From positions 1-64,000 of the forward strand of contig OMWE01000011.1 in NCBI GenBank assembly GCA_900314685.1: 64,000 bases of DNA, written 5' to 3'. The notes under the pieces are model-generated. The model worked only from the letters and a program-made list of their open reading frames with translations. It ran no database searches and was not told where the DNA came from. The DNA is from an uncultured Actinomycetes bacterium (GTDB lineage: Bacteria > Actinomycetota > Coriobacteriia > Coriobacteriales > Atopobiaceae). This document shows positions 1 through 64,000 of the stretch, in pieces; the stretch's first letter is position 1; the number at the start of each line of letters is the position of its first letter. A program made the translations under genes and the position numbers.

Positions 1-1377
<1,377 letters not shown>

Positions 1378-1569
1378 TCAAATGCGCAGGTAGCCTACAT
1401 GGTGCCGGCCGCGCCTTCATCAAACCGGCCGTGCACTTCCATCCTACCGTGCCAGTCGGCCGTGGGGCGCACAGGTATCGGCAATCTGTTGGCTTCGCAG
1501 ATTTTTTCGGTAAACGCGTCTCTTGTGCCATGCTCACATGCGGCACCGCACCCCACGAAAGGCCCTACC

Positions 1570-2277
1570 ATGCACTTCCGCGCATCCCAGACATCCGAAT
1601 CCCTGGAGCTCGCCCTCATCCTCGCCCTGTCCGGCGGTCTCATGGACGCCTATTCCTACCTGGGCCGCGACGGGGTCTTTGCCAACGCCCAGACCGGCAA
1701 CCTCCTTTTGCTCGGAGTGAACATCTCCACGGGCAATTGGGACGTGGTCGCCCACTACCTCTGCCCCGTGGTCGCCTTTGCCTGCGGTTGCGCGCTCGCC
1801 CACCTCGCCAAGCTCCATCGGACGCCGGGCATGCACTGGCGCCAGTACGTGCTGCTGGTCGAGGCGGCGCTGCTCCTGATCGTGTCCACGATGGGCTCGG
1901 ACCTCAACCTCGTGGCCAACAGCCTGACCTCGCTTGCCTGCGGCATGCAGGTCCAGGCTTTCCGCAAGCTGCACGGCCGATCCTTCGCCACGACGATGTG
2001 CATCGGCAACCTCCGCAGCGGCACCCAGGCGCTCGTCACCTACTTCGACAGCCGCGAGCGCGTGCATCTGAGGACCGCCGGCCTCTACTACGGCGTCGTC
2101 GCCACCTTTGTGCTCGGCGCGGTTCTGGGCAACTGGGTCCTGGGCTTCGCGGGCCTCCATACCATCCGCGTCAGCTGCGTCCTGCTCGTGGCCGCCTTCG
2201 CCCTGATGTTCTACGACCGCGAGCGCCGCGCACGCGAGCGCGCCGAGCGGTCTGGCGCAGACACCGATATCGCGTAG
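1570..2277 (+). CDS. DUF1275 (YoaK-type) membrane protein
   Basis: This 235-residue integral membrane protein starts at the ATG at 1570 behind GAAAGG. The reading frame stays open far upstream, but that part is antisense to the GH1 gene and lacks a ribosome site. The motif GGLMDAYSYLGRDGVFANAQTGNLLLLG near residues 22-49 is typical of DUF1275: a first helix, then a conserved AQTGN loop. About six hydrophobic segments can be counted, and the C-terminus is Arg/Glu-rich. The family's function is unknown; transport has been suggested but not shown. It is divergent from the GH1 gene and followed by a small ORF on the same strand. Confidence 0.85.
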   Translation: MHFRASQTSESLELALILALSGGLMDAYSYLGRDGVFANAQTGNLLLLGVNISTGNWDVVAHYLCPVVAFACGCALAHLAKLHRTPGMHWRQYVLLVEAALLLIVSTMGSDLNLVANSLTSLACGMQVQAFRKLHGRSFATTMCIGNLRSGTQALVTYFDSRERVHLRTAGLYYGVVATFVLGAVLGNWVLGFAGLHTIRVSCVLLVAAFALMFYDRERRARERAERSGADTDIA

Positions 2278-2334
2278 GCTCCCCGCCCCGTGCCCGTCTA
2301 TACTGAGCAAGACGGACCTAGGGAAAGAGGCGCG

Positions 2335-2538
2335 ATGGACGGCCAGGCAAAGACAGACGAGGAGATCATCGACCAGGCCAAAGCCGAGGTCGACTTCCTC
2401 AACGCGATGAACACCTACCGCCGAGCCAAGGAGTCGGGCGACCCAGCGGCTGTCGCCCGCGCAGAGCGGGACCTGCAGGCCTATGTCCGCGCCGAGCTCA
2501 TCTGCAACGAGCAGGGCCAGACCGGCGCCGGCCTCTAG
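2335..2538 (+). CDS. Small hypothetical protein (67 aa)
   Basis: The ATG at 2335 follows GGGAAAGAGG at a good distance; a longer frame from GTG 2290 lacks such a site. The 67 residues are hydrophilic, acidic and helical, with an Ala/Arg-rich middle and no membrane segment or metal motif. I do not recognise the family. It sits 57 bases after the DUF1275 gene and 29 bases before the MFS gene on the same strand, so it may be co-transcribed with the permease. Third positions are G/C-rich like those of its neighbours, which supports real coding. Confidence 0.6.
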   Translation: MDGQAKTDEEIIDQAKAEVDFLNAMNTYRRAKESGDPAAVARAERDLQAYVRAELICNEQGQTGAGL

Positions 2539-2567
2539 ACGGTCGGCCGCAGAGCGAAGGGGACACC

Positions 2568-3776
2568 ATGCGCAACAAGGGCATCCGCCTCAACGTCCAG
2601 TACGCCACGATCAACGCCCTCCTGCTCGCGCAGGCGTGCGGCACGATGGGATTTGCCGCCAATTTCCTGCTGGGCAAGGGCTTCTCGAACTCGCTTTTCG
2701 GCATCGTGATGACCGCGGTTTCGATCGTGGGCGCCGTCTTTCAGGCGGTCTTTGCCCCCATCATCGACCGGTCCGACACCATATCGGAAAAGAAGTTCAT
2801 CTCCTGGACGCTCGTCGTGGCTATCGCGGGCAGTGTCCTGCTCCTCTTCATCGAGAATATCTGGCTCCTGATCCCCGTCGTTATCGTGACCTATGCCACC
2901 ACGGCGGCGGCCATGCCCTTCCTCAACTCCATCGCCTTCCTCTACGAGAAGGAGGGCGTCACGATCAACTACGGCGTGTCGCGCGGCACGGGGTCGGCCG
3001 CCTATGCCGTGGCGGGCTGGATCTTTGGGCAGTTTCTCATCTCGCACAGCCCTGCGCTGCTGCCTTGGTTCTATATCATCCTGAGCGGCCTCACCCTGCT
3101 CGCGGTCGTCACGCTGCCCGACCCGTCGCCGCTCGCCGAGGCGGACGCGAGCTTTGAGCAGGGCAAGGACAACGCCGGCAGCCTCTCCTACCCCGATTTC
3201 TTCCGCAAGTACCGCATCCTCACCCTGGTCTTTTTCGGCATGGCCCTGATGTATTTCTGCCATATGCTCATCAACAACTTCATGATCAACGTGGTCGGCG
3301 CGATCGTCGGAGCCGAAGGCGCGTCGGGCTACCAGGGCACCGCCGTCTTTATCCAGGCGATGGTCGAGCTGCCCACCATGTTCCTCTTTGCCCAGATCAT
3401 GAGGCGGTTCTCGATCGACCGCCTCATGGCCTTTGCGGCGGTCATGTACTCGGTCAAGCACGTCGTGGTCTTTGCGTCGGTCCTCACGGGCTCCATCGCG
3501 CTCTACTACGTCGGCATGACCCTGCAGATGCTGAGCTACGCCGTGCTGGTTCCCGGCTTGGTCTACTTCGCCAACGAGGTCTGCGCTGCAAGCGACCGCA
3601 ACAAGGGCCAATCGGTCATGGCGCTCGCCAGCACCGTGGGTGGCCTCTTCGCGAGCTTTGTCGGCGGCATCCTCTTCGACACGCTGCCCGTGAGCGGCGT
3701 GATGGGCGTCGGTGCCGTAGTCTCCGTGCTCGGCACCGTGCTCGTCGTGCTCGCGATGCGCCGCCGCGGCGCCTAA
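2568..3776 (+). CDS. Major facilitator superfamily transporter, sugar/oligosaccharide permease-like
   Basis: The protein has 402 residues and about twelve hydrophobic segments, starting at the ATG at 2568 behind GAAGGGGAC. The N-terminus KGIRLNVQYATINALLLAQACGTMGFAANF and the loop FAPIIDRSDTISEKKF between helices 2 and 3 follow MFS symporter layout; the overall pattern is closest to the LacY/oligosaccharide-H+ symporter branch, which is an inference. A central charged loop near residues 185-215 separates the two six-helix halves. It converges on the GH13 alpha-glucosidase and shares four bases (CTAA) with its end, so permease and glucosidase are adjacent but not in one transcript. The substrate is not shown by sequence. 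Confidence 0.8.
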   Translation: MRNKGIRLNVQYATINALLLAQACGTMGFAANFLLGKGFSNSLFGIVMTAVSIVGAVFQAVFAPIIDRSDTISEKKFISWTLVVAIAGSVLLLFIENIWLLIPVVIVTYATTAAAMPFLNSIAFLYEKEGVTINYGVSRGTGSAAYAVAGWIFGQFLISHSPALLPWFYIILSGLTLLAVVTLPDPSPLAEADASFEQGKDNAGSLSYPDFFRKYRILTLVFFGMALMYFCHMLINNFMINVVGAIVGAEGASGYQGTAVFIQAMVELPTMFLFAQIMRRFSIDRLMAFAAVMYSVKHVVVFASVLTGSIALYYVGMTLQMLSYAVLVPGLVYFANEVCAASDRNKGQSVMALASTVGGLFASFVGGILFDTLPVSGVMGVGAVVSVLGTVLVVLAMRRRGA

Positions 3777-5446
3777 CGGCGGTAGACGACCGCCTCGTAG
3801 GGACGCAACGCGCCCGGCTGGGCATCGGCGCCCTGGCTGGAGGCAGCGAGCTCGGCACCTGCGACCAGCGCCGTATCGTAGGTTGCAGGCTCGGGCGACA
3901 GGTTGACAAAGACGAGCGCCTCGGTCTCGGCATCCTTGCGCGCATAGCCAAAGACCTGCTCGTCGCCCGGCACGAGCTCGGTGAAGTCACCGTCCACCAG
4001 CACAGGCAGCTCGCCGCGCAGCGCCACCAGGCGGCGGTACCAGGCGAGCACGGAGTCGGGGTCGGCGGACTCGGCCGCCACGTTGTGGGTCTTGTACTGC
4101 TCGTTGACGGCGAGCCACGGCGTGCCCGTCGTGAAGCCGGCATTGGCCGTGTCGTCCCAGTGCATGGGCGTGCGCGCGTTGTCGCGGCTGTAGCCCCAGA
4201 CGGCCTCGAGCGCCTCCTGCTCGGAGAGGCCCGCGGCCAGCGCCTCGGCATAGGTGCTCTTGGACTGCGGGTCGTTGTAGAGGTCGATCGAGGGCAGGTG
4301 CAGATTGCAGACGCCCAGCTCCTCGCCCTGGTAGATAAAGGGCGTGCCGCGCATCGTGAGCAGCAGCATGCCGAGCGCCTTGGCCGCGTCGTCCGTCCGG
4401 CCCGCCGGCACCGCCTCGGGCAGGAAGTGGTCCACGGAGCGGGGCTGGTCGTGGTTCTCAAAGAAGACCGGGCACCAGCCGAGGCCGGCCACGGCGTCCT
4501 CGGTCTTGACGAGCTCGCGGACGAGCGTGCTCTTCTTCCAGTCGACCTTGTGGTACCAGACCTCGGTACCGCCCAGGGGCACCTTGGTGTGCTCGAAGCC
4601 GAAGACCATGTCAAAGACGCCGTCTCTGCCGACCCACTGGGGCAGCTCCTCGGCGGCGACCATATTGGCCTCGCCGACGGTGAAGATGTCGTGGCCGTCG
4701 CGGACCTGGCGCTTGAACTCGTGCAGGAAGTCCAGGATGCCCGGCACGTTGCCCGTCACCGAGCGCACGTCCACCATGCCGTCGCCGGCGTCGGGCTCGG
4801 CGTCCGCGAAGACCGCGGGCTTCTTGATGAAGGTGATCGCGTCGATGCGGAAGCCGCCCACGCCCTTGGCCACCCACCAGTTGGCCACGTCGTAGATGGC
4901 CTGACGGACCTCGGGGCACTCCCAATTGAGGTCGGGCTGATAGGTGCCGAAGGTGTGCAGGTAGTACTGCTGGCGCGCCTCGCACCACTCCCAGGCCGAG
5001 CCGCCGAAGCAGCTGCGCCAGTTGGTGGGCACGCTGCCGTCGGGCTTGGGGTCGGCCCAGACGTACCAGTCGGCTTTGGCGTTGTCGCGGCTGGAGCTGG
5101 ACTCGACGAACCAGGGGTTCTCGTCGGACGTGTGATTGAAGACCAGGTCCATCACGATCTTGATCCCGCGCGCGTCGGCCTGGGCGAGCAGCTCGTCGAA
5201 GTCGCCCATCGTGCCGTAGCTCGGGTCGATCTGGTAGTAGTCCTGGACGTCGTAGCCGTTGTCCTTCTGCGGCGACTTGTACATGGGGGTCAGCCAGAGG
5301 GCGCCCACACCCAGCGACGCCAGGTGGTCCAGGCGCGACGTGATGCCGGCGATGGTGCCGGTACCTGCGCCTTTGGTGTCCTGGAAGCTCTTGGGATACG
5401 CCTCGTAGGCGATCGTCTTTTGCCACCACGCGAGCTGCTCTGCCAT
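3773..5446 (-). CDS. GH13 alpha-glucosidase (oligo-1,6-glucosidase / GH13_31-like)
   Basis: The 557-residue cytoplasmic enzyme (no signal peptide) starts at the ATG at 5444-5446 behind CAGGAGG. Region I is DLVFNHT (D100-T106); QPDLNW (170-175) is the region V typical of the oligo-1,6-glucosidase subfamily; region II GGFRIDAI holds nucleophile D202; TVGEAN holds acid/base E259; FFENHDQPR holds D333. The residue after the nucleophile is Ala203. In this subfamily Val at that place goes with alpha-1,6 and Ala/Thr with alpha-1,4 preference, so a maltase-like specificity is possible. A Phe-Glu-Asn-His-Asp motif and a C-terminal beta domain complete the fold. Trehalose-6-phosphate hydrolase is an alternative reading. 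Confidence 0.92.
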   Translation of the reverse strand: MAEQLAWWQKTIAYEAYPKSFQDTKGAGTGTIAGITSRLDHLASLGVGALWLTPMYKSPQKDNGYDVQDYYQIDPSYGTMGDFDELLAQADARGIKIVMDLVFNHTSDENPWFVESSSSRDNAKADWYVWADPKPDGSVPTNWRSCFGGSAWEWCEARQQYYLHTFGTYQPDLNWECPEVRQAIYDVANWWVAKGVGGFRIDAITFIKKPAVFADAEPDAGDGMVDVRSVTGNVPGILDFLHEFKRQVRDGHDIFTVGEANMVAAEELPQWVGRDGVFDMVFGFEHTKVPLGGTEVWYHKVDWKKSTLVRELVKTEDAVAGLGWCPVFFENHDQPRSVDHFLPEAVPAGRTDDAAKALGMLLLTMRGTPFIYQGEELGVCNLHLPSIDLYNDPQSKSTYAEALAAGLSEQEALEAVWGYSRDNARTPMHWDDTANAGFTTGTPWLAVNEQYKTHNVAAESADPDSVLAWYRRLVALRGELPVLVDGDFTELVPGDEQVFGYARKDAETEALVFVNLSPEPATYDTALVAGAELAASSQGADAQPGALRPYEAVVYRR

Positions 5447-5752
5447 GGAATCCTCCTGATTGACTCTGTGCCTGACCTTCGTGCGGGGTCGTCCGCAACG
5501 TCCTGTCCGTCTTCAAGCTTAGCATGCGCGTCTTGTGGTGGTTTGGCGTCTCGGCAAACGTTCCCCCGCCTCGCTCTGCTACCTCGTCTTTCCGTCTCCC
5601 TCACCTCGTTCTCCCCTGTTTACCGGGGCATGCCATAGACGCATCCTGCCCAGACGCAAGGCTTTGCAATCGACATACGCACTGATATTCCTAGTAACTT
5701 ACTGGGCATAATGCAGGCGGCACACCTGAAATCAAGATAGAAAGGACCTCCC

Positions 5753-6538
5753 ATGAACACCGACCGCATGCCCGTCGTCTTTGCCGGCCACGGGTCCCCC
5801 ATGAACGCCATCGGCGACAACCGCGCCCGTCAGGGCTGGCGCGCCGTTGGGGAGCATATCGTGGAAAATTACGGCAAGCCCTCCGCCATCCTCGCCGTCT
5901 CCGCCCACTGGCAGGCACGCGGGTCTTTCCACGTCCACACCGATGTCGTGAACCCGCAGATCATGGATATGTGGGGCTTCCCCGAGGAGCTCTACCAGGT
6001 CCACTATCAGCCCGACGGCGACAACGAGCTCGCCCGCCGCGTGCTCGGCCTGCTCGGCGACCGCGCCACCGCCGACAACGAGTGGGGCATCGACCACGGC
6101 GTCTGGAGCGTGCTCGCCACGATGTTCCCCGAGGCTGATGTGCCCGTCGTCCCCATGAGCGTCGATATGGCCGCCAGCGCCGATGACCACTACCGCGTCG
6201 GCGCCGACCTGCGCGCGCTGCGCGACGAGGGCGTGCTTGTCTTCGCCTCCGGCAACGTGGTCCACAACCTCATGATGGTCGATTGGGACAGCGACGCAGG
6301 CGCGGACTGGGCCGATCGCTTCGACAAGGACATCCACGACGCGATCGCTGCGAGCGATTTCGGCAAGGTTGTCCACTACGAGGAGCTGCCCGACGCCCGG
6401 CTCGCCGTGCCCACCACCGATCACTTCCTGCCCCTGCTCGTGGCGCTCGGTGCGGTGCAGGTTGGCGACACGATTGCGACCTTCAACGACTACCGCGAGC
6501 TCGGCAGCATGTCGATGACCTCGTACATCTTCGGCTGA
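5753..6538 (+). CDS. ygiD: LigB-type extradiol dioxygenase family protein (YgiD / 4,5-DOPA dioxygenase-like)
   Basis: The 261-residue protein begins at the ATG at 5753 behind AAAGGACCTCC. It opens with MPVVFAGHGSPMNAI, where the His and the GSP turn match YgiD-type enzymes; SAHWQARG, GIDHGVWSVL and ASGNVVHNL supply the other conserved histidines that bind one divalent metal. The C-terminus PTTDHFLPLLVALGA is the family's closing motif. Members open aromatic diols such as DOPA in vitro; the natural substrate in gut actinobacteria is unknown. It is a single-gene unit between the GH13 gene and a repeat-filled gap. Confidence 0.87.
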   Translation: MNTDRMPVVFAGHGSPMNAIGDNRARQGWRAVGEHIVENYGKPSAILAVSAHWQARGSFHVHTDVVNPQIMDMWGFPEELYQVHYQPDGDNELARRVLGLLGDRATADNEWGIDHGVWSVLATMFPEADVPVVPMSVDMAASADDHYRVGADLRALRDEGVLVFASGNVVHNLMMVDWDSDAGADWADRFDKDIHDAIAASDFGKVVHYEELPDARLAVPTTDHFLPLLVALGAVQVGDTIATFNDYRELGSMSMTSYIFG

Positions 6539-6539
6539 T

Positions 6540-6581
6540 GGCCGTCTTCGGGTGGCCGCCTTCGGGTGGCCGTCTTCGGGT
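6540..6581 (+). repeat. Short tandem repeat, three 14-bp units
   Basis: Three successive 14-base units of the form GGCCGYCTTCGGGT start at 6540, immediately after the ygiD stop, differing at one base. They open a 520-base intergenic stretch that holds no recognisable gene before yaaA ends at 7058. Confidence 0.75.
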
Positions 6582-6684
6582 GGGCACACCTGCCCGAAGG
6601 AGGTGCCGACTTTCCCCTGCCGCACGGAAACGCCCACCACCCGAGGACACCTACCAACCCGAGGCCGACCCCGGAGGCGCAAAA

Positions 6685-6886
6685 CCCCCGAAGGCGGGGT
6701 TTTCCGCAACCGCAGAAAAGTGCGGGTAAGGGGGCGAGTGCCGGGAGGCGCATCGCCCCCCAACGCCTGGTTTTCCGCATCTCTGCAGAAAACAGCGCCC
6801 AGGGGGGTTCTTGCCATGATCGGGCGACCCCCTCGGGCAGGGTTTTCTGCAACCCTGCGGAAAACCGTGGGTAAGGGGGTCGCCCG
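6685..6886. repeat. Cluster of three dispersed palindromic repeats (GGTTTTCCGCA family)
   Basis: Three imperfect hairpins lie head to tail: cores at 6698-6720, 6769-6793 and 6841-6866. Each core has a left arm GGTTTTCYGCA and a right arm TGCNGAAAAC(C), and each is bracketed by a run of C on the left and a run of G on the right. The third copy is complete: a 13-base outer arm CGGGCGACCCCCT at 6821-6833 pairs exactly with 6874-6886. The same family recurs at 53225-53507. The rest of 6582-7057 holds nothing else I can name; reading frames across it are repeat-derived and low in coding character. Confidence 0.85.
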
Positions 6887-7057
6887 ATGGTTTCGATACT
6901 ACTGGACGCCGACGGAAGACGCCTGATCCCGGAGATTTCGTCTTCGCCACGCCGATGGAAAGGCTCCGCTGCCGCAAACCTGCAGGTCGCGTCCCATCGA
7001 ACGCTTTCCGGCGGCGTGGGTGCGCATCGGGCACCTCTCTGCGGCGCGAGCGGCCTC

Positions 7058-7912
7058 TTACTTGTGCCCAACGCGTAGGAAGACAAACTCGTCACGGCTC
7101 GAGAGTTTGTCGGAGTAGCGCCAGTTTGGCGAATCGAAGCCAGCCAGCTCGGCGGGGTCCTCGACCACATGCGTCGCCATATAACGCACCATCTCGCCGC
7201 GGCCCATCTTGCAATAGACGCCCTTCTGCACCAGCTTGCCCGACGCCGCCTGCGTCGCAAACGTGCAGGTCACAAAGCGGTCGCCGGATTGCAGATAGCG
7301 CTCGACCGCCCGCGAGTACTCCTTCGAGGCGAGATTCACGATCACGCGGTCACCCGCGACGTCGGGAGCAGATGTGGTAGCCCTGCCGGGGGCAATTGTG
7401 GTGGCACCGCCAGGGACAGATGCAGTGGCAACGCCGGGGGCAGCATCGCCCTCCCCCACCGCCATGCGGTAGAGGGCGTCGCCCCAGTACTCGTAGAGGT
7501 TGCGCGTGCCCGCTACCTGCGCCTTTTCCTGCATCTCAAGCCGATAGGGCACTACGCCGTCGAAAGGGCGCAGGACCCCATAGAGCGCGGACAAGATGAG
7601 CAGGTGATTCTGCAGGTACGCGAGTGCGCTTTCCTCCAAGACGCCCGGCACCATGTACGTGAAGGCGATGCCGTCGTACGAGAGCAGGGCGGGCACCGTC
7701 CCACGTCGCAAGTCGGCGGTCCGCAGCTGCTCGTAGGCAGGGCCGGCAATCGCATCGCTGCAGGTCCAGAGCTTCTTTGCCTCGGCATACGAGAGCGTCC
7801 GCAGCCACGCCTGCACCTCTTCCGCGCGGTCGAGGAAGACGGGCATGGTCAGCACGGGCAGGTCGTCGCAGTCGGCGCGCATCTTCTTTGCAGGCGAGAT
7901 GATGATCTTCAT
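7058..7912 (-). CDS. yaaA: YaaA/DUF328 family peroxide-stress protein with a low-complexity insert
   Basis: MKIIISPAKKMR at the N-terminus and the middle block LYGVLRPFDGVVPYRLEMQ (about residues 110-128) identify YaaA, a DNA-binding protein that lowers free iron damage under peroxide stress in E. coli. The 284-residue length exceeds the usual 245-255 because of an insert at about residues 152-187, rich in Ala, Pro, Thr and Gly, encoded by three 24-bp repeats at 7368-7439. The family resumes with VIVNLASKEYSRAV and ends DEFVFLR. It lies upstream of nothing co-directional nearby except bcp, 87 bases away on the same strand. Confidence 0.88.
   Translation of the reverse strand: MKIIISPAKKMRADCDDLPVLTMPVFLDRAEEVQAWLRTLSYAEAKKLWTCSDAIAGPAYEQLRTADLRRGTVPALLSYDGIAFTYMVPGVLEESALAYLQNHLLILSALYGVLRPFDGVVPYRLEMQEKAQVAGTRNLYEYWGDALYRMAVGEGDAAPGVATASVPGGATTIAPGRATTSAPDVAGDRVIVNLASKEYSRAVERYLQSGDRFVTCTFATQAASGKLVQKGVYCKMGRGEMVRYMATHVVEDPAELAGFDSPNWRYSDKLSSRDEFVFLRVGHK
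7368..7439. repeat. In-frame 24-bp tandem repeat inside yaaA
   Basis: Three 24-base units at 7368-7391, 7392-7415 and 7416-7439 end in CTGCCGGGG, CCGCCAGGG and ACGCCGGGG and encode repeated Ala/Thr/Ala-Pro-Gly blocks. The length is a multiple of three, so repeat gain or loss keeps the frame. Confidence 0.8.
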
Positions 7913-7999
7913 GGGGAACCTGGGGGCGAGTCGGGGCGGAAGGGCTGTGCGTCGGGCACGTCGGATGCGCTGGGCACGTCGGACGCGTGGGGCGCGGCC

Positions 8000-8467
8000 T
8001 TACGCGCCGAGACCGTCGAGCGCGTCGAGCTCGACCTGCGGGTCGTCGGCGGCTTTGACCTTGGTCACAGCGCGGCGCACGATACCCTCCTCGTCGATCA
8101 GGTAGGTCGAGCGCACGGTGCCCATGGAGACCTTGCCGTAGTTCTTCTTTTCCTGCCAGGCGCCGTAGGCCTCGATGACCGCATGCTCCGGGTCGGCGAG
8201 CAGTGTGAAGGGCAGCGAGTATTTCTGCTGGAAGCGCTTGTGCGACGCGACGGAGTCCTTGGAGACACCCAGCACCACGGCGCCCTTTTCGGCAAACTGC
8301 GGGTAGCGCTCGGCAAAGCCGCAGGCCTGCTTGGTGCAGCCGGCGGTGTTGTCGCGCGGGTAGAAGTAGAGCACGACCTTCCGGCCGCGGTAGTCGGACA
8401 GGCGGTGTGTGACGCCGTCCTGGTCGGACAGCTCAAAGTCCGGTGCGACGGTCCCTAGCTCAAGCAT
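8000..8467 (-). CDS. bcp: Thioredoxin-dependent thiol peroxidase Bcp (atypical 2-Cys peroxiredoxin)
   Basis: The 155-residue AhpC/TSA-type protein reduces hydroperoxides using thioredoxin. The block FYPRDNTAGCTKQACGF puts the peroxidatic cysteine at C44 and the resolving cysteine five residues later at C49, the usual Bcp arrangement. VLGVSKDSVASHKRF and the C-terminal TYLIDEEGIVRR are also family motifs. Its start overlaps the end of the HAD gene by 13 bases, so the two are likely translationally coupled. Together with yaaA just downstream it forms a small peroxide-defence group. Confidence 0.93.
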   Translation of the reverse strand: MLELGTVAPDFELSDQDGVTHRLSDYRGRKVVLYFYPRDNTAGCTKQACGFAERYPQFAEKGAVVLGVSKDSVASHKRFQQKYSLPFTLLADPEHAVIEAYGAWQEKKNYGKVSMGTVRSTYLIDEEGIVRRAVTKVKAADDPQVELDALDGLGA

Positions 8468-9327
8468 GTTTCCTCCAACCAGCGAGCCACACCTTGCTCG
8501 GTGATAGGCGGGCAGACCTCGTCCGCGACCGCCTTGAACTCCGGTGTGGCATTTCCCATGGCCACGAGGGTTCCCACATGGCCAGCCATCTGCAGGTCGT
8601 TGCCCGAGTCCCCGAAGGCGACCGAGCGCGCCTGGTCGATCCCCGCGAGTGCACAGAGCTGGTCGAGCGCCGTGCCCTTGTTGACACCGCGCGCAGTGAT
8701 CTCGATCTCCACGACACCCATGTCAGCGAGCTCGTAGCAGCCGAGCACGGCAAGACGAGCGTGCGCCTCGTCGCGCGCTGGCACATCGGGGAAACTCATC
8801 TGAATCTTGTAGATATCCTCGTCGGTCGAGAACACGTACTCCCGTGCAGAGTCGATGTATACCGTATCGGCAAGGAGCTCTTTGAGCGCAGCGTCTGCCG
8901 CCTGCTCTCCCACGCCCTGCGGAGTCGATCCCCGCAGCATGTAGTTGACCAGTTTCTGCTCTTGGGCCATTCCCGTCCGCATAATCACGCCCAGGCCCGG
9001 CCCCAGATCGCCTACAGCATCAAAGGACCGCACGACATCGTCCCGTGAGATTGCCTTGCCATAGAGCGGCTTCTCGTCGCTCGCGCGCATGACGAGAGAC
9101 CCGTTCATCGTGACGAGCCAGTCGACCCAGGGATGCGCCTGGATGGGGCGCAGCATCTGGACGGGGCGGCCGCTCACGACCGCCGTCGCCGCACCGAGCT
9201 CGTGGATACGCTCGAGCGCCGCCTGCACGCGAGGATGCATGTCCTTGTCCCCATGATCGAGCGTGGTGTCGTCGAGGTCGAAGGCGACCAAGGACGGAAT
9301 CTGGGCGGGTTTCGTTTCGCTCGGCAT
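8455..9327 (-). CDS. Cof-type HAD-IIB family sugar-phosphate phosphatase
   Basis: The ATG at 9325-9327 is preceded by GAGGAGAG, which fixes this start over one 105 bases upstream in the same frame. The 290-residue protein carries HAD motif I FDLDDTTLDH, where the second Asp of the usual DxDGT is kept and Gly is replaced (DLDDTTL). Motif II is in AAVVSGRP, and motif III/IV is ARSVAFGDSGNDLQMAGHVG with the paired acidic residues. The C2B cap lies between. Such enzymes dephosphorylate sugar phosphates or flavin intermediates. It is the first gene of the pair with bcp. Confidence 0.88.
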   Translation of the reverse strand: MPSETKPAQIPSLVAFDLDDTTLDHGDKDMHPRVQAALERIHELGAATAVVSGRPVQMLRPIQAHPWVDWLVTMNGSLVMRASDEKPLYGKAISRDDVVRSFDAVGDLGPGLGVIMRTGMAQEQKLVNYMLRGSTPQGVGEQAADAALKELLADTVYIDSAREYVFSTDEDIYKIQMSFPDVPARDEAHARLAVLGCYELADMGVVEIEITARGVNKGTALDQLCALAGIDQARSVAFGDSGNDLQMAGHVGTLVAMGNATPEFKAVADEVCPPITEQGVARWLEETCLS

Positions 9328-9346
9328 AGTCTCTCCTCGTCGGACC

Positions 9347-9396
9347 AAGGCGTCGTCCGCGGAAAGAAAGATCCTCGCCGGACACGACGCCTTTTT
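9347..9396 (+). terminator. Plus-strand rho-independent terminator-like hairpin
   Basis: AAGGCGTCGTCCG at 9347-9359 pairs with CGGACACGACGCCTT at 9378-9392 (one two-base bulge) and is followed by a T run to 9395. No plus-strand gene ends here, since all neighbours run minus. It lies in the leader of the HAD-bcp unit, so it may block antisense transcription or be the scar of a lost gene. Confidence 0.5.
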
Positions 9397-9453
9397 GCTG
9401 GCATCGCAGCTCAGTCTAGCAAACGCAACCACACCGTTTGTTGCAGGGCGGGG

Positions 9454-9540
9454 TCATCCCGCAAGACACCCATCGAGCTCCGCGGCGATCGCTGCCTGGT
9501 CCATATGCCGCCCGATGAAGACGAGCCTGTTCGGCGTTAT
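9454..9540 (-). pseudogene. C-terminal remnant of a CobW-family GTPase/metallochaperone
   Basis: Reading down from 9540 gives I-T-P-N-R-L-V-F-I-G-R-H-M-D and then QAAIAAELDGCLAG followed by a TGA at 9454-9456. The block NRLVFIGRHMD followed by a short Ala/Leu helix is the characteristic end of CobW C-terminal domains (compare the RxELVFIGxxLD pattern). No start codon or GTPase domain is present. The fragment begins across the stop of the Gfo/Idh-UPF0303 gene (two bases before the TAA at 9537-9539), as if a deletion or insertion joined the two. Attribution rests on motif memory only. Confidence 0.5.
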
Positions 9541-11081
9541 TTGGCCAGCCAGGTATAGGCAGGGACGTCGATGCCGTAGCGCAACCCCTCGGCCTCCGCC
9601 AAGGTGCGAACAGCCAGCTCATGGTCGCGACCCTCGTGCAGGCCGCTCACACAGAGCGTGGCGAGCAGGGTCCCCACCTGGTCGCGGATGGGCAGGGCGC
9701 CGGCCACCGGACAGGTGAAGTCGGGCGACCCCATCTTGTCGATCGTGCCGCGGTCGTAGAGGTCCTGGCAGCGGCCGTCCAGCTCGTGGGCGACGTAGGC
9801 CCACAGCGACGCATGGCCGCAGGCAAGGGAGGCCTGCCGCTTGCCCTCCGCAAAGACCTGGTTGCGCGGCGCCTTGTCGTCCGACGCCCACTCAAACATC
9901 ACCAGACCGTCCGAGGCGCGCACCACGCGCACCGTGACGCCGCGGTCGTAGTCGGCTGCAAGACGTGCGGCGGCACAGCCCGTCTTCAGGGCATCCGCGC
10001 TGGTAAAGGCTCCGTGCCACCTCAGTGCCTCCTCCTGCGCCTCCAGTGCGGTCAGCGCGTCGGGCACAAGCGTGTAGCGCGCCTTGATCGCGTCGACGAT
10101 CTGCGCGCAGCGAATCGAGGAGCCGAGCGGCATCACATCGCTCTCCTTGGCACCCCGGGCAACAAGATCGGTGAAGTGCCTGGCCTCACCGTAGAAGTCA
10201 TCCACCTCGTAGGGGGCATCGATCACGCGCGGCTCGTCGCCGTCCGTGTACACCGTAGCCCGCTGACAGCGGTGCAGGTCCTCCACCACGACGCGGCCCT
10301 TGGTGCCCACCAGCGTGGCCCGGCGGGGTTTGGCCCGGTCGAAGGCGCACTCGAGCGTGGCGGTCTTGCCGCTCATCTCGAGCTCGGCGTCGGCATAGAG
10401 GTCCACCCCGTCGCCGTTGGCGATACCGGCAAAGCCCGCGACATGCGGCTCGCCTGCCGGCAGGTAGTCGTCGAGCCAGCTCGCGCAGTAGATGCCGCAG
10501 TCCAGCAGGACGCCGCCGCCCACCGGCTGGCTGTGGTACGTCTTGCCCGAGGCGATCAGGTCCGCCATATCGTTGCAGAGGGTGGTCTCCACGCGGACCA
10601 CCTCGCCTATCTCGCCTGCGTCCACCAGCTCGCGTATCTGCCGGTAGCACGGCGTCAGACGGGCCTTCATGCCCTCCATGAAGAGCGAGCCCGTCTCCTG
10701 CGCGACGCGGGCCACGTCGGCCATCTCGGCCGCGGTCAGGCAGGCGGGTTTCTCGCAGAGCACCGCCTTGCCCGCGCGCAGGGCGCGGACCGCCCAGTCG
10801 TGGTGCAGCGCGTGCGGCAGGGACAGGTAGACGGCGTCGACCTCGGGGTCGGCGAGCAGGGCGGTGTGGGCCGCGTCCGCCGCACCGAGGGCCTCGTCGG
10901 AGAAGACACCGCTGCGCTCCACACCGAACTCCCCGGCAAAGGCGGCAGCCTTCTCGGCAGACCGGCAGCTCAGCGCCACCAGCTCCGCGCCCTCGACGTG
11001 GCTCAGGCTCTGCGCGAACCGATGCGCGATGTTGCCCGCGCCGAGTATCCCCCAGCGCACGGCCTTTTTCTCTTCTTCCAT
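9537..11081 (-). CDS. Gfo/Idh/MocA oxidoreductase fused to a UPF0303 (HbpS-like) domain
   Basis: The N-terminal part (about residues 8-335) is a Gfo/Idh/MocA dehydrogenase: Rossmann motif WGILGAGNIA (10-19), YLSLPHALHH, and the catalytic-region LCEKPACL with Lys111. The C-terminal part (about 341-505) matches the UPF0303/HbpS-like fold: ALEAQEEALR, FTSADALKTG, VRASDGLVMFEW, GSPDFTCPVAGALPIRDQVGTLLATLCVSGL. That family includes haem-binding sensor and degrading proteins; the role here is unknown. At 514 residues it is about 180 longer than normal Gfo/Idh proteins. It starts 27 bases after a second Gfo/Idh gene, probably in one operon, suggesting successive sugar or cyclitol oxidation steps. 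Confidence 0.85.
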   Translation of the reverse strand: MEEEKKAVRWGILGAGNIAHRFAQSLSHVEGAELVALSCRSAEKAAAFAGEFGVERSGVFSDEALGAADAAHTALLADPEVDAVYLSLPHALHHDWAVRALRAGKAVLCEKPACLTAAEMADVARVAQETGSLFMEGMKARLTPCYRQIRELVDAGEIGEVVRVETTLCNDMADLIASGKTYHSQPVGGGVLLDCGIYCASWLDDYLPAGEPHVAGFAGIANGDGVDLYADAELEMSGKTATLECAFDRAKPRRATLVGTKGRVVVEDLHRCQRATVYTDGDEPRVIDAPYEVDDFYGEARHFTDLVARGAKESDVMPLGSSIRCAQIVDAIKARYTLVPDALTALEAQEEALRWHGAFTSADALKTGCAAARLAADYDRGVTVRVVRASDGLVMFEWASDDKAPRNQVFAEGKRQASLACGHASLWAYVAHELDGRCQDLYDRGTIDKMGSPDFTCPVAGALPIRDQVGTLLATLCVSGLHEGRDHELAVRTLAEAEGLRYGIDVPAYTWLAK

Positions 11082-11108
11082 AATGACCCCTTCTGCGCTT
11101 TTCGCGTG

Positions 11109-12143
11109 CTACGCCAACTGCCGCATGCCGTCCTCGAGGATGTGCATCTGAGCCAGGGTCTCCTCGGGCTTGACCAGCTGCGGCGCACCGTGGGCTACGG
11201 TCTCGTAGAGCGCGTCGTACCACTGGGAGTAGGTGCTGCGCACGCTGGGGACGCGCTCCTCGTGCATGCCGTCCTCGTCGTAATAGCGCAGGGTGCCCCA
11301 CTGCTCGGGCGTGTCCAGGCCAAAGTCCGCGTGGCCGGCGGGCAGGTAGAACTTCTTGAGGTCGCGCTCCTGCTGGTCCTTCTCGTACTTGATGTAGGCA
11401 CCCTTGTCGCCGTAGATCTCGAAGCTGGGGCGCTGGATGGCCATGCGGTAGTTGGAGTGCACGGTCGCCTTGAGACCAAGCTCCTCGTAGTACAGGTCGT
11501 AGTCGAAGTAGTCGCACACCATGCCCGCGCCCTGCAGCTGGCGCAGGTCGGAGTGCACGCGATCGGGTGTGCCGAACCAGGAGATGATCTGGTCCAGGCA
11601 GTGGCTGCCGTGGCCGTAGGGGGCGTTGTTCACCTGGTCCATCTTCCAGCCGCCCATCATCTCGGGACGGTAGTAGTCGTAGGAGGTCACGACCTCAAAG
11701 ACGTGCCCCAGTTTGCCGGATTCCACGACCTGCTTGGCCGTGAGGAAGTCGGAGTCGAAACGGCGGTTCTGGTAGCACTGGACCGTGACGCCGTTCTTGG
11801 CGGCCAGGTCGAAGAGCTCCTCGGCCTCGGCGACGGTAGCGGAGAAGGGCTTGTCCACGGTCACGTGCTTGCCGGCCTCGATCGCGCGCTTGGCCATGGA
11901 GTAGTGCAGGGCCGAGGGGGTGGTGATCTCCACCACGTCGATCTCGGGGTCGGCGAGCAGGGCGTCCATGTCGGTCGTGTACTCGACGCCGGAAATGGCG
12001 GCCCAGGCCTCGTGGTTGATGTGGCGTGCCTGCATGGCCTTGATACGGAACTTGTCGTGGCGCGCCAGGACGAAGGGCGCGTGGTAGCGGTTGGCGGACT
12101 TGCCGTTGCCGATGTAGGCGACAGTGACGATGCAATCAGACAT
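11109..12143 (-). CDS. Gfo/Idh/MocA family NAD(P)-dependent oxidoreductase
   Basis: This 344-residue protein is of normal family length. TVAYIGNGKSANRYH (residues 7-21) is the NAD(P)-binding loop, in which the usual GxGxxG reads G-N-G-K-S-A. VEITTPSALHYSMAKRAIEAGKHVTVDKPFSATV contains the conserved DKP with Lys in the active site. The C-terminal alpha/beta domain includes YGHGSHCLDQIISWFG, whose His and Asp are usual in sugar dehydrogenases of this group. It precedes the fusion gene by 27 bases and likely shares its transcript. The substrate, a sugar or inositol, cannot be assigned. Confidence 0.88.
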   Translation of the reverse strand: MSDCIVTVAYIGNGKSANRYHAPFVLARHDKFRIKAMQARHINHEAWAAISGVEYTTDMDALLADPEIDVVEITTPSALHYSMAKRAIEAGKHVTVDKPFSATVAEAEELFDLAAKNGVTVQCYQNRRFDSDFLTAKQVVESGKLGHVFEVVTSYDYYRPEMMGGWKMDQVNNAPYGHGSHCLDQIISWFGTPDRVHSDLRQLQGAGMVCDYFDYDLYYEELGLKATVHSNYRMAIQRPSFEIYGDKGAYIKYEKDQQERDLKKFYLPAGHADFGLDTPEQWGTLRYYDEDGMHEERVPSVRSTYSQWYDALYETVAHGAPQLVKPEETLAQMHILEDGMRQLA

Positions 12144-12190
12144 GGGAAGCTCCTATTGACGTAGGGCTTGAGGTGCTTGTTGATACCATT

Positions 12191-12979
12191 CTACGGTGCC
12201 TGCCCACAAGAGAAGGCGAGCACGTTTCTTCCCATACGCTCGCTCACGCCCGCCCGCATCTCTTCTTCCTCGGCCACGTCCTCCGGCTCGACGCCCAGGT
12301 CCTTGGCCACCAGCTCCCGGATGCGTTGCGCCAGGTAGACGTTGGTCAGCAGGTAGTCGTAGAGGGCGTCTTCCTCGCTGACGCCCAGGGCGAGCAGGAC
12401 CAGCATCGCCGCCACGCCCGTGCGGTCCTTGCCGGCGGTGCAGTGGAAGACGATCGGCACCTCCCCCGCCGCGAGATGGGCAAAGAGTCTCTTGTGTGCC
12501 ATGCTGTCAAATGCCATGCCGACGTAGATATCGTCCATCACGGCCATGGCCTTGGGCGAGAACATGTCTGCGTCGGGCGAACCGTCCTCGAGACGGTCGA
12601 GGGCGTCGACCCCCCTCACCTCGCGATACGCATCCAGGATGCGGGTGATGCCCTCAGGGGAGAAGTCGATCTCGTCGCCCCGCGCGTCGAGCATGGCACA
12701 GACGCGCTCGTAGGAGACACCGGGCAGGCGCCGGTCGGGAGTCTCGTCGGCCTCGGCGGCGCTGCGGAAGTCCAGGTCGCAACGGAAGCCGATCCGGCGC
12801 ACCCTGTCCAGCTCGCCGGCGTCCAGCCACCCCAGGGAGCCTCCGTGCCAGATGAGCCCGTGGCGCACGGTGCGTCCGTCAGACGTCCGGTATCCGCCCA
12901 GATCGCGGAAGTTGCTCAGGGTCTGAAAGGCAGCATCCCTACCGGGCCCGTACGGGCCATACAGCGCCTCGGGTGTCAT
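12191..12979 (-). CDS. Tyrosine-specific protein phosphatase family (PTP signature CTAGKDRTG)
   Basis: The ATG at 12977-12979 follows GAAGGAGACG and gives a 262-residue protein; an upstream start would lack a ribosome site. FRDLGGYRTSDGRTVRHGLIWHGGSL near residues 23-48 and the P-loop VFHCTAGKDRTGVAAMLVL are the two marks of the bacterial/fungal tyrosine and phosphoinositide phosphatase group (DSP/Y_phosphatase3). The nucleophilic Cys and the invariant Arg are both present. The protein has no signal peptide. It lies just downstream in the same direction as the damaged Gfo/Idh copy and 48 bases before the start of the intact Gfo/Idh gene. The in vivo substrate is unknown. Confidence 0.85.
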   Translation of the reverse strand: MTPEALYGPYGPGRDAAFQTLSNFRDLGGYRTSDGRTVRHGLIWHGGSLGWLDAGELDRVRRIGFRCDLDFRSAAEADETPDRRLPGVSYERVCAMLDARGDEIDFSPEGITRILDAYREVRGVDALDRLEDGSPDADMFSPKAMAVMDDIYVGMAFDSMAHKRLFAHLAAGEVPIVFHCTAGKDRTGVAAMLVLLALGVSEEDALYDYLLTNVYLAQRIRELVAKDLGVEPEDVAEEEEMRAGVSERMGRNVLAFSCGQAP

Positions 12980-13078
12980 GGCGTCTCCTTCCGGGCCATG
13001 TGTCGTCTGACACCTATTGAGCCAAAGAGACCTGTCCCTTCGTGGGAAACCCGCCGGATGTGCACCTGCCATCCAAGG

Positions 13079-13273
13079 TCAACGGGCGAAGCTTGTGTTC
13101 GGACCGCCGCTCTCGATAGCATCCTTGTGCGCCTGGCTCCGCTCGTAGTCGAGCCCGGAGACCTCGCTGTATATGCAGTTGAGTATGTAGCGGAAGCAGG
13201 ACTCCCAAGAAGCCCCGCTACCAGTGTAACGAGGCTCGAAGGAGGTTGCATACTTTATCGACAGGCTGCGATG
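13079..13273 (-). pseudogene. Unidentified coding remnant downstream of the truncated Gfo/Idh gene
   Basis: Directly after the Gfo/Idh TAG at 13274-13276, the same frame stays open for 64 further codons and ends at TGA 13079-13081 with ...GGPNTSFAR. Third codon positions are strongly G/C, and the peptide includes WESCFRYILNCIYSEVSG and LDYERSQAHKDAIES, which looks like a genuine folded C-terminus. There is no convincing start codon or ribosome site. I do not recognise the family. It may be the tail of a lost gene, or a small gene with a rare start. Confidence 0.35.
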
Positions 13274-13897
13274 CTACGCCTCGTCTGCGGGGAACACGAC
13301 GCCTGCCGACTGGCGCGCCTCGGTCTGCACGCGGCTCACGAGCAGGCTCTGATCGAGCATGCGGTAGCAGCCCTCGAGGTCGCCGGCGCCCATCATGGAC
13401 GCAAAGGCGCGGAACTCGTTCTCCCACTGCAGCTCCGGATTGATGTCGTAGCGCTCGACGGTACCGATGCGCGGCAGCAGCTCGCCGATCTTCTTGTAGG
13501 TGGGCTGGTAGAGGGTCGTGATGGCCTCGAAAAAGAAGGCCTGCCTCTCGCGCGCCATAGCCGCCAGCTCCTCGGCCTCGCGGGCATTGGAGCACATGGG
13601 CTTCTCGACGATCACGTTGCGGCCGGCCTCCAGCGCCTGCTTGCAGAAGGAGTAGTGCAGAAAGTTGGGGACGGCGACGTAGATGGCGTCGACCTCCTCG
13701 GGCGTGGTCGAGGCGAGCATCTCGGCGTAGTCCGGCCAGCCCTTGCACCCCTCGCTGCCGATCTTGCCCACCAGCTTGCTCACGCGGTCCATGGTGTTGG
13801 GCGTGCCGACGATGGCCGCCACGTCGCACCCCCACTCGATGAGGTGGGCGCCGAGCAGATCGACGATCATACCGGTTCCGACGACTGCGAGCTTCAT
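13274..13897 (-). pseudogene. Gfo/Idh/MocA oxidoreductase with a large in-frame internal deletion
   Basis: The ATG at 13895-13897 behind AAGGAGGAC opens a normal Gfo/Idh start: MKLAVVGTGMIVDLLG, VAVPNFLHYSFCKQALEAG and VIVEKPM (catalytic K99). The sequence follows the family to IGTVERY near residue 150, then jumps to NEFRAFASMMGAGDLEGCYRMLDQS and the usual closing VQTEARQSAGVVFPAD. Intact relatives have about 320-330 residues, so roughly 115-125 residues of the substrate domain are missing although the frame is kept. The product (207 aa) keeps the NAD fold but probably cannot bind substrate. It may still be expressed, given its strong ribosome site. Confidence 0.7.
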
Positions 13898-14038
13898 GTT
13901 GTCCTCCTTGGGAGTGTTGTCCGTTGCCGCTTTGTGCTGCCAAGGAAGATAGCCCACGACAGAAAGGTCAAAGGCAGTCGGCGGCATAGTCGGTATTTAG
14001 TTTCGGACAACCCCTCCGTGCGACCGCAGCCGAGTGAA

Positions 14039-14080
14039 CAAAAAGTCCGAAGGCGCCCGCTCCATAGCTCGAGGGCGCCC
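14039..14080 (-). terminator. Intrinsic terminator downstream of galM
   Basis: GGCGCCC at 14053-14059 pairs with GGGCGCC at 14074-14080; on the minus strand the hairpin is followed within eight bases by TTTTTG (A run at 14039-14045 on the plus strand). It is well placed to end galM transcription. Confidence 0.5.
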
Positions 14081-14178
14081 TCGCCTCATGGTCGAAAGAC
14101 GCTCACGGCGCACGGTCTGAAGGTGCCCTCGCCACACGTGCGGACGTCCTCTTGCGGCTCGCAGCCTTGACGGCTCCT

Positions 14179-15207
14179 TTACTCCGCCGTGTCGAACGCA
14201 AAGACCGTCGTGGAGGAAAAGGGCCGCTCAGGCGTGAAGACGGGCTGGGGGAACTGCTTGTGATGGATCGCGTCGGGCGGCAGCTGCGTCTCGAGCGCCA
14301 CGCCAGACCCCGCCGGGTAGTTTACCCCGTCCTTGCAGAGGCGCTCGTCGAGGAAGCCGCCCGTGTAGACCTGCAGCCCCGGCGCATCCGTCAAGACGTC
14401 CATCGCGATACCCGAGGCGTCACCGACCAGGCGGGCGGCATGCCGCAGGTGGCGGGTCTTGTCGCGCAGGAAGTAATACGTGTCGTAGCGGCTGCCGATG
14501 CCCGAGGCTAAGGTGCGAGGCTCGCGGAAGTCCATGTCCCCCACCGCAGCGGCAAGCTCGCCGGTCGGAATCAGGGCCGGCGTCGCAACCGCGTATTCGT
14601 CCGAATCAAGCGTCAGCGTATGCCCCAGCACCGAGCCTGACGCATGTCCGTTGAGATTCCAGTAGGCGTGGCAGGTCAGGTTCACGAGCGTCGGGGCCGA
14701 AGGCTGGGCCTCGTAGTGGACCCTCAGCGTGTTGTCCTCCCCCAGCGTATAGGAGACGACCACGTCAAGCGCGCCCGGGAAGCCCTGGTCCCCGTCACGG
14801 GAGAGCAGCTCGAAGGCGATGGTATCGTCCGTCTTTCCCTCAATCGTCTTCCAGAGACGCTGGAAGTACATGTGGGGACCCGAGTGGTTGTTGTTGTCCC
14901 CGTCATTCTTTGCCAGGCGGTAGGTCCTGCCGCCCAGCTCGAAGCTCGCCCCACCGATACGGTTTGCCACACGGCCCACGATGGCACCGAAAAGAGGACC
15001 GTTCTCCTCGTAGCCCGCAACGCCGTCGTAGCCAAGCAGCACATCGGGCCGGCGACCGTGTCCGTCGGGCACGCGCACGCTCACGAGGTCGGCACCGAGG
15101 TCGGTAACCCCCACGGTCATCCCGTTGTCGTTGGTCAGCAGATACTGATGCGCCTCTCGCCCATCGCCGAGCGCACCAAAAGGCAGCGTCGTCTTGTGCA
15201 TATCCAT
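14179..15207 (-). CDS. galM: Aldose 1-epimerase (galactose mutarotase)
   Basis: The 342-residue protein interconverts alpha and beta anomers of galactose/glucose in the cytoplasm. Markers in order: LFGAIVGRVANRI, NDGDNNNHSGP (substrate-binding His), LTCHAYWNLNGH with the catalytic His, YTGGFLDE, and GVALETQLPPDAIH with the catalytic Glu. Either of two Met codons (15207 or 15201) could start; GAGGTAGGGG favours the first. It stands alone, with a terminator after it and the PIN toxin gene upstream on the same strand. It would feed sugars released by the glycosidases into phosphorylation. Confidence 0.93.
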   Translation of the reverse strand: MDMHKTTLPFGALGDGREAHQYLLTNDNGMTVGVTDLGADLVSVRVPDGHGRRPDVLLGYDGVAGYEENGPLFGAIVGRVANRIGGASFELGGRTYRLAKNDGDNNNHSGPHMYFQRLWKTIEGKTDDTIAFELLSRDGDQGFPGALDVVVSYTLGEDNTLRVHYEAQPSAPTLVNLTCHAYWNLNGHASGSVLGHTLTLDSDEYAVATPALIPTGELAAAVGDMDFREPRTLASGIGSRYDTYYFLRDKTRHLRHAARLVGDASGIAMDVLTDAPGLQVYTGGFLDERLCKDGVNYPAGSGVALETQLPPDAIHHKQFPQPVFTPERPFSSTTVFAFDTAE

Positions 15208-15248
15208 CCCCTACCTCGGCCCGATTCGTCGCTCATACGGACAGTGCA

Positions 15249-15707
15249 TCACGCACTGAGTTCACCGACCAACTCAGCGGGGCTTTTCTTTGCAACCGAC
15301 GACCCTAAGAAAGCTGCCGAATCACGTGTCAACAGCACATCGGCTCCCTCACGCTCGGCGGAAATACGAATGAGGGCGTCCTCGAAGTCCGGCTCGTCGC
15401 AGGCAAGGGCAGTCTGCCCATAGCTCGCCAACAAATCCACCGGTGCCACAAGCGGACCCATCATCTTCTCAACCGCGAGACGTGCCCTGTGCTCGTCCTT
15501 ATACAGTCTCGACAGGATGTAGTACAGGTCTTTGAACGAGGAAATCGAGGCATGGAGCTCCACGTCCCTGTGCGATATCGACCGCCTGGCGAGCTGCCGC
15601 ATGGCATCGTGACCAGGGCGATCCTTGTCGCAGAGGTCGAGCAGGGCGTTGGTGTCCAGGAAGACATACCGGGTACGTCCTGGACGCGCGAAATCTCTAG
15701 AGGCCAT
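15249..15707 (-). CDS. PIN-domain ribonuclease toxin (VapC-like)
   Basis: VFLDTNALLDLCDKD places the first metal-binding Asp at D18. The other PIN acidic residues are in DEPDFEDALI (E109/D110) and in GADVLLTRDSAAF (D123, D129), giving the metal-binding set of a VapC-type RNase. The protein has 152 residues, slightly long for VapC. Its start overlaps the antitoxin gene by 11 bases, the standard toxin-antitoxin layout with the antitoxin first. The toxin would cut RNA when the antitoxin is degraded; its target is not visible from sequence. Confidence 0.85.
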   Translation of the reverse strand: MASRDFARPGRTRYVFLDTNALLDLCDKDRPGHDAMRQLARRSISHRDVELHASISSFKDLYYILSRLYKDEHRARLAVEKMMGPLVAPVDLLASYGQTALACDEPDFEDALIRISAEREGADVLLTRDSAAFLGSSVAKKSPAELVGELSA

Positions 15708-16011
15708 AATGCTCCCTCCTGATCTGCTCGACCATCTCGTCGGTGCTCAAACCTTCAAAATCCGCCTTGCCGGGCATGGGTTGCGTTTCCAGCCAATCGA
15801 GAATAGCGTCGACATCTGTCGCGCCATCCGCCGTATCGATGGGATGAGCACCGCTTTCCGGCACCGTATTTGTCTGCGAGACGTACTCGATCGAGTAACG
15901 CACGAATTCCGATATGGTCAGCCCCTGCCGGGAGAGCACCTGTTTCGCGCGTTCGAGCGCCTGTGCATCGACGCGGCTATTCACCATACGTTTTTCCGCA
16001 ACTGTCGACAT
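15697..16011 (-). CDS. RelB/DinJ-like ribbon-helix-helix antitoxin
   Basis: The start is ATG at 16009-16011 behind GGGGGGAG; an ATG 42 bases upstream has no ribosome site. The N-terminus VNSRVDAQALERAKQVLSRQG followed by LTISEFVRYSIEYVSQ is the DinJ/RelB-type ribbon-helix-helix DNA-binding domain. The acidic C-terminal 50 residues (ILDWLETQPMPGKADFEG) are the likely toxin-binding tail. It pairs with the PIN toxin, not the more usual RelE/YafQ fold. The dimer should bind its own promoter just upstream. Confidence 0.8.
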   Translation of the reverse strand: MSTVAEKRMVNSRVDAQALERAKQVLSRQGLTISEFVRYSIEYVSQTNTVPESGAHPIDTADGATDVDAILDWLETQPMPGKADFEGLSTDEMVEQIRREHYGL

Positions 16012-16061
16012 CGTGTCTCCCCCCCTCGCCATGCGAAGCGTACGAGGCGTCATCAGGCACC

Positions 16062-16088
16062 ATTATACCCAATTGTAAGACATGTAAA
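16062..16088 (-). promoter_or_regulatory. Promoter of the RelB/PIN toxin-antitoxin operon
   Basis: The minus strand carries a perfect TATAAT (16062-16067) preceded by a TTTACA-like -35 at 16083-16088 with a short 15-base spacer. ACATGT and the two TTACA words nearby, nine bases apart, are candidate antitoxin half-sites. The stretch is clearly AT-rich against its surroundings. Confidence 0.55.
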
Positions 16089-16114
16089 TCACATAATGCG
16101 AATCAACCGGGTCC

Positions 16115-17332
16115 CTACGCGTGACGCCCCTTCACGTCCTCGACCGAGAACCGCTTGGCGGCAGCGGCGAGGTCGTCGAAGCTCATGTCCGCGAGCTCCC
16201 GGATCTCGTCCTCGTTGTAGGGAGCGTCGTCCAAGAAGTACTTCGCATACTCCTGGTACTCGGCCACGGACGAGACAAAGACGTACGGGAAGGTGATATC
16301 GAGACCGAAGTCGCCTTTCTTGGGCACAAAGCCATCGGTGCCCTTGCAGGCCTGGTAGGTCATGATGAAGGCGTACAGGGGGTCGCAGAAGTGACCGCCG
16401 GACTCGCAATAGATCCCGCCGGTCTCGAGCTGGCCCTCGAGGTCGCCCAGGAAGTCGGTTGACGCGACGCGGACCTTGCCGGTAAGGCCCATGTTTCTGA
16501 GCTGACCGACGGACCCGATCAGCGGGTCACCGCCGCCACCGGCGACGATCAGGGCGTCCATGTCGGGGTAGGTGTTGTAGAACTGCTGGGTCACGGAAGC
16601 GCCCTCGGACGAGGAGGTGTTGGCGTAGATCGGGTCGGTCAGGGTCACATGGTCGTCGGGATTGGCGTCGTTCCACTCCTTGACGCCCTCCTTGTAGCCC
16701 TCCCAGCGCAGGGCAAACGTGGCGTCGCCCACGGTCCAGCCCTCGAGGCAGATCATGCGGGCGCCTTTCTGGAGCTCGGCGGCCGCGTCGGGGTTGTCGG
16801 TGACAAGCAGGGTCGCGAGCCGTTTGCCGTTGTCGACCTCGTCCTCGTGCACGGCACCGACATAGTACGGGGAGCCCTCGGCGACGGAGTAGACGTCCGG
16901 GGACTCGTCCTGGGAGATGGTGCGGTAGAACTGGGTGACGTACATCTTGTTTTGGTCGCACGTGTTGATGACCGAGGTCATCTCGTCGTCCGCGGAGTTG
17001 CAGACCATCATGCCGCTGCAGCCGGCGGAGGCGAGGGTCTCTGCTGAGGCCGTGACCTTCTTGGAGTCGTGACCCTGGTCGACCACGACGGTCTCGACGC
17101 CGAGAACATCGGCGGCGGTCTTGCAGATGTCGACCGAGAGCTTGCCCAGCGCATCGGTGGAGCTCCAGATGGAGATACCGATTTTGAGTACCGGTGCCTC
17201 GACCTCGGAGCCCGAGCCGGCGTTCGCGCCGGCGTCGTCCCTGCCGCAACCGGCAAGAAGCCAAGACGCGCCGAGGCCGGCGCCGGTGACACCCGACAGC
17301 TTCAGGAAACCGCGCCTGGAGAAATTGCCCAT
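16115..17332 (-). CDS. Sugar-type ABC transporter substrate-binding lipoprotein (Tat/lipobox signal)
   Basis: Start ATG 17330-17332 gives MGNFSRRGFLKLSG, a twin-arginine motif, then a hydrophobic stretch ending in the lipobox LLAGC with Cys29. The longer frame upstream has no ribosome site. The mature 375 residues have a type I periplasmic-binding fold: LKIGISIWSSTDALGKLSVD, SGMMVCNSADDEMTS, DALIVAGGGGDP and a hinge near GKVRVASTDFLGD. This resembles ribose/galactose-type binding proteins. No ATPase or permease gene is adjacent, so the partner transporter must be elsewhere or the protein serves as a sensor. It follows the capA-like gene on the same strand by 137 bases. Confidence 0.8.
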   Translation of the reverse strand: MGNFSRRGFLKLSGVTGAGLGASWLLAGCGRDDAGANAGSGSEVEAPVLKIGISIWSSTDALGKLSVDICKTAADVLGVETVVVDQGHDSKKVTASAETLASAGCSGMMVCNSADDEMTSVINTCDQNKMYVTQFYRTISQDESPDVYSVAEGSPYYVGAVHEDEVDNGKRLATLLVTDNPDAAAELQKGARMICLEGWTVGDATFALRWEGYKEGVKEWNDANPDDHVTLTDPIYANTSSSEGASVTQQFYNTYPDMDALIVAGGGGDPLIGSVGQLRNMGLTGKVRVASTDFLGDLEGQLETGGIYCESGGHFCDPLYAFIMTYQACKGTDGFVPKKGDFGLDITFPYVFVSSVAEYQEYAKYFLDDAPYNEDEIRELADMSFDDLAAAAKRFSVEDVKGRHA

Positions 17333-17469
17333 ACGAATGAACCCCCATCGAGCCCCCTGTCGAGGCCCTCCTGATATCCAACAATCCACGCGCGCCGTCT
17401 CGCCAAAAATGCGCGCGTCGTTATCCATAGCCTTACTGCGTGATGGTAGCCCAAAGTGCGGGCCTCTCA

Positions 17470-18660
17470 TCACAACGTTCCGCGAAGTACCTCCTCCTGT
17501 GTGTCGTAGGCACTCCCGAGCACCTGTCTGCTGAGGGCTTCGCAGCCTTGTCGCGTGACGCCCGCATAGCTCTGAGCCGCAAGGTCATCCGTATAGTCGG
17601 CAAGTTTGTACGTCGTATACGCCGTGCCTGCCGCCATGTGCGTCACCGTCGGCCAGAGCTCGTAGCTCTCGATCCGCGGCCCGTCGGCGTCCTTGACCAA
17701 GGTCACCTTTGCCAAGCCGCCGACCGCCGTGAGCTCATGCCGGTTCTGGGCGGAGACGAAATTGCCCAGGGAGTAGTACACCAGGGTCCGGTGTCCGTCC
17801 GCGCGGGTCTTGACCTCGACGGGGCCCAGGCAGTGCGGGTGCGTGCCGCTCACGACGTCGACCCCGAGCTCACAGAGGAGGTCCGTATAGCGCCGCTGCA
17901 TCTCATCGGGGCCGGGTATGTACTCCGTGCCCCAGTGCGGGCAGACCACCACCAGGTCGGCCGACTCCCGCGCCCGGGCGACGTCAGCTCGGATGGCGTC
18001 CTCATCCAGCAGGTGCACCGCCCAAGGATTGCCTTCCGGCAGCGGGATGCCGTTGGTGCCGTAGGTGTAATTGAGGACCGCGACCTTGAAGCCGTCCTTC
18101 TCGTAGACATAGATGCCGTCGTAGGTCTCCTTGCTGTCGGCGGCACCCACCACGGCGACCCCGGGATGGTGCTCGCGCCAAAACGAAAGCTCGGCCGCCA
18201 GGCCGGCGACTCCTTTGTCGAGGGTATGGTTGGTCGCCTTGCAGACCACGTCGAAACCAGCGGCCGCCTCCGCGTCGCCTATCTCCTGCGGGCTGTTGAA
18301 CGTGGGGTAGCTGGACAGCCCCAGCTCCGTACCGCCGAGCAACGTCTCCTGGTTGACGATTGCCAGATCGGCAGCCTGCACATCGGGGGCAACCTGCGCA
18401 AAGAGATGGTCGTAGTCGTACGTACCGTCGGGCAGCTCGCCGCTCTCCCACACCGGGCGATGCACGAGCACGTCACCTACCATCACGAGCGAGATCGTGA
18501 CCGCCGGTGCTTGTTGCGGCGTGGCATCCGACACAAGCACTGCGGTCCGCGCCGGCGCGTCGGCCGACCCCGCCGCACCCGTCTGAGCTGGCACAAAGCA
18601 GCCGGTCAGCACAAGCGACAGGGCGAGCAGGTATGCGAGAAACGACCGTCTGGTCCTCAT
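17470..18660 (-). CDS. CapA/PgsA-family metallophosphoesterase-like lipoprotein
   Basis: The ATG at 18658-18660 behind GGAGGG gives a signal peptide with lipobox LVLTGC, so the protein is membrane-anchored outside the cell. Conserved metal-site blocks of the PGA_cap fold appear in order: VMVGDVLVHRPV, AIVNQETLLGG, CKATNHTLDKG, VVCPHWGTEYIPGP and GTHPHCLGPVEV, followed by YYSLGNFVSAQNR. Length (396 aa) is normal. CapA homologues take part in poly-gamma-glutamate capsule synthesis, but many actinobacterial copies are of unknown role and no capB/capC partner is present here. Confidence 0.88.
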   Translation of the reverse strand: MRTRRSFLAYLLALSLVLTGCFVPAQTGAAGSADAPARTAVLVSDATPQQAPAVTISLVMVGDVLVHRPVWESGELPDGTYDYDHLFAQVAPDVQAADLAIVNQETLLGGTELGLSSYPTFNSPQEIGDAEAAAGFDVVCKATNHTLDKGVAGLAAELSFWREHHPGVAVVGAADSKETYDGIYVYEKDGFKVAVLNYTYGTNGIPLPEGNPWAVHLLDEDAIRADVARARESADLVVVCPHWGTEYIPGPDEMQRRYTDLLCELGVDVVSGTHPHCLGPVEVKTRADGHRTLVYYSLGNFVSAQNRHELTAVGGLAKVTLVKDADGPRIESYELWPTVTHMAAGTAYTTYKLADYTDDLAAQSYAGVTRQGCEALSRQVLGSAYDTQEEVLRGTL

Positions 18661-18830
18661 GAAAACCCTCCGCACCGCACAAAGACGGACATGTCGAGTA
18701 TCGCATAGGGAATGGACATGCGTTGATAAGGGATTTCTCGTTTCGGTGACGTGACCAATGGGACCCCGACCGCGGCAAGGCCTGCGCTTGCGGCATAATA
18801 CGTACGACTGATTCCGTCGAAAGGAACGCC

Positions 18831-20195
18831 ATGGCCATCACGCCCGAGGAAGTCTTTGAGACCCGCAACATGGTCGCGCAGCAAAACCTCGACCTCCGCA
18901 CCATCACGATGGGCATCTCCCTGCTTGGCTGCTCCGACGAGGACATGGACCGCATGTGCACAAAGGTCTACGACCGCATCACGCACACGGCGGAGCACCT
19001 CGTACCGGTCGCCGAGCAGCTCGAGCGCGAGTACGGCATCCCCATCGCCAACAAGCGTGTGTCGGTGACCCCGATCGCCCAGGTCGCCGCCGCCTGCCCC
19101 GATGCGGACTTCTCCCCGCTCGCCGCCGCAATGGACCGCGCCGCCGCGACGCTGGGCATCGACTTTATGGGCGGCTTCTCCGCCCTCGTGCAAAAGGGCA
19201 TGGGCGATGCCGACCGCCGGCTGATCGACTCGATCCCCACGGCGCTCGCCTCCACCACGCGCGTGTGCTCGTCGGTCAATGTCGCGAGTCTGCGTGCCGG
19301 TATCAACATGGACGCCGTCCTGCTGATGGCCCAAAAGATGATCGACGCCGCCAAGGCGACCACCGACATCGACTGCTACGGTGCGGCCAAGCTGGTCGTC
19401 TTTTCCAACATGGTGGAGGACTCGCCCTTTATGGCCGGCGCCATCCACGGCACAGGCGAGGCCGACGCCGTGATCAACGTGGGCGTCTCCGGCCCCGGCG
19501 TGATGGCGGCGGCGCTCGAGCAGCTGCCCGAGACCGCCAACCTCATGGAGGTCGCGGAGACCATCAAGAAGACCGCCTTCAAGATCACCCGCGCCGGCGA
19601 GCTGATGAGCCGCGAGGCCGCGAGCCGCCTGGGCGTGGAGAAGGGCATCGTGGACCTCTCGCTCGCCCCGACCCCCGCCGCCGGCGACTCGGTCGCCAAG
19701 ATCCTCGAGATCATCGGCGTCGGCGAGTGCGGCGGTCCCGGCACCACCTGCGCCCTCGCGCTGCTCAACGACTGCGTGAAGAAGGGCGGTGTGATGGCCT
19801 CCTCCTCGGTGGGCGGCCTATCCGGCGCCTTCATCCCCGTCTCCGAGGACGCGGGCATGATCCGCGCGGCCGAGGACGGCTCCCTCTCGATCGAGAAGCT
19901 CGAGGCCATGACCTCCGTCTGCTCGGTCGGCCTGGACATGATTGCCATCCCCGGCGACACGCCCGTGGAAGCCATCGCCGGCATCATCGCCGACGAGATG
20001 GCAATCGGCGTGATCAACAACAAGACGACCGCCGTCCGCCTGATCCCCGCGATCGGCCACAAGGAGGGCGACGTCCTGGAGTTCGGCGGCCTCTTTGGCT
20101 CCGCGCCCGTGATGCCCGTCAACCGGTTCGCCGGCAGCGTGCTCGTCCACCGCGGCGGCCGCTTCCCCGCCCCGCTCAACTCCCTCAAGAACTAG
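18831..20195 (+). CDS. PFL family protein (UPF0210 / DUF711)
   Basis: The 454-residue cytoplasmic protein starts at ATG 18831 behind GAAAGGAACG, with CATAAT at about 18794 as a possible -10. [54 protein letters not shown] and [19 protein letters not shown] are the family's conserved blocks. The fold is related to glycyl-radical enzymes, but the family lacks a glycyl-radical site and its function is unknown. In many genomes it is preceded by a small ACT-domain gene; none is seen here. Length agrees with the family norm of about 450. Confidence 0.9.
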
Positions 20196-20205
20196 CCGGA
20201 CCGAC

Positions 20206-21348
20206 GTGGGCAGGCGACCCGCAAACAAATACGACGCGAGCAGACGACCCGTGCAAAGACCCGGTGCGAACACGCGCCTTACGGCTGGGCATCAGAATGC
20301 CGGAAGAAGAACCACGCGGAAGCGAACGCCCGTCTTTGCACTGGTGGCTCTCGGTACGGTCCTGGCGGGCTGCCTGTTGGCTTTCTCCTGCGAGGGCCGC
20401 AACCCCGAGACCGCCGGATCCGCAGGCGCGACTACGGATTCGGCTGCCCCCGTCGAGGTCAGCGACTCCCAGGAGCCTGAGGTCGACTCCCCGGAGCCCG
20501 AGGACGAGCCTGCAGACGATAGCGGCGACACCGACAAGGCGGCTGCACCCGAGGCAGAGACGCCCGCCGTCAGCGCCCGGTCCATCGCCCACGAGTTTGT
20601 GACGGGCGGCGATGCGGCGACCCCGCTCCAGGGCACGCAGGCATATGCGGATTTCGCCGAGGCCGTCGGTAGCATCGAGGACGCCGGCTACGAGGTCAGC
20701 GTGGTCGTCTACTGCCCAGAGACCGAATCGGGCTTTACGTACAACGCCGACCAGCAGTACTACAGCGCGAGCACGATCAAGGCCCCCTTTGTGGCCGCCC
20801 TCTACCAGACGCAGGTCGACGGCGGGAAGCTCCCGCTCGACGACGTGGATGGCACGGTGGAGCAGACCATCGTCAACTCCGACAACGTGTGCTACCGCAA
20901 GCTGCGCGACTCGTACTCGGACTGCTTCGGCCCCTGGCTCAAGTCCAACGACGTCGACCTCGGCAAATACGGCAGTTACCAGCAGATGAGCACCTGGTAC
21001 TACCTCACGCTCAACCCGAGTCAGCTCGCCCAGATGTGGATCGGCATATACGGCTACCTCTCCGAGGCGCAGACCCCCGCGGCGACGCAGCTCAAGGGCT
21101 ATCTCGAGGAGCGCACGACCTCCCCGCTGCGCGATGCGCTCGGTGATAAGTACACGACCTAGGGCAAGGCCGGCTGGTTCTACGAAGACAGCGATTATGA
21201 CTCTGCACCCTGCGCCAATGAGGCGGGCGTGGTGTTTGCCGATAAGCCATACATCGTCGCCGTGATGAGCACGGAGGAGGCCAACCTAGAGGCGCTCGAG
21301 CCCGTCTTTGCCGCGGTCGACGAGCTCCACGGGCTCTACGCGGGTTAG
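20206..21348 (+). pseudogene. Class A beta-lactamase-fold serine hydrolase interrupted by an amber codon
   Basis: A short basic N-terminus, one membrane segment (about residues 43-60) and a Pro/Glu/Asp-rich linker lead to a serine hydrolase domain. YYSASTIKAPF has the S189-x-x-K192 pair, and IVNSDNVCYRKL has the SDN motif (225-227). The frame meets TAG at 21160-21162, directly before GKAGWF, the K-x-G motif needed for catalysis. Beyond the TAG the same frame runs 61 more codons with clear family character (EAGVVFADKPYIVAVMS) to TAG 21346-21348. The product is either truncated and inactive, or the stop is a sequencing error. The GTG start at 20206 is weakly supported. Confidence 0.75.
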
Positions 21349-21360
21349 TTATTTGGTTGG

Positions 21361-22284
21361 TTAGCCGAGGAAGCGCACCTCGGGCTCCAGGCGCACACCG
21401 TATTGACGCTCTACCTCGTCCTGCACGTGCTCGATGACCGCGCGGACGTCGGCTGCCGTCGCACCGCCGAGGTTCACGACAAAGCCAGCGTGCTTGGTCG
21501 AGACCGCGGCGCCGCCGACCTGATAGCCCCGCAGGCCTGCGTCGGAGATGAGCTTGCCGGCAAAGTAGCCCTCGGGGCGTTTGAAGGTGGAGCCCGCGCT
21601 GGGCTTGTCGAGCGGTTGTTTTTCTTCCCGACGGGCCGTGAGGTCGTCCATCTTGGCGCGGATGTCCTCGGGGTCGCCGTGATGCAGCTTGAACGTGGCG
21701 GACAGCACGATGAGGCCCTCTTCGCGGATGCGGCTCTGACGGTAGCCGAAATCCAGCTCGTCGACCCCGTACTGCCTGACGTCGCCCTCGGGCGTGATCA
21801 CGCGCACGCTCTCGATCACGTCGGCCATGCACCCGTCGTAGGCGCCCGCGTTCATGAAGCACGCGCCGCCGACCGTACCGGGGATGCCGCAGGCGAATTC
21901 AAGGCCGGTCAGCCCCAGCTCGCAGGCCATCTCGGCCGCTTCCTTGAGCGTGACGCCCGCCTCGCATGTCATCTCTTTCTCGTCGACGTCGACGCCCGTC
22001 AGGCCGTCGGCGAGGCCCACAATCACGCCGCGGTAGCCCTCGTCGGACACCAACAGGTCGGATCCGCGGCCGAGCACAAAGAAGGGCAGGTCCTTCTCGC
22101 GGCACAGGTCGATGACATCGCGGAGCTCATCGATGTCTTCGGGCATGACATACAGGTCGGCAGGTCCGCCGATCTCAAAGGTGGTGTGCTCGCTCAGAGG
22201 CTCGTCCGTGAGTACGTCTTCCTCGCCCACGATCGAACGGAACTTCCAAGCAAGCCCGTCTAAGTCATAACCGCTGTCGGACAT
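21361..22284 (-). CDS. murB: UDP-N-acetylenolpyruvoylglucosamine reductase
   Basis: MurB makes UDP-MurNAc for peptidoglycan using FAD and NADPH. LSEHTTFEIGGPADLYV and the FAD loop FVLGRGSDLLVSDEGYRG (canonical form GGGSNLLV; here two substitutions) come first. GLTGLEFACGIPGTVGGACFMNAGAYDGC follows, then the catalytic serine region PSAGSTFKRPEGYFAGKLI and the terminal Glu in LEPEVRFLG. The start is taken at ATG 22282-22284, four bases after GAGGAG; the ATG immediately before it is too close. It is 77 bases downstream of rsmJ on the same strand. Confidence 0.95.
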   Translation of the reverse strand: MSDSGYDLDGLAWKFRSIVGEEDVLTDEPLSEHTTFEIGGPADLYVMPEDIDELRDVIDLCREKDLPFFVLGRGSDLLVSDEGYRGVIVGLADGLTGVDVDEKEMTCEAGVTLKEAAEMACELGLTGLEFACGIPGTVGGACFMNAGAYDGCMADVIESVRVITPEGDVRQYGVDELDFGYRQSRIREEGLIVLSATFKLHHGDPEDIRAKMDDLTARREEKQPLDKPSAGSTFKRPEGYFAGKLISDAGLRGYQVGGAAVSTKHAGFVVNLGGATAADVRAVIEHVQDEVERQYGVRLEPEVRFLG

Positions 22285-22361
22285 CATTCTCCTCGCCCTG
22301 GGGTACATGTGCATGCCTTAGTGTAACCGAACACCGCGGCAACCACCGTACGATAGCACGC

Positions 22362-23012
22362 TCACGGCCGCGGGGGCACGATTACGTCAAATCTCACGGC
22401 TTTGCCCGCGAGCGAGTAGCTCGGTTTCGCACCGGCAAGATAGGGCCCTTTGACGGGGCGTTTGACGACGACCTTGCGCGGGTGCACGGCGAGGGCTGCG
22501 TCCAGGAGCTCCTCGGGATTGGCGCAGGGACGTTCGAGCTCGTGCAGGAGTTGGAACTTCTTGCCCACCGCCGCGCTCTTGCGGCGCTCGGGGAACATGG
22601 GGTCCAGGTAGACCACGTCGGGCGGCGCCGCCTCGGACGACGCGAGCCCCCGCAGGGCGGCGATGCTGTCGCCCTCGTGGGCCTGCATGCGGGCGACCGG
22701 ATCGGCCAGACGCGGATCGGACGCCGCACGCCTGAGCGAGTCCTTGAGCAGCTCCGCGATCACGTGGTCGCTCTCGTAGAGCGTCACGATAAATCCCGCG
22801 GCGGCGAGCAGCAGGGAGTCCTCGCCCAAGCCGGCGGTCGCGTCGAACGCCGTGGGCGCCTCCACGCCGCGAACCTTGGCGGCCCGTACGAGCAGCTCGC
22901 GGGAGAGACGGTCGCGGCGCAGGCGGGGAAGCATACCCGTGAGGTCGGGGGTCATCTCGAGGCCGTCTGCCCCCACCAGCGTCAGTCCTTCTTGTCCGTC
23001 GCGAAGCTCCAC
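22362..23012 (-). CDS. rsmJ: RsmJ-like class I SAM-dependent 16S rRNA methyltransferase
   Basis: The SAM-binding motif I is AFDATAGLGEDSLLLAAAGF and the motif IV-like block is VVYLDPMFPERRKSAAVGKKFQLLHEL. The latter, with DPMFP and the run of basic residues, marks the RsmJ/DUF548 group that methylates 16S rRNA G1516 in E. coli. The start is a GTG at 23010-23012, 24 bases after the amidohydrolase stop, so it is probably the last gene of the patatin-amidohydrolase operon. At 216 residues it is somewhat shorter than E. coli RsmJ (about 250). Confidence 0.8.
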   Translation of the reverse strand: MELRDGQEGLTLVGADGLEMTPDLTGMLPRLRRDRLSRELLVRAAKVRGVEAPTAFDATAGLGEDSLLLAAAGFIVTLYESDHVIAELLKDSLRRAASDPRLADPVARMQAHEGDSIAALRGLASSEAAPPDVVYLDPMFPERRKSAAVGKKFQLLHELERPCANPEELLDAALAVHPRKVVVKRPVKGPYLAGAKPSYSLAGKAVRFDVIVPPRP

Positions 23013-23036
23013 GTATGTCTTTACTCCACGTACGTC

Positions 23037-24329
23037 TTACTTTGCCGTCAGGAACTTGTCGAGCTCGCGGTCGACCTGGGCCTTGCGTGAGACATGCGGG
23101 TGGCGGATCAGCTGGCCGCGCGCGACGACCATGTCGACGTGGCGCAGGGCGCAGAGGTCCTCGAGCGGGTTGGCGGCACAGACGATCATGTCGGCGGACT
23201 TGCCGGGCTCGATCGAACCGGTGACGTCGCCGAGGCCGAGGAGCTGGGCGTTGCGCAGGGTCGCCGTATAGAGCGCGAACTGCTCGGAGACGCCCACGTA
23301 GTTGTGGAAGTAGACGAGCTCGCGCCAGAAGTCGTACTGGGAGATCCAGGGGCAGCCGACGTCGTTGCCGAGGGCGACGGGGACCCCGGCCTCGAGCGCC
23401 GCCTTGGAGCAGGCGACGATACCGTCGAAGACGATCTTGCCGTTGTACTGCTCCACCTCGGACGCGTTGGAGACGCTGCGGTCGAAGAGCGCGTACGGCA
23501 GCGCAGGCGAGATGGTCGTGGTAAGGAAGGAGCCGCGCTCCTGGAAGAGCCGGATGATCTCGTCGTCCGGCTGGGCGCCGTGCTCGATGGAGTCGACGCC
23601 GCACTCGAGCGCGACCTTGAGGCCCTCGACGCCCTCCACGTGCGCCGCGACCTTGAACCCGCAGGCGTGGGCCTCGTCGCAGGCGGCCCGGACCATCTCG
23701 GGCGGCATCTTGAGCTCGCCGGGGACGCCCTTGGCCTTGGCGTCCATCACGCCGCCGGTGATCATGAGCTTGATGAAGTCCACGCCCTGCCGCTGTCCCT
23801 TGCGCACCAGCTGGCGTGCCTCCTCCGGGCTGGTCGCAGGCACGGCGACGGAGCCGGCCATGTGGCCGCCGGGCACGGAGATGCCCTCGTTGCTCGTGAT
23901 GATGCGGGGACCGACCTGGCGTCCCGCGTTGATCGCGTCGCGCACGCGGGTGTCGAGGTCGCGCAGGCCGCCGACCGTGCGGATGGTCGTGACGCCGCTC
24001 ATGAGCTCGATCTTGGCGTACTCCCCCACCAGCTTGTGGGCGACAGCGGCCGAGACCGGGTTGGAAAAGAGCTTTTCGACCAGTGCGGTGTTGTCGCGCT
24101 GCTTCTTCTGCGGTTTGCCGTTGCCCGCGAGATGCACGTGCATGTTGATGAGGCCAGGCAGCAGGTAGCGGCCGCCGAGGTCGACGACCTCGCAGCCGGC
24201 GATGTCCTCGAGGCTCTCCACGAGGGAGACGATCTTGTCGTCCTCGACGATCACGGCACGCCCGGTCTGGGGCTCCATGTACTCCGTACCGTCGAGGATG
24301 ATGCCGTTCACGTATGCGTAGCGCGTCAT
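23037..24329 (-). CDS. Metal-dependent amidohydrolase (imidazolonepropionase / Xaa-Pro dipeptidase-like branch)
   Basis: ATG 24327-24329 follows AAAGGAGCACGC, giving 430 residues. Metal ligands of the amidohydrolase superfamily are visible: LPGLINMHVHLAG (HxH), FIKLMITGG with the carbamylatable Lys, KVAAHVEG, SIEHGAQ and ALGNDVGCP. The pattern with Lys and NDVG fits the subgroup of N-acyl-amino-acid or prolidase-like enzymes. It lies between a second amidohydrolase gene (85 bases upstream) and rsmJ (24 bases downstream). The substrate is not known; a small amide or cyclic amide from diet or purine breakdown is a guess. Confidence 0.85.
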   Translation of the reverse strand: MTRYAYVNGIILDGTEYMEPQTGRAVIVEDDKIVSLVESLEDIAGCEVVDLGGRYLLPGLINMHVHLAGNGKPQKKQRDNTALVEKLFSNPVSAAVAHKLVGEYAKIELMSGVTTIRTVGGLRDLDTRVRDAINAGRQVGPRIITSNEGISVPGGHMAGSVAVPATSPEEARQLVRKGQRQGVDFIKLMITGGVMDAKAKGVPGELKMPPEMVRAACDEAHACGFKVAAHVEGVEGLKVALECGVDSIEHGAQPDDEIIRLFQERGSFLTTTISPALPYALFDRSVSNASEVEQYNGKIVFDGIVACSKAALEAGVPVALGNDVGCPWISQYDFWRELVYFHNYVGVSEQFALYTATLRNAQLLGLGDVTGSIEPGKSADMIVCAANPLEDLCALRHVDMVVARGQLIRHPHVSRKAQVDRELDKFLTAK

Positions 24330-24414
24330 GCGTGCTCCTTTGCGTGCTTGTCTTCGCGTGTGTCTGCGCGTCTGTCCTTGCCGGTCGGTAGGGCAAGTCG
24401 ATAAGGTGAGGATA

Positions 24415-25728
24415 CTAGGCGGTGAGACGGCGCGTGAGCTCGGCACAGGTCGCGTAGATCTCCTCGGGATCGGCGCCCACGTGATAGCGCTCGGTCCCGT
24501 CGAAGCGGTCGTAGAGGACCTTGCCCGCGATCATGGTCATCTTGACGTTGGACTTGGAGCCCGCGTAGACGACGTTGGCCGCGATGTTGTGGAGGGGCTG
24601 CATATTGGGCTGGTCGAGGTCGATCAGGACGAGGTCGGCCAGCTTGCCTGCGGCGATGCAGTCCGCGTCGGGGATGCACATGATGTGGGCGCCCTGGTAG
24701 GTGGCCATACGCAGCACGTCGTAGGCGGGCACGGCGGAGGCGTCCTGGTCGCGGAGCTTGGCCAGCGCGGTCACGAGGAACATCTCGCGGAACATGTCGA
24801 GGCAGTTGTTGGAGGCGGGGCCGTCGGTGCCGATCGCGACGGGGATACCCGCCGCGAGATAGGCGCTGATCGGGGCGATGCCGCTCGCGAGCTTGGCGTT
24901 GGAGGCCGGGTTGGTGACAACGCCGATGCCCTTGTCGCGCATGATCGCGCGGTCCTCTTCGTTGGTCCAGACCAGGTGGTAGCCCGCGCCACCGTAGTCG
25001 AACATGCCCATATCGGCCAGGTATGCGATGGGGGTCTTGCCGTAGCGCCCGATGCAGCCCTCGGTCTCGGCGCTGGTCTCCTCGCAGTGCGTGAAGACGG
25101 GTGCCTGGTAGCGGCGCGCCATGTCCGCGAACTGCTCCATCAGCTCGGTCGAGCAGGTGTACTCGGCGTGGAAGCCGATCTCAAAGCTCGTGAGGTCGCT
25201 CACGCCGTTGAGCTCCTTGTACCAGCGCTCGACGTCGGCGGCGGACTGGGAGAAGTTGTTGCACGAGCCGACCTGCACGCAGCGCATGCCCAAGTCGTTG
25301 CAGGCCTCGGCGATGGACTCCGGCGTGAGGTACATCTCCATGACCGAGGTGACGCCGGTCGTGAGGTACTCGAGGATGGCCAGCTTGGTGAGCTCGCGGA
25401 TGTCGTCGGGCGTCAGGCGCGCCTCATAGGGAAAGACCTGGTTGTTGAGCCAGTCCTGCAAGGGCAGGTCGTCGGCGTGCGAGCGCAGGAAGGTCATCGC
25501 GGAGTGCGTGTGCGCGTCCTTGAAGCCGGGCATGAGCAGGTTGCCGCCGCAGTCGATCTCGCGGTCGAAGGCCGGCGATACGGCCCCTGCCGCACCGTCC
25601 GTCTTGCCGGCGCCCGCATATACGATACGGTCGCCGTCGACCCATACCTCGCCCTCAAAGATCGGCTGGTCAGACGCCTTCTCGCCAGCCATAGTCAGGA
25701 TGCGAGCGTTGTAAAGCCTTGTCTTCAT
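24415..25728 (-). CDS. Amidohydrolase of the SAH/MTA deaminase (TrzA/AtzA-like) group
   Basis: The 437-residue protein has the deaminase layout: MPGFKDAHTHSAMTFLRSHADDLPLQDWL (HxH), EIGFHAEYTCS, VFTHCEETSAETEGC and IGTDGPASNNCLDMF with the metal Asp. These match 5-methylthioadenosine/S-adenosylhomocysteine deaminases, which remove the amino group from adenine-type nucleosides. Start ATG 25726-25728 with AAGGGG upstream. It follows the patatin gene by 37 bases and precedes the second amidohydrolase by 85. Guanine or other aminohydrolase activity cannot be excluded. Confidence 0.85.
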   Translation of the reverse strand: MKTRLYNARILTMAGEKASDQPIFEGEVWVDGDRIVYAGAGKTDGAAGAVSPAFDREIDCGGNLLMPGFKDAHTHSAMTFLRSHADDLPLQDWLNNQVFPYEARLTPDDIRELTKLAILEYLTTGVTSVMEMYLTPESIAEACNDLGMRCVQVGSCNNFSQSAADVERWYKELNGVSDLTSFEIGFHAEYTCSTELMEQFADMARRYQAPVFTHCEETSAETEGCIGRYGKTPIAYLADMGMFDYGGAGYHLVWTNEEDRAIMRDKGIGVVTNPASNAKLASGIAPISAYLAAGIPVAIGTDGPASNNCLDMFREMFLVTALAKLRDQDASAVPAYDVLRMATYQGAHIMCIPDADCIAAGKLADLVLIDLDQPNMQPLHNIAANVVYAGSKSNVKMTMIAGKVLYDRFDGTERYHVGADPEEIYATCAELTRRLTA

Positions 25729-25765
25729 ATCGACTGCCCCTTGGATAATCGTCTGTTTCAGCTGC

Positions 25766-26869
25766 CTACTCCGCGGCGAGGTAGGCGCGCAGGCGCGGGA
25801 GCTCGCGCACCATATCGTTGTAGCCGAGCCAGTAGAGCTCGCCGAGTTTCTCGACGTCGCCCTCGAAGCGGCTCACCGTCACCGGCTCGCTCGGGGCCAA
25901 GACAAACACGCGGCCCGCGGCCTCATCAGCGTCGAGCTCGTCGAGCAGCTGGTTGTAGCGCAGGTGGTTGCTGCTCATCGCCTCGGCCAGCAGCGGGTAG
26001 GTGCGGCCGTACATCGTCTCGATCAGACGCTGCGTGGCGTCGCTCTCGGGGTCGGCGCGGAAGCCGCGGTCGCGGGTCTTGATGACCATGACCTTCTTGC
26101 AGCCCAGATGGAATGCCTTCTTGTACGGGATGTGGCAGTCGAGACCGCCGTCGAGATAGGGCGTCCCCTCGATCCGCACCGGCAGCGAGACGTACGGCAC
26201 CGTCGCAGAGGCGCGGATGGCCTGCTCGAAGTCGACGTTGTCGCTCTTCTCGAAATAGTGGTCGCGGCCGTTGGTGCAATCGGTCGCCGTCACATAGAAG
26301 GCCCGGCTGGGATTGTAGAGACGCTGGTAATCGACATGCGCCTCGGGGGCGAGCTCGTTGAAGAAGTACGAGAAGCCCGTGATGCCGTGGTCGCGCACCA
26401 TCGCGCCTGCGCCGCAGTAGTTGGTATCGTGGCGGTAGGTCAGGTTGAGGCGCGCCGACGTACCGATCTGACCGGCCAGGTAGCAGATACCCGACATCGC
26501 GCCGCCGGACACGCCGATGGTGATACGGAAGTTGATGTCATCCATCATCAGCGCGTCGAGGGCACCCTGTGTGTAGATCACGCGCCAGGCACCGCCCTCG
26601 AGGACGATGGCGCCCTCGGTGATTGCGCTGCTCGCACGACCGGAGGGGATATAGCCGACCTTGCTGTACACACGCGAGCCGGGAGGCGGGACCGGCAGGC
26701 CCGAGAGGTTGACGTCAGGCACCGGGAGGTCCGGCAGGGAGACGTCGGGCAACGACACAGGCAGGTCCGGCAGGGAGATATCCGGGACGGGAATCTGCGA
26801 GATCGGGAGGTCGGGCAGGATATCGGGCACGGGGACGTTCTTCATGGGAATCTGCGGGATGGAAAGCAC
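25766..26869 (-). CDS. Patatin-like phospholipase with a Pro-Asp-Leu-Pro repeat N-terminus
   Basis: The catalytic domain (about residues 85-365) has AIVLEGGAWRVIYTQG (oxyanion hole), the nucleophile elbow GVSGG with S121, and YLDGGLD with catalytic D240, the Ser-Asp dyad of bacterial patatins. It should hydrolyse acyl esters of phospholipids or related lipids. The first 60 residues are unusual: short repeats around PDLPV, PDVSL and PDISL, with no signal peptide. The start is a GTG at 26867-26869 behind GAGAGG. It appears to lead an operon with two amidohydrolases and rsmJ. Confidence 0.87.
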   Translation of the reverse strand: MLSIPQIPMKNVPVPDILPDLPISQIPVPDISLPDLPVSLPDVSLPDLPVPDVNLSGLPVPPPGSRVYSKVGYIPSGRASSAITEGAIVLEGGAWRVIYTQGALDALMMDDINFRITIGVSGGAMSGICYLAGQIGTSARLNLTYRHDTNYCGAGAMVRDHGITGFSYFFNELAPEAHVDYQRLYNPSRAFYVTATDCTNGRDHYFEKSDNVDFEQAIRASATVPYVSLPVRIEGTPYLDGGLDCHIPYKKAFHLGCKKVMVIKTRDRGFRADPESDATQRLIETMYGRTYPLLAEAMSSNHLRYNQLLDELDADEAAGRVFVLAPSEPVTVSRFEGDVEKLGELYWLGYNDMVRELPRLRAYLAAE

Positions 26870-27170
26870 GGTTCATCGCCTCTCGGTTTGGGTGGCATCT
26901 TTTCCAGTATCGCTGTTGCGCGCGTCTATTGTCTGTCGAAACAGGGCGCCGCTCGCCCAATTTCATCAGTTTATGACAGAGCGAGAAACCACGGCTTGAT
27001 TTCGAGATCTTTACGGGTGTGCGGCAATATGCCGGTTTATGTCATTTGACGCTCTTGTGATAATTGCCAGAGCTGTGGAAAAAGCGTCGATAACGTGCAA
27101 GAATAGCCCGCGGTCACCCAAGAAACACAGTGGTTACATTCAATACCTGCACGTCAAGAGGAGAGCACCC
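26870..27170. other. Intergenic region between divergent patatin and ygjV-like genes
   Basis: No gene is seen. The stretch is less GC-rich than its surroundings and contains several possible -35 and -10 words, such as TTGACG near 27050 and GATAAC near 27090, but no promoter I would place firmly. It separates two divergent transcripts. Confidence 0.5.
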
Positions 27171-27746
27171 GTGCCTTTTGTCAATATGTCCCCGTCTGTC
27201 ATTGCTTCCCAGGTCGTCCTCACCGTGCTGCTCCTTGCCGCCCCCTACGCCAAAAGCCGCTTCGGTTACCTGCTGATGTGCGCGCTGGCCAACTTCGCCT
27301 CGCTCGCCGTCTTTGTGTTCAACGGCGACTCGGCCGCCTCGCTCTCCCTCATCCTCATCAACGTGCGTTCGCTCGCCTACCTCTACCAGGGCCGCGCCAA
27401 GACGGACGCTATCCCCTTCATCTGCCTCATCGCGCAGGCCATCGCCCTGATTCCTTCGTTCAGCTCCTCTGTGCTGACGAGCCCCCTGTCGCTGCTGCCC
27501 ATGGCGCTCACGATGTACGCGACGGCCTTTATGTGGTGGTCCAAGAGCATGCAGCACATGCGCCTGCACAATACCGTCAACGACCTGCTCTGGGGCATCT
27601 ACGACCTGGCCACGGGCTTGCCGATCGCCGGCCTCACCGACATCTCGTCCGCTATCATGTCGCTCTCGGCCTACGCGGTCCGGCGCCGTACGCATGCCGA
27701 CGAGGACGCCGAGCTGCCGACCGGCGCGGTCGAGTCTGCGGCGTAA
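27171..27746 (+). CDS. YgjV-family inner membrane protein
   Basis: The GTG at 27171 sits behind AGGAGAG; the longer frame from 27039 has no ribosome site. The 191-residue protein has about six hydrophobic segments with short loops, and blocks such as ASQVVLTVLLLAAPYAKSRFGYLL and MWWSKSMQHMRLHNTVNDLLWGIYDL that agree with the YgjV/Imp family of bacterial membrane proteins. Its function is unknown. It runs divergently from the patatin operon and converges on a GH1 gene with a strong terminator between. Confidence 0.75.
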   Translation: MPFVNMSPSVIASQVVLTVLLLAAPYAKSRFGYLLMCALANFASLAVFVFNGDSAASLSLILINVRSLAYLYQGRAKTDAIPFICLIAQAIALIPSFSSSVLTSPLSLLPMALTMYATAFMWWSKSMQHMRLHNTVNDLLWGIYDLATGLPIAGLTDISSAIMSLSAYAVRRRTHADEDAELPTGAVESAA

Positions 27747-27781
27747 GGACGTTTACACTCGACGTTTGACCCTCGGTAAGC

Positions 27782-27822
27782 AAAAACGGCGCGGTTCCCA
27801 GAGATTCGGGAGCCGCGCCGTT
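27782..27822 (-). terminator. Intrinsic terminator of the GH1 gene at 27.9-29.3 kb
   Basis: AACGGCGCGGTTCCC (27785-27799) pairs with GGGAGCCGCGCCGTT (27808-27822) across an eight-base loop. On the minus strand the hairpin is followed by TTTTTG. The stem may also stop plus-strand transcription from the ygjV-like gene, though no T run follows on that side. Confidence 0.85.
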
Positions 27823-27874
27823 CGTCTGTGCGGGTAAGGGCGCTACGCGACGGTGACGCTACACGATAGGGGCG

Positions 27875-29302
27875 CTACGCCAGGTCGCTGAGGTCCGCGC
27901 CGTTGGATGCGATGACCTTCTTGTACCAGTAGAAGGAGTCCTTGCGGTAGCGGTCGAGCGTGCCGACCTCCTCGTCCGTGGTATCGACGTAGATGAAGCC
28001 GTAGCGCTTGCGGATGCCCTCGTGGGTGGAGACCAGGTCGAGCGCGGACCAGGGCAGGTAGCCCATCATCTCGACGCCGTCGGAGATGGCCATCTGCAGT
28101 TGCTCGATGTGGGCGCGCAGGTAGTTGATGCGGTACTGGTCGTGGACCTTGCCGTCCTCGGTCAGGGTGTCATAGGCGCCCAGGCCGTTCTCGGTGGTGA
28201 TCATGGGCAGGTGGTAGCGGCTGTACATCTCGCGCATGGTGTTGCGGTAGCCCATGGGGTCGATCTCCCAGCCGAACTCGGTCTTGGGCAGATTGGGGTT
28301 GGGCACGTTCATGAAGTACCCAGGCTCGGCGCCACCCTTCTGCTGGTCCACCTCGCCATCACCGATAGCGAAGTCTACAGGGCATTTCTGCACGGTAGAG
28401 GTGTTGTAGTAGTTGAAGCCGATGAAGTCGGGATGGGCCGCCTTCATGATGTCCATATCGCCCGGCTGGATCTCCGGCGTCGCGTCGTGCTCCTCGAGGA
28501 AGCGCCAGACCAGGCTGTTGTAGATGCCGTAGACGGCCATGTCCAGGTAGACCCAGTTGCGGATGGCGTTGAACTCCTGGGCCGCCTGGATGTCCTCGGG
28601 CTTGCAGCTGGCGGGATAGACGAGCGAGATGTTGGGCGCGGGGGCAATCTTTGCCTCGGGCAGCATCTGGTGGCAGAGCTGCATGGCTTTGGCCTGCGCG
28701 AGCAGCATGTGGTGGTTCTGCTGATAGGTCTCCTTGAGCACGTTGGTGCAGCCCTCGGGGATGTGCATGGTGCCGATCACGGGGCCGACGAGCGTCAGCA
28801 TGTTCTGCTCGTTGATGGTCAGCCAGTACTTCACGCGGTCGCCGAAATTCTCAAAGAGGACCTTGGCGTACTCGACGAACCAGTCGACGGACTCGCGATT
28901 GCCCCAGCTGCCGCGCTGGTCGAGTGCGTCGGGCATATCGAAGTGGAACATGGTGACCAGCGGCTCGATACCGTGGGCCAGGCAGCAGTCGATGACCTTG
29001 TTGTAGTGGTCGATGCCGGCCTGGTTGACCTCGCCCGTGCCCTGGGGCAGGATGCGGGTCCACGCGATGGAGAAGCGGTACATCTTGAAGCCCATCTCGG
29101 CCATCAGGGCGATGTCTTCCTCATAGCGGTGGTAGTGGTCGGCGCAGATGTCCAGCGATGCGGTGCCGGCGGGCAGCTCCTTCACGTCCTGGCAGGACGG
29201 GCCCTTGCCGTCGCTGAGATTCGCGCCTTCGACCTGATACGCCGAGGTCGAGGCGCCCCAGAAAAAGTCTTTGGGGAAGGGCTTGAGATTCTTGTCGAGC
29301 AT
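27875..29302 (-). CDS. GH1 6-phospho-beta-glucosidase, NEQN subtype
   Basis: The ATG at 29300-29302 follows AAAGGAGG. The 475 residues include FFWGASTSAYQVEGA at the N-terminus, acid/base E165 in LTINEQN and nucleophile E371 in [23 protein letters not shown] carries the phosphate-binding Ser, Lys and Tyr, so the substrate should be a 6-phospho-beta-glucoside. The NEQN form in place of NEIN is shared only with the gene at 55.7-57.2 kb, marking a second GH1 subtype in this window. It is a single-gene unit with its own terminator. Confidence 0.94.
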   Translation of the reverse strand: MLDKNLKPFPKDFFWGASTSAYQVEGANLSDGKGPSCQDVKELPAGTASLDICADHYHRYEEDIALMAEMGFKMYRFSIAWTRILPQGTGEVNQAGIDHYNKVIDCCLAHGIEPLVTMFHFDMPDALDQRGSWGNRESVDWFVEYAKVLFENFGDRVKYWLTINEQNMLTLVGPVIGTMHIPEGCTNVLKETYQQNHHMLLAQAKAMQLCHQMLPEAKIAPAPNISLVYPASCKPEDIQAAQEFNAIRNWVYLDMAVYGIYNSLVWRFLEEHDATPEIQPGDMDIMKAAHPDFIGFNYYNTSTVQKCPVDFAIGDGEVDQQKGGAEPGYFMNVPNPNLPKTEFGWEIDPMGYRNTMREMYSRYHLPMITTENGLGAYDTLTEDGKVHDQYRINYLRAHIEQLQMAISDGVEMMGYLPWSALDLVSTHEGIRKRYGFIYVDTTDEEVGTLDRYRKDSFYWYKKVIASNGADLSDLA

Positions 29303-29633
29303 AGTGCCTCCTTTTGCCATGCCTACCTTGTCACATTGCGCATCGCCGAGATAAAGCCTGCGTTAGCCGCATATACACGCGACGAGTCGCTTGTCATACC
29401 CAAGTATAGGGTGCCGGGCGGACATCCTCTCGCCGAGGCGGTGGTTGGCACGGTGTTTCACGCGAAGGGTCCACACTCATGGGTGCACCGCGGAGAAGAC
29501 GGACAACGGCTCCGCGCCTCACCTGTCATGCACGTCCTGCCTCAAGAAGAAAAAACACCCGGCAGAAGAGCGCGTCTTCCGCCGGGTGCTGAAGGCGCAG
29601 GCGTTCGAAGGGGCGCCTGCTACCCTGAGCGGT
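29303..29633. other. Intergenic region with a terminator for the small gene upstream
   Basis: No gene is visible in these 331 bases. They hold the presumed promoter of the GH1 gene, including TGTATATG on the minus strand near 29385, and the terminator at 29549-29588 that ends the small ORF at 29634-29801. A short interrupted repeat GCGAC-GA-GTCGC lies near 29390. Confidence 0.5.
29549..29588 (-). terminator. Intrinsic terminator of the 55-aa ORF
   Basis: CACCCGGCAGAAGA (29556-29569) pairs with TCTTCCGCCGGGTG (29575-29588), one mismatch, with a five-base loop; seven A on the plus strand give TTTTTTT after the hairpin on the minus strand. This is one of the strongest terminators in the window. 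Confidence 0.88.
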
Positions 29634-29801
29634 CTAGTTGTAGAGCGAGAGCAGGCCGCTGCGGACGAGCGCCGCACGGCTGTTGCTGACCGCCGAATCG
29701 TGACGGTCGCCGTACACGTCGGGACGGACAATGGCGGTGATCACGCGGTCGATCAGATTGGTGGGGTGCTTGACCTTGTTGTTCTTTGCCTGCGAGCTCA
29801 T
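29634..29801 (-). CDS. Small hypothetical protein (55 aa)
   Basis: The ATG at 29799-29801 is preceded by AGGAAGAA and the frame ends at TAG 29634. The protein begins MSSQAKNNKVKHPTNLIDRV and ends LVRSGLLSLYN; it is basic with an amphipathic middle and no cysteine or membrane segment. G/C-rich third positions, a good ribosome site, a promoter-like TTTACG-17-TATTCT upstream and a strong terminator downstream all support a real gene. I do not recognise the family. It is divergent from the LysR-type regulator, the usual place for a regulated target. Confidence 0.7.
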   Translation of the reverse strand: MSSQAKNNKVKHPTNLIDRVITAIVRPDVYGDRHDSAVSNSRAALVRSGLLSLYN

Positions 29802-29933
29802 TTTTTCTTCCTATCTTTCGAGCGCTCCCCTGCGCTTTCCCTTTTCGTAACCTGAGAATATGCCTTTGTTTCTTGGACGTAAAGCGCAATAATATCAAGT
29901 ATGTATTGACGTTTGCGCAACGATTGGACGACC

Positions 29934-30836
29934 GTGGACACGAGCAAATGCCAGGCGCTCCTGACCGTCCTGGAAAAGGGCAACCTGGCCCACGCCGCCG
30001 AGGAGCTCGGGTACACGACCTCGGGCATCAGCCGCATGATGAGCTCGCTCGAGGCCGAGGTCGGCTTTCCCCTCCTCGTACGCTCCAAGACCGGCGTCAA
30101 ACCGACAGCCGATTGCCGGACCATGCTACCGACCTTCACGCAGCTCGCCACGCTGGGCGAGAGCTGCGAGGAGCAGGCGTCCCTCATCCGCGGCATCGAG
30201 GTCGGCCGCGTGCGCGTGGGTACCGCCTACCGCCCCTTCTACGATCCCATCGCGGAGCTGCTGGCTGAGTTCTCGGACGCCCACCCCGGCGTCGAGGTCG
30301 ACTTCACCGCCCGCAATAGCTCGCCGCTCGTGCGCGGCATCGAACGCGGCAGGCTCGACCTGGCGGTCATCAGCCACCGCGAGGGCGACTTCACGTGGAC
30401 GCCGCTGCTCGAGGACCCCATGGTCGCGCTCGTGCCTGCCGACCACCCGCTCGCGAACGCCAGCGCCTACCCGATCGAGCGTTTCGCACAGGACGCCTTC
30501 ATCTTGCTCTACCCCGACGAGGAGAGCGACAACTCGCGTACGCTCGCGTCCCACGGCATCCAGCCCAATGCGCACAATACCGTGCTCGAGCTGCGCGATG
30601 CCTTCGAGCTGGTCGCGGTCGGCCTGGGCGTCACGATGATCAACAGGGTCTATGCTGATGTGCATGACGAGCGCGTGCACGTGCTGCCGCTCGACCCCGC
30701 GGTCAATATATCGATCGGCATCGCGACCCCGGCGCCCGGCCTCTCCTCCCCCGCCGCCCGTGCCTTTGCCGACTTCGCGATGCCGCGCCTGAGCCGGGTC
30801 GCCCGCAAGCTCTCGCGACAGGCAGCGCGCGGATAA
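29934..30836 (+). CDS. LysR-family transcriptional regulator
   Basis: The GTG at 29934 gives the typical start MDTSKCQALLTVLEKGNLAHAAEELGYTTSGISRMM, a winged helix-turn-helix in residues 3-60. The remaining 240 residues are a LysR substrate-binding domain: VGTAYRPFYDPIAELLAEF, LDLAVISHREG, VALVPADHPLA. A longer frame begins at TTG 29913, where TTGCGCAA forms a small palindrome that could be part of its own operator. The 300-residue length is standard. The neighbouring divergent small ORF is the best candidate target; the inducer is unknown. Confidence 0.85.
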   Translation: MDTSKCQALLTVLEKGNLAHAAEELGYTTSGISRMMSSLEAEVGFPLLVRSKTGVKPTADCRTMLPTFTQLATLGESCEEQASLIRGIEVGRVRVGTAYRPFYDPIAELLAEFSDAHPGVEVDFTARNSSPLVRGIERGRLDLAVISHREGDFTWTPLLEDPMVALVPADHPLANASAYPIERFAQDAFILLYPDEESDNSRTLASHGIQPNAHNTVLELRDAFELVAVGLGVTMINRVYADVHDERVHVLPLDPAVNISIGIATPAPGLSSPAARAFADFAMPRLSRVARKLSRQAARG

Positions 30837-30884
30837 GACGGACAGGCCCGTCGCACCTGCCGCGCGGGTAGACGGACGCCGCCG

Positions 30885-31889
30885 CTACACCTCCACCGTG
30901 CAGGTCACCACGAATGCCTTGGTGTAGGTGCCGTAGGGCTGCACGAGGTGAATCTGGTAGCCGTGCATGTCCACGATCGTCTTGGCAATGGAGAGGCCCA
31001 GGCCCGAACCGCCGCCGCTGCGCGCCGCATCGCCCCGCGCAAAGGGCTCGAAGAGCTCCCCGACATCCCGCATGATGGGCTCGCCCGTATCCGCGACCAC
31101 GACGTCCGCCACGCCGGCGCGCCTGCCGAGCGCGAGGGTGATGACCGTCCCGGCGTCGTTGTGGCGCACGGCGTTGGCGATCAAGTTGGCGACCACACGC
31201 CCCAGCTGCCGCTCGTCCGCATAGACGGCAAGCGGTGCCTCGGGCACCTCCACGCGCAGCTCCATTCCCCCGTCCTCGACATCGGTATAGGCCGACGCCG
31301 CCTCGCGCAGCAGCAGCTGGGGCAGGTCGATGCACTTGCGGTCGAGCCGATAGCCCTCGCTGTCCAGCTGCACATAGTCAAAGAGGATGTTCACGAGGTC
31401 GGCCATCTTCTCCGACTTTGCCGTGATGGAGTGCAGGTAGCGCCGGCGCGTCGCCTCGTCGGGCACCATGCCGTCGGCGAGCGCCTGCGCCAGACCCGAG
31501 ATGCTCATCACGGGGGTGCGCAGGTCATGCGCCATATCGGAGATCATGAGGTTGCGCCGTTGGAAGTACCGGGCGCGCTCGGCATTGCGGGCCTCCTGCT
31601 CCGCCGCGATCCGCCGCTCGGTCTGATTGGCAAATACGATCGCTCCCGCAGCGACCGGCACGACGATGGGTGCGATCAGGAGAAGCGATCGCAAAAAGGA
31701 CTGCAAGACCCCGTCAGGCGCACGCGACCCCGACCCAAGCGTCGTAATGATCGGCAGCAGGAGGTCCCTCTCGAGCGAGAGTATCGCGAGCTCGGCGAGG
31801 ACGACGACGGCCGAGATGGCGACGAAACGCTTGATGATGAAGAGCCGCATCGGTTCGTCGGTCTTGTCTTGTCTTCTCCGCCGTGCCAT
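30885..31889 (-). CDS. Sensor histidine kinase, VanS-like
   Basis: Two membrane segments (about residues 22-40 and 68-87) flank a short outside loop. The dimerisation box LMISDMAHDLRTPVMSI has the phospho-acceptor H121. The ATPase half has the N box NLIANAVRHND, the G1 box VVADTGEPI and the G2 box RSGGGSGLGLSIAK. The length (334 aa) and layout match the VanS/ResE-type kinases paired with OmpR-family regulators. Its start codon directly abuts the regulator's stop, so the two are one transcript. The signal sensed is not visible from sequence. Confidence 0.92.
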   Translation of the reverse strand: MARRRRQDKTDEPMRLFIIKRFVAISAVVVLAELAILSLERDLLLPIITTLGSGSRAPDGVLQSFLRSLLLIAPIVVPVAAGAIVFANQTERRIAAEQEARNAERARYFQRRNLMISDMAHDLRTPVMSISGLAQALADGMVPDEATRRRYLHSITAKSEKMADLVNILFDYVQLDSEGYRLDRKCIDLPQLLLREAASAYTDVEDGGMELRVEVPEAPLAVYADERQLGRVVANLIANAVRHNDAGTVITLALGRRAGVADVVVADTGEPIMRDVGELFEPFARGDAARSGGGSGLGLSIAKTIVDMHGYQIHLVQPYGTYTKAFVVTCTVEV

Positions 31890-32591
<702 letters not shown>

Positions 32592-32640
32592 GGTCTCCCC
32601 TTCGACGCACCCCATTATACGGTGCGGTCCACCATACGAC

Positions 32641-32671
32641 GGTAGCCGCCCCTCGCATGCAGGCGGCTACC
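32641..32671. terminator. GC-rich hairpin between the DUF975 gene and the two-component operon
   Basis: GGTAGCCGCC (32641-32650) pairs perfectly with GGCGGCTACC (32662-32671). No T run follows on either strand, so it may end DUF975 transcription only weakly, or act as a partial terminator ahead of the response regulator. Confidence 0.4.
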
Positions 32672-32706
32672 GGCCAAGACATTCGTCTCAAAGACAATCT
32701 CGGTCG

Positions 32707-33987
32707 CTACCCGAGCAAATCGTCCGGGGTATCGGACGCATCATCCGACGGCTGCTCGGGCGTTGGCTCCTCCGACACGGGCGGCAGCGGGATGGGAGCG
32801 TCCGTCTTCGCAGGGTCCTGCTGCTGGGTGGGCTCCTGGGCTTCTGCCTGCGCCTGCGGATACACCATGGGCGGCACGGGCTGATCGGGCTGGCCGTAGG
32901 GCTGGCCGTACTGCACCGGCTGCTGGGCGAAGGGCATCGGCTGCGCATACCCCATCGTGGGATCGGTTGGATCGGGCTGGCCGTACGGAGCCTGGGAATA
33001 GGGTTGTCCGTACTGGGGCTGGCCGTACGGAACCTGGCCATAGCCGGCAGGAGGCACGGTGCCCTGCGGCAGACCGGTCTGCGGCTGACCGCCGTTGCCG
33101 TAGCGGAGCACCTCATAGAGAGCCGCGCTGGTAGCGGCGTGATACGGACCGACATACAGGAGCCTGAGGATACCAAAGGTCATAGCAGACAGGATGTCCC
33201 AGCCCAGGAAGGAGAGGTCGAGGAGGAAGGCGTTCCACTTCTGGCCGTCCATCATGCGCTTGCTCTCGGCAAAGGCGGTCTCGCGGTCCATCTGCGGATT
33301 CTCGGCGATGAGATACGGGATCATGTAGTACTCGTAATACTTGACGATGCCGGGGATCACAAAGAGCAGGCTCCACAGCACCGTGAAGAGGTCACGGAGG
33401 AACATGGTCTTGACGCCCTGCAGGTAGTTGTGGTCAAAAGCAGTGCCAAGCTCCCTGGTCTCGGCCGGGCGGTTGAGGTTGGCAAGGAAGAACTTGCGGC
33501 CACCCACCTCGAGCGGGTTGAGCAGGAAGGCATCCAGTGCAAAACCGATGGCGACGATCGCCAAGACGAGAAGCAGCACACCCGACGCGACAGCCAGAAA
33601 GATGCCGAGCGGCATGTCGCCGAAGGGGTTGTCGACGCGCACGTGGTCGCCGTCGCCCGCATCGACCTCGATACCGTCCTTACCGACGTGCACCGAGTCT
33701 CCGTCGCCGGCGTCGACATCTATCCCTTCTTCGTCGATATCGATGCTATCCCCATCGGCGTCGATATCGTCAAACTCCTTCTCGTCGAAGTCCGGATCGG
33801 CATACTCGATATCCGACTCGGCATCGGAGTCGGCTCCAGCAGGTTGCAACAGAGTACGGGGCACCCCAGATGAGAAGGCGCTGCCGCCAATCGCGATGGA
33901 GAGCACCAGCGCGATGAGTACCGACTTCCAATAGTTGGCCTTGAAGCTTGCTTTGCCTTTGGCCTTGAGCTCAGAACGTGTCCACAT
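32707..33987 (-). CDS. DUF975 membrane protein with acidic repeat insert and Gln/Pro-rich tail
   Basis: DUF975 blocks appear as MWTRSELKAKGKASFKANYWKSVL at the start, TMFLRDLFTVLWSLLFVIPGIVKYYEYYMIPYLIAENP and MDGQKWNAFLLDLSFLGWDIL (about residues 195-267). About four to five membrane helices are seen. Two parts are unusual: an acidic insert at about 50-120 between helices 1 and 2, with repeats like DAGDGDSV and DAGDGDHV, and a tail from about 300 rich in PYGQPQYGQ-type repeats. The insert would face outside if helix 1 runs in-to-out. The function of DUF975 is unknown; it lies upstream of the VanRS-like pair on the same strand. Confidence 0.83.
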   Translation of the reverse strand: MWTRSELKAKGKASFKANYWKSVLIALVLSIAIGGSAFSSGVPRTLLQPAGADSDAESDIEYADPDFDEKEFDDIDADGDSIDIDEEGIDVDAGDGDSVHVGKDGIEVDAGDGDHVRVDNPFGDMPLGIFLAVASGVLLLVLAIVAIGFALDAFLLNPLEVGGRKFFLANLNRPAETRELGTAFDHNYLQGVKTMFLRDLFTVLWSLLFVIPGIVKYYEYYMIPYLIAENPQMDRETAFAESKRMMDGQKWNAFLLDLSFLGWDILSAMTFGILRLLYVGPYHAATSAALYEVLRYGNGGQPQTGLPQGTVPPAGYGQVPYGQPQYGQPYSQAPYGQPDPTDPTMGYAQPMPFAQQPVQYGQPYGQPDQPVPPMVYPQAQAEAQEPTQQQDPAKTDAPIPLPPVSEEPTPEQPSDDASDTPDDLLG

Positions 33988-34097
33988 GGCCTATCCCTTC
34001 TCGCAGTGCCTACGCACCTGATTTGCGACCTTGCATCTACGATGGTAGGGAGCCGACCTTTCCGCTCGCTATCGTGCAACCTTTCGATTGTCTTAAG

Positions 34098-34129
34098 AAA
34101 AAGGCCCCCGCTCAGGAGAGACGGGGGCC
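34098..34129 (-). terminator. Intrinsic terminator of the GH1 gene at 34.2-35.6 kb
   Basis: GGCCCCCG (34103-34110) pairs with CGGGGGCC (34122-34129); the minus strand continues with TTTTTC. It sits 28 bases beyond the GH1 stop. Confidence 0.87.
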
Positions 34130-34156
34130 GTCGTTAACCGCGGTTACTTCTGGGAC

Positions 34157-35638
34157 TTACTTCTCAAAGGAGTCGTCCAGGTCGGTGCCGTTGCTGGCAA
34201 TGACCTTCTTGTACCAGTAGAAGGAGTCCTTGCGGCTGCGGGCCATCGTGCCCTTGCCCTCGTCATCCATGTCCACGTAGATGAAGCCATAGCGCTTGCG
34301 CATCTCGCCCGTGCCGGCGGAGACGACGTCGATGCAGCCCCAGGTGGTGTAGCCGCGCAGGTCCACGCCGTTCTCGATCGCGCGGTCCATGGCCTGGATG
34401 TGCTGGCGGTAGTAGTCGATGCGGAAGGGGTCGTGGATGGAGCCGTCCTCCTCCACCGTGTCGTAGGCGCCCAGGCCGTTCTCGACGACCATCAGGGGCA
34501 CGTGGTAGCGGTCATAGGCGGTCTCGAGGTACCACTGCAGGCCGGTCGCGTCGGTCGCCCAGCCCCAGTCGGAGTAGGTGAGGTACTCGTTGCGGACGCC
34601 TGCGGAGAAGTTGCCCTTCACGGTGTCGGTGACCTTGTGGGTCGTCACGAGATTGGACATGTAGTAGGAGAAGGTGTAGAAGTCGACCGTGCCCAGCTCG
34701 AGGTCGATGAGGTCCTCGGCGCGGATGTCCAGCTTGACGTTGTGCTCCTTCCACAGGCGCTCGGCGTAGGTCGGGTACTCGCCCATGACCTGCACGTCGC
34801 CGCAGTAGAAGATGCCCTCCTCGCGCTGGTGCTCGGCCAGCAGGATGTCGGCCGGGTCGCAGGTCGCCGGGTACCAGGCGATGCCGCAGATCATGCAGCC
34901 GATCTCGTTCTCGCCGTCGATCGCGTGGCCGATCTGGACGGCCTTGGCGCTCGCCACGAACTTGTTGTGCAGGTGCTGGTAGGCGCGCTGGTAGTCGTCG
35001 TCGGACGTGTGGCCGGAGAACGAGAGGAACATGATCGTGTTGTTGATCTCGTTGAAGGTCAGCCAGTGGTGTACCAGGCCCTTGAACTCGCGGAAGCACG
35101 CGGTCGCGTACTTGACGAAGAGGTCGATGGTGTCGCGGTTCTCCCAGCCGCCGAGCTTCTCCTCGATGTAGAGCGGCGTGTCGAAGTGCCAGATGGTCAC
35201 AAGCGGCTCGATGTCGTGCTTGCGCATCTCCTCGAACATGTCGCGGTAGAACTTGACGCCCTCGGGATTGGGCTCGCTCTCCAGCCCCGTCGGGAAGAGA
35301 CGCGACCAGCTGATGGACATACGGAACTGCTTGAAGCCCATCTCGGCCATCAGGGCGATGTCCTCTTTGTAGTGGTGATAGCCGTCGACGGCCTGCTGGT
35401 TGGGATAGTGGAACTCGGGGAAGACGGCATAGTGCGCACCCTCGGGCAGCGGGTCGCCGTTGCGCATCTTGCAGTGGTTGCCGTCCTTGTCCTCGTAGGT
35501 CACGTAGCGCGGCTCGTCCACCGATCCGCCGGTCGTGACGTCGGTCAGCGCCATGCCGCGGCCGCCCTCGTTCCAGCCGCCCTCCCACTGGTTGGCTGCG
35601 ACCGCGCCGCCCCACAGGAATCCCTCGGGAAATGCCAT
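34157..35638 (-). CDS. GH1 6-phospho-beta-glucosidase under a palindromic operator pair
   Basis: ATG 35636-35638 behind AAAGGAGC gives 493 residues. The acid/base is E197 in LTFNEIN, the nucleophile E386 in VENGLGA, and the phosphate loop is [17 protein letters not shown]. Compared with the others it has a longer loop near residues 45-75 (TYEDKDGNHCKMRNGDP), which may shape aglycone choice. Two copies of ATGCGTACGCAT lie 90-140 bases upstream, suggesting tight repression. It stands alone with its own terminator. An earlier in-frame ATG lacks a ribosome site. Confidence 0.94.
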   Translation of the reverse strand: MAFPEGFLWGGAVAANQWEGGWNEGGRGMALTDVTTGGSVDEPRYVTYEDKDGNHCKMRNGDPLPEGAHYAVFPEFHYPNQQAVDGYHHYKEDIALMAEMGFKQFRMSISWSRLFPTGLESEPNPEGVKFYRDMFEEMRKHDIEPLVTIWHFDTPLYIEEKLGGWENRDTIDLFVKYATACFREFKGLVHHWLTFNEINNTIMFLSFSGHTSDDDYQRAYQHLHNKFVASAKAVQIGHAIDGENEIGCMICGIAWYPATCDPADILLAEHQREEGIFYCGDVQVMGEYPTYAERLWKEHNVKLDIRAEDLIDLELGTVDFYTFSYYMSNLVTTHKVTDTVKGNFSAGVRNEYLTYSDWGWATDATGLQWYLETAYDRYHVPLMVVENGLGAYDTVEEDGSIHDPFRIDYYRQHIQAMDRAIENGVDLRGYTTWGCIDVVSAGTGEMRKRYGFIYVDMDDEGKGTMARSRKDSFYWYKKVIASNGTDLDDSFEK

Positions 35639-35730
35639 GCCGTGCTCCTTTCGTTTCGTACGTCTTTGCCGTACTTCCTTGTGAATCATTGTATGCGACC
35701 GCACGCATCGGCAGGTGTGTACTCCGCTTT

Positions 35731-35781
35731 ATGCGTACGCATAAATCAATGGCTATTACATCAATTTTGATGCGTACGCAT
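35731..35781. promoter_or_regulatory. Duplicated 12-bp palindromic operator upstream of a GH1 gene
   Basis: ATGCGTACGCAT, a perfect palindrome, occurs at 35731-35742 and again at 35770-35781, 39 bases apart. A looser copy, ATGCG and CGCAT arms six bases apart, lies at about 35695-35710. The region is markedly AT-rich. The symmetry, CG centre and spacing of nearly four helical turns fit LacI/GalR-type operators. The downstream GH1 gene at 35638 is the natural target. No LacI-type regulator is encoded in the window. Confidence 0.75.
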
Positions 35782-35784
35782 ATA

Positions 35785-36582
35785 TCACGCCAGGAAGCCC
35801 CAGACCGTCTGGACAAAGAAGAGCGTCAGCACGCCCAGCATGATCGGCCGGGCGATGCGCATGCCGTCCGCGTGGAAGCGGTTGGAGCCGACGTAGTTGC
35901 CCAGCATGCAGCACGCGCTCCCGAGGATAGCGGGGCCCAGCAGCACCTTGCCCGCCGTGAAGAAGACCAGCGTGCTCGCGAGGTTGGTCGCCGTGAAGAC
36001 CGCCTTGGACAGACCGTTGGCCGTCTGCATGCTCACGTGCGCGAGCGCCGTCAGCGCCACGATGAGGAAGGTCCCGCTGCCCGGCCCATAGAACCCGTCG
36101 TAGAAGCCCGCACCGAAGGTGATCGCCACGCACAGGACGAGCGTTTGGCGCCGCGGCAGCGGATTCGACGCATCACCGAGGTCGCGATGGGTCAGGACAT
36201 AGGCCGCGACCAGCGGCAACACCACCAGCATGGCCGCCTTGAGGATGTCCTCCGGCACCAGCAGCGCCGCCCGTGCACCGAGGGCGGAGGCGACCAGGCC
36301 CGCTACCACGCAGGCAGGCGCGAGCGCCCAGTCCACATAGCCGTTGCGATGGAACTGCACCGCCGCCGTCGCCGAACCGAGCAAGCCCGACACGTGGTTG
36401 GTGCCGATGGCCGCATGCGGCGGCAGTCCCACCATCAGGTAACACGGCAGCGAGATCAGCCCTCCCCCGCCGGCGATGGCATCCACAAAGCCGGAGAGGA
36501 AGGTGCCGACGGCAAGTACCATCAAGGGAACCCAGCCCGCAAGACCGACCAGACCGGGTATGTCAGCGAGGAGGTCGCTCAC
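35785..36582 (-). CDS. TauE/SafE (TSUP) family membrane transporter
   Basis: GTG 36580-36582 follows AAGGGAG and is preferred over a TTG 27 bases upstream. The 265 residues form about eight membrane helices with the two TSUP repeats: VGTFLSGFVDAIAGGGGLISLPCYLMVGLPPHAAIGTNHVSG in the first half and FGAGFYDGFYGPGSGTFLIVAL in the second. Members export or import sulfite, sulfoacetate or related organic anions. Which anion is moved here cannot be told. It lies directly upstream of the operator pair, in the same direction as the GH1 gene. Confidence 0.9.
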   Translation of the reverse strand: MSDLLADIPGLVGLAGWVPLMVLAVGTFLSGFVDAIAGGGGLISLPCYLMVGLPPHAAIGTNHVSGLLGSATAAVQFHRNGYVDWALAPACVVAGLVASALGARAALLVPEDILKAAMLVVLPLVAAYVLTHRDLGDASNPLPRRQTLVLCVAITFGAGFYDGFYGPGSGTFLIVALTALAHVSMQTANGLSKAVFTATNLASTLVFFTAGKVLLGPAILGSACCMLGNYVGSNRFHADGMRIARPIMLGVLTLFFVQTVWGFLA

Positions 36583-36678
36583 GTCGCTCCCTTTCGGTAA
36601 GACAAACAAAGCCGCCGCACAACTTTACGCTGTGCAGCGGCTCGCTCGGAAACCGCACCGTTTGTCTTAGCAGAGACG

Positions 36679-37455
36679 TTACTTCAGCTGGGCGTAGGCC
36701 TCGGGATCGACGGGCTCGAGCCACTCGTTGCTGGCGTTGTCACCGGGGATCTCAAATGCCAGGTGGCTGAACCAGCTGTCGGGCGCGGCACCGTGCCAGT
36801 GCTTGACGCCCTCGGGGATCTCGATGACCGTACCCGGGGTCATCTCCACGGGCTCCTTGCCCCACTCCTGGTAGTAGCCGCGGCCGCCGACGGCGATCAG
36901 CAGCTGGCCACCGCCCTTGTCCGCGCGGTGCACGTGCCAGTGGTTGCGGCAGCCCGGCTCGAAGGTCACATTGTGGATCGGGAAGGGATCGCCGCAGACG
37001 GGAGCCAGGTAGCTCTGACCGTCGAAATACTGGGCGAACGCGTCGTTGGTGTCGCCGATCGGGAAGAAGATCGTCTGCTGGTAGGCGTCCTTGCCGTTGT
37101 CGGCGCCGGCAGCGGGCGCATCTGCCGCAGGCTCGTCGGCCCAGACCTCCTTGGCCATGTTGAAGACGGCCCAGGCGGTCGGCCAACCCGTGTAGAAGCC
37201 GGCGTGGGTGACGATCGCGGCGATCTCCTGCTTGGTCACGCCGTTCTTCTTGGCATTCATCAGGTGGAACTTGAGGGAGGAGTCCATGAGGCCGCGACCC
37301 ATGAAGGTTACGACCGTGATGATCGAGCGGGTCTTGAGGTCGAGGGTGTCGTCGCTCCAGACCTCACCGAAGAGGACGTCGTCGTTGTAGCGGGCAAAGT
37401 CGGGTGCAAAATCGCCCAGCCTGTCGCGTCCTGCCGTCTGCACTACCTTGGGCAT
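36679..37455 (-). CDS. Carboxymuconolactone decarboxylase-cupin two-domain protein
   Basis: Residues about 1-105 are an AhpD/CMD-type helical domain: VLFGEVWSDDTLDLKTRSIITVVTFM and AIVTHAGFYTGWPTAWAVFNMAKEVW. The expected CxxC of AhpD is absent, the Cys being replaced (THAGF). Residues about 125-258 are a cupin: HNVTFEPGCRNHWHVHRADKGGGQLL with the metal-binding histidines and GTVIEIPEGVKHWHGA. This pairing is common in gut bacteria, often near aldo-keto reductases and flavodoxins, but the reaction is unknown. An Ala/Asp-rich linker joins the domains. Confidence 0.88.
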   Translation of the reverse strand: MPKVVQTAGRDRLGDFAPDFARYNDDVLFGEVWSDDTLDLKTRSIITVVTFMGRGLMDSSLKFHLMNAKKNGVTKQEIAAIVTHAGFYTGWPTAWAVFNMAKEVWADEPAADAPAAGADNGKDAYQQTIFFPIGDTNDAFAQYFDGQSYLAPVCGDPFPIHNVTFEPGCRNHWHVHRADKGGGQLLIAVGGRGYYQEWGKEPVEMTPGTVIEIPEGVKHWHGAAPDSWFSHLAFEIPGDNASNEWLEPVDPEAYAQLK

Positions 37456-37693
37456 AGCTGATCCTTTCTCCGCCGGCCGGCCGCCGCATGTACCTTGGCT
37501 ACCTGCCGTTACCCTATCCGCTGGGCCTATTATCCGCCCTCTGTCCCCCTATGCGTCAATAACCTTGTTTCTAGAGGCACTATACGTGCTAGGCATAGTG
37601 CGACCACCCACAAAACCCGCGCCCCATCGGCTACCGCCCGCGTTATTAGCATGCTAGGATGGGCGAAGACACACGCGAAAAGGAGCACGTCTT

Positions 37694-38359
37694 ATGCGTA
37701 TGAACAAAGAGGTCGAGGTCAATGGGGCACCCGGCAGCAGCGGCAAGTTCATGTATATCTTTGGCCTGGTCTTCGTCGTGATCGGCGTCGCCGCCGCGCT
37801 CATGTTCCTCGGCATCGCCTATGCCGCCGGCGAGACCGTGCTCGGCCTGGGTAGCCTCATGTTCCTGGCCATCTTTGGCGGCGTCGGCGGCTTCATCGCT
37901 TACCTCGGTCACAAGAAGATGCACGAGAACGACGCGATCCTATCCGACGGCGTGGAATACCAGGGCAAGATCTACGACTACGAGCCCGACTACGAGATAC
38001 TCGTGAACGGCCAGCCCTGCATCACGCTGGTCGTGCGCTACATGGACCTGGGCCAGGTCAAGGAGGCCCGCGTCCGGACCGACACCTCAAACGCCACGCT
38101 CTACCCCCGCGGCGCCACCGTCTCCATCCGCATCGCAAACGGCGTCGCCGCGCTCGTGCCGGGCTCGGTCAGCAACGCCGTGATCGCGCGCCAGGACGAC
38201 CTGATGAACCGCGAATTCGACCCCGACGCCATGACCCCCGAGCTCGGCGTGCAGTGCCCCAACTGCGGCGCCAACGTCACGGTGCACGTGGGCATGTCAC
38301 GCTTCTGCCCCTACTGCGGCAGCAAGATCACGCTCGACGCTCAGGGCCATCTCGTCTAG
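37694..38359 (+). CDS. Two-helix membrane protein with a C-terminal zinc ribbon
   Basis: The ATG at 37694 follows AAAAGGAG. The 221 residues have two hydrophobic segments (about 19-42 and 53-71), a soluble beta-rich middle (IYDYEPDYEILVNGQPCITLVVRYMD, which resembles DUF3592-like domains), and a C-terminal zinc ribbon with CPNCGANVTVHVGMSRFCPYCG. The function is unknown; such proteins may be membrane-bound scaffolds. The gene is alone, with convergent genes downstream. Confidence 0.75.
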   Translation: MRMNKEVEVNGAPGSSGKFMYIFGLVFVVIGVAAALMFLGIAYAAGETVLGLGSLMFLAIFGGVGGFIAYLGHKKMHENDAILSDGVEYQGKIYDYEPDYEILVNGQPCITLVVRYMDLGQVKEARVRTDTSNATLYPRGATVSIRIANGVAALVPGSVSNAVIARQDDLMNREFDPDAMTPELGVQCPNCGANVTVHVGMSRFCPYCGSKITLDAQGHLV

Positions 38360-38396
38360 CGGCAACGGCCCAGACGGCACTTCGGGCCTTCGGCGC

Positions 38397-39065
38397 TCAC
38401 AGCTCCCGATACTTGGCCATCATGGTGCTAAAGAGCTCCTTGGTGGAGGGCGGGGTGTAGGTGATGGCGTTGGCGCCGGCCTGAACCGTGGCCCGTATGG
38501 AGTCCGAGCTCGCACCGCCGCTGGCGATGATGGGCACGCCGGGAAAGTCCGCACGGATCTTTGCCACGAGCGCAGGCGTGCTGGCGCCACCGGCCACGTT
38601 GAGAATGCTCGCCCCGGCTTTGAGTCGGGCCGCGATGTCCGTCCGGTCGTTGACCACGGTGATGATCACCGGGATGTCCACGGCCCGGCTGACCGCCAGC
38701 AGGTTGAGGTCCGAGATCGGGGCATTGAGCACCACGCCCATGGCCCCTTGCGCCTCGACGTCCTTTGCCTGGGTCACCGTGCGTATACCCTTGGTGGTAC
38801 CGCCGCCGATGCCGCAAAAGACCGGCACGTACGAAGCGCTGATCAGGGCATTGGAGATGGCCTGCTGGGGTGTGAAGGGATAGACCGCAAACACAGCGTC
38901 CGCGTCGCAGTTGCGGATCAGGGCGATGTCCGTGGAGAAGAGCAGCGACTTGATCCTGCGGCCGTTGACCACGATGCCGCTGCACTCGTAGCACTCTTTG
39001 GGCACACGCAGTATGTGGCGCAGGGAGCTGTCGATATAGGGGATGTCCGCCCGTCTTTCTTCCAT
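38397..39065 (-). CDS. TIM-barrel protein of unknown function (HisA/HisF-like phosphate site)
   Basis: The chosen start, ATG 39063-39065, gives MEERRADIPYIDSSLRHILRVPKECYECSG; upstream frame is low-quality. Alternating strands and helices with VPVFCGIGGGTTKGI, MGVVLNAPISDLNLL, IPVIITVVNDRTDI and a terminal phosphate-type loop PIIASGGASSDSIRATVQAGANAITY indicate a beta/alpha barrel. The Gly-rich loops suggest a phosphorylated ligand. Similar proteins are annotated only as hydrolase or hypothetical. Length is 222 residues. The ribosome site (CAGGTG) is moderate. Confidence 0.65.
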   Translation of the reverse strand: MEERRADIPYIDSSLRHILRVPKECYECSGIVVNGRRIKSLLFSTDIALIRNCDADAVFAVYPFTPQQAISNALISASYVPVFCGIGGGTTKGIRTVTQAKDVEAQGAMGVVLNAPISDLNLLAVSRAVDIPVIITVVNDRTDIAARLKAGASILNVAGGASTPALVAKIRADFPGVPIIASGGASSDSIRATVQAGANAITYTPPSTKELFSTMMAKYREL

Positions 39066-39288
39066 CTCTGTGCACCTGCTTTCTCTTCCTGAGGGGCCGC
39101 CCTGCCCTTCTTGATGAGCCGCCCCGTTCAATAGTCGTGGTTGTCCCGCAAAGGGCACAGCGGGATGCGGATAGTATCCCCGCGGGCGCCCCTTTTAGTC
39201 ACGCTCGCCTAGGAGACGTCGGAGTGTCCTCCCCATCTGAGATAATGCGGGTAAGAAGTCATCGCCGATGACGCAAGTCAACGCATGA

Positions 39289-40782
<1,494 letters not shown>

Positions 40783-40809
40783 CTGGAAAGCGACTAGCTT
40801 AAGCACAAT

Positions 40810-40845
40810 GGGCGAATCCTATTGCACCGGGATTCGCCCGTTTTT
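40810..40845 (+). terminator. Intrinsic terminator of the GH1 gene at 39.3-40.8 kb
   Basis: GGGCGAATCC (40810-40819) pairs perfectly with GGATTCGCCC (40830-40839), followed by GTTTTTCTT. Twenty-eight bases separate it from the GH1 stop codon. Confidence 0.9.
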
Positions 40846-40849
40846 CTTA

Positions 40850-40897
40850 TTGTAATTACAAACATATGATTGTGTTGTGTATCATAGTATGATACAC
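40850..40897. promoter_or_regulatory. Two palindromes in the promoter region of the HAD gene
   Basis: TTGTAATTACAA (40850-40861) is a perfect 12-base palindrome. Sixteen bases on, GTGTATCATA (40877-40886), a central G, and TATGATACAC (40888-40897) form a perfect palindrome with ten-base arms. Both lie in a sharply AT-rich island just after the GH1 terminator. The second looks like a GntR- or RHH-type operator overlapping a TATGAT -10. Confidence 0.65.
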
Positions 40898-40928
40898 TTG
40901 TACGTGGCGCAGGGGTCTTTCTATAGCA

Positions 40929-41030
40929 AGACAGCCGCCCCTAGGAAGACGGCTGTCTGCGGGCTCTGCGCCCAAAATACCTGAAACCTGACGGGAGGAC
41001 GCTACCATGGCGTCCCGTGCTATTTTGATT
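40929..41030 (+). promoter_or_regulatory. Structured leader with three successive hairpins before the HAD gene
   Basis: AGACAGCCG (40929-40937) pairs with CGGCTGTCT (40950-40958); GGGC and GCCC pair at 40961-40973; ACGGGAGGACGC (40991-41002) pairs, with a bulge, with GCGTCCCGT (41010-41018) and is followed by TATTTTGATT. The last hairpin could act as an attenuator. No known riboswitch consensus is recognised. Confidence 0.45.
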
Positions 41031-41079
41031 ATACCCGATGCGTACATTTTGCGCACGTCTGTTTTGGGGGGCACCGAAT

Positions 41080-41856
41080 ATGATCAAATCCGTCTTCCTC
41101 GATCTGGACGGCACGCTCTACGACACCGCGGCGCAATGCGTCCCGGCGTCCGCCCTGCGCGCCGTGGCAGGGCTGCATGCGCGCGGCACGCGTGTCTTTG
41201 TCGCCAGCGGCCGCCACATGAGCGAGCTGCACGGACTGCCGCTCGACGCGCTCGCCTTCGACGGCATGGTGCTCACCAACGGCTCGGTCTGTGTGGACGC
41301 GTCAGGCACGGCGTTTTACGAGGAGCTGATTCCCCGCGAGACGATCAACGACCTCGCCAACGAGATGGAGCATGACTTCTTCTCCTGCCAGTTCTTCGAG
41401 CCGACGGAGTCCCATCTCGACTTCGTCGACGAGGACGTGGCGCGGGCCTGCAATCTGGAGCATCCACTCGGGATCGACCAGCTCCATCGGGTCCGTGAGC
41501 TCGATATCTGCCAGGCGGTAGCCTTTGCAAATGAGGCTCGCGTGCGCGCCTTTGCAGCCGCGCATCCCGAGGTCGTTGTGACCTCATGGGCACCCAGCTG
41601 CTACGACATCGTCCCCGCACAGGCCGGCAAGGTCCGCGGCATCCGCGAGATGCTTCACCACTTCGGCCTCGACGGCGACGAGTGGCTTGCCGTCGGCGAC
41701 GGAGAAAACGATCGTGAGATGCTGCGCGCGGCGACCTACGGTGTCGCGATGGGCAACGCCGACGAGCGCTGCAAGGCGGTCGCCGACTATGTGACCGACG
41801 GCGTCGACAAGGACGGCCTGCTCAACGCCTTCGTCCACTTTGGGCTGATCGCATGA
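41080..41856 (+). CDS. Cof-type HAD-IIB family phosphatase
   Basis: ATG 41080 begins MIKSVFLDLDGTLYDTAAQ, with both Asp of motif I (D8, D10). VFVASGRHMSEL holds motif II, and WLAVGDGENDREMLRAATYGVAMGNADERCKAVADYVT holds motifs III and IV. The 258-residue length and the central cap fit HAD-IIB sugar-phosphate phosphatases. The TGA stop overlaps the ATG of the next gene, so the two are translationally coupled. Expression may depend on the structured leader and palindromes just upstream. Confidence 0.9.
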   Translation: MIKSVFLDLDGTLYDTAAQCVPASALRAVAGLHARGTRVFVASGRHMSELHGLPLDALAFDGMVLTNGSVCVDASGTAFYEELIPRETINDLANEMEHDFFSCQFFEPTESHLDFVDEDVARACNLEHPLGIDQLHRVRELDICQAVAFANEARVRAFAAAHPEVVVTSWAPSCYDIVPAQAGKVRGIREMLHHFGLDGDEWLAVGDGENDREMLRAATYGVAMGNADERCKAVADYVTDGVDKDGLLNAFVHFGLIA

Positions 41857-43097
41857 TGGACGGCCAGGAAGGCAGGCCGATGGCAATCCGAGCAGATAAA
41901 CGCCTCTCTGAAGACAAACGTCTCTCCACGGACGTTCAACCATCCGTAGACAAGCGTCTCTTCTTGGCGCTGCTGCCGGATGCAGCGGCGCGCGAAGCCC
42001 TCGTCGCCACGCAGGAGCTCGTGACACCGCACCTCGCGAAGCCGAAGCCCACTGCGCCGGGGAATCTGCACATCACACTCGCCTTCCTGGGGATGTGCGA
42101 CGCCCGGCAGGAGGCAGCTGCCGCACGTGCGCTCGAGGAAGCCGCCGCGCAGTGCGCTCCTTTCGACATCGCGCTCGGCACGCTTGGCTGCTTCGAAAAG
42201 AAGCGCGGCGGCTCAATCGTATGGCGCGGGGTCGACGGCGATACCGATGCCCTCCACACCCTGCACGATACGCTCGTAGATGCGCTGGTAGACGAGGGGT
42301 TCGACCTTGAGGGCGGTCCGTACATCCCCCATATCACGCTCTTTCGCGGCGCCCGGCCGGTCACCGCGGCAGGTGCCGAGGCGGGCGTTCCTCTCACCGA
42401 GACCCTCTATGACCTCGGTGGGCGGCTCGGCGACAATCTGACGCCCTGGCCCGTGCGAGCCGCAAGCCTCATGTGGAGCCATCGCCCCGAGGACACCGGT
42501 CTTCTTACCTACGACGAGATCGCACGCGTCGAGCTGGCGGCTGCGGATAACGCCACCGCAGGCGATGCCGCCGCAGGCGATAATGCCACCCAGGCCGGCA
42601 CCCGACCCCACTCTCGCACGCTCTTCATCGACGCGGACGCCTGCCCCGTGACGCGCGAGGCGATCGACTGCGCCCGCAAGGCCCACATGCCTGTCGTGAT
42701 TGCAGGCAACACCACGCAGAACCTCGAGCATCACATACGCCCCGATGATCCCCGTAGGCGTGAAGACGCACGGCGCAGCTTCTGGGTCGACACGCTCGAT
42801 GTGAGCATCGGCTCCGACAGCGCCGACTTTGCCATCGTCGAGCGCCTCGCGCCGGGAGACGTCGTCGTGACGCAGGACATCGGTCTCGCGAGCATGGTGC
42901 TCGGGCGCGGCGGTACAGCCATTGGCGTCCGCGGCCACATCTACCGCCGCGAGACCATCGACTCCGCCCTGCTCATCCGCCACGAGGAAAAGAAGGTCCG
43001 TCGCGCCGGCGGCCGCACGGGCGGACCCGCGAAGTTCACGGGAGAGGACCGCCGCCGCTTCGTGCGCAACCTCATGCGCATCCTCCGCGGGGAATAA
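41853..43097 (+). CDS. RNA 2',3'-cyclic phosphodiesterase (ThpR-like) fused to UPF0178/YaiI domain
   Basis: Residues about 34-225 form a 2H phosphoesterase: NLHITLAFLG with H73-x-T75 and PYIPHITLFRG with H160-x-T162, the paired HxT motifs of ThpR/LigT. A low-complexity Ala/Asp/Asn linker (about 228-252) leads to a UPF0178 domain: TLFIDADACPVTREAIDCARK, WVDTLDVSIGSDSADFAIVERLAPGDVVVTQDIGLASMVL and GRTGGPAKFTGEDRRRFVRNL. Each is normally a separate protein of 150-190 residues. The N-terminus has DKRL repeated three times. The start overlaps the HAD stop (ATGA). Confidence 0.87.
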   Translation: MMDGQEGRPMAIRADKRLSEDKRLSTDVQPSVDKRLFLALLPDAAAREALVATQELVTPHLAKPKPTAPGNLHITLAFLGMCDARQEAAAARALEEAAAQCAPFDIALGTLGCFEKKRGGSIVWRGVDGDTDALHTLHDTLVDALVDEGFDLEGGPYIPHITLFRGARPVTAAGAEAGVPLTETLYDLGGRLGDNLTPWPVRAASLMWSHRPEDTGLLTYDEIARVELAAADNATAGDAAAGDNATQAGTRPHSRTLFIDADACPVTREAIDCARKAHMPVVIAGNTTQNLEHHIRPDDPRRREDARRSFWVDTLDVSIGSDSADFAIVERLAPGDVVVTQDIGLASMVLGRGGTAIGVRGHIYRRETIDSALLIRHEEKKVRRAGGRTGGPAKFTGEDRRRFVRNLMRILRGE

Positions 43098-43100
43098 CGG

Positions 43101-43883
43101 CTACTTTGCCAGCAGCATGCGCATGACGCGCCGCAGCAGCGGACGCGGACAGAGGCGGGCGGCGGTCACCATGATCTTGTTGCCCAGCCCCGGCACCGCC
43201 ACGACCCGGCCCGCCATCAGGCTCTCGTAGCCGTAGGCAGCCACCTCGGCAGGGTTCGCAATCGCAGCCTGCCGCGCACGCGAGAGCTCACCGGCATCCG
43301 CCGCCTCCCAGAAACCCGTGTCGGTCGTCCCCGGGCAGAGCGCCGTGGCCGTCACGCCCGTCCCCCGCAGCTCCTCCGCCAGCGCCTCGGTCAGGGAGAG
43401 CACGTACGCCTTGGACGCGTAGTAGGTGGCCATGCCCGGACCGGGCTCAAAGGCACCCACGCTTGCGACGTTGAGAATCCTGCCAGCGCCGCGGTCGAGC
43501 ATGGGGCCCAGGTAGTAGTAGGTCAGGTCGGTCAGTGCACGGATGTTGAGCTCGATCATGCGGTCGAGCTTGTGGATGTCTGCCTCGGCGAAGTCGGCGC
43601 AGTCGCCAAAACCCGCGTTGTTGACCAGCACGTCGATCGTCCGACCCTCGGCGGTCAGGCTGTCTGTCAGATTCGTCAGCGCCACCAGACCCTCGGGCGT
43701 CGCGAGGTCGGCAGCCACGTAGCGCACCACGACGCCATATGCCTGGGAGAGCTCGTCAGCGAGCTGCGCCAGCTTGTCTTCCCGCCTCGCAACGAGCACC
43801 AGGTCGTAGCCACGCTCGGCAAAGACCCGCGCGATCTCCCACCCGAGCCCGCCCGACGCCCCCGTGATCAGCGCGCATGCCAT
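43101..43883 (-). CDS. Short-chain dehydrogenase/reductase (classical SDR)
   Basis: ATG 43881-43883 gives MACALITGASGGLGWEIARVF with the TGASGGxG cofactor motif. LVLVARREDKL, VLVNNAGFGD (NNAG) and the catalytic S, Y and K (NVASVGAF, then YYASKAYVLSL) are all in place, followed by ALCPGTTDTGF. The 260-residue length is typical. The Arg after the second strand suggests NADPH use. It converges on the cyclic phosphodiesterase fusion with three bases between them. The substrate is unknown. Confidence 0.9.
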   Translation of the reverse strand: MACALITGASGGLGWEIARVFAERGYDLVLVARREDKLAQLADELSQAYGVVVRYVAADLATPEGLVALTNLTDSLTAEGRTIDVLVNNAGFGDCADFAEADIHKLDRMIELNIRALTDLTYYYLGPMLDRGAGRILNVASVGAFEPGPGMATYYASKAYVLSLTEALAEELRGTGVTATALCPGTTDTGFWEAADAGELSRARQAAIANPAEVAAYGYESLMAGRVVAVPGLGNKIMVTAARLCPRPLLRRVMRMLLAK

Positions 43884-44383
43884 ATCGACTGCCCTTCTCG
43901 CTACCTTTCTCACCGCCCGCCTCGGCTGATGGACTCGTACCGCGGCATTGATTGTGTCACATCACTACGCCCCCACGCGACCGCCCGTACCCATTCGCGC
44001 TCTCGAAGCCTACATGCAGCGAATCGCAGTGAACTGCCATCTGAATAATGATTCTGGCAACCACTCGCTCCACGTTTCATGCTTCTGAGGCTACTTTGCA
44101 GTGCAGCGACACAATAACCGCATCGGGGGTGAAGTCCACCTAGGCACTTCTCGGATGATGCCACCAACTCGGGGACTCTGTTGATAAGAAGAAACGGTGA
44201 GAAGAAACGGTAAGAAGAAACGACGCGAGGTGGCTGAAGTCTCGCGCCGTTCCTGGTACCCGTGTGATGCGCACCGCCATCAAAGGTCGGTCACGCTTTG
44301 TGATGTGCGCCGAACAGCTATACAGCGCAGGGTGAGTCAGGCGCCGCCGCCGAGTCGCGGGGCGGCGCGCGCCTGTCTTGCCG
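43884..44383. other. Gene-free intergenic region with a 13-bp triplet repeat
   Basis: These 500 bases show no convincing gene on either strand. Near 44187-44222 a purine-rich 13-base word of the type AAGAAGAAACGGT occurs three times. A very GC-rich inverted repeat (GGCGCCGCCGCC...GGCGGCGCGCGCC) near 44339-44373 may slow or end metY transcription, but lacks a T run. The rest has lower GC than coding neighbours and could be decayed sequence. Confidence 0.5.
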
Positions 44384-45703
44384 CTACGCCTTCTCGATGG
44401 CCTGGTCGAGGTCGGCGATAATGTCGTCGACGTCCTCGATGCCCACGGACAGGCGGACGAGATCCTCGGACAGGTGAGCTTCCTCGAGCTGCTCCTTGGT
44501 GAGCTGGCTGTGCGTGGTGGATGCCGGGTGGATGATCAGGGACTTGGCGTCGCCGACGTTGGCCAGGTGGGTGAAGAGCTTGACGTTGGAGACGACGTTC
44601 AGGCCGGCCTCACGACCGCCCTTGACGCCAAAGACCACCACGCCGCCGAAGCCGTGCTTGAGGATGCGGGACGCGACCTCGTGGCTCGGGTCGTTCTCGA
44701 GTCCGGAGTAGCGCACCCACTCGACCTTGGGGTTGGACTCGAGGTACTTGGCCACGGCGAGCGCGTTGTCGGCGTGACGCTGGACGCGCAGGGAGAGGTC
44801 CTCGATGCCCAGGCCGATAAGCTGCGCGGCATACGGGGAGAGGGTGGGACCGAAGTCGCGCAGCTTGTTGGCCAGGACGCGGGTGGCAAAGGGAGCCGCG
44901 GGGGCGGCGTCCGCAAAGACGAGCCCGTGGTAGGAGGGATCCGGCTTGGCCAGGGTGCTCCACTTGTCGGGGTCCTGCTTCCAGTCGAACTTGCCGGTGT
45001 CGACGACGGCGCCGCCCAGCGTGGCACCGTGGCCGCCGATCCACTTGGTCAGGGACTCGATCACGACGGCCGCGCCGTCCTCGGCGGGACGGTAGAGGTA
45101 CGGGGTCGCGAAGGTGTTGTCGACAAAGACGGGCACGGGCGAGGGCAGCGAGTTGGCCGCCTCGACGATGGCAGGGACGTCGGCAACGTCGACCAGCGGG
45201 TTGCCGATGGTCTCGACGTACCAGAGCTTGGTCTTGGGCGTGGTGGCCGCGACGAAGGCGTCGATGTCGTTGTTCTCGACGAAGGTGGTCTTGACGCCGA
45301 GGTCGCCCAGGGTGTGCAGGAAGATGTTCCAGGTGCCGCCGTAGAGCGAGTCGGATGCGACGATCTCGTCGCCGGCGCCTACCAGGTTGGTGAGGGCCAG
45401 GATCTCAGCCGCGTGGCCGGAGGCGACGGCCACGGCACCGGTACCACCCTCGATGGCAGCGATGCGGGCGGCTACGGCATCGGTCGTGGTGTTGGTCAGG
45501 CGGCCATAGACGTTGCCGGGACGGGCGAGGGCAAACTTGAGGGCGCCGTCCTCGGCGTCGGAGAACTCAAAGGCGGCGGAGGCGTAGATGGGCAGCGCGG
45601 CAGAGCCGGTGACGGGGTCGGGCGAGTAGCCGGCGTGGACCTGCAGGGTATCAAAGTGCTTCTCGACGTCCTGGTTGAAATCGGGGTTGAGCTGGAACGG
45701 CAT
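44384..45703 (-). CDS. metY: O-acetylhomoserine sulfhydrylase (Cys/Met metabolism PLP enzyme)
   Basis: ATG 45701-45703 follows AAAGGAGC; the 439-residue length fits MetY rather than the shorter MetB/MetC. FDTLQVHAGYSPDPVTGSAALPIY at the start, VASGHAAEILALTNL, FVDNTFATPYL and the PLP lysine K220 in ESLTKWIGGHG are diagnostic. It makes homocysteine from O-acetylhomoserine and sulfide, linking sulfur assimilation to methionine. CACGTG at 45749-45754 lies 46 bases before the start. A 28-codon ORF lies further upstream on the same strand. Confidence 0.94.
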   Translation of the reverse strand: MPFQLNPDFNQDVEKHFDTLQVHAGYSPDPVTGSAALPIYASAAFEFSDAEDGALKFALARPGNVYGRLTNTTTDAVAARIAAIEGGTGAVAVASGHAAEILALTNLVGAGDEIVASDSLYGGTWNIFLHTLGDLGVKTTFVENNDIDAFVAATTPKTKLWYVETIGNPLVDVADVPAIVEAANSLPSPVPVFVDNTFATPYLYRPAEDGAAVVIESLTKWIGGHGATLGGAVVDTGKFDWKQDPDKWSTLAKPDPSYHGLVFADAAPAAPFATRVLANKLRDFGPTLSPYAAQLIGLGIEDLSLRVQRHADNALAVAKYLESNPKVEWVRYSGLENDPSHEVASRILKHGFGGVVVFGVKGGREAGLNVVSNVKLFTHLANVGDAKSLIIHPASTTHSQLTKEQLEEAHLSEDLVRLSVGIEDVDDIIADLDQAIEKA

Positions 45704-45892
45704 GGTGTGCTCCTTTGTGAGAAAGTTTCTGTGAACAAGAGATACGTGCACGTGCTAGGCAATCACGAAGCGATCAGCCACTTCGCAAACGGGAAAGCCC
45801 GGAACTCTGGTCACAAGGAGCCTGAATTATTGAGTGGATTTCTCTAAATCGAGAGAACTCTCAGCCGATGTCTCTCACTCGAGAAGATTGCC

Positions 45893-45979
45893 TCAGGCAG
45901 CCCAGACCGCATTGAGCCCGGGCTTCAGCATGAAGAGACCCATGCAGATGAGACGATTGTATACGTGCTTCTTCTTCAT
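45893..45979 (-). CDS. Short ORF (28 aa) upstream of metY, leader-peptide-like
   Basis: ATG 45977-45979 follows AAGGGGGTGACGG, a strong ribosome site. The product MKKKHVYNRLICMGLFMLKP continues GLNAVWAA and stops at TGA 45893-45895. It has a basic start and a hydrophobic core with one Cys and two internal Met. A promoter-like TTGCAT-17-TAGGAT lies 44 bases upstream. Between it and metY, GAGAG/CTCTC words could pair in alternative ways. A leader peptide for metY or a free small membrane peptide are both possible. Confidence 0.5.
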   Translation of the reverse strand: MKKKHVYNRLICMGLFMLKPGLNAVWAA

Positions 45980-46022
45980 GCCGTCACCCCCTTCTGCGGT
46001 CGGCTTGCCTTTGTTGCGGATA

Positions 46023-46051
46023 ATCCTAGCAACTTGCTTCTATTCATGCAA
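46023..46051 (-). promoter_or_regulatory. Sigma-70-type promoter for the short ORF / metY transcript
   Basis: On the minus strand TTGCAT (46046-46051) and TAGGAT (46023-46028) are separated by exactly 17 bases. The short ORF starts 44 bases downstream. On the plus strand the same region must also hold the promoter of the EIIB-ROK gene, which I could not place firmly. Confidence 0.55.
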
Positions 46052-46132
46052 GGGGAATTTCATTTCTTTTGCGTTAAGCCCATTCGGTATCATGGAGATG
46101 GCAGCTCGGCACCCCCATACGAGGAGGTCAGC

Positions 46133-47653
46133 ATGGCAGACACAACCGCAGGCGTACCCGTCTTTAGCGGCAACCCCGGCTATGGCATCCCCGACTTCAA
46201 CTACCACGACTACATCGTCGGCCACGACCACGAGGGCTACGAGCTGGTCGACAAGGGCAAGGACAGCCTCACGCTCGAGACTCCCTACGCCACCGGCACC
46301 GTGACCATCTGGGACGAGGAGATCGTCGAATTCAGCATCACCAACAAGGCGACAGACGAGAACGTCTACTACCTGCACTTCCCGCTCAACGACCGCGATC
46401 GTGCCACGTCCCTCTACGACGAGTTCGTAGCCGCTTTGATCGACCAGCAGAATCACCGTACCGTCAACGTCCTGCTGTCCTGCACGTCGGGCTGGACCAC
46501 CACCCTCTTCGCCAACAAGCTCAACCGCGCGGCAAAGACCCTCTCGCTCGACTACAGCTTCGAAGCGGTGCCTGCGGGCGACCTTTACGAGCAGGGCATG
46601 GCGCACGACGTCGTACTGCTCGCCCCGCAGGTCAACTACCTCTACGAGCAGGCGCGCAACGCCCTGCCCGAGAAACCCGTCATCCAAATCCCGACCAATC
46701 TCTTCGCCACCGAGGACGCTGGGGCCTGCATCCAACTCGTGCGCGATGCGCTGGAGCAGCAAGACACGCTCAGAAAGAAGGAAGAGCAGCAAAAGCCCTG
46801 CGCCTGCAAGCCGCTTCCCCTGCGCATCCTCTGCATCCTTGTACGCCAGACGGCGATCCGCGTGGAGCTTGTCTGGCAGCTGAGCGACGGCGGCGAGGTC
46901 GTGCGCAAGGGCGACGTGACGAAGAAATACGGCACGATGAAGCTCTACCGCCATGGCAACCCTCGCGAGAAGAACCGCTCCGTCATCACCCCGGCGGACT
47001 TCACCGACCTGATCGGGTCCGTCCTGTGCATCGAACCCGAAGACACCAAGATCGACGCCATCGCCGTCGCCATGGTCGGCTCGGTCTACAAGGGGGTAGT
47101 CAGTCTTCCCAATTCGGAATTCGACGGTCTCAACCTGGAGGAATACATCAGCAGCCGCTTCCATATACCGGCCATCGTCTCCAATAACGTGAACGCCGCT
47201 GCCCTGGGCTGGTACGAACAACAGAGCGACTACCAGACCATCGTCTTCCACTCACAGAGCCGCGGTATCGTGGTAGGCGGACAGGGCCTCATCATCGACG
47301 GTCACCTGCACGAGGGTAGAAACTCCGACGCCGGCGAGATCCAGCGTTTCCTCGCCGAGCTCCCCTCCCCCGACGCCCAGCTCTGGCACTATGGGCACCG
47401 CGTCTGGGACCCGACGCGCATCGTGCAGATGCTCGCGCAGGTCTTTGCGGTCGATATCGGCACCATCGCCCCCGAGGCCATCTGCGTGCGCTCGCGTCTG
47501 ACGCCGGATATGGAAGCGATTCGCAAGGAGCTCCTCAACTACGTACCCGAGGAGGCCATCCCCGACCTCATCTATGTCCCCAATTTCACGCCATACGTGT
47601 ACGGCGGACTCATCTCGATGGCACAGAAGCGTTTGGGGAAGAAGAAATCATGA
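46133..47653 (+). CDS. PTS EIIB (lactose/cellobiose type)-ROK chimeric protein, probable sensor
   Basis: ATG 46133 follows GAGGAGG. Three parts are seen in 506 residues. Residues 1-108 are an unassigned domain. Residues about 110-208 are an EIIB of the lactose/cellobiose type: VNVLLSCTSGWTTTLFANKL with phospho-Cys C117, then DVVLLAPQVNYLYEQAR. Residues about 230-500 are ROK-like: IDAIAVAMVGSVYKGVVSLP, IVSNNVNAAALGWYE, GIVVGGQGLIIDGHLHEG and SDAGEIQRF. The DxGGTK ATP motif is replaced (RILCILVRQTAI), the catalytic Asp of NDANAAA is Asn352, and the zinc CGxxGC motif is absent, so kinase activity is doubtful. There is no helix-turn-helix. It overlaps the nitroreductase gene by four bases. Confidence 0.85.
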   Translation: MADTTAGVPVFSGNPGYGIPDFNYHDYIVGHDHEGYELVDKGKDSLTLETPYATGTVTIWDEEIVEFSITNKATDENVYYLHFPLNDRDRATSLYDEFVAALIDQQNHRTVNVLLSCTSGWTTTLFANKLNRAAKTLSLDYSFEAVPAGDLYEQGMAHDVVLLAPQVNYLYEQARNALPEKPVIQIPTNLFATEDAGACIQLVRDALEQQDTLRKKEEQQKPCACKPLPLRILCILVRQTAIRVELVWQLSDGGEVVRKGDVTKKYGTMKLYRHGNPREKNRSVITPADFTDLIGSVLCIEPEDTKIDAIAVAMVGSVYKGVVSLPNSEFDGLNLEEYISSRFHIPAIVSNNVNAAALGWYEQQSDYQTIVFHSQSRGIVVGGQGLIIDGHLHEGRNSDAGEIQRFLAELPSPDAQLWHYGHRVWDPTRIVQMLAQVFAVDIGTIAPEAICVRSRLTPDMEAIRKELLNYVPEEAIPDLIYVPNFTPYVYGGLISMAQKRLGKKKS

Positions 47654-48429
47654 ATCCTTTTGACCAGCTCGCGGCAAATGAGCTCGCTGCCGCCGCAGCC
47701 ACCCGCGTGTCGGAGCGCGCCTATGCAGACCGTCCCGTGGAGCAAGACAAGATCGAGCAGCTACGCGCCTGCATCGAGGCGGTCAATACGGCGGAGCCCT
47801 GCCTCGACTTCCAGCTCTACGGCCCGCTTGACAGTGCCGGTGCGGCTGTCGGCATCAACGCGCGCATGTTCACGGGCACCTTCCACTGGTACGCGGCGCT
47901 CGTCTCCGACGCCGACGACCTCGCACTCGAGAAGTGCGGCTACTACGGCCAAGAGCTCGTCTTGCTCGCCACGCACCTGGGCCTCGGCACCTGCTGGGTG
48001 GCGGGCACCTTCGACCGCGAGATCACCGATGCCACGATTGGAGACGGCCAGGCCCTCGTCGCCATCATCCCCATCGGATACGCGCAGGAAAAGACACCCT
48101 TCGCCCAGCGCGCCATCCGCACCAATATACGCCGCAGGTCAAAGAAACCCGAGGAGACCGTCGAGGCAGACGTACCCTACGCTGAGCTTCCCTCCTGGAT
48201 CCGCTCCGGCGCCGAGGCGATCATCGCCGGCCCCTCCGCCGTCAACCAGGAACCCGTCGTACTGACCTGGCAGGACGGCACGCTGACCGCCCGCTATGTC
48301 GTGAAGGACAAGCCGCGCGAGATCACCATCGTCGACTTCGGCATCGCCAAGCTCGACTTCGAGCGTCTCTGCGGCAGGCCCGGCCGCTGGGACTGGGGTC
48401 AGGGCAGCGCCTACCATCCGGCTGTCTAG
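47650..48429 (+). CDS. Nitroreductase-family flavoprotein (TM1586-like)
   Basis: The 259-residue protein starts within the stop of the EIIB-ROK gene (ATGA), so it is co-translated. The N-terminal RVSERAYADRPVEQDKIEQLRACIEAVN is the FMN-binding start of nitroreductases, and YYGQELVLLATHLGLGTCWVAGTFDRE with VAIIPIGYAQEK continues the fold. The second half (about 165-255) has SGAEAIIAGPSAVNQEPVVLTWQDG, as in duplicated TM1586-type proteins. It probably reduces a small substrate with NAD(P)H; which one is unknown. It ends convergent with hypA, sharing CTAG. Confidence 0.85.
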   Translation: MNPFDQLAANELAAAAATRVSERAYADRPVEQDKIEQLRACIEAVNTAEPCLDFQLYGPLDSAGAAVGINARMFTGTFHWYAALVSDADDLALEKCGYYGQELVLLATHLGLGTCWVAGTFDREITDATIGDGQALVAIIPIGYAQEKTPFAQRAIRTNIRRRSKKPEETVEADVPYAELPSWIRSGAEAIIAGPSAVNQEPVVLTWQDGTLTARYVVKDKPREITIVDFGIAKLDFERLCGRPGRWDWGQGSAYHPAV

Positions 48430-48770
48430 CAGGCGGTCACATCCCGTATCTCAAACTCGTTGCCTTGCTTGAGCACGGTCTCCCCGCTGCCGCAGTAGGG
48501 ACAGGTACGCCCGTATTCCACCGTGGGGTAGGTCTTGCCGCAGGCGTTGCAGATGGTCACGGCAGGTATGGTCTCGATAGCGAGCTCGGCACCGCGCAGC
48601 AGGTCGTGCTTGTCCGACGCCCATTTCCAGCAGTCCAGCAGATAGTCGGGGATCACGCCCGACACCTCGCCCAATTCGAGCGTCACGCGCGAGATGACGG
48701 TCAGGTCGTTGTCGCGCGCGACGTCCTCCAGCGTGTCGATCATCGCAAAGACGATGCCCAGCTCGTGCAT
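48426..48770 (-). CDS. hypA: Hydrogenase/urease nickel chaperone HypA
   Basis: The 114-residue protein starts MHELGIVFAMIDTLEDVA, with the N-terminal His2/Glu3 nickel site. The zinc site is formed by ICNACGKTYP and TCPYCGSGE (two CxxC). VTLELGEVSGVIPDYLLDCWKWAS is the middle block. HypA hands nickel to a [NiFe]-hydrogenase large subunit together with HypB. hypB lies one base upstream on the same strand. No hydrogenase structural or other hyp gene is nearby. Confidence 0.95.
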   Translation of the reverse strand: MHELGIVFAMIDTLEDVARDNDLTVISRVTLELGEVSGVIPDYLLDCWKWASDKHDLLRGAELAIETIPAVTICNACGKTYPTVEYGRTCPYCGSGETVLKQGNEFEIRDVTAC

Positions 48771-48771
48771 A

Positions 48772-49440
48772 CTACGCCTTCCAGGCTGCGACCTGCGCAC
48801 GCAGCCAGTCGAGCCAGGCGTCCATACCCTCGCCCGTCTTGGCCGAGAGGGGCAGGATCTGCACGTCCTTGTTGCGCAGGCGCACGTTCTTCTCAAACTC
48901 GTCCATGTCGAAGTCAAAATACGGCGCGACGTCCACCTTGCTCACCAGCACCACGTCGGAGACCTCGAACATCAGGGGATACTTGAGCGGTTTGTCGTGC
49001 CCCTCGGGTGTCGAGAGAATCATCGCCTTGACCGCAGCACCCGTATCGAACTCCGCCGGACAGATGAGGTTGCCGACGTTCTCGATGAAGACCAGGTCGA
49101 GGCCCTCATAGCCGAGCTCGGTCAGCCCCTGGTCGGTCATACCCGCGTCCAGATGGCACATGCCGCCCGTATGCACCTGCACGGCCTTGGCACCGTGCAT
49201 GCGCACCGTCTCGGCGTCCACCGCCGAATCGACGTCGGCCTCGATCACGCCGATCTTCATCTCGCCCGCGAGGGCGTCGATCGTCCGCGAGAGCAGGGTC
49301 GTCTTGCCCGCACCGGGCGACGACATGAGATTGACGAGCAGGGTCCCCTGCTCCTTCATCCGAGCGCGCAGCTCGTCGGCGTTGCGGATATTGGAGGCAA
49401 AGACGTTCTCCTTGACCTCGATCACGCGCACATTGTCCAT
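48772..49440 (-). CDS. hypB: Hydrogenase nickel-incorporation GTPase HypB
   Basis: MDNVRVIEVKENVFASN opens the 222-residue protein; there is no His-rich nickel store. The P-loop is VNLMSSPGAGKTTLLSRTI, followed by GVIEADVDSAVDAETV, CHLDAGM with metal-site Cys and His, FIENVGNLICPAEFD and the guanine motif VSKVDVAPYFDFD. HypB drives nickel insertion with HypA by GTP hydrolysis. It is divergent from the DUF5131 gene; a pair of AATCACGTGTT repeats lies between them. Confidence 0.95.
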   Translation of the reverse strand: MDNVRVIEVKENVFASNIRNADELRARMKEQGTLLVNLMSSPGAGKTTLLSRTIDALAGEMKIGVIEADVDSAVDAETVRMHGAKAVQVHTGGMCHLDAGMTDQGLTELGYEGLDLVFIENVGNLICPAEFDTGAAVKAMILSTPEGHDKPLKYPLMFEVSDVVLVSKVDVAPYFDFDMDEFEKNVRLRNKDVQILPLSAKTGEGMDAWLDWLRAQVAAWKA

Positions 49441-49500
49441 GGTGTCTCCTTCACCCGTATCCTATTCGCACATCAGAGTATACGTGATGAGATGCCGAGC

Positions 49501-49581
49501 AATCACGTGTTTCGCTTTGCCGAACAAATTTTGCCAATAATGGAACACGTGATTGATTTTATTTTCATCATATGCTACAGT
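49501..49581. promoter_or_regulatory. Inverted repeat and promoter between hypB and the DUF5131 gene
   Basis: AATCACGTGTT (49501-49511) and its exact complement AACACGTGATT (49544-49554) are 32 bases apart, each with a CACGTG core. The second arm touches TTGATT (49553-49558), which with TACAGT (49576-49581) and a 17-base spacer makes a plus-strand promoter for the DUF5131 gene. A regulator bound at the second arm would block it. Confidence 0.65.
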
Positions 49582-49606
49582 TGTTCGTCGAAGAAAGGAG
49601 GTGCGC

Positions 49607-50524
49607 GTGCACGATATCTGGAATCCCTGGCACGGATGCCATAAGGTCAGCGAAGGCTGCGCGAACTGCTACATGTTCTACGAGGATATGCTTCACGGCA
49701 ACGGGGATCCGTCCGTCGTGCGACGTACCGCCACCGGCATGCGCTACCCCCTCTCCCGCGACCGCTCCGGAGCCTATAAGGTCAAACCCGGCGAGATGCT
49801 CCGCGTCTGCATGACCTCGGATTTCTTCGTGGAGGAGGCTGATGCTTGGCGCGACGAAGCCTGGAATGTCATCGCGCAGCGTCCCGACGTGAAGTTCTTC
49901 CTGCTCACCAAGCGAGCCCAGCGCATCGAACGATGCCTGCCGCGCGACTGGGGCGACGGCTGGTCCAACGTGATGCTCAACGTGACCTGCGAGAACCAGC
50001 GCCGCGCCGACGAACGCATCCCCATCCTGCTTGGCATACCCGCCGCGCACAAGGGTGTCATGTGTGCGCCTTTCATCGGACCCGTCTCTCTCGCACAATG
50101 GCTTGATAAGACCCGCATGGTAGATGGCAGACCCCGCCGTCAGATTGAGCAGGTACTCTGCGACGGAGAGAACTATGCGGGCTCGCGGCCTTGTCACTAC
50201 GAATGGGTGAAAGGGCTCGGCGACGAGTGCCGAGCGGCCGACGTGACCTTTGACTTCTGCGGGATCGGCAACAACTTCGTGAAAGACGGCGTCACGTATC
50301 ACTTCACCGACCAGGCGCAGCAGTCCCGACAGGCCTACCGCTCGGGCCTCTCCCATCGGGGCAGGCCCATGGAGTGGGACCTGCGCGACCCTCTGGGACT
50401 GCCTATACCGGCGGAAGACCTTTACAAGCCCTACTTCAACCCAGTCAAGTGCTCAGAATGCGGCATGCGGTCGACGTGTAACGGATGCTCCCGCTGCGGC
50501 CGCTGCGGTGTGACGGTGTGGTAA
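49607..50524 (+). CDS. DUF5131 family protein (phage Gp37/Gp68-like)
   Basis: The GTG at 49607 follows AAAGGAGG, giving VHDIWNPWHGCHKVSEGCANCYM with Cys11, Cys18 and Cys21, a radical-SAM-like three-cysteine cluster typical of this family. KFFLLTKRAQRIERCLP, NVMLNVTCENQRRADERIP and GVMCAPFIGPVSL are other family blocks. The C-terminus has a second cysteine group, CSECGMRSTCNGCSRCGRCG, probably a zinc or iron-sulfur site. The family occurs in phages and bacteria and its reaction is unknown. Length is 305 residues; no phage genes surround it. Confidence 0.85.
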   Translation: MHDIWNPWHGCHKVSEGCANCYMFYEDMLHGNGDPSVVRRTATGMRYPLSRDRSGAYKVKPGEMLRVCMTSDFFVEEADAWRDEAWNVIAQRPDVKFFLLTKRAQRIERCLPRDWGDGWSNVMLNVTCENQRRADERIPILLGIPAAHKGVMCAPFIGPVSLAQWLDKTRMVDGRPRRQIEQVLCDGENYAGSRPCHYEWVKGLGDECRAADVTFDFCGIGNNFVKDGVTYHFTDQAQQSRQAYRSGLSHRGRPMEWDLRDPLGLPIPAEDLYKPYFNPVKCSECGMRSTCNGCSRCGRCGVTVW

Positions 50525-50622
50525 TCAAATATGTATCTTCCCGGCTGTGGAGCTGTGCAGGTCGTATCAGGCACAGCGCAAACAACAGCATAGAGAAGAC
50601 AGCAGCAGAGACAGGAGGAGCA

Positions 50623-51330
50623 ATGACAGGCAAGACACAGGCATCCATCGATGGACGCACGGTGACGATCTATCCTGTCGACGCCGCAGACCCTCTGGCT
50701 TTTCCCGTGGTCTACAGCACGGACTACAAGGAGGCTGGCGAGGAGGTGTTGGGGCATTGCGCGGAGCTCGGATGCGCGCCCTTCAACCTAACCGTCGTGT
50801 CGGACATCGAGTGGGACCAGCTCCTCTCCCCCTGGCCGCACGAGCCCGTGGTGGAAAAGGACGACAAGTTCGAGGGCCGCTCGCCCGAGTACCTCGCCTG
50901 GCTACTCGGGACCGTTGTGCCCTACGCCGAGGGCACGCTGGGTGGCACACCTGCCGCTTCGTACGTGAGCGGCTACTCGATGGCGGGCCTTTTCTCGGTA
51001 TGGACCCTCTACCAGACGGACTTTTTCGCCGGCGCAGTCTGCGGATCGGGTTCGCTCTGGTACCCAGGCATGCGCGAATACGCACTGAACAGTGAGCTGG
51101 CATGCCTGACGCGGGGCGAAACGCTACGCGGCGTGTATTTCTCGCTCGGCGACCGCGAGACCAAGGTCAAGAACCCCGTGCTGCAGACCACTGAGGACGT
51201 GATGCACGACCTCATCGACCGCTACGCGCAGCTCGGCATCCCCTGCACGTTTGAGAGCAACCCCGGCAACCACTTCCGCGACGTCAGCCTGCGCATGGCC
51301 AAGGGTCTGACCTGGCTACTCGCGCAGTAA
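50623..51330 (+). CDS. Alpha/beta-hydrolase esterase
   Basis: ATG 50623 follows AGGAGGAG and gives 235 residues. The nucleophile elbow is VSGYSMAGLFSVWTL (G-x-S-x-A/G), as in Esterase D/ferric enterobactin esterase-like folds; the acid may be in FSLGDRETKVKNP, and the base His is in SNPGNHFRDVSLR. An upstream extension overlaps the DUF5131 gene and has no ribosome site. No signal peptide is present. The substrate, perhaps a small acyl ester, is unknown. It converges on prfC. Confidence 0.82.
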   Translation: MTGKTQASIDGRTVTIYPVDAADPLAFPVVYSTDYKEAGEEVLGHCAELGCAPFNLTVVSDIEWDQLLSPWPHEPVVEKDDKFEGRSPEYLAWLLGTVVPYAEGTLGGTPAASYVSGYSMAGLFSVWTLYQTDFFAGAVCGSGSLWYPGMREYALNSELACLTRGETLRGVYFSLGDRETKVKNPVLQTTEDVMHDLIDRYAQLGIPCTFESNPGNHFRDVSLRMAKGLTWLLAQ

Positions 51331-51346
51331 CCCGACCGCAGACCGT

Positions 51347-52963
51347 CTACTCCATCGACACGTTGCCGAACTCCGACATGCGCAGGTCCTCGTTGTGCTC
51401 CTCGGCCCACTCCACGCTCCACGGGCGCGTGAAGAGCAGCAGGCGGCGACCACGCATGTCTTCCACCTTGCAGGTATCACGGGTGAGGTTGAGGCGGGCG
51501 ATGTCGAGCTCGCTCGGGTCGTTCTCGATCCAGCGCACGATCTCGTAGGGCAGCGGCTTGCGGTCGACCTTGACACCGTACTCGCTCTGCAGGCGCGTCT
51601 CGAGCACGTCGAGCTGCAGCACACCGACCACGCCGACGATCACGCTCTCCATACCCATGCCGATCTCGCGGAAGATCTGGATGGCGCCTTCCTGGGCGAG
51701 CTCCTCCATACCCTTGACGAACTGCTTGCGGCGCAGCGTGTCCACCTGCGTGATGCGGGCGAAATGCTCCGGCGCAAAGGTCGGGATGCCCGTGTAGCGC
51801 ACGTTCGTCTTGCCCGCGCAGAGGGTGTCGCCGATCGAGAAGATGCCGGGGTCGAAGATGCCCACGATATCGCCCGCCACGGCCTCGTCGACCGTCGAGC
51901 GGTCGTCGGCCATCATCGAGGTGCCGGATGCGAGCTTGAGCTTACGGCCGCTCTGGACGTGGATCGCGTCCATGCCGCGAACGAACTTGCCCGAGCAGAT
52001 GCGCACAAAGGCGATGCGGTCGCGGTGGTTCTTGTCCATGTTGGCCTGGATCTTGAAGACAAACCCGGAGAAGTCGGGGCTGGTCGGCTCGACCACGTCG
52101 CCCGTTTCGGCGTCGACGTGCGTCGAGGGGCCGGGCGCCAGGCGCAGGAAGTCGCGCAGGAAGGGCTCGACGCCGAAATTGGTGAGCGCCGAGCCGAAGA
52201 AGACCGGGCTCAGCTGGCCCGCGCGCACCGCCTCGAGGTCGAACTCGCTGTCGGCACCGTCGAGCAGCTCGATGTCGTCCGCGAGGGTCTGGTGGTTCTC
52301 GGCACCGATTAGGTCGTCGAGCTCGGGATCGCCGAGGGTCGCCTCGATCTCCTTGACCTTCTTCGCCGCGTTGGCGCGACCGTCGCCGTCGAAGGCGAGC
52401 ACGTGGCGGCTCGCGCGGTCAAAGACGCCGCGGAAGTTGCGGCCGGATCCGATCGGCCAGTTCATCGGGTAGGTGGAGATGCCCAGTACCTGCTCGATCT
52501 CCTCCATCAGGTCGAAGGGATCGCGCGTGTCGTGGTCGAGCTTGTTGATGAAGGTGAAGATGGGGATGTGGCGCAGGGTGCAGACCTTGAAGAGCTTGAT
52601 GGTCTGGGCCTCGACGCCCTTGGCGCCGTCAATCACCATCACCGCGGAGTCGGCGGCCATCAGCGTACGGTAGGTGTCCTCGGAAAAGTCCTGGTGGCCG
52701 GGGGTATCGAGGATGTTCACACAGCAGTTGTCGTACTCGAACTGCAGGACCGACGAGGTCACGGAGATGCCGCGCTGCTTCTCGATGTCCATCCAGTCGG
52801 ACTTGGCGTGCTTGGCCGAGGCCTTGCCCTTGACGGAGCCCGCCGTCTGGATCGTGCCGCTGTAGAGCAGGAGCTTCTCGGTGAGGGTCGTCTTGCCGGC
52901 GTCCGGGTGCGAGATGATCGCAAAGGTGCGGCGGCGCTGGATTTCGTCGGAGAGCGGGAGCAT
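51347..52963 (-). CDS. prfC: Peptide chain release factor 3
   Basis: The 538-residue translational GTPase begins MLPLSDEIQRRRTFAIISHPDAGKTTLTEKLLLYSG, with the G1 loop HPDAGKTT. QRGISVTSSVLQFEY (G2), NILDTPGHQDFSEDTYRTL (G3) and FINKLDHDTRDPF (G4) follow, all typical of RF3 rather than EF-G or LepA. The C-terminal part includes VGVVGVLQLDVLETRLQSEYGVKV. RF3 recycles RF1/RF2 after termination. It is a single-gene unit; the 850 bases upstream hold repeats only. Confidence 0.97.
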   Translation of the reverse strand: MLPLSDEIQRRRTFAIISHPDAGKTTLTEKLLLYSGTIQTAGSVKGKASAKHAKSDWMDIEKQRGISVTSSVLQFEYDNCCVNILDTPGHQDFSEDTYRTLMAADSAVMVIDGAKGVEAQTIKLFKVCTLRHIPIFTFINKLDHDTRDPFDLMEEIEQVLGISTYPMNWPIGSGRNFRGVFDRASRHVLAFDGDGRANAAKKVKEIEATLGDPELDDLIGAENHQTLADDIELLDGADSEFDLEAVRAGQLSPVFFGSALTNFGVEPFLRDFLRLAPGPSTHVDAETGDVVEPTSPDFSGFVFKIQANMDKNHRDRIAFVRICSGKFVRGMDAIHVQSGRKLKLASGTSMMADDRSTVDEAVAGDIVGIFDPGIFSIGDTLCAGKTNVRYTGIPTFAPEHFARITQVDTLRRKQFVKGMEELAQEGAIQIFREIGMGMESVIVGVVGVLQLDVLETRLQSEYGVKVDRKPLPYEIVRWIENDPSELDIARLNLTRDTCKVEDMRGRRLLLFTRPWSVEWAEEHNEDLRMSEFGNVSME

Positions 52964-53224
52964 GGAGGGCCTTTCTTACGTCTGCAAACTTTGCCATCAT
53001 ACTCGCTTCTGCCACCGAGGCAGTCCTGAGGTCCGCATCTCCAGCACACTCCCATGCCTCTATGCTCGCGTTCTGCCGTCGCGCGACTAAACCCCCGCCT
53101 TCAAGTCATCACCGCCTCGGCAACTCCACCGTCTCGGCAACTCCACCGTCTTGCCCGATGCCACACTGCTCAAGGTCGCCCCGCCGATCGACAACCGTCG
53201 CCCTTTTACCTGCGCTGGGCTGCC

Positions 53225-53507
53225 ATTGCCCCCCTACCCATGGTTTCTCATGGAAACTATTGGTAGGGGGGCAATTCAGGGTCCATCGAAAACAGTAGAT
53301 AACCCCCTAAGGCATGGTTTTCCGTAATTGTGCAGAAAACCCTACCTCAGGGGGCGATTTACCACTTCGCGTCCGACCAGAATGACCCCCCTACCCGTGG
53401 TTTTCCGCAAATCCATGAAAAACCACGCCTCGGAGGGCTATACGATTCTTCGTGCGCCTTTCGAATCGCCCCCGCACCTACGGTTTTCCGCAAATCTGCG
53501 GAAAACC
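53225..53507. repeat. Cluster of four dispersed palindromic repeats (GGTTTTCCGCA family)
   Basis: Copy 1 spans 53225-53275: outer arms ATTGCCCCCCTACC and GGTAGGGGGGCAAT match perfectly. Copy 2 has its core at 53317-53342, copy 3 at 53397-53424 and copy 4 at 53482-53507. In copy 4 the inner stem is perfect, GGTTTTCCGCA with TGCGGAAAACC around a four-base loop. C runs precede and G runs follow each core, as in the cluster at 6.7-6.9 kb. Confidence 0.87.
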
Positions 53508-53535
53508 CTGCTCCAGGGGGTTGACCCTGCCTAAG

Positions 53536-53620
53536 CCACCGTCGAAGGAGACACTTTTTTCGGAGGGTAACCACCGTCGGAGGAGACGCCTTTTCGGAGG
53601 GTAACCACCACCGAAAAGGG
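53536..53620. repeat. 34-35 bp tandem repeat (CCACCGTCGGAGGAGAC unit)
   Basis: Two full units at 53536-53570 and 53571-53604 and a partial third begin CCACCGTCGRAGGAGACR and end TTTTCGGAGGGTAA. The CACCGTCG word resembles the CACCGACGG core of the array at 63.5 kb. Confidence 0.75.
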
Positions 53621-53647
53621 GCACCCGAAGCCGTGCTCACCGACATA

Positions 53648-53682
53648 GAAAAGGCGGGAAGAAGGACCGTCCCTCTTCCCGC
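53648..53682 (-). terminator. Intrinsic terminator of the GH1-Cys protein-GH1 operon
   Basis: GCGGGAAGA (53654-53662) pairs perfectly with TCTTCCCGC (53674-53682); the minus strand continues CTTTTCT. It lies about 135 bases past the last GH1 stop, beyond the 21-bp repeats. Confidence 0.75.
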
Positions 53683-53702
53683 TCTGCTCGGTTAGGTCGT
53701 AT

Positions 53703-53780
53703 GTTGCGGGTCGCGTGTCGCGCGTTGCGGGTCGCGGGTCGCGTGTCGCGCGTTGCGGGTCGCGTGTCGCGCGTTACGTG
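53703..53780. repeat. 21-bp GC-rich tandem repeat between GH1 stop and its terminator
   Basis: The unit GTTGCGGGTCGCGTGTCGCGC occurs about three and a half times, once with a seven-base GTCGCGG expansion. On the minus strand it lies in the 3' untranslated region of the GH1 operon transcript. Confidence 0.75.
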
Positions 53781-53817
53781 CCGCGTGCGGACCGCGGGTC
53801 ACACGCGACGGCCGTGC

Positions 53818-55332
<1,515 letters not shown>

Positions 55333-55704
55333 TTACAGGTAGACGTCGGCTTCCTCGCGGCCCAGCTTGGCCAGCAGCTCGTGGCAGGGGCGGCAGGCGG
55401 CGCAGTCGCACCACTTGGCGCCGGCGGCCTTGCGCTCCTGCGCGTGGGCGAGGGCCGCGGGGGCGGCGTCGCCAAAGACCTGCTTGCCGACCTCGGAGCC
55501 GATGAAGCCGATCAGGCTGTCGATGTCGGTCTGCTTGGCGGAGATGGCGTCGGCAAAGGCGTCGGTCGCCGCCTGCTTGTCGGTGCCGGCGGCGATGGCG
55601 TCCTCGAAGTCCTTGCAGGCCTGCTTGGTGGCCGCCGATGCGGACGGGGCGGCCGCGATCTCCTTGACCTTAGCCTCGACGTACTCAAAAAGCTCGTTGT
55701 CCAT
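55333..55704 (-). CDS. Small conserved Cys-rich protein (often annotated Hsp90-like in gut bacteria)
   Basis: The 123-residue protein has an Ala-rich helical N-terminus (ELFEYVEAKVKEIAAAPS, residues 4-21), a middle with IDSLIGFIGSEVGKQVFG, and a C-terminal KWCDCAACRPCHELLAKLG with four cysteines in CxCxxCxxC spacing. Homologues in Firmicutes carry the misleading label molecular chaperone Hsp90. The Cys group may bind metal or be redox-active. It lies between two GH1 genes, 43 bases from the upstream one and 78 from the downstream one, an unusual place for such a protein. Its role is unknown. Confidence 0.8.
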   Translation of the reverse strand: MDNELFEYVEAKVKEIAAAPSASAATKQACKDFEDAIAAGTDKQAATDAFADAISAKQTDIDSLIGFIGSEVGKQVFGDAAPAALAHAQERKAAGAKWCDCAACRPCHELLAKLGREEADVYL

Positions 55705-55747
55705 GGGTATTCCTTTCTTCTCTGCCCATTACTGCACGTGTTCGTCT

Positions 55748-57235
<1,488 letters not shown>

Positions 57236-57307
57236 TCATATTTTCTCATAAGTAGGACGGTGCGGGCGTCTGCCTCGCCAGCGCATCCGCCAATTGCGGT
57301 ACCCTGA

Positions 57308-58813
<1,506 letters not shown>

Positions 58814-58833
58814 GCGGGCTCGAAAGGCATGCG

Positions 58834-59652
58834 ATGAAGAAGGACCACAAGCTCCTGGCGCTCGATATGGACGGCACGCTGCTGGATTCGCGCAAGCGCA
58901 TCTCACCCCGGACCGCTGCGGCGCTCGAGGACCTGGCGGGCCGCGGGATCACGGTGGCCCTTTCCACCGGACGCTGCCCGGTGGAGCTGGACGACTATCT
59001 CCCCCAGCTCGGCGGCGTGCAGTACGGGTGTCTTATCAGCGGGGCTTTGGTCTATGACCTGCGCGAGCGTCGCGCCCTGGCGAGCACGCCGATCGACACC
59101 GAGCTCGTCTTGCAGGCGCTCGACGCGGGGGCGGACGAGGGGGCGATGCTGCACCTCCTGTGCGCGGATACCTCCGTCGCCCGCCCCGACGACATCTCCC
59201 ATATGGCGGACTTCCTCATGGGCATCTACCAGCCCATGTTTGAGGACAAGTGCACCAAGGTCTCCGACGTGCGTGCCTATGCCGAGTGCCATCCGGGCGA
59301 GGTACTCAAAGTCAACCTCTACCATCGGGATGCGGCCTCGCGCAGCCGTACGCGCGAGCGGCTCTCCAGCCTCGCGCTCACGCTGGCAGATGCCGAGGGC
59401 GGCTCGCTCGAGTGCTCGGCGCAGGGCGTGAGCAAGGCGCTCGGTCTCGAGCAGCTGTGCGACTACCTCGGCATCTCGATGGAGCAGGTCGTCGCCGTGG
59501 GCGATGCGCCAAACGATGCCGCCGCGCTCGAGGCCGCGGGCTGCGCCGTCGCCATGGGCAACGCCGATCCGTCCGTCAAAAAGCTGGCCGACCTCGTGGT
59601 CGCGGACAACGACCACGACGGCATCGTCGAGGCCATCGAGCACCTCTTCTAG
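58834..59652 (+). CDS. Cof-type HAD-IIB family phosphatase
   Basis: ATG 58834 with CGAAAGG upstream gives 272 residues starting MKKDHKLLALDMDGTLLDSRKRI, with D11 and D13 of motif I. VALSTGRCP is motif II; GVSKALGLEQLCDYLGISMEQVVAVGDAPNDAAALEAAG holds Lys and the paired acids (GDAPND instead of the usual GDNxND). The C2B cap lies between. It is linked to the GH1 gene at 20 bases, suggesting a phospho-sugar substrate. It converges on the flavodoxin gene with six bases between. Confidence 0.92.
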   Translation: MKKDHKLLALDMDGTLLDSRKRISPRTAAALEDLAGRGITVALSTGRCPVELDDYLPQLGGVQYGCLISGALVYDLRERRALASTPIDTELVLQALDAGADEGAMLHLLCADTSVARPDDISHMADFLMGIYQPMFEDKCTKVSDVRAYAECHPGEVLKVNLYHRDAASRSRTRERLSSLALTLADAEGGSLECSAQGVSKALGLEQLCDYLGISMEQVVAVGDAPNDAAALEAAGCAVAMGNADPSVKKLADLVVADNDHDGIVEAIEHLF

Positions 59653-59658
59653 CGCACG

Positions 59659-60138
59659 CTACAGGCCGAGCCCGGCAATCCAGCTCTTGAGCTCACCAGC
59701 CGACGCGCCGGCAGACAGGCGACGGCCATCCAGCACATGGGCGCCTTTTGCCAGGCGCTGCATGCGCTGCGGCGCCTTGCCGAGGCCGCTGCCGCCGCTC
59801 GTCGCGAAGGGGACTATGGTCTTGCCGGCAAAGTCATAGCTCTCAAGGAAGGTGTCGATGATGCGCGGCTCCATGTACCACCACACAGGGAAGCCCACGA
59901 AGACGACGTCATACGCCGCCAGGTCGTCCACATGGGAGGCGATTCCGGGGCGCACGGACTCGTCGCCCATCTCGACACTGCTGCGGGAGGACTTATTCTG
60001 CCAATTGAGGTCAGCGCTTGTATACGCTTGCTCCGGCTCGATCTCGAAGAGGTCGGCGCCCGCCGCCTCTGCGACCTTCTGTGCCACTCGCTCCGTCGTG
60101 CCCGTCGCGCTGAAATACGCTACCAATGCCTTTGCCAT
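59659..60138 (-). CDS. Flavodoxin
   Basis: ATG 60136-60138 follows AAGGAGGAG. The 159-residue protein opens AKALVAYFSATGTTERVAQKVAE, the FMN phosphate-binding loop SATGTT. IEPEQAYTSADLNW, VFVGFPVWWYMEPRIIDTFLESYDF and TIVPFATSGGSGLGK complete the short-chain flavodoxin fold. It carries electrons or acts as an NAD(P)H:quinone-type reductase. Similar flavodoxins are often near CMD-cupin proteins, but here that gene is 23 kb away. Confidence 0.93.
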   Translation of the reverse strand: MAKALVAYFSATGTTERVAQKVAEAAGADLFEIEPEQAYTSADLNWQNKSSRSSVEMGDESVRPGIASHVDDLAAYDVVFVGFPVWWYMEPRIIDTFLESYDFAGKTIVPFATSGGSGLGKAPQRMQRLAKGAHVLDGRRLSAGASAGELKSWIAGLGL

Positions 60139-60283
60139 GGTCTCCTCCTTCGGCTTGCCTTCGCACGGGTCTATTTTCCCTCGTAAGGGAGCCATATACC
60201 AATGCCCATGTCGGATACCACGTATGAACGTAGGGCATGAGAGGAGGAGTCGGATGGCCCCTCACGACAGCACAGCTATGGTC

Positions 60284-60622
60284 TCAGATGCCGAAGATAC
60301 CGCCGATACCGTCGAGCACGCGGGACATCGTCTTGGCATCAAGCGAATCGCCCAAGGAGACGGCATGGCGCTGGCGCAGGTCGACCGCACGTATGGCTTC
60401 GAGACATATCCAGCCTTGGGCAGCATTCCCTTCAGGAATTGGCACATGCAACGGATGCGTGCTGGGTGTCGAGGTAATCGGGCAGACAACGGTCAGACTG
60501 GAAAGGACGTTGTTGAAAAAGCCAACTGAGACGACCAGTGCGGGTCGGCGCTTCTGCGGCTCATGCCCGAGCGTCGAATCGAAGTCCATCTCGATGAGGT
60601 CGCCCTGCTCAAACAGGTTCAC
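60284..60622 (-). CDS. mazF: MazF/PemK-family mRNA interferase toxin
   Basis: The 112-residue protein contains FEQGDLIEMDFDSTLGHEPQKRRPALVVS, the MazF start with the conserved GHEQ-like loop and Arg-Arg-Pro. VVCPITSTPSTHPLHVPIPEG and the closing AIRAVDLRQRHAVSLGDSL match the fold. MazF cuts mRNA at short specific sequences. Its ATG overlaps the antitoxin stop by four bases, so the pair is translationally coupled with the antitoxin first. Confidence 0.92.
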   Translation of the reverse strand: MNLFEQGDLIEMDFDSTLGHEPQKRRPALVVSVGFFNNVLSSLTVVCPITSTPSTHPLHVPIPEGNAAQGWICLEAIRAVDLRQRHAVSLGDSLDAKTMSRVLDGIGGIFGI

Positions 60623-60888
60623 GCGACGTCCTCCTCACCCACGTTTCCGGGGACCTCCTCGCCGACCCTGTCGCCCGACCAGTCGCCCGCAAACTCCTCG
60701 AGGCTCATCTTGCGGGAGCGCTGGTATTTCTTTTTGGGCTTGTCGAAGCTCAGCACCAGCGCATTGCGACTCGAGTCGTACTCGATCGCGATCGTATCCC
60801 CGACCCGGGCTCCGAGCAGGTCGCAGAGCTCACGCGGAATGCGCACGCCCTGGCTATTGCCCCATTTTGAAAGCGTTGCCTGTGACAT
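60619..60888 (-). CDS. mazE: MazE-like AbrB-fold antitoxin
   Basis: ATG 60886-60888 follows GGAAGGACAG; the frame upstream has no ribosome site. ATLSKWGNSQGVRIPRELCDLLGARVGDTIAIEYD is the swapped-hairpin AbrB/MazE DNA-binding fold, residues 4-38. The acidic C-terminus (SLEEFAGDWSGDRVGEE) is the toxin-binding tail. It precedes mazF with a four-base overlap. A GTATAT/ATATAC inverted repeat just upstream is the probable autoregulatory operator. Confidence 0.9.
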   Translation of the reverse strand: MSQATLSKWGNSQGVRIPRELCDLLGARVGDTIAIEYDSSRNALVLSFDKPKKKYQRSRKMSLEEFAGDWSGDRVGEEVPGNVGEEDVA

Positions 60889-60905
60889 AGGCTGTCCTTC
60901 CCTAT

Positions 60906-60923
60906 GTATATCTGCGTATATAC
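60906..60923. promoter_or_regulatory. Inverted repeat in the mazEF promoter
   Basis: GTATAT (60906-60911) and ATATAC (60918-60923) form an inverted repeat six bases apart, 17-35 bases upstream of mazE, within an AT-rich -10-like stretch. Such placement fits MazE binding sites. Confidence 0.6.
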
Positions 60924-61044
60924 TAACATGTTGCGCATCGGTAGGCAAACAGCGCGGCCCGCCAGGCCTTACGGAGAGCTGACAGGACATTCCTATACTT
61001 AGCGTCAGCATATCCCCGCATCACGACGGCGACGGGAGGACACG

Positions 61045-61857
61045 GTGGTGGGAACAAGACGCAGCAAACTGGGCGGCAAAGGACGAAGGCGTACGTGGCT
61101 CAAATATCTAGCAGGCCTTTTGCTGATTGCGCCGTGCTATGCGACGGGCAACCTGCCTCCCCAGGAGATCTCGCGCGCCATCTCCGAGGTCCTGAGCAAC
61201 CCGCTCGCAGTGCAGGCGCCTGTCCTTCTTCCCGTCGCGAAAGCGCTGCTCACACTGGCGATGCTGAGCCCGCTCCTCCTGCGAGGCGATAATACCCGCA
61301 AGGCGCTCTATACCTATTACGCTGCGATACTCGTGGTGGTCGGCTTCCTGCAAAACATGTCGCACACCACGGACTATGGCTTTGTCTGGGTGGTCGGCAA
61401 TACCGCAATCCAGCTGCTGGTCGCCGCCGGGTTTATTCGCGCGCTCATCAGGGACCATGGCAGTTGGGCCTTGGAGCTGCATCCGGAGCGGCTCTGGCTC
61501 ATCGCCCCCATGGCGCTCGCGCTCGTGGAGCCCTACACGGCAGCAGCGGACGGCACGCTGATCTTTGCTTTCGACGCGAGCGTCCTCGTCAACGACACCG
61601 GCGTCACCTATTGCATGATCACGCCCGTCGTACTAGGCACGATGCTCATCTGGGGTATGGAAGTCGGCGCAGGCTCCTCGGCCGTCTCCTTCGCCTCGTA
61701 CGTGGGTCTGCTCTTCGGCATCCTCAACCTGCTGACCTGGTTTGTCTTCATGCCCGCCAGCTGGTGGATGGGTGTCCTCCATCTGCCGCTTGTGATCGTT
61801 TCGGTCACCGGCCTTGTTTTTTCCCGTCGAGCTAGAAGACCGACGACAGATAGGTGA
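61045..61857 (+). CDS. Polytopic membrane protein of unknown function
   Basis: Starting at GTG 61045 or the adjacent GTG 61048 behind GGGAGG, the 270-residue protein has a very basic first 17 residues and about seven hydrophobic segments, e.g. WLKYLAGLLLIAPCYATG, PVAKALLTLAMLSPLLL, YAAILVVVGFLQNM and LFGILNLLTWFVFMPASWWMGVL. There are no motifs I can assign. It is divergent from mazEF and about 130 bases before the AlbA_2-type gene. Confidence 0.7.
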   Translation: MVGTRRSKLGGKGRRRTWLKYLAGLLLIAPCYATGNLPPQEISRAISEVLSNPLAVQAPVLLPVAKALLTLAMLSPLLLRGDNTRKALYTYYAAILVVVGFLQNMSHTTDYGFVWVVGNTAIQLLVAAGFIRALIRDHGSWALELHPERLWLIAPMALALVEPYTAAADGTLIFAFDASVLVNDTGVTYCMITPVVLGTMLIWGMEVGAGSSAVSFASYVGLLFGILNLLTWFVFMPASWWMGVLHLPLVIVSVTGLVFSRRARRPTTDR

Positions 61858-61873
61858 TGTCACACCTAGAAAC

Positions 61874-61933
61874 CATACATTCGTTCTACACTAACATACA
61901 CCGTTTTGCACTCACATACACCGACTTACACTC
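61874..61933. repeat. Three 20-bp direct repeats (CATACACCG) upstream of the AlbA_2-type gene
   Basis: The word CATACATTCG at 61874 and CATACACCG at 61895 and 61915, each followed by a CACT-ending segment, recur with about 20-base period, two helical turns. The last copy also forms an inverted repeat, CACCGA and TCGGTG, seven bases apart. They lie 55-115 bases before the next start codon and could be cooperative binding sites. Confidence 0.65.
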
Positions 61934-61987
61934 GGTGTGCGCCTCTATACTTCTGCTAAGAGAGCACCCCACAGAGGAGGTCGGCTG

Positions 61988-63226
61988 ATGTTCAGTCCCT
62001 TTCGCGATGCAGACGGCCGGCCCAAGGCCCTGCCTGACGTGACCTGGGACGACCTTGCCCAGCTCACCGACATGGACGAGGGCTACGTGCTCGAGTTCAA
62101 GCGCGAGCTCTCCCCCTCCGTCCGCCGCAAGATCCCCAAGATCATCGCCTCCTTTGCCAACTCACGCGGCGGCTGGATTGTGATCGGCATCACGGACGAC
62201 ACCAAGCAGATCGCGCCCATCCCTCGCCCGCAGGCGGACTTCAGCCAGACCGTGGGCGAGCTCTGCCGGCGGCACATCTCACCCGCCCCGCCCTTTGACG
62301 CGCGCTTCATCGTGGACCCGGCAAACGACCGGCAGGGCATCGCCCTCATTCAGGTGGCCGAGGGTGACTTCCCGCCCTACGTCGCAGACGGCGTGGTCGA
62401 GATCCGCGAGGGGTCCACGTCGGGCCCCGCGACCGGCAGCGCCCTGGTCGAGCTCTACGACAAGACGGACCGGCGCCACTCCGAGGTCGCGGAATTCTGC
62501 CGCAGGACCGTCTACTATCCTGGGGTCGCCACGCCGCTTTTTGATCTCTACCTCTTCCGCATGGGCCAACGCACCGCCGATGCCCCTTCGCGCGCCCGCA
62601 TCGCCAGGCACGTCGAAGCCATGCAAGCCGGCTTCGCGCTGCAGGGCATGGACTGCCACGTGCAACACGCGCACGACTCGCTCATCGTCCGCAACCAGCC
62701 ACCTCTGCGCGATGGGGAGGCCCACTCGGCCATCGAGCTCTTTGGCGACGAGTCCATGAAGCTCACCGTGCCCGCCGTTCCGCTCGATGAGGAGGCACGC
62801 GGGCACGCCGCATCGATTCTCGCCTCGGTCGACCAGGCCATTCCCGAGGGGAGCCAACTCGTGGATGCCCGCCAGACCCTGCGCCGCGTGACCCGCATGG
62901 CAACCGTCCTCGACCGCTATGTGCGCGAACGCGGCATCAGCTGGCGCAGCTACGCCGTCGCCTACGAACTCGAGGGGATGGCGGGCATCGTGCTCTGGAG
63001 CGACCTGTCTGAATACCTCGCCTACGTGCGAAAACATGGTGCACTCTTCTGCGGCACCACCGACGGTCGCAGTCGCGTGCGCTATTTGGACGACGGCGAG
63101 CACGACTCCTTCCGCGCGCGGCAGTTCGCCGCCAGCCACTTCTTTGAGGCGTGCGGCCTGCCGCTCGGCTCGTCCGACCCGGAGGACAACGCCCTAGTTG
63201 ACGCGCTGCTCAGCACCAGCAGGTGA
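61988..63226 (+). CDS. AlbA_2/Schlafen-AAA4-type putative DNA-binding protein
   Basis: ATG 61988 follows AGAGGAGGTC. EGYVLEFKRELSPSVRRKIPKIIASFANSRGGWIVIGITDD (about residues 31-71) is the AlbA_2 (divergent AAA_4) domain found in putative transcription regulators and some defence proteins. The rest of the 412 residues is mostly mixed alpha/beta, with a Gly/Thr-rich strand near VVEIREGSTSGPATGSALVELYD, and no HTH. Its own upstream direct repeats suggest self-regulation. The function is unknown. Confidence 0.75.
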   Translation: MFSPFRDADGRPKALPDVTWDDLAQLTDMDEGYVLEFKRELSPSVRRKIPKIIASFANSRGGWIVIGITDDTKQIAPIPRPQADFSQTVGELCRRHISPAPPFDARFIVDPANDRQGIALIQVAEGDFPPYVADGVVEIREGSTSGPATGSALVELYDKTDRRHSEVAEFCRRTVYYPGVATPLFDLYLFRMGQRTADAPSRARIARHVEAMQAGFALQGMDCHVQHAHDSLIVRNQPPLRDGEAHSAIELFGDESMKLTVPAVPLDEEARGHAASILASVDQAIPEGSQLVDARQTLRRVTRMATVLDRYVRERGISWRSYAVAYELEGMAGIVLWSDLSEYLAYVRKHGALFCGTTDGRSRVRYLDDGEHDSFRARQFAASHFFEACGLPLGSSDPEDNALVDALLSTSR

Positions 63227-63288
63227 GACGGACGGCAATTATGGAAAGTACTCGTAATACGCCGGTGCGAAAGGATTGCACTCAGCTG

Positions 63289-63359
63289 CTTTCGCTTTCT
63301 TTCCCTGTTTTCGCTTTCTTTCCCTGTTTTCGCTTTCTTTCCCAGTTTTCGCTTTCTTT
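63289..63359. repeat. 19-bp tandem repeat (TTTTCGCTTTCTTTCCCTG)
   Basis: Units at 63289-63307, 63308-63326, 63327-63345 and a partial one at 63346-63359 are nearly identical; the third ends CCCAG. It is pyrimidine-rich and lies about 60 bases after the AlbA_2-type stop. Confidence 0.85.
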
Positions 63360-63512
63360 GTTGCGGATGGCAAGTAGGGCTTATTGTGCCGAGCCATCTC
63401 TCTATCTGGCGCAAACCCTTCGGTGCCGATTGAGCACTACCGGAAGGCGAATTCCAGCATGAAGTGCCATCGGAAAACGATCCCCTCCGAAGCTCCTCCG
63501 AAGCTGCACCTA

Positions 63513-63860
63513 AACCACCGACGGAAGGGGTACCCCGCTCCCAAACACCGACGGAAGAGATAGGTCTACGCCTATTTTGACCAAACACCGACGGAAGGGG
63601 CACCTTTTCGCGGGATGATCACCGACGGAAGACATACCTCGGCAGTGCGACCTGGGCTTTTGTCTGTGGGTGCGCTCTCCGTCGGTGTTTGATCTCCGAA
63701 AGGGTGCCCCTTCCGTCGGTGTTTCGGCGCCAGCGGACGAAACCCACCTCTTCCGTCGGTGTTTGGGAGCGGGGGGTGCCTCTTCCGTCGGTGTTTGGGA
63801 GCGGGGGGTGCCTCTTCCGTCGGTGTTTGGGAGCGGGGGGTGCCTCTTCCGTCGGTGTTT
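63513..63860. repeat. Opposed repeat array with CACCGACGGAAG core
   Basis: Four forward cores (AAACACCGACGG type) at 63513, 63543, 63583 and 63617 face six reverse cores (CCGTCGGTGTTT) at 63679, 63713, 63753, 63785, 63817 and 63849. The last four are a precise 32-bp tandem repeat with near-identical spacers (GGGAGCGGGG). The spacers are not unique, so this is not a CRISPR array. The remainder of 63227-64000 holds no gene I can support. Confidence 0.87.
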
Positions 63861-64000
63861 GGGAGCGGGGGGGTGAATGCCATGTCGAGAGCTACGCACG
63901 ACAACAAGAAGAGACCCTCGACGACAATCGCTTCGGGGGTCTTGATATGACGTAATGCTTGCGGCATTGTGCGTCAATGCCAACTAGCACCAATTTTGCT

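Follow-up and report, generated by a model that had tools for sequence, protein, structure and literature searches.

Apparently recurrent joining of a LigT domain to DUF188 in Coriobacteriales suggests that DUF188 (UPF0178) works on RNA

An open and complete frame in a 64,000-nucleotide stretch of an Atopobiaceae draft genome (2.35 Mb in 57 contigs), hereafter called the window, raises the question of why a 2H domain of the LigT (ThpR) type resides in one polypeptide chain with a DUF188 (UPF0178) domain, and what this joining may tell us about DUF188. Both families are known already. To our knowledge, the YaiI/YqxD family is widespread but has yet to be given a function, and what ThpR/LigT does in the cell is likewise described as open in the excerpted text of PMC5283653. 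A literature search, with subscription papers and architecture databases lying outside its scope, yielded no paper on a fusion of, or a link between, LigT and DUF188. A fusion that is selected and recurs names a testable partner for both YaiI/YqxD and ThpR/LigT, and a single small protein with named candidate catalytic residues offers itself for RNase, cyclic phosphodiesterase and RNA-binding tests.

Table 1. The LigT-DUF188 fusion gene, its domains and motifs, and its upstream neighbour (positions in the window)
Feature	Position	Strand	Remarks
LigT-DUF188 fusion ORF, 414 aa	41853..43097	+	open and complete frame
2H / LigT (ThpR) domain, residues 35-226	41955..42530	+	Pfam and TIGR02258; domain end from alignment of fusions
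First HxT motif, H73-I-T75-L-A-F78	42069..42086	+	H73, T75 and F78 invariant in five fusions, present in the sixth too
Second HxT motif, H160-I-T162-L-F-R165	42330..42347	+	H160 and R165 invariant in five fusions; T162 replaced by Ser in 2 of 6
Variable linker, residues 227-253	42531..42611	+	high dN/dS compared with the domains
DUF188 / UPF0178 domain, residues 254-412	42612..43088	+	Pfam DUF188 110.6 bits (gathering cut-off 24.3; aligned residues 311-412); model pLDDT 94.0
Acidic signature S-A-D325...V-V-V-T-Q-D342, also seen in NYN/YacP nucleases	42819..42878	+	every one of 64 DUF188 rows has Asp at D325 and D342
HAD hydrolase gene, upstream neighbour	41038..41856	+	4-base overlap with annotated fusion start; conserved with the fusion only as far as G003

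The first-pass annotation had proposed that LigT and UPF0178 share one chain and are connected by a low-complexity linker, and both proposals are borne out: the two domains exceed their Pfam cut-offs within the frame, the active-site motifs are complete, and the linker, at about residues 227–253, is rich in Ala, Asp and Gly. The LigT half lies far above the gathering scores of LigT_PEase (55.8 bits) and 2_5_RNA_ligase2 (63.7 bits; residues ~43–179), and with TIGR02258 (RNA 2',3'-cyclic phosphodiesterase) the protein scores 88.2 bits and passes the NCBIfam cut-off of 65.7. The DUF188 half displays the DADACPV, SADFAI and VVTQD blocks of YaiI/YqxD (UPF0178, DUF188, COG1671) in the form F-I-D260-A-D262-A-C-P-V, S-A-D325-F-A-I and V-V-V-T-Q-D342. 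Unlike YaiI and YqxD, it is the C-terminal part of a fusion, carries an insert typical of the order, and remains below the cut-off of 139 for the YaiI/YqxD equivalog NF001095 (128.1 bits; 125.0–131.2 bits for the five other fusions described below), so that we do not claim one-to-one equivalence with YaiI or YqxD. The insert, located between strands 2 and 3 (window 42735–42779), is found in Coriobacteriales DUF188 independently of the fusion, and the Pfam DUF188 match starts at about profile position 28 in Coriobacteriales versus 2–5 in most f12 genomes; the insert probably explains the low NF001095 scores.

Translation probably starts at M10, the ATG at 41880, rather than at the annotated start. 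The former is favoured by a GGAAGG-like site preceding it and by the closest relative aligning an in-frame Met-Ala there, and the ATG at 41853 is disfavoured because it shares bases with the stop codon of the HAD gene before it and lacks a GGAAGG-like site. In the N-terminal extension (window 41895–41960) a stretch coding for DKRL, ADKRLSEDKRLSTDVQPSVDKRL, occurs three times; it is absent from the other Atopobiaceae fusions and looks like a recent small duplication.

The fusion is not confined to the window. It was found in five of 140 Atopobiaceae genomes, that is, in G000 (the window), G003 (80% identity), G316 (65%), G001 (59%) and G004 (57%), of which G000, G001, G003 and G004 make up four of the five sampled genomes of the window's genus; the fifth, G002 (82% complete), gave no match to either half. 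G316 is assigned to a different genus (g7), the other sampled members of which lack the fusion. Across the order, six of 395 genomes encode it, the sixth being G264 (family f2, genus g85), which matches the fusion profile over positions 10–381 of 382 (E 2.9e-95); G778, the only other sampled genome of genus g85, gave no match. Among the matches listed from 396 genomes of the phylum there was no further protein spanning both halves, and in a search of genome contigs one of the best 80 of 533 relatives was a fusion. A named isolate of the family, Atopobium sp. oral taxon 810 str. F0209 (Coriobacteriales), carries the fusion (L085), and the genes neighbouring the G001 locus (G001:C32; L003/L194) match a contig of this strain at 100%. 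Copies on mobile elements did not come to light: none of 121 matching plasmid and 13 matching phage records reached 80% query coverage. In most relatives, LigT and DUF188 are separate, unlinked genes. Recurring in other genomes, the fusion escapes the objection of the first-pass annotation, which would have considered it probably accidental if it were unique to this assembly and split in all relatives. G000, G001, G004, G316 and G264 each yield a single match for LigT and for DUF188, and G003 yields one match in all; the fused gene thus appears to be the sole copy of either domain.

In all six fusions, both domains exceed their Pfam cut-offs and TIGR02258 is above its own (79.4–105.5 bits). 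All six likewise retain HxTLxF, followed some 60 or more residues later by HxT/SxxR, along with DADACPV, DxADF and TQD. The LigT half thereby resembles ThpR/LigT of E. coli (5LDI), for which His43 has been described as proton donor, Phe48 as stacking on the base, His125 as activating water and Arg130 as binding the phosphate (excerpted text of PMC5283653); these four residues correspond to those of the HxT motifs in the fusions. It differs from E. coli LigT, a standalone protein of 177 residues, in being joined to DUF188, and the Atopobiaceae LigT type found in the window forms a separate branch. In the DUF188 half, all 64 rows have D325 and D342, and nearly all have D370; an alignment of 50 rows shows full conservation of D260 and D262 as well, and close to full conservation of D322 and D370. 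A pairwise comparison of G000 with G003 (NG86) puts dN/dS at 0.15 over the 186 codons of LigT and at 0.07 over the 157 codons of DUF188, against about 0.6 over 16 linker codons, and the corresponding values for G001 and G004 are 0.11, 0.08 and 0.6. Purifying selection holds both halves, and the linker drifts. Of the 52 LigT rows in all, 48 exhibit both the HxTLxF and the HxT/SxxR pattern, the exceptions being L176, L177, L026 and L190. The last two (in G010 and G218 of genus g7) are standalone LigT proteins that lack a regular HxTLxF/HxTxxR pair, lie on a long branch and are possibly degenerate; genus g7 thus holds both these copies and the G316 fusion.

How often the two domains were joined is a question for which the LigT trees are the more informative. 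The five Atopobiaceae fusions group together in a 33-row tree (85/65) and in a 52-row tree (90/91), and the G264 LigT, which has a fairly long branch (1.12), is located across a 100/96 split from them, along with standalone LigT proteins of f2, f4 and f6 and of one f1 genome (G008). A tree constrained to keep the six LigT halves in one clade, a group defined by being fused and not by the tree, is rejected (p-AU 2.8e-5, 52-row tree), so that either the pairing was made twice or the LigT half was replaced. Two LigT lineages are thus found N-terminal of DUF188, and these relatives appear to have joined LigT and DUF188 more than once. The less informative DUF188 tree unites the five fusions with weak support (79/57) and places G264 apart from them in the best tree; an earlier, smaller DUF188 set left the five ungrouped, yet did not reject them as one clade (p-AU 0.25). 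Rather unlikely, in our view, is a history in which a single ancestral fusion took place and the LigT half of G264 was replaced later. Such a history accords with the DUF188 halves, for which a tree uniting the six is not rejected (p-AU 0.32), and has against it both the separate position of the G264 DUF188 and the company that the G264 LigT keeps among standalone proteins. Two fusions, or one fusion and a replacement, are in either case stronger evidence of a functional link than one accident would be, with the second lineage represented by a single draft genome, G264. In the tree of the earlier DUF188 set, which has no outgroup root, L005 and L006 of family f10 branch inside a group of sequences from the Atopobiaceae (f1) genus g4, which hints at a transfer between the two families.

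The fusion gene is encountered in four different neighbourhoods. In G000 and G003 the order is GH1, HAD, fusion, SDR and a Cys/Met enzyme; in G001 and G004 the neighbours are a putative amidohydrolase and a putative aminotransferase, and in G316 a putative peroxiredoxin; in G264 the gene lies a few kb from MTHFR and from a gene of the beta-lactamase fold, the latter scoring below the family cut-off. A conserved operon is rejected, given that these neighbours differ, and so is a precursor of two tandem genes: LigT adjoins none of 157 DUF188 loci and DUF188 none of 28 LigT loci, as counted in flanks of about 1.5–6 kb, some of which end at contig ends, with a few genes entered under two locus ids. 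In 296 genomes, both families are present in 120, DUF188 only in 41, LigT only in 76 and neither in 59 (naive Fisher p 0.0013), but the order rows outside the family run the other way (both 28, DUF188 only 32, LigT only 41). Since the Fisher test is uncorrected for phylogeny and the association is unsupported in those rows, co-occurrence is kept out of the evidence.

What kind of domain, then, is DUF188? The first-pass annotation had ascribed to UPF0178 a PIN-like fold. The pattern of aspartates agrees with this, and the same has been stated in print for YqxD, whereas the structural match to PIN/NYN domains is only weak. The model of the window's DUF188 domain, an alpha/beta fold, is of high confidence; in the full-length AlphaFold model the LigT half is unusable, with pLDDT mostly under 60 at a depth of two rows. 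A Foldseek search of the DUF188 model against the PDB returned nothing at E <= 0.001; the NYN endoribonuclease Rae1/YacP of B. subtilis ranked fifth (E 8.1e-3, TM 0.37), with unrelated Rossmann-like folds scoring alike. In VIA-align, Rae1 (5mq9) occupied rank 21 with a Z-score of 7.8 and an r.m.s.d. of 3.0 over 95 residues, where a Z-score under 8 may reflect a common arrangement only; the top rows were assorted Rossmann-like folds, and Rae1 was the sole PIN domain among the 50 rows listed, which does not tell against a PIN-like fold. A sequence search of the PDB matched LigT structures and no DUF188 structure.

At the sequence level, the window's DUF188 has a signature in common with NYN/YacP endoribonucleases such as Rae1, namely [ST]ADxxI and, further on, a VVTxD-type end, and the aspartate pattern of PIN/NYN domains is present with D260/D262 at the end of the first strand, D322/D325 around the middle AD, and D342 in TxD. 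The signature occurs in 13 of 30 YacP ORFs, 30 of 64 DUF188 rows and none of 86 controls (isochorismatase, PIN and response-regulator ORFs), these ORFs having been taken as the longest across the middle of each locus on the listed strand, a choice that may err in some rows and therefore in the counts. All 98 of the 5663 ORFs that contain the pattern [ST]ADxxI...VVTxD are DUF188. The pattern was picked after the sequences had been seen, and its value is more that of a lead than of a test. With hmmscan, NYN_YacP was found in three of 64 DUF188 rows (best E 0.0031), PIN_9 in three (0.17) and, among other weakly matching families, Isochorismatase in five (0.0057). Profile-profile comparison with hhalign revealed no significant link of DUF188 to YacP or PIN from shallow and partly poor alignments; with the ORFs chosen in the same fallible way, and with 25 of 30 rows left in the final alignments for YacP, 22 of 28 for PIN, 6 of 30 for isochorismatase and 1 of 28 for response regulators, neither this comparison nor its controls carry much weight.

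According to the excerpted text of PMC12456014, which cites Matelska (2017), YqxD contains a PIN-like domain, and the idea as applied to DUF188 is thus not new. The text also refers to an effect on sporulation of a mutation in the yqxD gene (P23), reportedly described by Zuberi and Doi (1990). The same excerpt lists YqxD in the RNA-bound proteome of sporulating B. subtilis, and our literature search yielded no report of an activity for any DUF188 protein. PIN/NYN domains possess an acidic active site, and the metal-dependent nucleases among them employ water and metal (excerpted text of PMC6294520). The first-pass annotation had further conjectured that UPF0178 acts on RNA; its pairing with two LigT lineages, a NYN/YacP-like acidic signature, and YqxD among the RNA-bound proteins (excerpted text of PMC12456014) lend support to this candidate function.

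The recurrent pairing with an RNA-end enzyme suggests that DUF188 works on RNA, and we infer a coupling of the two halves. The reading that we favour, though with somewhat less than an even chance, is that the fusion is a two-domain enzyme for the processing of RNA ends, the 2H and the PIN/NYN-like halves of which act on the same RNA. The 2H domain is predicted to hydrolyse RNA 2',3'-cyclic phosphate ends, i.e., the blocked ends that arise from metal-independent RNases, and for DUF188 the prediction is a metal-dependent domain of the PIN/NYN-like kind, with RNA binding and probably also RNA cleavage as its activities. The tethered protein would locate RNA fragments with blocked ends, hydrolyse the cyclic phosphate and cleave further upstream, thus releasing a free 3'-OH, from which ordinary exonucleases could complete decay or at which the RNA could be repaired. 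PIN-type cleavage yields a 5'-phosphate and a 3'-OH, so that the cyclic ends used by the 2H half should not come from its partner. On chemical grounds a simple relay in which the PIN half passes its product to the 2H half is unlikely, for 3'-OH ends are of no need to the latter; instead, both halves would work in parallel on one RNA, with the blocked fragments supplied by other RNases. The fully specified proposal, in which UPF0178/DUF188 is a NYN-type metal-dependent endoribonuclease, the ThpR 2H phosphodiesterase is its partner, the two jointly clear RNA ending in cyclic phosphate, and they were fused more than once in Coriobacteriales, is unlikely to be right in every part.

The two-domain reading has to be weighed against a fusion that is neutral or matters for expression level, in which a rearrangement put two single-copy proteins with no relation to each other, with roles in RNA metabolism or housekeeping, into one reading frame, both being retained for their separate usefulness and with no mechanical coupling between them. 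We regard this as slightly less probable than the two-domain reading and take it seriously: the fusion is rare (six of 395 order genomes) and patchy, its linker sequence is unconserved, unfused LigT and DUF188 are not found as neighbours, and their co-occurrence, weak in the 296 genomes, is reversed in the order rows outside the family. Such a neutral history fits less well with two LigT lineages having both come to lie N-terminal of DUF188 in the same orientation, and with a gene that stayed intact while its neighbourhood changed. A further rival, which we hold to be improbable, would have DUF188 bind RNA without any catalysis of its own and so bring the 2H phosphodiesterase to its RNA, as might be expected from the report of YqxD as RNA-bound, with no RNase activity mentioned in that excerpt (PMC12456014); the nuclease-like aspartates D325, D342, D260 and D262 are, however, invariant, and a pure binding domain could dispense with them. 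That several of the genomes are drafts might finally point to an artefact of assembly or frame, for which there is next to no chance considering that the fusion occurs in six genomes, four neighbourhoods and one named isolate and is under codon-level purifying selection across the frame; for Atopobiaceae, an artefact is refuted for practical purposes.

Two observations concern DUF188 copies elsewhere in the sample. Three genomes (G232, G349 and G734) contain DUF188 twice each, and in G099 (G099:C2:206445-207044) it is present in two overlapping pieces in different frames, which represents a frameshift or an assembly error.

Follow-up and report, generated by a model that had tools for sequence, protein, structure and literature searches.

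A lineage-restricted family of fused EIIB-ROK proteins as a candidate phosphotransferase-responsive module

A gene of an uncultured Atopobiaceae bacterium encodes a chain in which an EIIB domain of the sugar phosphotransferase system (PTS) is joined to a ROK domain, and the locus raises the question of what such a chain does when the ROK half has neither the ATP motif of ROK kinases nor a DNA-binding part. A reading made from the letters of the DNA (here called the sequence-only reading) had proposed a sensor that responds to PTS phosphorylation through the EIIB Cys, and had regarded the layout as one without a described counterpart. Indeed, no EIIB-ROK fusion was found in the literature searched, and the family is apparently undescribed, a new architecture made from known parts. 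The features of the locus are collected in Table 1, where positions are those of the window, the whole stretch of 64,000 nucleotides that was analysed. Rfam gave no match within this 64-kb window.

Table 1. Features of the fusion locus and of the separate halves in the same genome
Feature	Position	Strand	Description and basis
Fusion CDS	46133..47653	+	N-domain/EIIB/ROK, 506 aa, ATG start
Ribosome-binding site AGGAGG	46122..46127	+	ATG 5 bases on; sequence
N-terminal domain, residues about 20-108	46190..46456	+	AlphaFold2 model, VIA-align, Foldseek
EIIB domain, lactose/cellobiose type, residues 109-208	46457..46756	+	PF02302, PDB matches, dN/dS
Cys117 codon, predicted phosphorylation site	46481..46483	+	Invariant, 59/59 non-redundant members
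Variable linker, residues 209-230	46757..46822	+	dN/dS 0.22, aligns poorly
Degenerate ROK domain, residues 231-506	46823..47650	+	PF00480, profile matches to ROK structures, motif table
Asn352 codon, position of ROK catalytic Asp	47186..47188	+	Sequence and alignment with relatives
TM1586-type nitroreductase	47650..48429	+	PF14512, E 1.8e-40; beside orthologue too
Separate halves	L038 8183-10823 (window genome G000, contig C20)		Row N-EIIB, HAD phosphatase, winged-helix-type ROK, glyoxalase, PHP hydrolase, MFS

Three domains in one chain

The EIIB domain was identified by Pfam as PTS_IIB (PF02302) at residues 112-195 (E 1.4e-8, 35.7 bits against a cut-off of 23.6), and residues 112-199 matched chitobiose/cellobiose EIIB in a search of PDB sequences. 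Eighty-one family sequences were collected, and conservation was counted over 59 non-redundant members (<85% identity). Thr122, Pro165, and Gln166 were, like Cys117, invariant in all 59, which together with PF02302 supports the proposed phosphorylatable Cys of a lactose/cellobiose-type EIIB. Between the window species and a second species of its genus, dN/dS was 0.011 for EIIB, 0.13 for the N-terminal domain, 0.19 for ROK, and 0.22 for the linker; EIIB is thus the most constrained part in this two-species comparison. The NCBIfam lactose/cellobiose subfamily model TIGR00853 scored 56.1 bits, under its cut-off of 110, so an EIIB domain is present but the fusion is not a classical PTS subunit. 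With free lactose/cellobiose EIIB subunits the domain shares the Cys loop, the LAPQ block (LGPQ in the free subunits), and PF02302; it differs from them in falling below the subfamily cut-off, in being fused on both sides, and in standing apart in the EIIB tree.

In the ROK half, Pfam placed ROK (PF00480) at residues 301-403 (E 2.7e-14, 53.8 bits against a cut-off of 22.9), and the C-terminal part matched XylR and ROK kinases in the PDB sequence search. Pfam, PDB sequences, and alignment thereby confirmed the anatomy first proposed, an EIIB with Cys117 and a degenerate ROK domain. The DxGGT ATP motif occurred in none of the 59 members, and position 352 was Asn in 45 (the window protein among them), Asp in 12, and Ser in 2. 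The window protein is missing the zinc motif CxCGxxGC and has one Cys only past residue 402; the GH and zinc-site residues are lost, the sugar site is retained only in part, and the phosphate loop bears an insertion in the family alignment. Retained are Asn351 (56/59), the PG motif (57/59; the window protein has VG), Glu402 of the AGE block (52/59), and five glycines. The fusion shares with ROK kinases (glucokinase, NanK, BglK) the fold, the glycine-rich loops, and the NxxNAA and AGE blocks, and differs from them in having no DxGGT, Asn in place of the catalytic Asp, and no GH or zinc motif, as well as in its separate place in the tree.

In a ROK tree of limited sampling, the fused clade (93/91) grouped with winged-helix-type ROKs, apart from the ROK kinases of related genomes (100/99). 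The repressors NagC, XylR, and Mlc provided the nearest ROK domain in both profile and tree, although the fusion is without their winged helix: no HTH match was found in 58 N-terminal domains of the family, and neither an HTH nor a PRD match in the window protein. On sequence grounds, the ROK half is repressor-derived and distinct from the ROK kinases. The sequence-only reading had excluded kinases and repressors alike. Its exclusion of an ATP-dependent kinase is supported by the loss of DxGGT in every member, by Asn at 352 and the missing zinc motif of the window protein, and by the position in the tree away from kinases. Its exclusion of repressors holds for the molecule, in which the HTH search found no DNA-binding domain, but not for its descent. 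Loss of the catalytic Asp applies to the window protein and not to the whole family, whereas loss of DxGGT is universal; of the two features whose joint presence in homologues that reading took as evidence against a sensor, Asp occurs in 12 members and DxGGT in none.

A full-length AlphaFold2 model (window protein and one orthologue) reached a pLDDT of 33 and was unusable. The isolated N-terminal domain, in a model built on two sequences, gave a pLDDT of 80 and a pTM of 0.70, with a helix, five strands, and a helix. VIA-align of this two-sequence model matched the TriTu immunity protein 7zhm_C with Z 9.2 and rmsd 2.2 over 77 residues, the next rows having Z 7.7 or lower, and the best Foldseek match was the same protein. 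The TriTu family PF24689 scored 19.7 bits in Pfam against a cut-off of 27, with any match in only 2 of 58 members; no Pfam family or PDB sequence family was above cut-off, and a PDB-sequence profile search gave nothing convincing. Residues 1-108, called an unknown domain before, still belong to no family above cut-off, but their predicted fold resembles that of an immunity protein. In this two-sequence model, residues 20-108 resemble the TriTu immunity protein of Salmonella Rhs1 in predicted fold, at 12% identity and in another context, and such a likeness implies nothing about toxins or about function here. A protein-binding role for the domain is a guess.

Distribution of the fusion and its split and extended forms

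An orthologue with 88% identity is present in the second species of the window genus (L039 8995-10503), and the search for relatives added some 17 full-length or near-full-length fusions at 30-44% identity. Of 140 genomes from the GTDB family of the window, 88 matched in a profile search (E 1e-15), and these covered 20 genera, but the full-length fusion was confined to five genera of this one family (g1, the window genus, and g2, g9, g20, and g28). In g9 and g28 a genome usually has 3-8 copies. Among 398 genomes of the class (E 1e-30), all carriers lay within the window's GTDB family, and among 396 Actinomycetota genomes (E 1e-25) the window genome was the sole carrier. Viral contigs gave no relative, and plasmids gave only separate ROK or EIIB matches. 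Some relatives have in-frame stops. Given the 88% orthologue, full-length relatives in dozens of genomes, and an overall dN/dS of 0.145, the fusion is not a product of chance; it is real, under selection, and, among the Actinomycetota genomes covered, lineage-restricted. At L037 5788-9340 of the window genome, a second fused paralogue, 536 aa long, lies behind a HAD-phosphatase gene and a gene for an RpiR-like SIS-domain protein.

The same genome also encodes the halves as separate genes (Table 1), an N-domain-plus-EIIB protein of 207 aa (L038 10200-10823) and a ROK protein of 326 aa (L038 8183-9163) whose N terminus, 'WNKADLVEATGLSTGALTQILQELQ', was judged by eye to be of winged-helix type; Pfam identified ROK only. 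This gene order recurs in G003, across two contigs. The N-EIIB gene adjoins the winged-helix-type ROK in two genomes only, and N-EIIB is missing from two further genera in which that ROK occurs. The split EIIB branches as sister to the fused clade (85/74) in the EIIB tree, both away from ordinary EIIBs (100/99), and the split ROK is likewise sister to the fused clade in the ROK tree. The simplest history suggested by these trees would be that a two-gene EIIB/repressor pair became fused, lost its DNA-binding part, and then multiplied, with moderate support for the relative order of the split and fused forms.

In three genomes, a conserved palindrome, CTTKCTTC-N7-GAAGMAAG, precedes the gene for the winged-helix-type ROK (L038 about 9218-9240, L055 about 3830-3855, L182 about 8780-8805) and could be an operator or a terminator. 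As it has one copy in the window genome and none in the window, it was rejected as a tie between the fusion and that repressor.

In a further clade, of 737 aa, a calcineurin-like phosphoesterase stands ahead of N-EIIB-ROK (L050 7899-10112, L105 8501-10714, L045 5524-7737, and others). Its metal motifs do not vary across 18 sequences, and the enzyme appears from them to be intact. In genus g9, the phosphoesterase fusion follows genes for EIIC, an EIIA (PF02255) that retains its active-site His, and the 6-phospho-N-acetylmuramidase MupG. The idea that the fusion supplies the sole EIIB of this operon was dropped because free EIIB frames occur there: the one in L123 (1305-1610) is intact, and those of L105, L137, and L138, as assembled, look disrupted. 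In the latter the middle appears to be missing and the frame changed (L105 about 3122-3310 and 6573-6750, L137 about 11001-11205, L138 about 12405-12579), by either decay or misassembly of a repeat.

Genomic context and PTS partners

The start of the nitroreductase gene overlaps the stop of the fusion by 4 bases (ATGA). The co-translation proposed earlier is in keeping with this overlap and with the same neighbor beside the orthologue, but beyond the two species of the window genus that carry the fusion gene the linkage is not seen. The seven phospho-beta-glucosidase genes previously listed for the window were confirmed as GH1; they are scattered over 59 kb (1-58813) on both strands and do not form one operon. 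That the window has no PTS permease is also correct, in that the window genome has seven EIIC matches (PF02378) and none on the window contig. This absence says little, however, since those EIIC genes and a complete cellobiose-type EIIA-EIIB-EIIC row, which includes the one EIIA of the genome, lie elsewhere; the genome has one HPr and ordinary free EIIBs. All 22 fusion genomes tested have lactose-type EIIA (1-3) and several EIIC, a count that covers fusion-bearing genomes only, and EIIA may be equally common in genomes without the fusion.

The same-strand gene just upstream of the fusion was of a sugar-metabolism class in 21 of 58 loci, and the one just downstream in 3 of 56; the upstream enrichment was noticed before it was counted, the loci are related, and the simple gene-call script misses some small genes, so that the p-value of this comparison serves as a guide only. 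In G009, a MATE transporter gene lies between two similar long inverted repeats, each about 60 bases in length and having arms of GGGGGAGTACCCCC type (L183 5740-5845 and 7246-7385).

A working model and its alternatives

We consider it fairly probable that the fusion is a regulatory module responsive to PTS phosphorylation, a pair like Mlc and its EIIB in one chain minus the DNA-binding part. The sensor first proposed is supported by the invariant Cys, the near-frozen EIIB, the EIIA found in 22 of 22 fusion genomes tested, the PTS operon occupied by one clade, and the split form with its winged-helix-type ROK. The grouping of the ROK half with repressors, the ATP motif lost throughout the family, and the frequent sugar-metabolism gene just upstream also speak for the module. 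We infer the phosphorylation, signal direction, domain coupling, ligand, and output of such a module as follows. At low sugar flux, a lactose/cellobiose-type EIIA fed via HPr would phosphorylate Cys117; upon sugar uptake, phosphate would be drained and the EIIB domain left unphosphorylated. Within the chain, the ROK pseudokinase domain would receive the EIIB state; this domain would no longer use ATP, and the remnant of its cleft might additionally bind and sense a sugar or its phosphate. In the split form the output would be transcription, since the partner ROK has a winged-helix-type N terminus; in the phosphoesterase clade it would presumably be the fused enzyme; and in the stand-alone form of the window it may run through a protein partner, e.g., some ligand of the N-terminal domain or a ROK repressor. 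Against this model stand the stand-alone form without an output domain and the window neighbor, which is a nitroreductase and not a sugar or PTS gene. The pairing of N-EIIB with the winged-helix-type ROK in just two genomes, and that ROK without N-EIIB in two other genera, also count against it. Mlc, moreover, binds a glucose-type EIIB, which is a different fold.

The main rival is a soluble PTS-type sugar phosphotransferase, in which phosphate would pass from EIIA to the EIIB Cys and on to a sugar bound by the ROK cleft, with the EIIB domain as phosphate donor instead of ATP. Such an enzyme could explain why the ATP motif is gone yet Asn351, PG, and Glu402 are mostly kept, and it fits the 12 members with the catalytic Asp and the many members directly behind sugar genes. 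A soluble sugar kinase is nevertheless disfavored by the missing base (Asn in 45 of 59 members and in the window protein) and by the kinship of the ROK half with repressors, and the lost GH and zinc residues and the VG of the window protein also speak against it; we regard it as rather unlikely. Another possibility is that the EIIB domain works in transport as the partner of an EIIC, with the ROK and N-terminal parts as scaffold or targeting. The EIIC and EIIA in the phosphoesterase-clade row and the free EIIB frames that look disrupted in three assembled loci would suit this role, but the free EIIB of L123 is intact, 3-8 fusions per genome face 1-3 EIIA, EIIC is absent from the surroundings of most members, among them the window protein, and the window genome has ordinary free EIIBs, all of which leaves it unlikely.

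It is quite unlikely that the fusion acts in trans, pairing through its ROK domain with a winged-helix ROK repressor and titrating it according to EIIB phosphorylation, with no DNA binding of its own. ROK proteins are oligomers, and the nearest ROK relatives of the fusion are repressors, including one that the window genome itself encodes; on the other side, orthologues of that repressor (74-100% identity) occur in four genomes only, two of which are without the fusion, and most other matches of the repressor search were the fusions themselves. Least credible, to the point of being very improbable, is a decaying or accidental fusion without function: the ROK domain is degenerate and some relatives have in-frame stops, but this reading is contradicted by the EIIB dN/dS of 0.011, and purifying selection, a conserved orthologue, and many intact paralogues likewise count against it.

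Known systems share parts of the proposed arrangement. Mlc and EIICB-Glc of E. coli are two proteins, a DNA-binding repressor of the ROK family and an EIIB of glucose type with a different fold, whereas the fusion is one chain with a lactose/cellobiose-type EIIB and no DNA-binding part; common to both would be a ROK protein that answers to whether an EIIB is phosphorylated. For Mlc, control comes through an interaction with EIICB-Glc that depends on phosphorylation state (PMC5320558). Regulators of the CelR, MtlR, and LicR type have an EIIB domain of their own, which acts through a phosphorylated Cys; in CelR, this EIIB Cys matters for activity (PMC3478281). Those regulators combine HTH, PRD, and EIIA domains with a Gat/mannitol-type EIIB, whereas the fusion has ROK and TriTu-like domains.

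Speculatively, the family could represent a lineage-specific class of soluble output proteins of the PTS: a single EIIA would supply phosphate to many orphan EIIB-pseudokinase chains, every one of them linked to a sugar operon of its own, with one clade directly controlling a fused phosphoesterase so that PTS flux would set enzyme activity without transcription; or its members could be PEP-dependent soluble sugar kinases. Judged by the papers searched, no fused EIIB-ROK system was known before; the fusion, whose genome also carries a two-gene counterpart, would be the first and would offer a natural model for how the PTS phosphoryl state reaches a ROK domain, a link so far known from Mlc and EIICB-Glc. 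In the phosphoesterase form, the PTS may control an enzyme through being fused to it. That these uncultured actinobacteria, among them the rumen genome RUG078, have many paralogues each suggests a role in sugar choice. The proposed module would be a testable new way for bacteria to sense sugar uptake.
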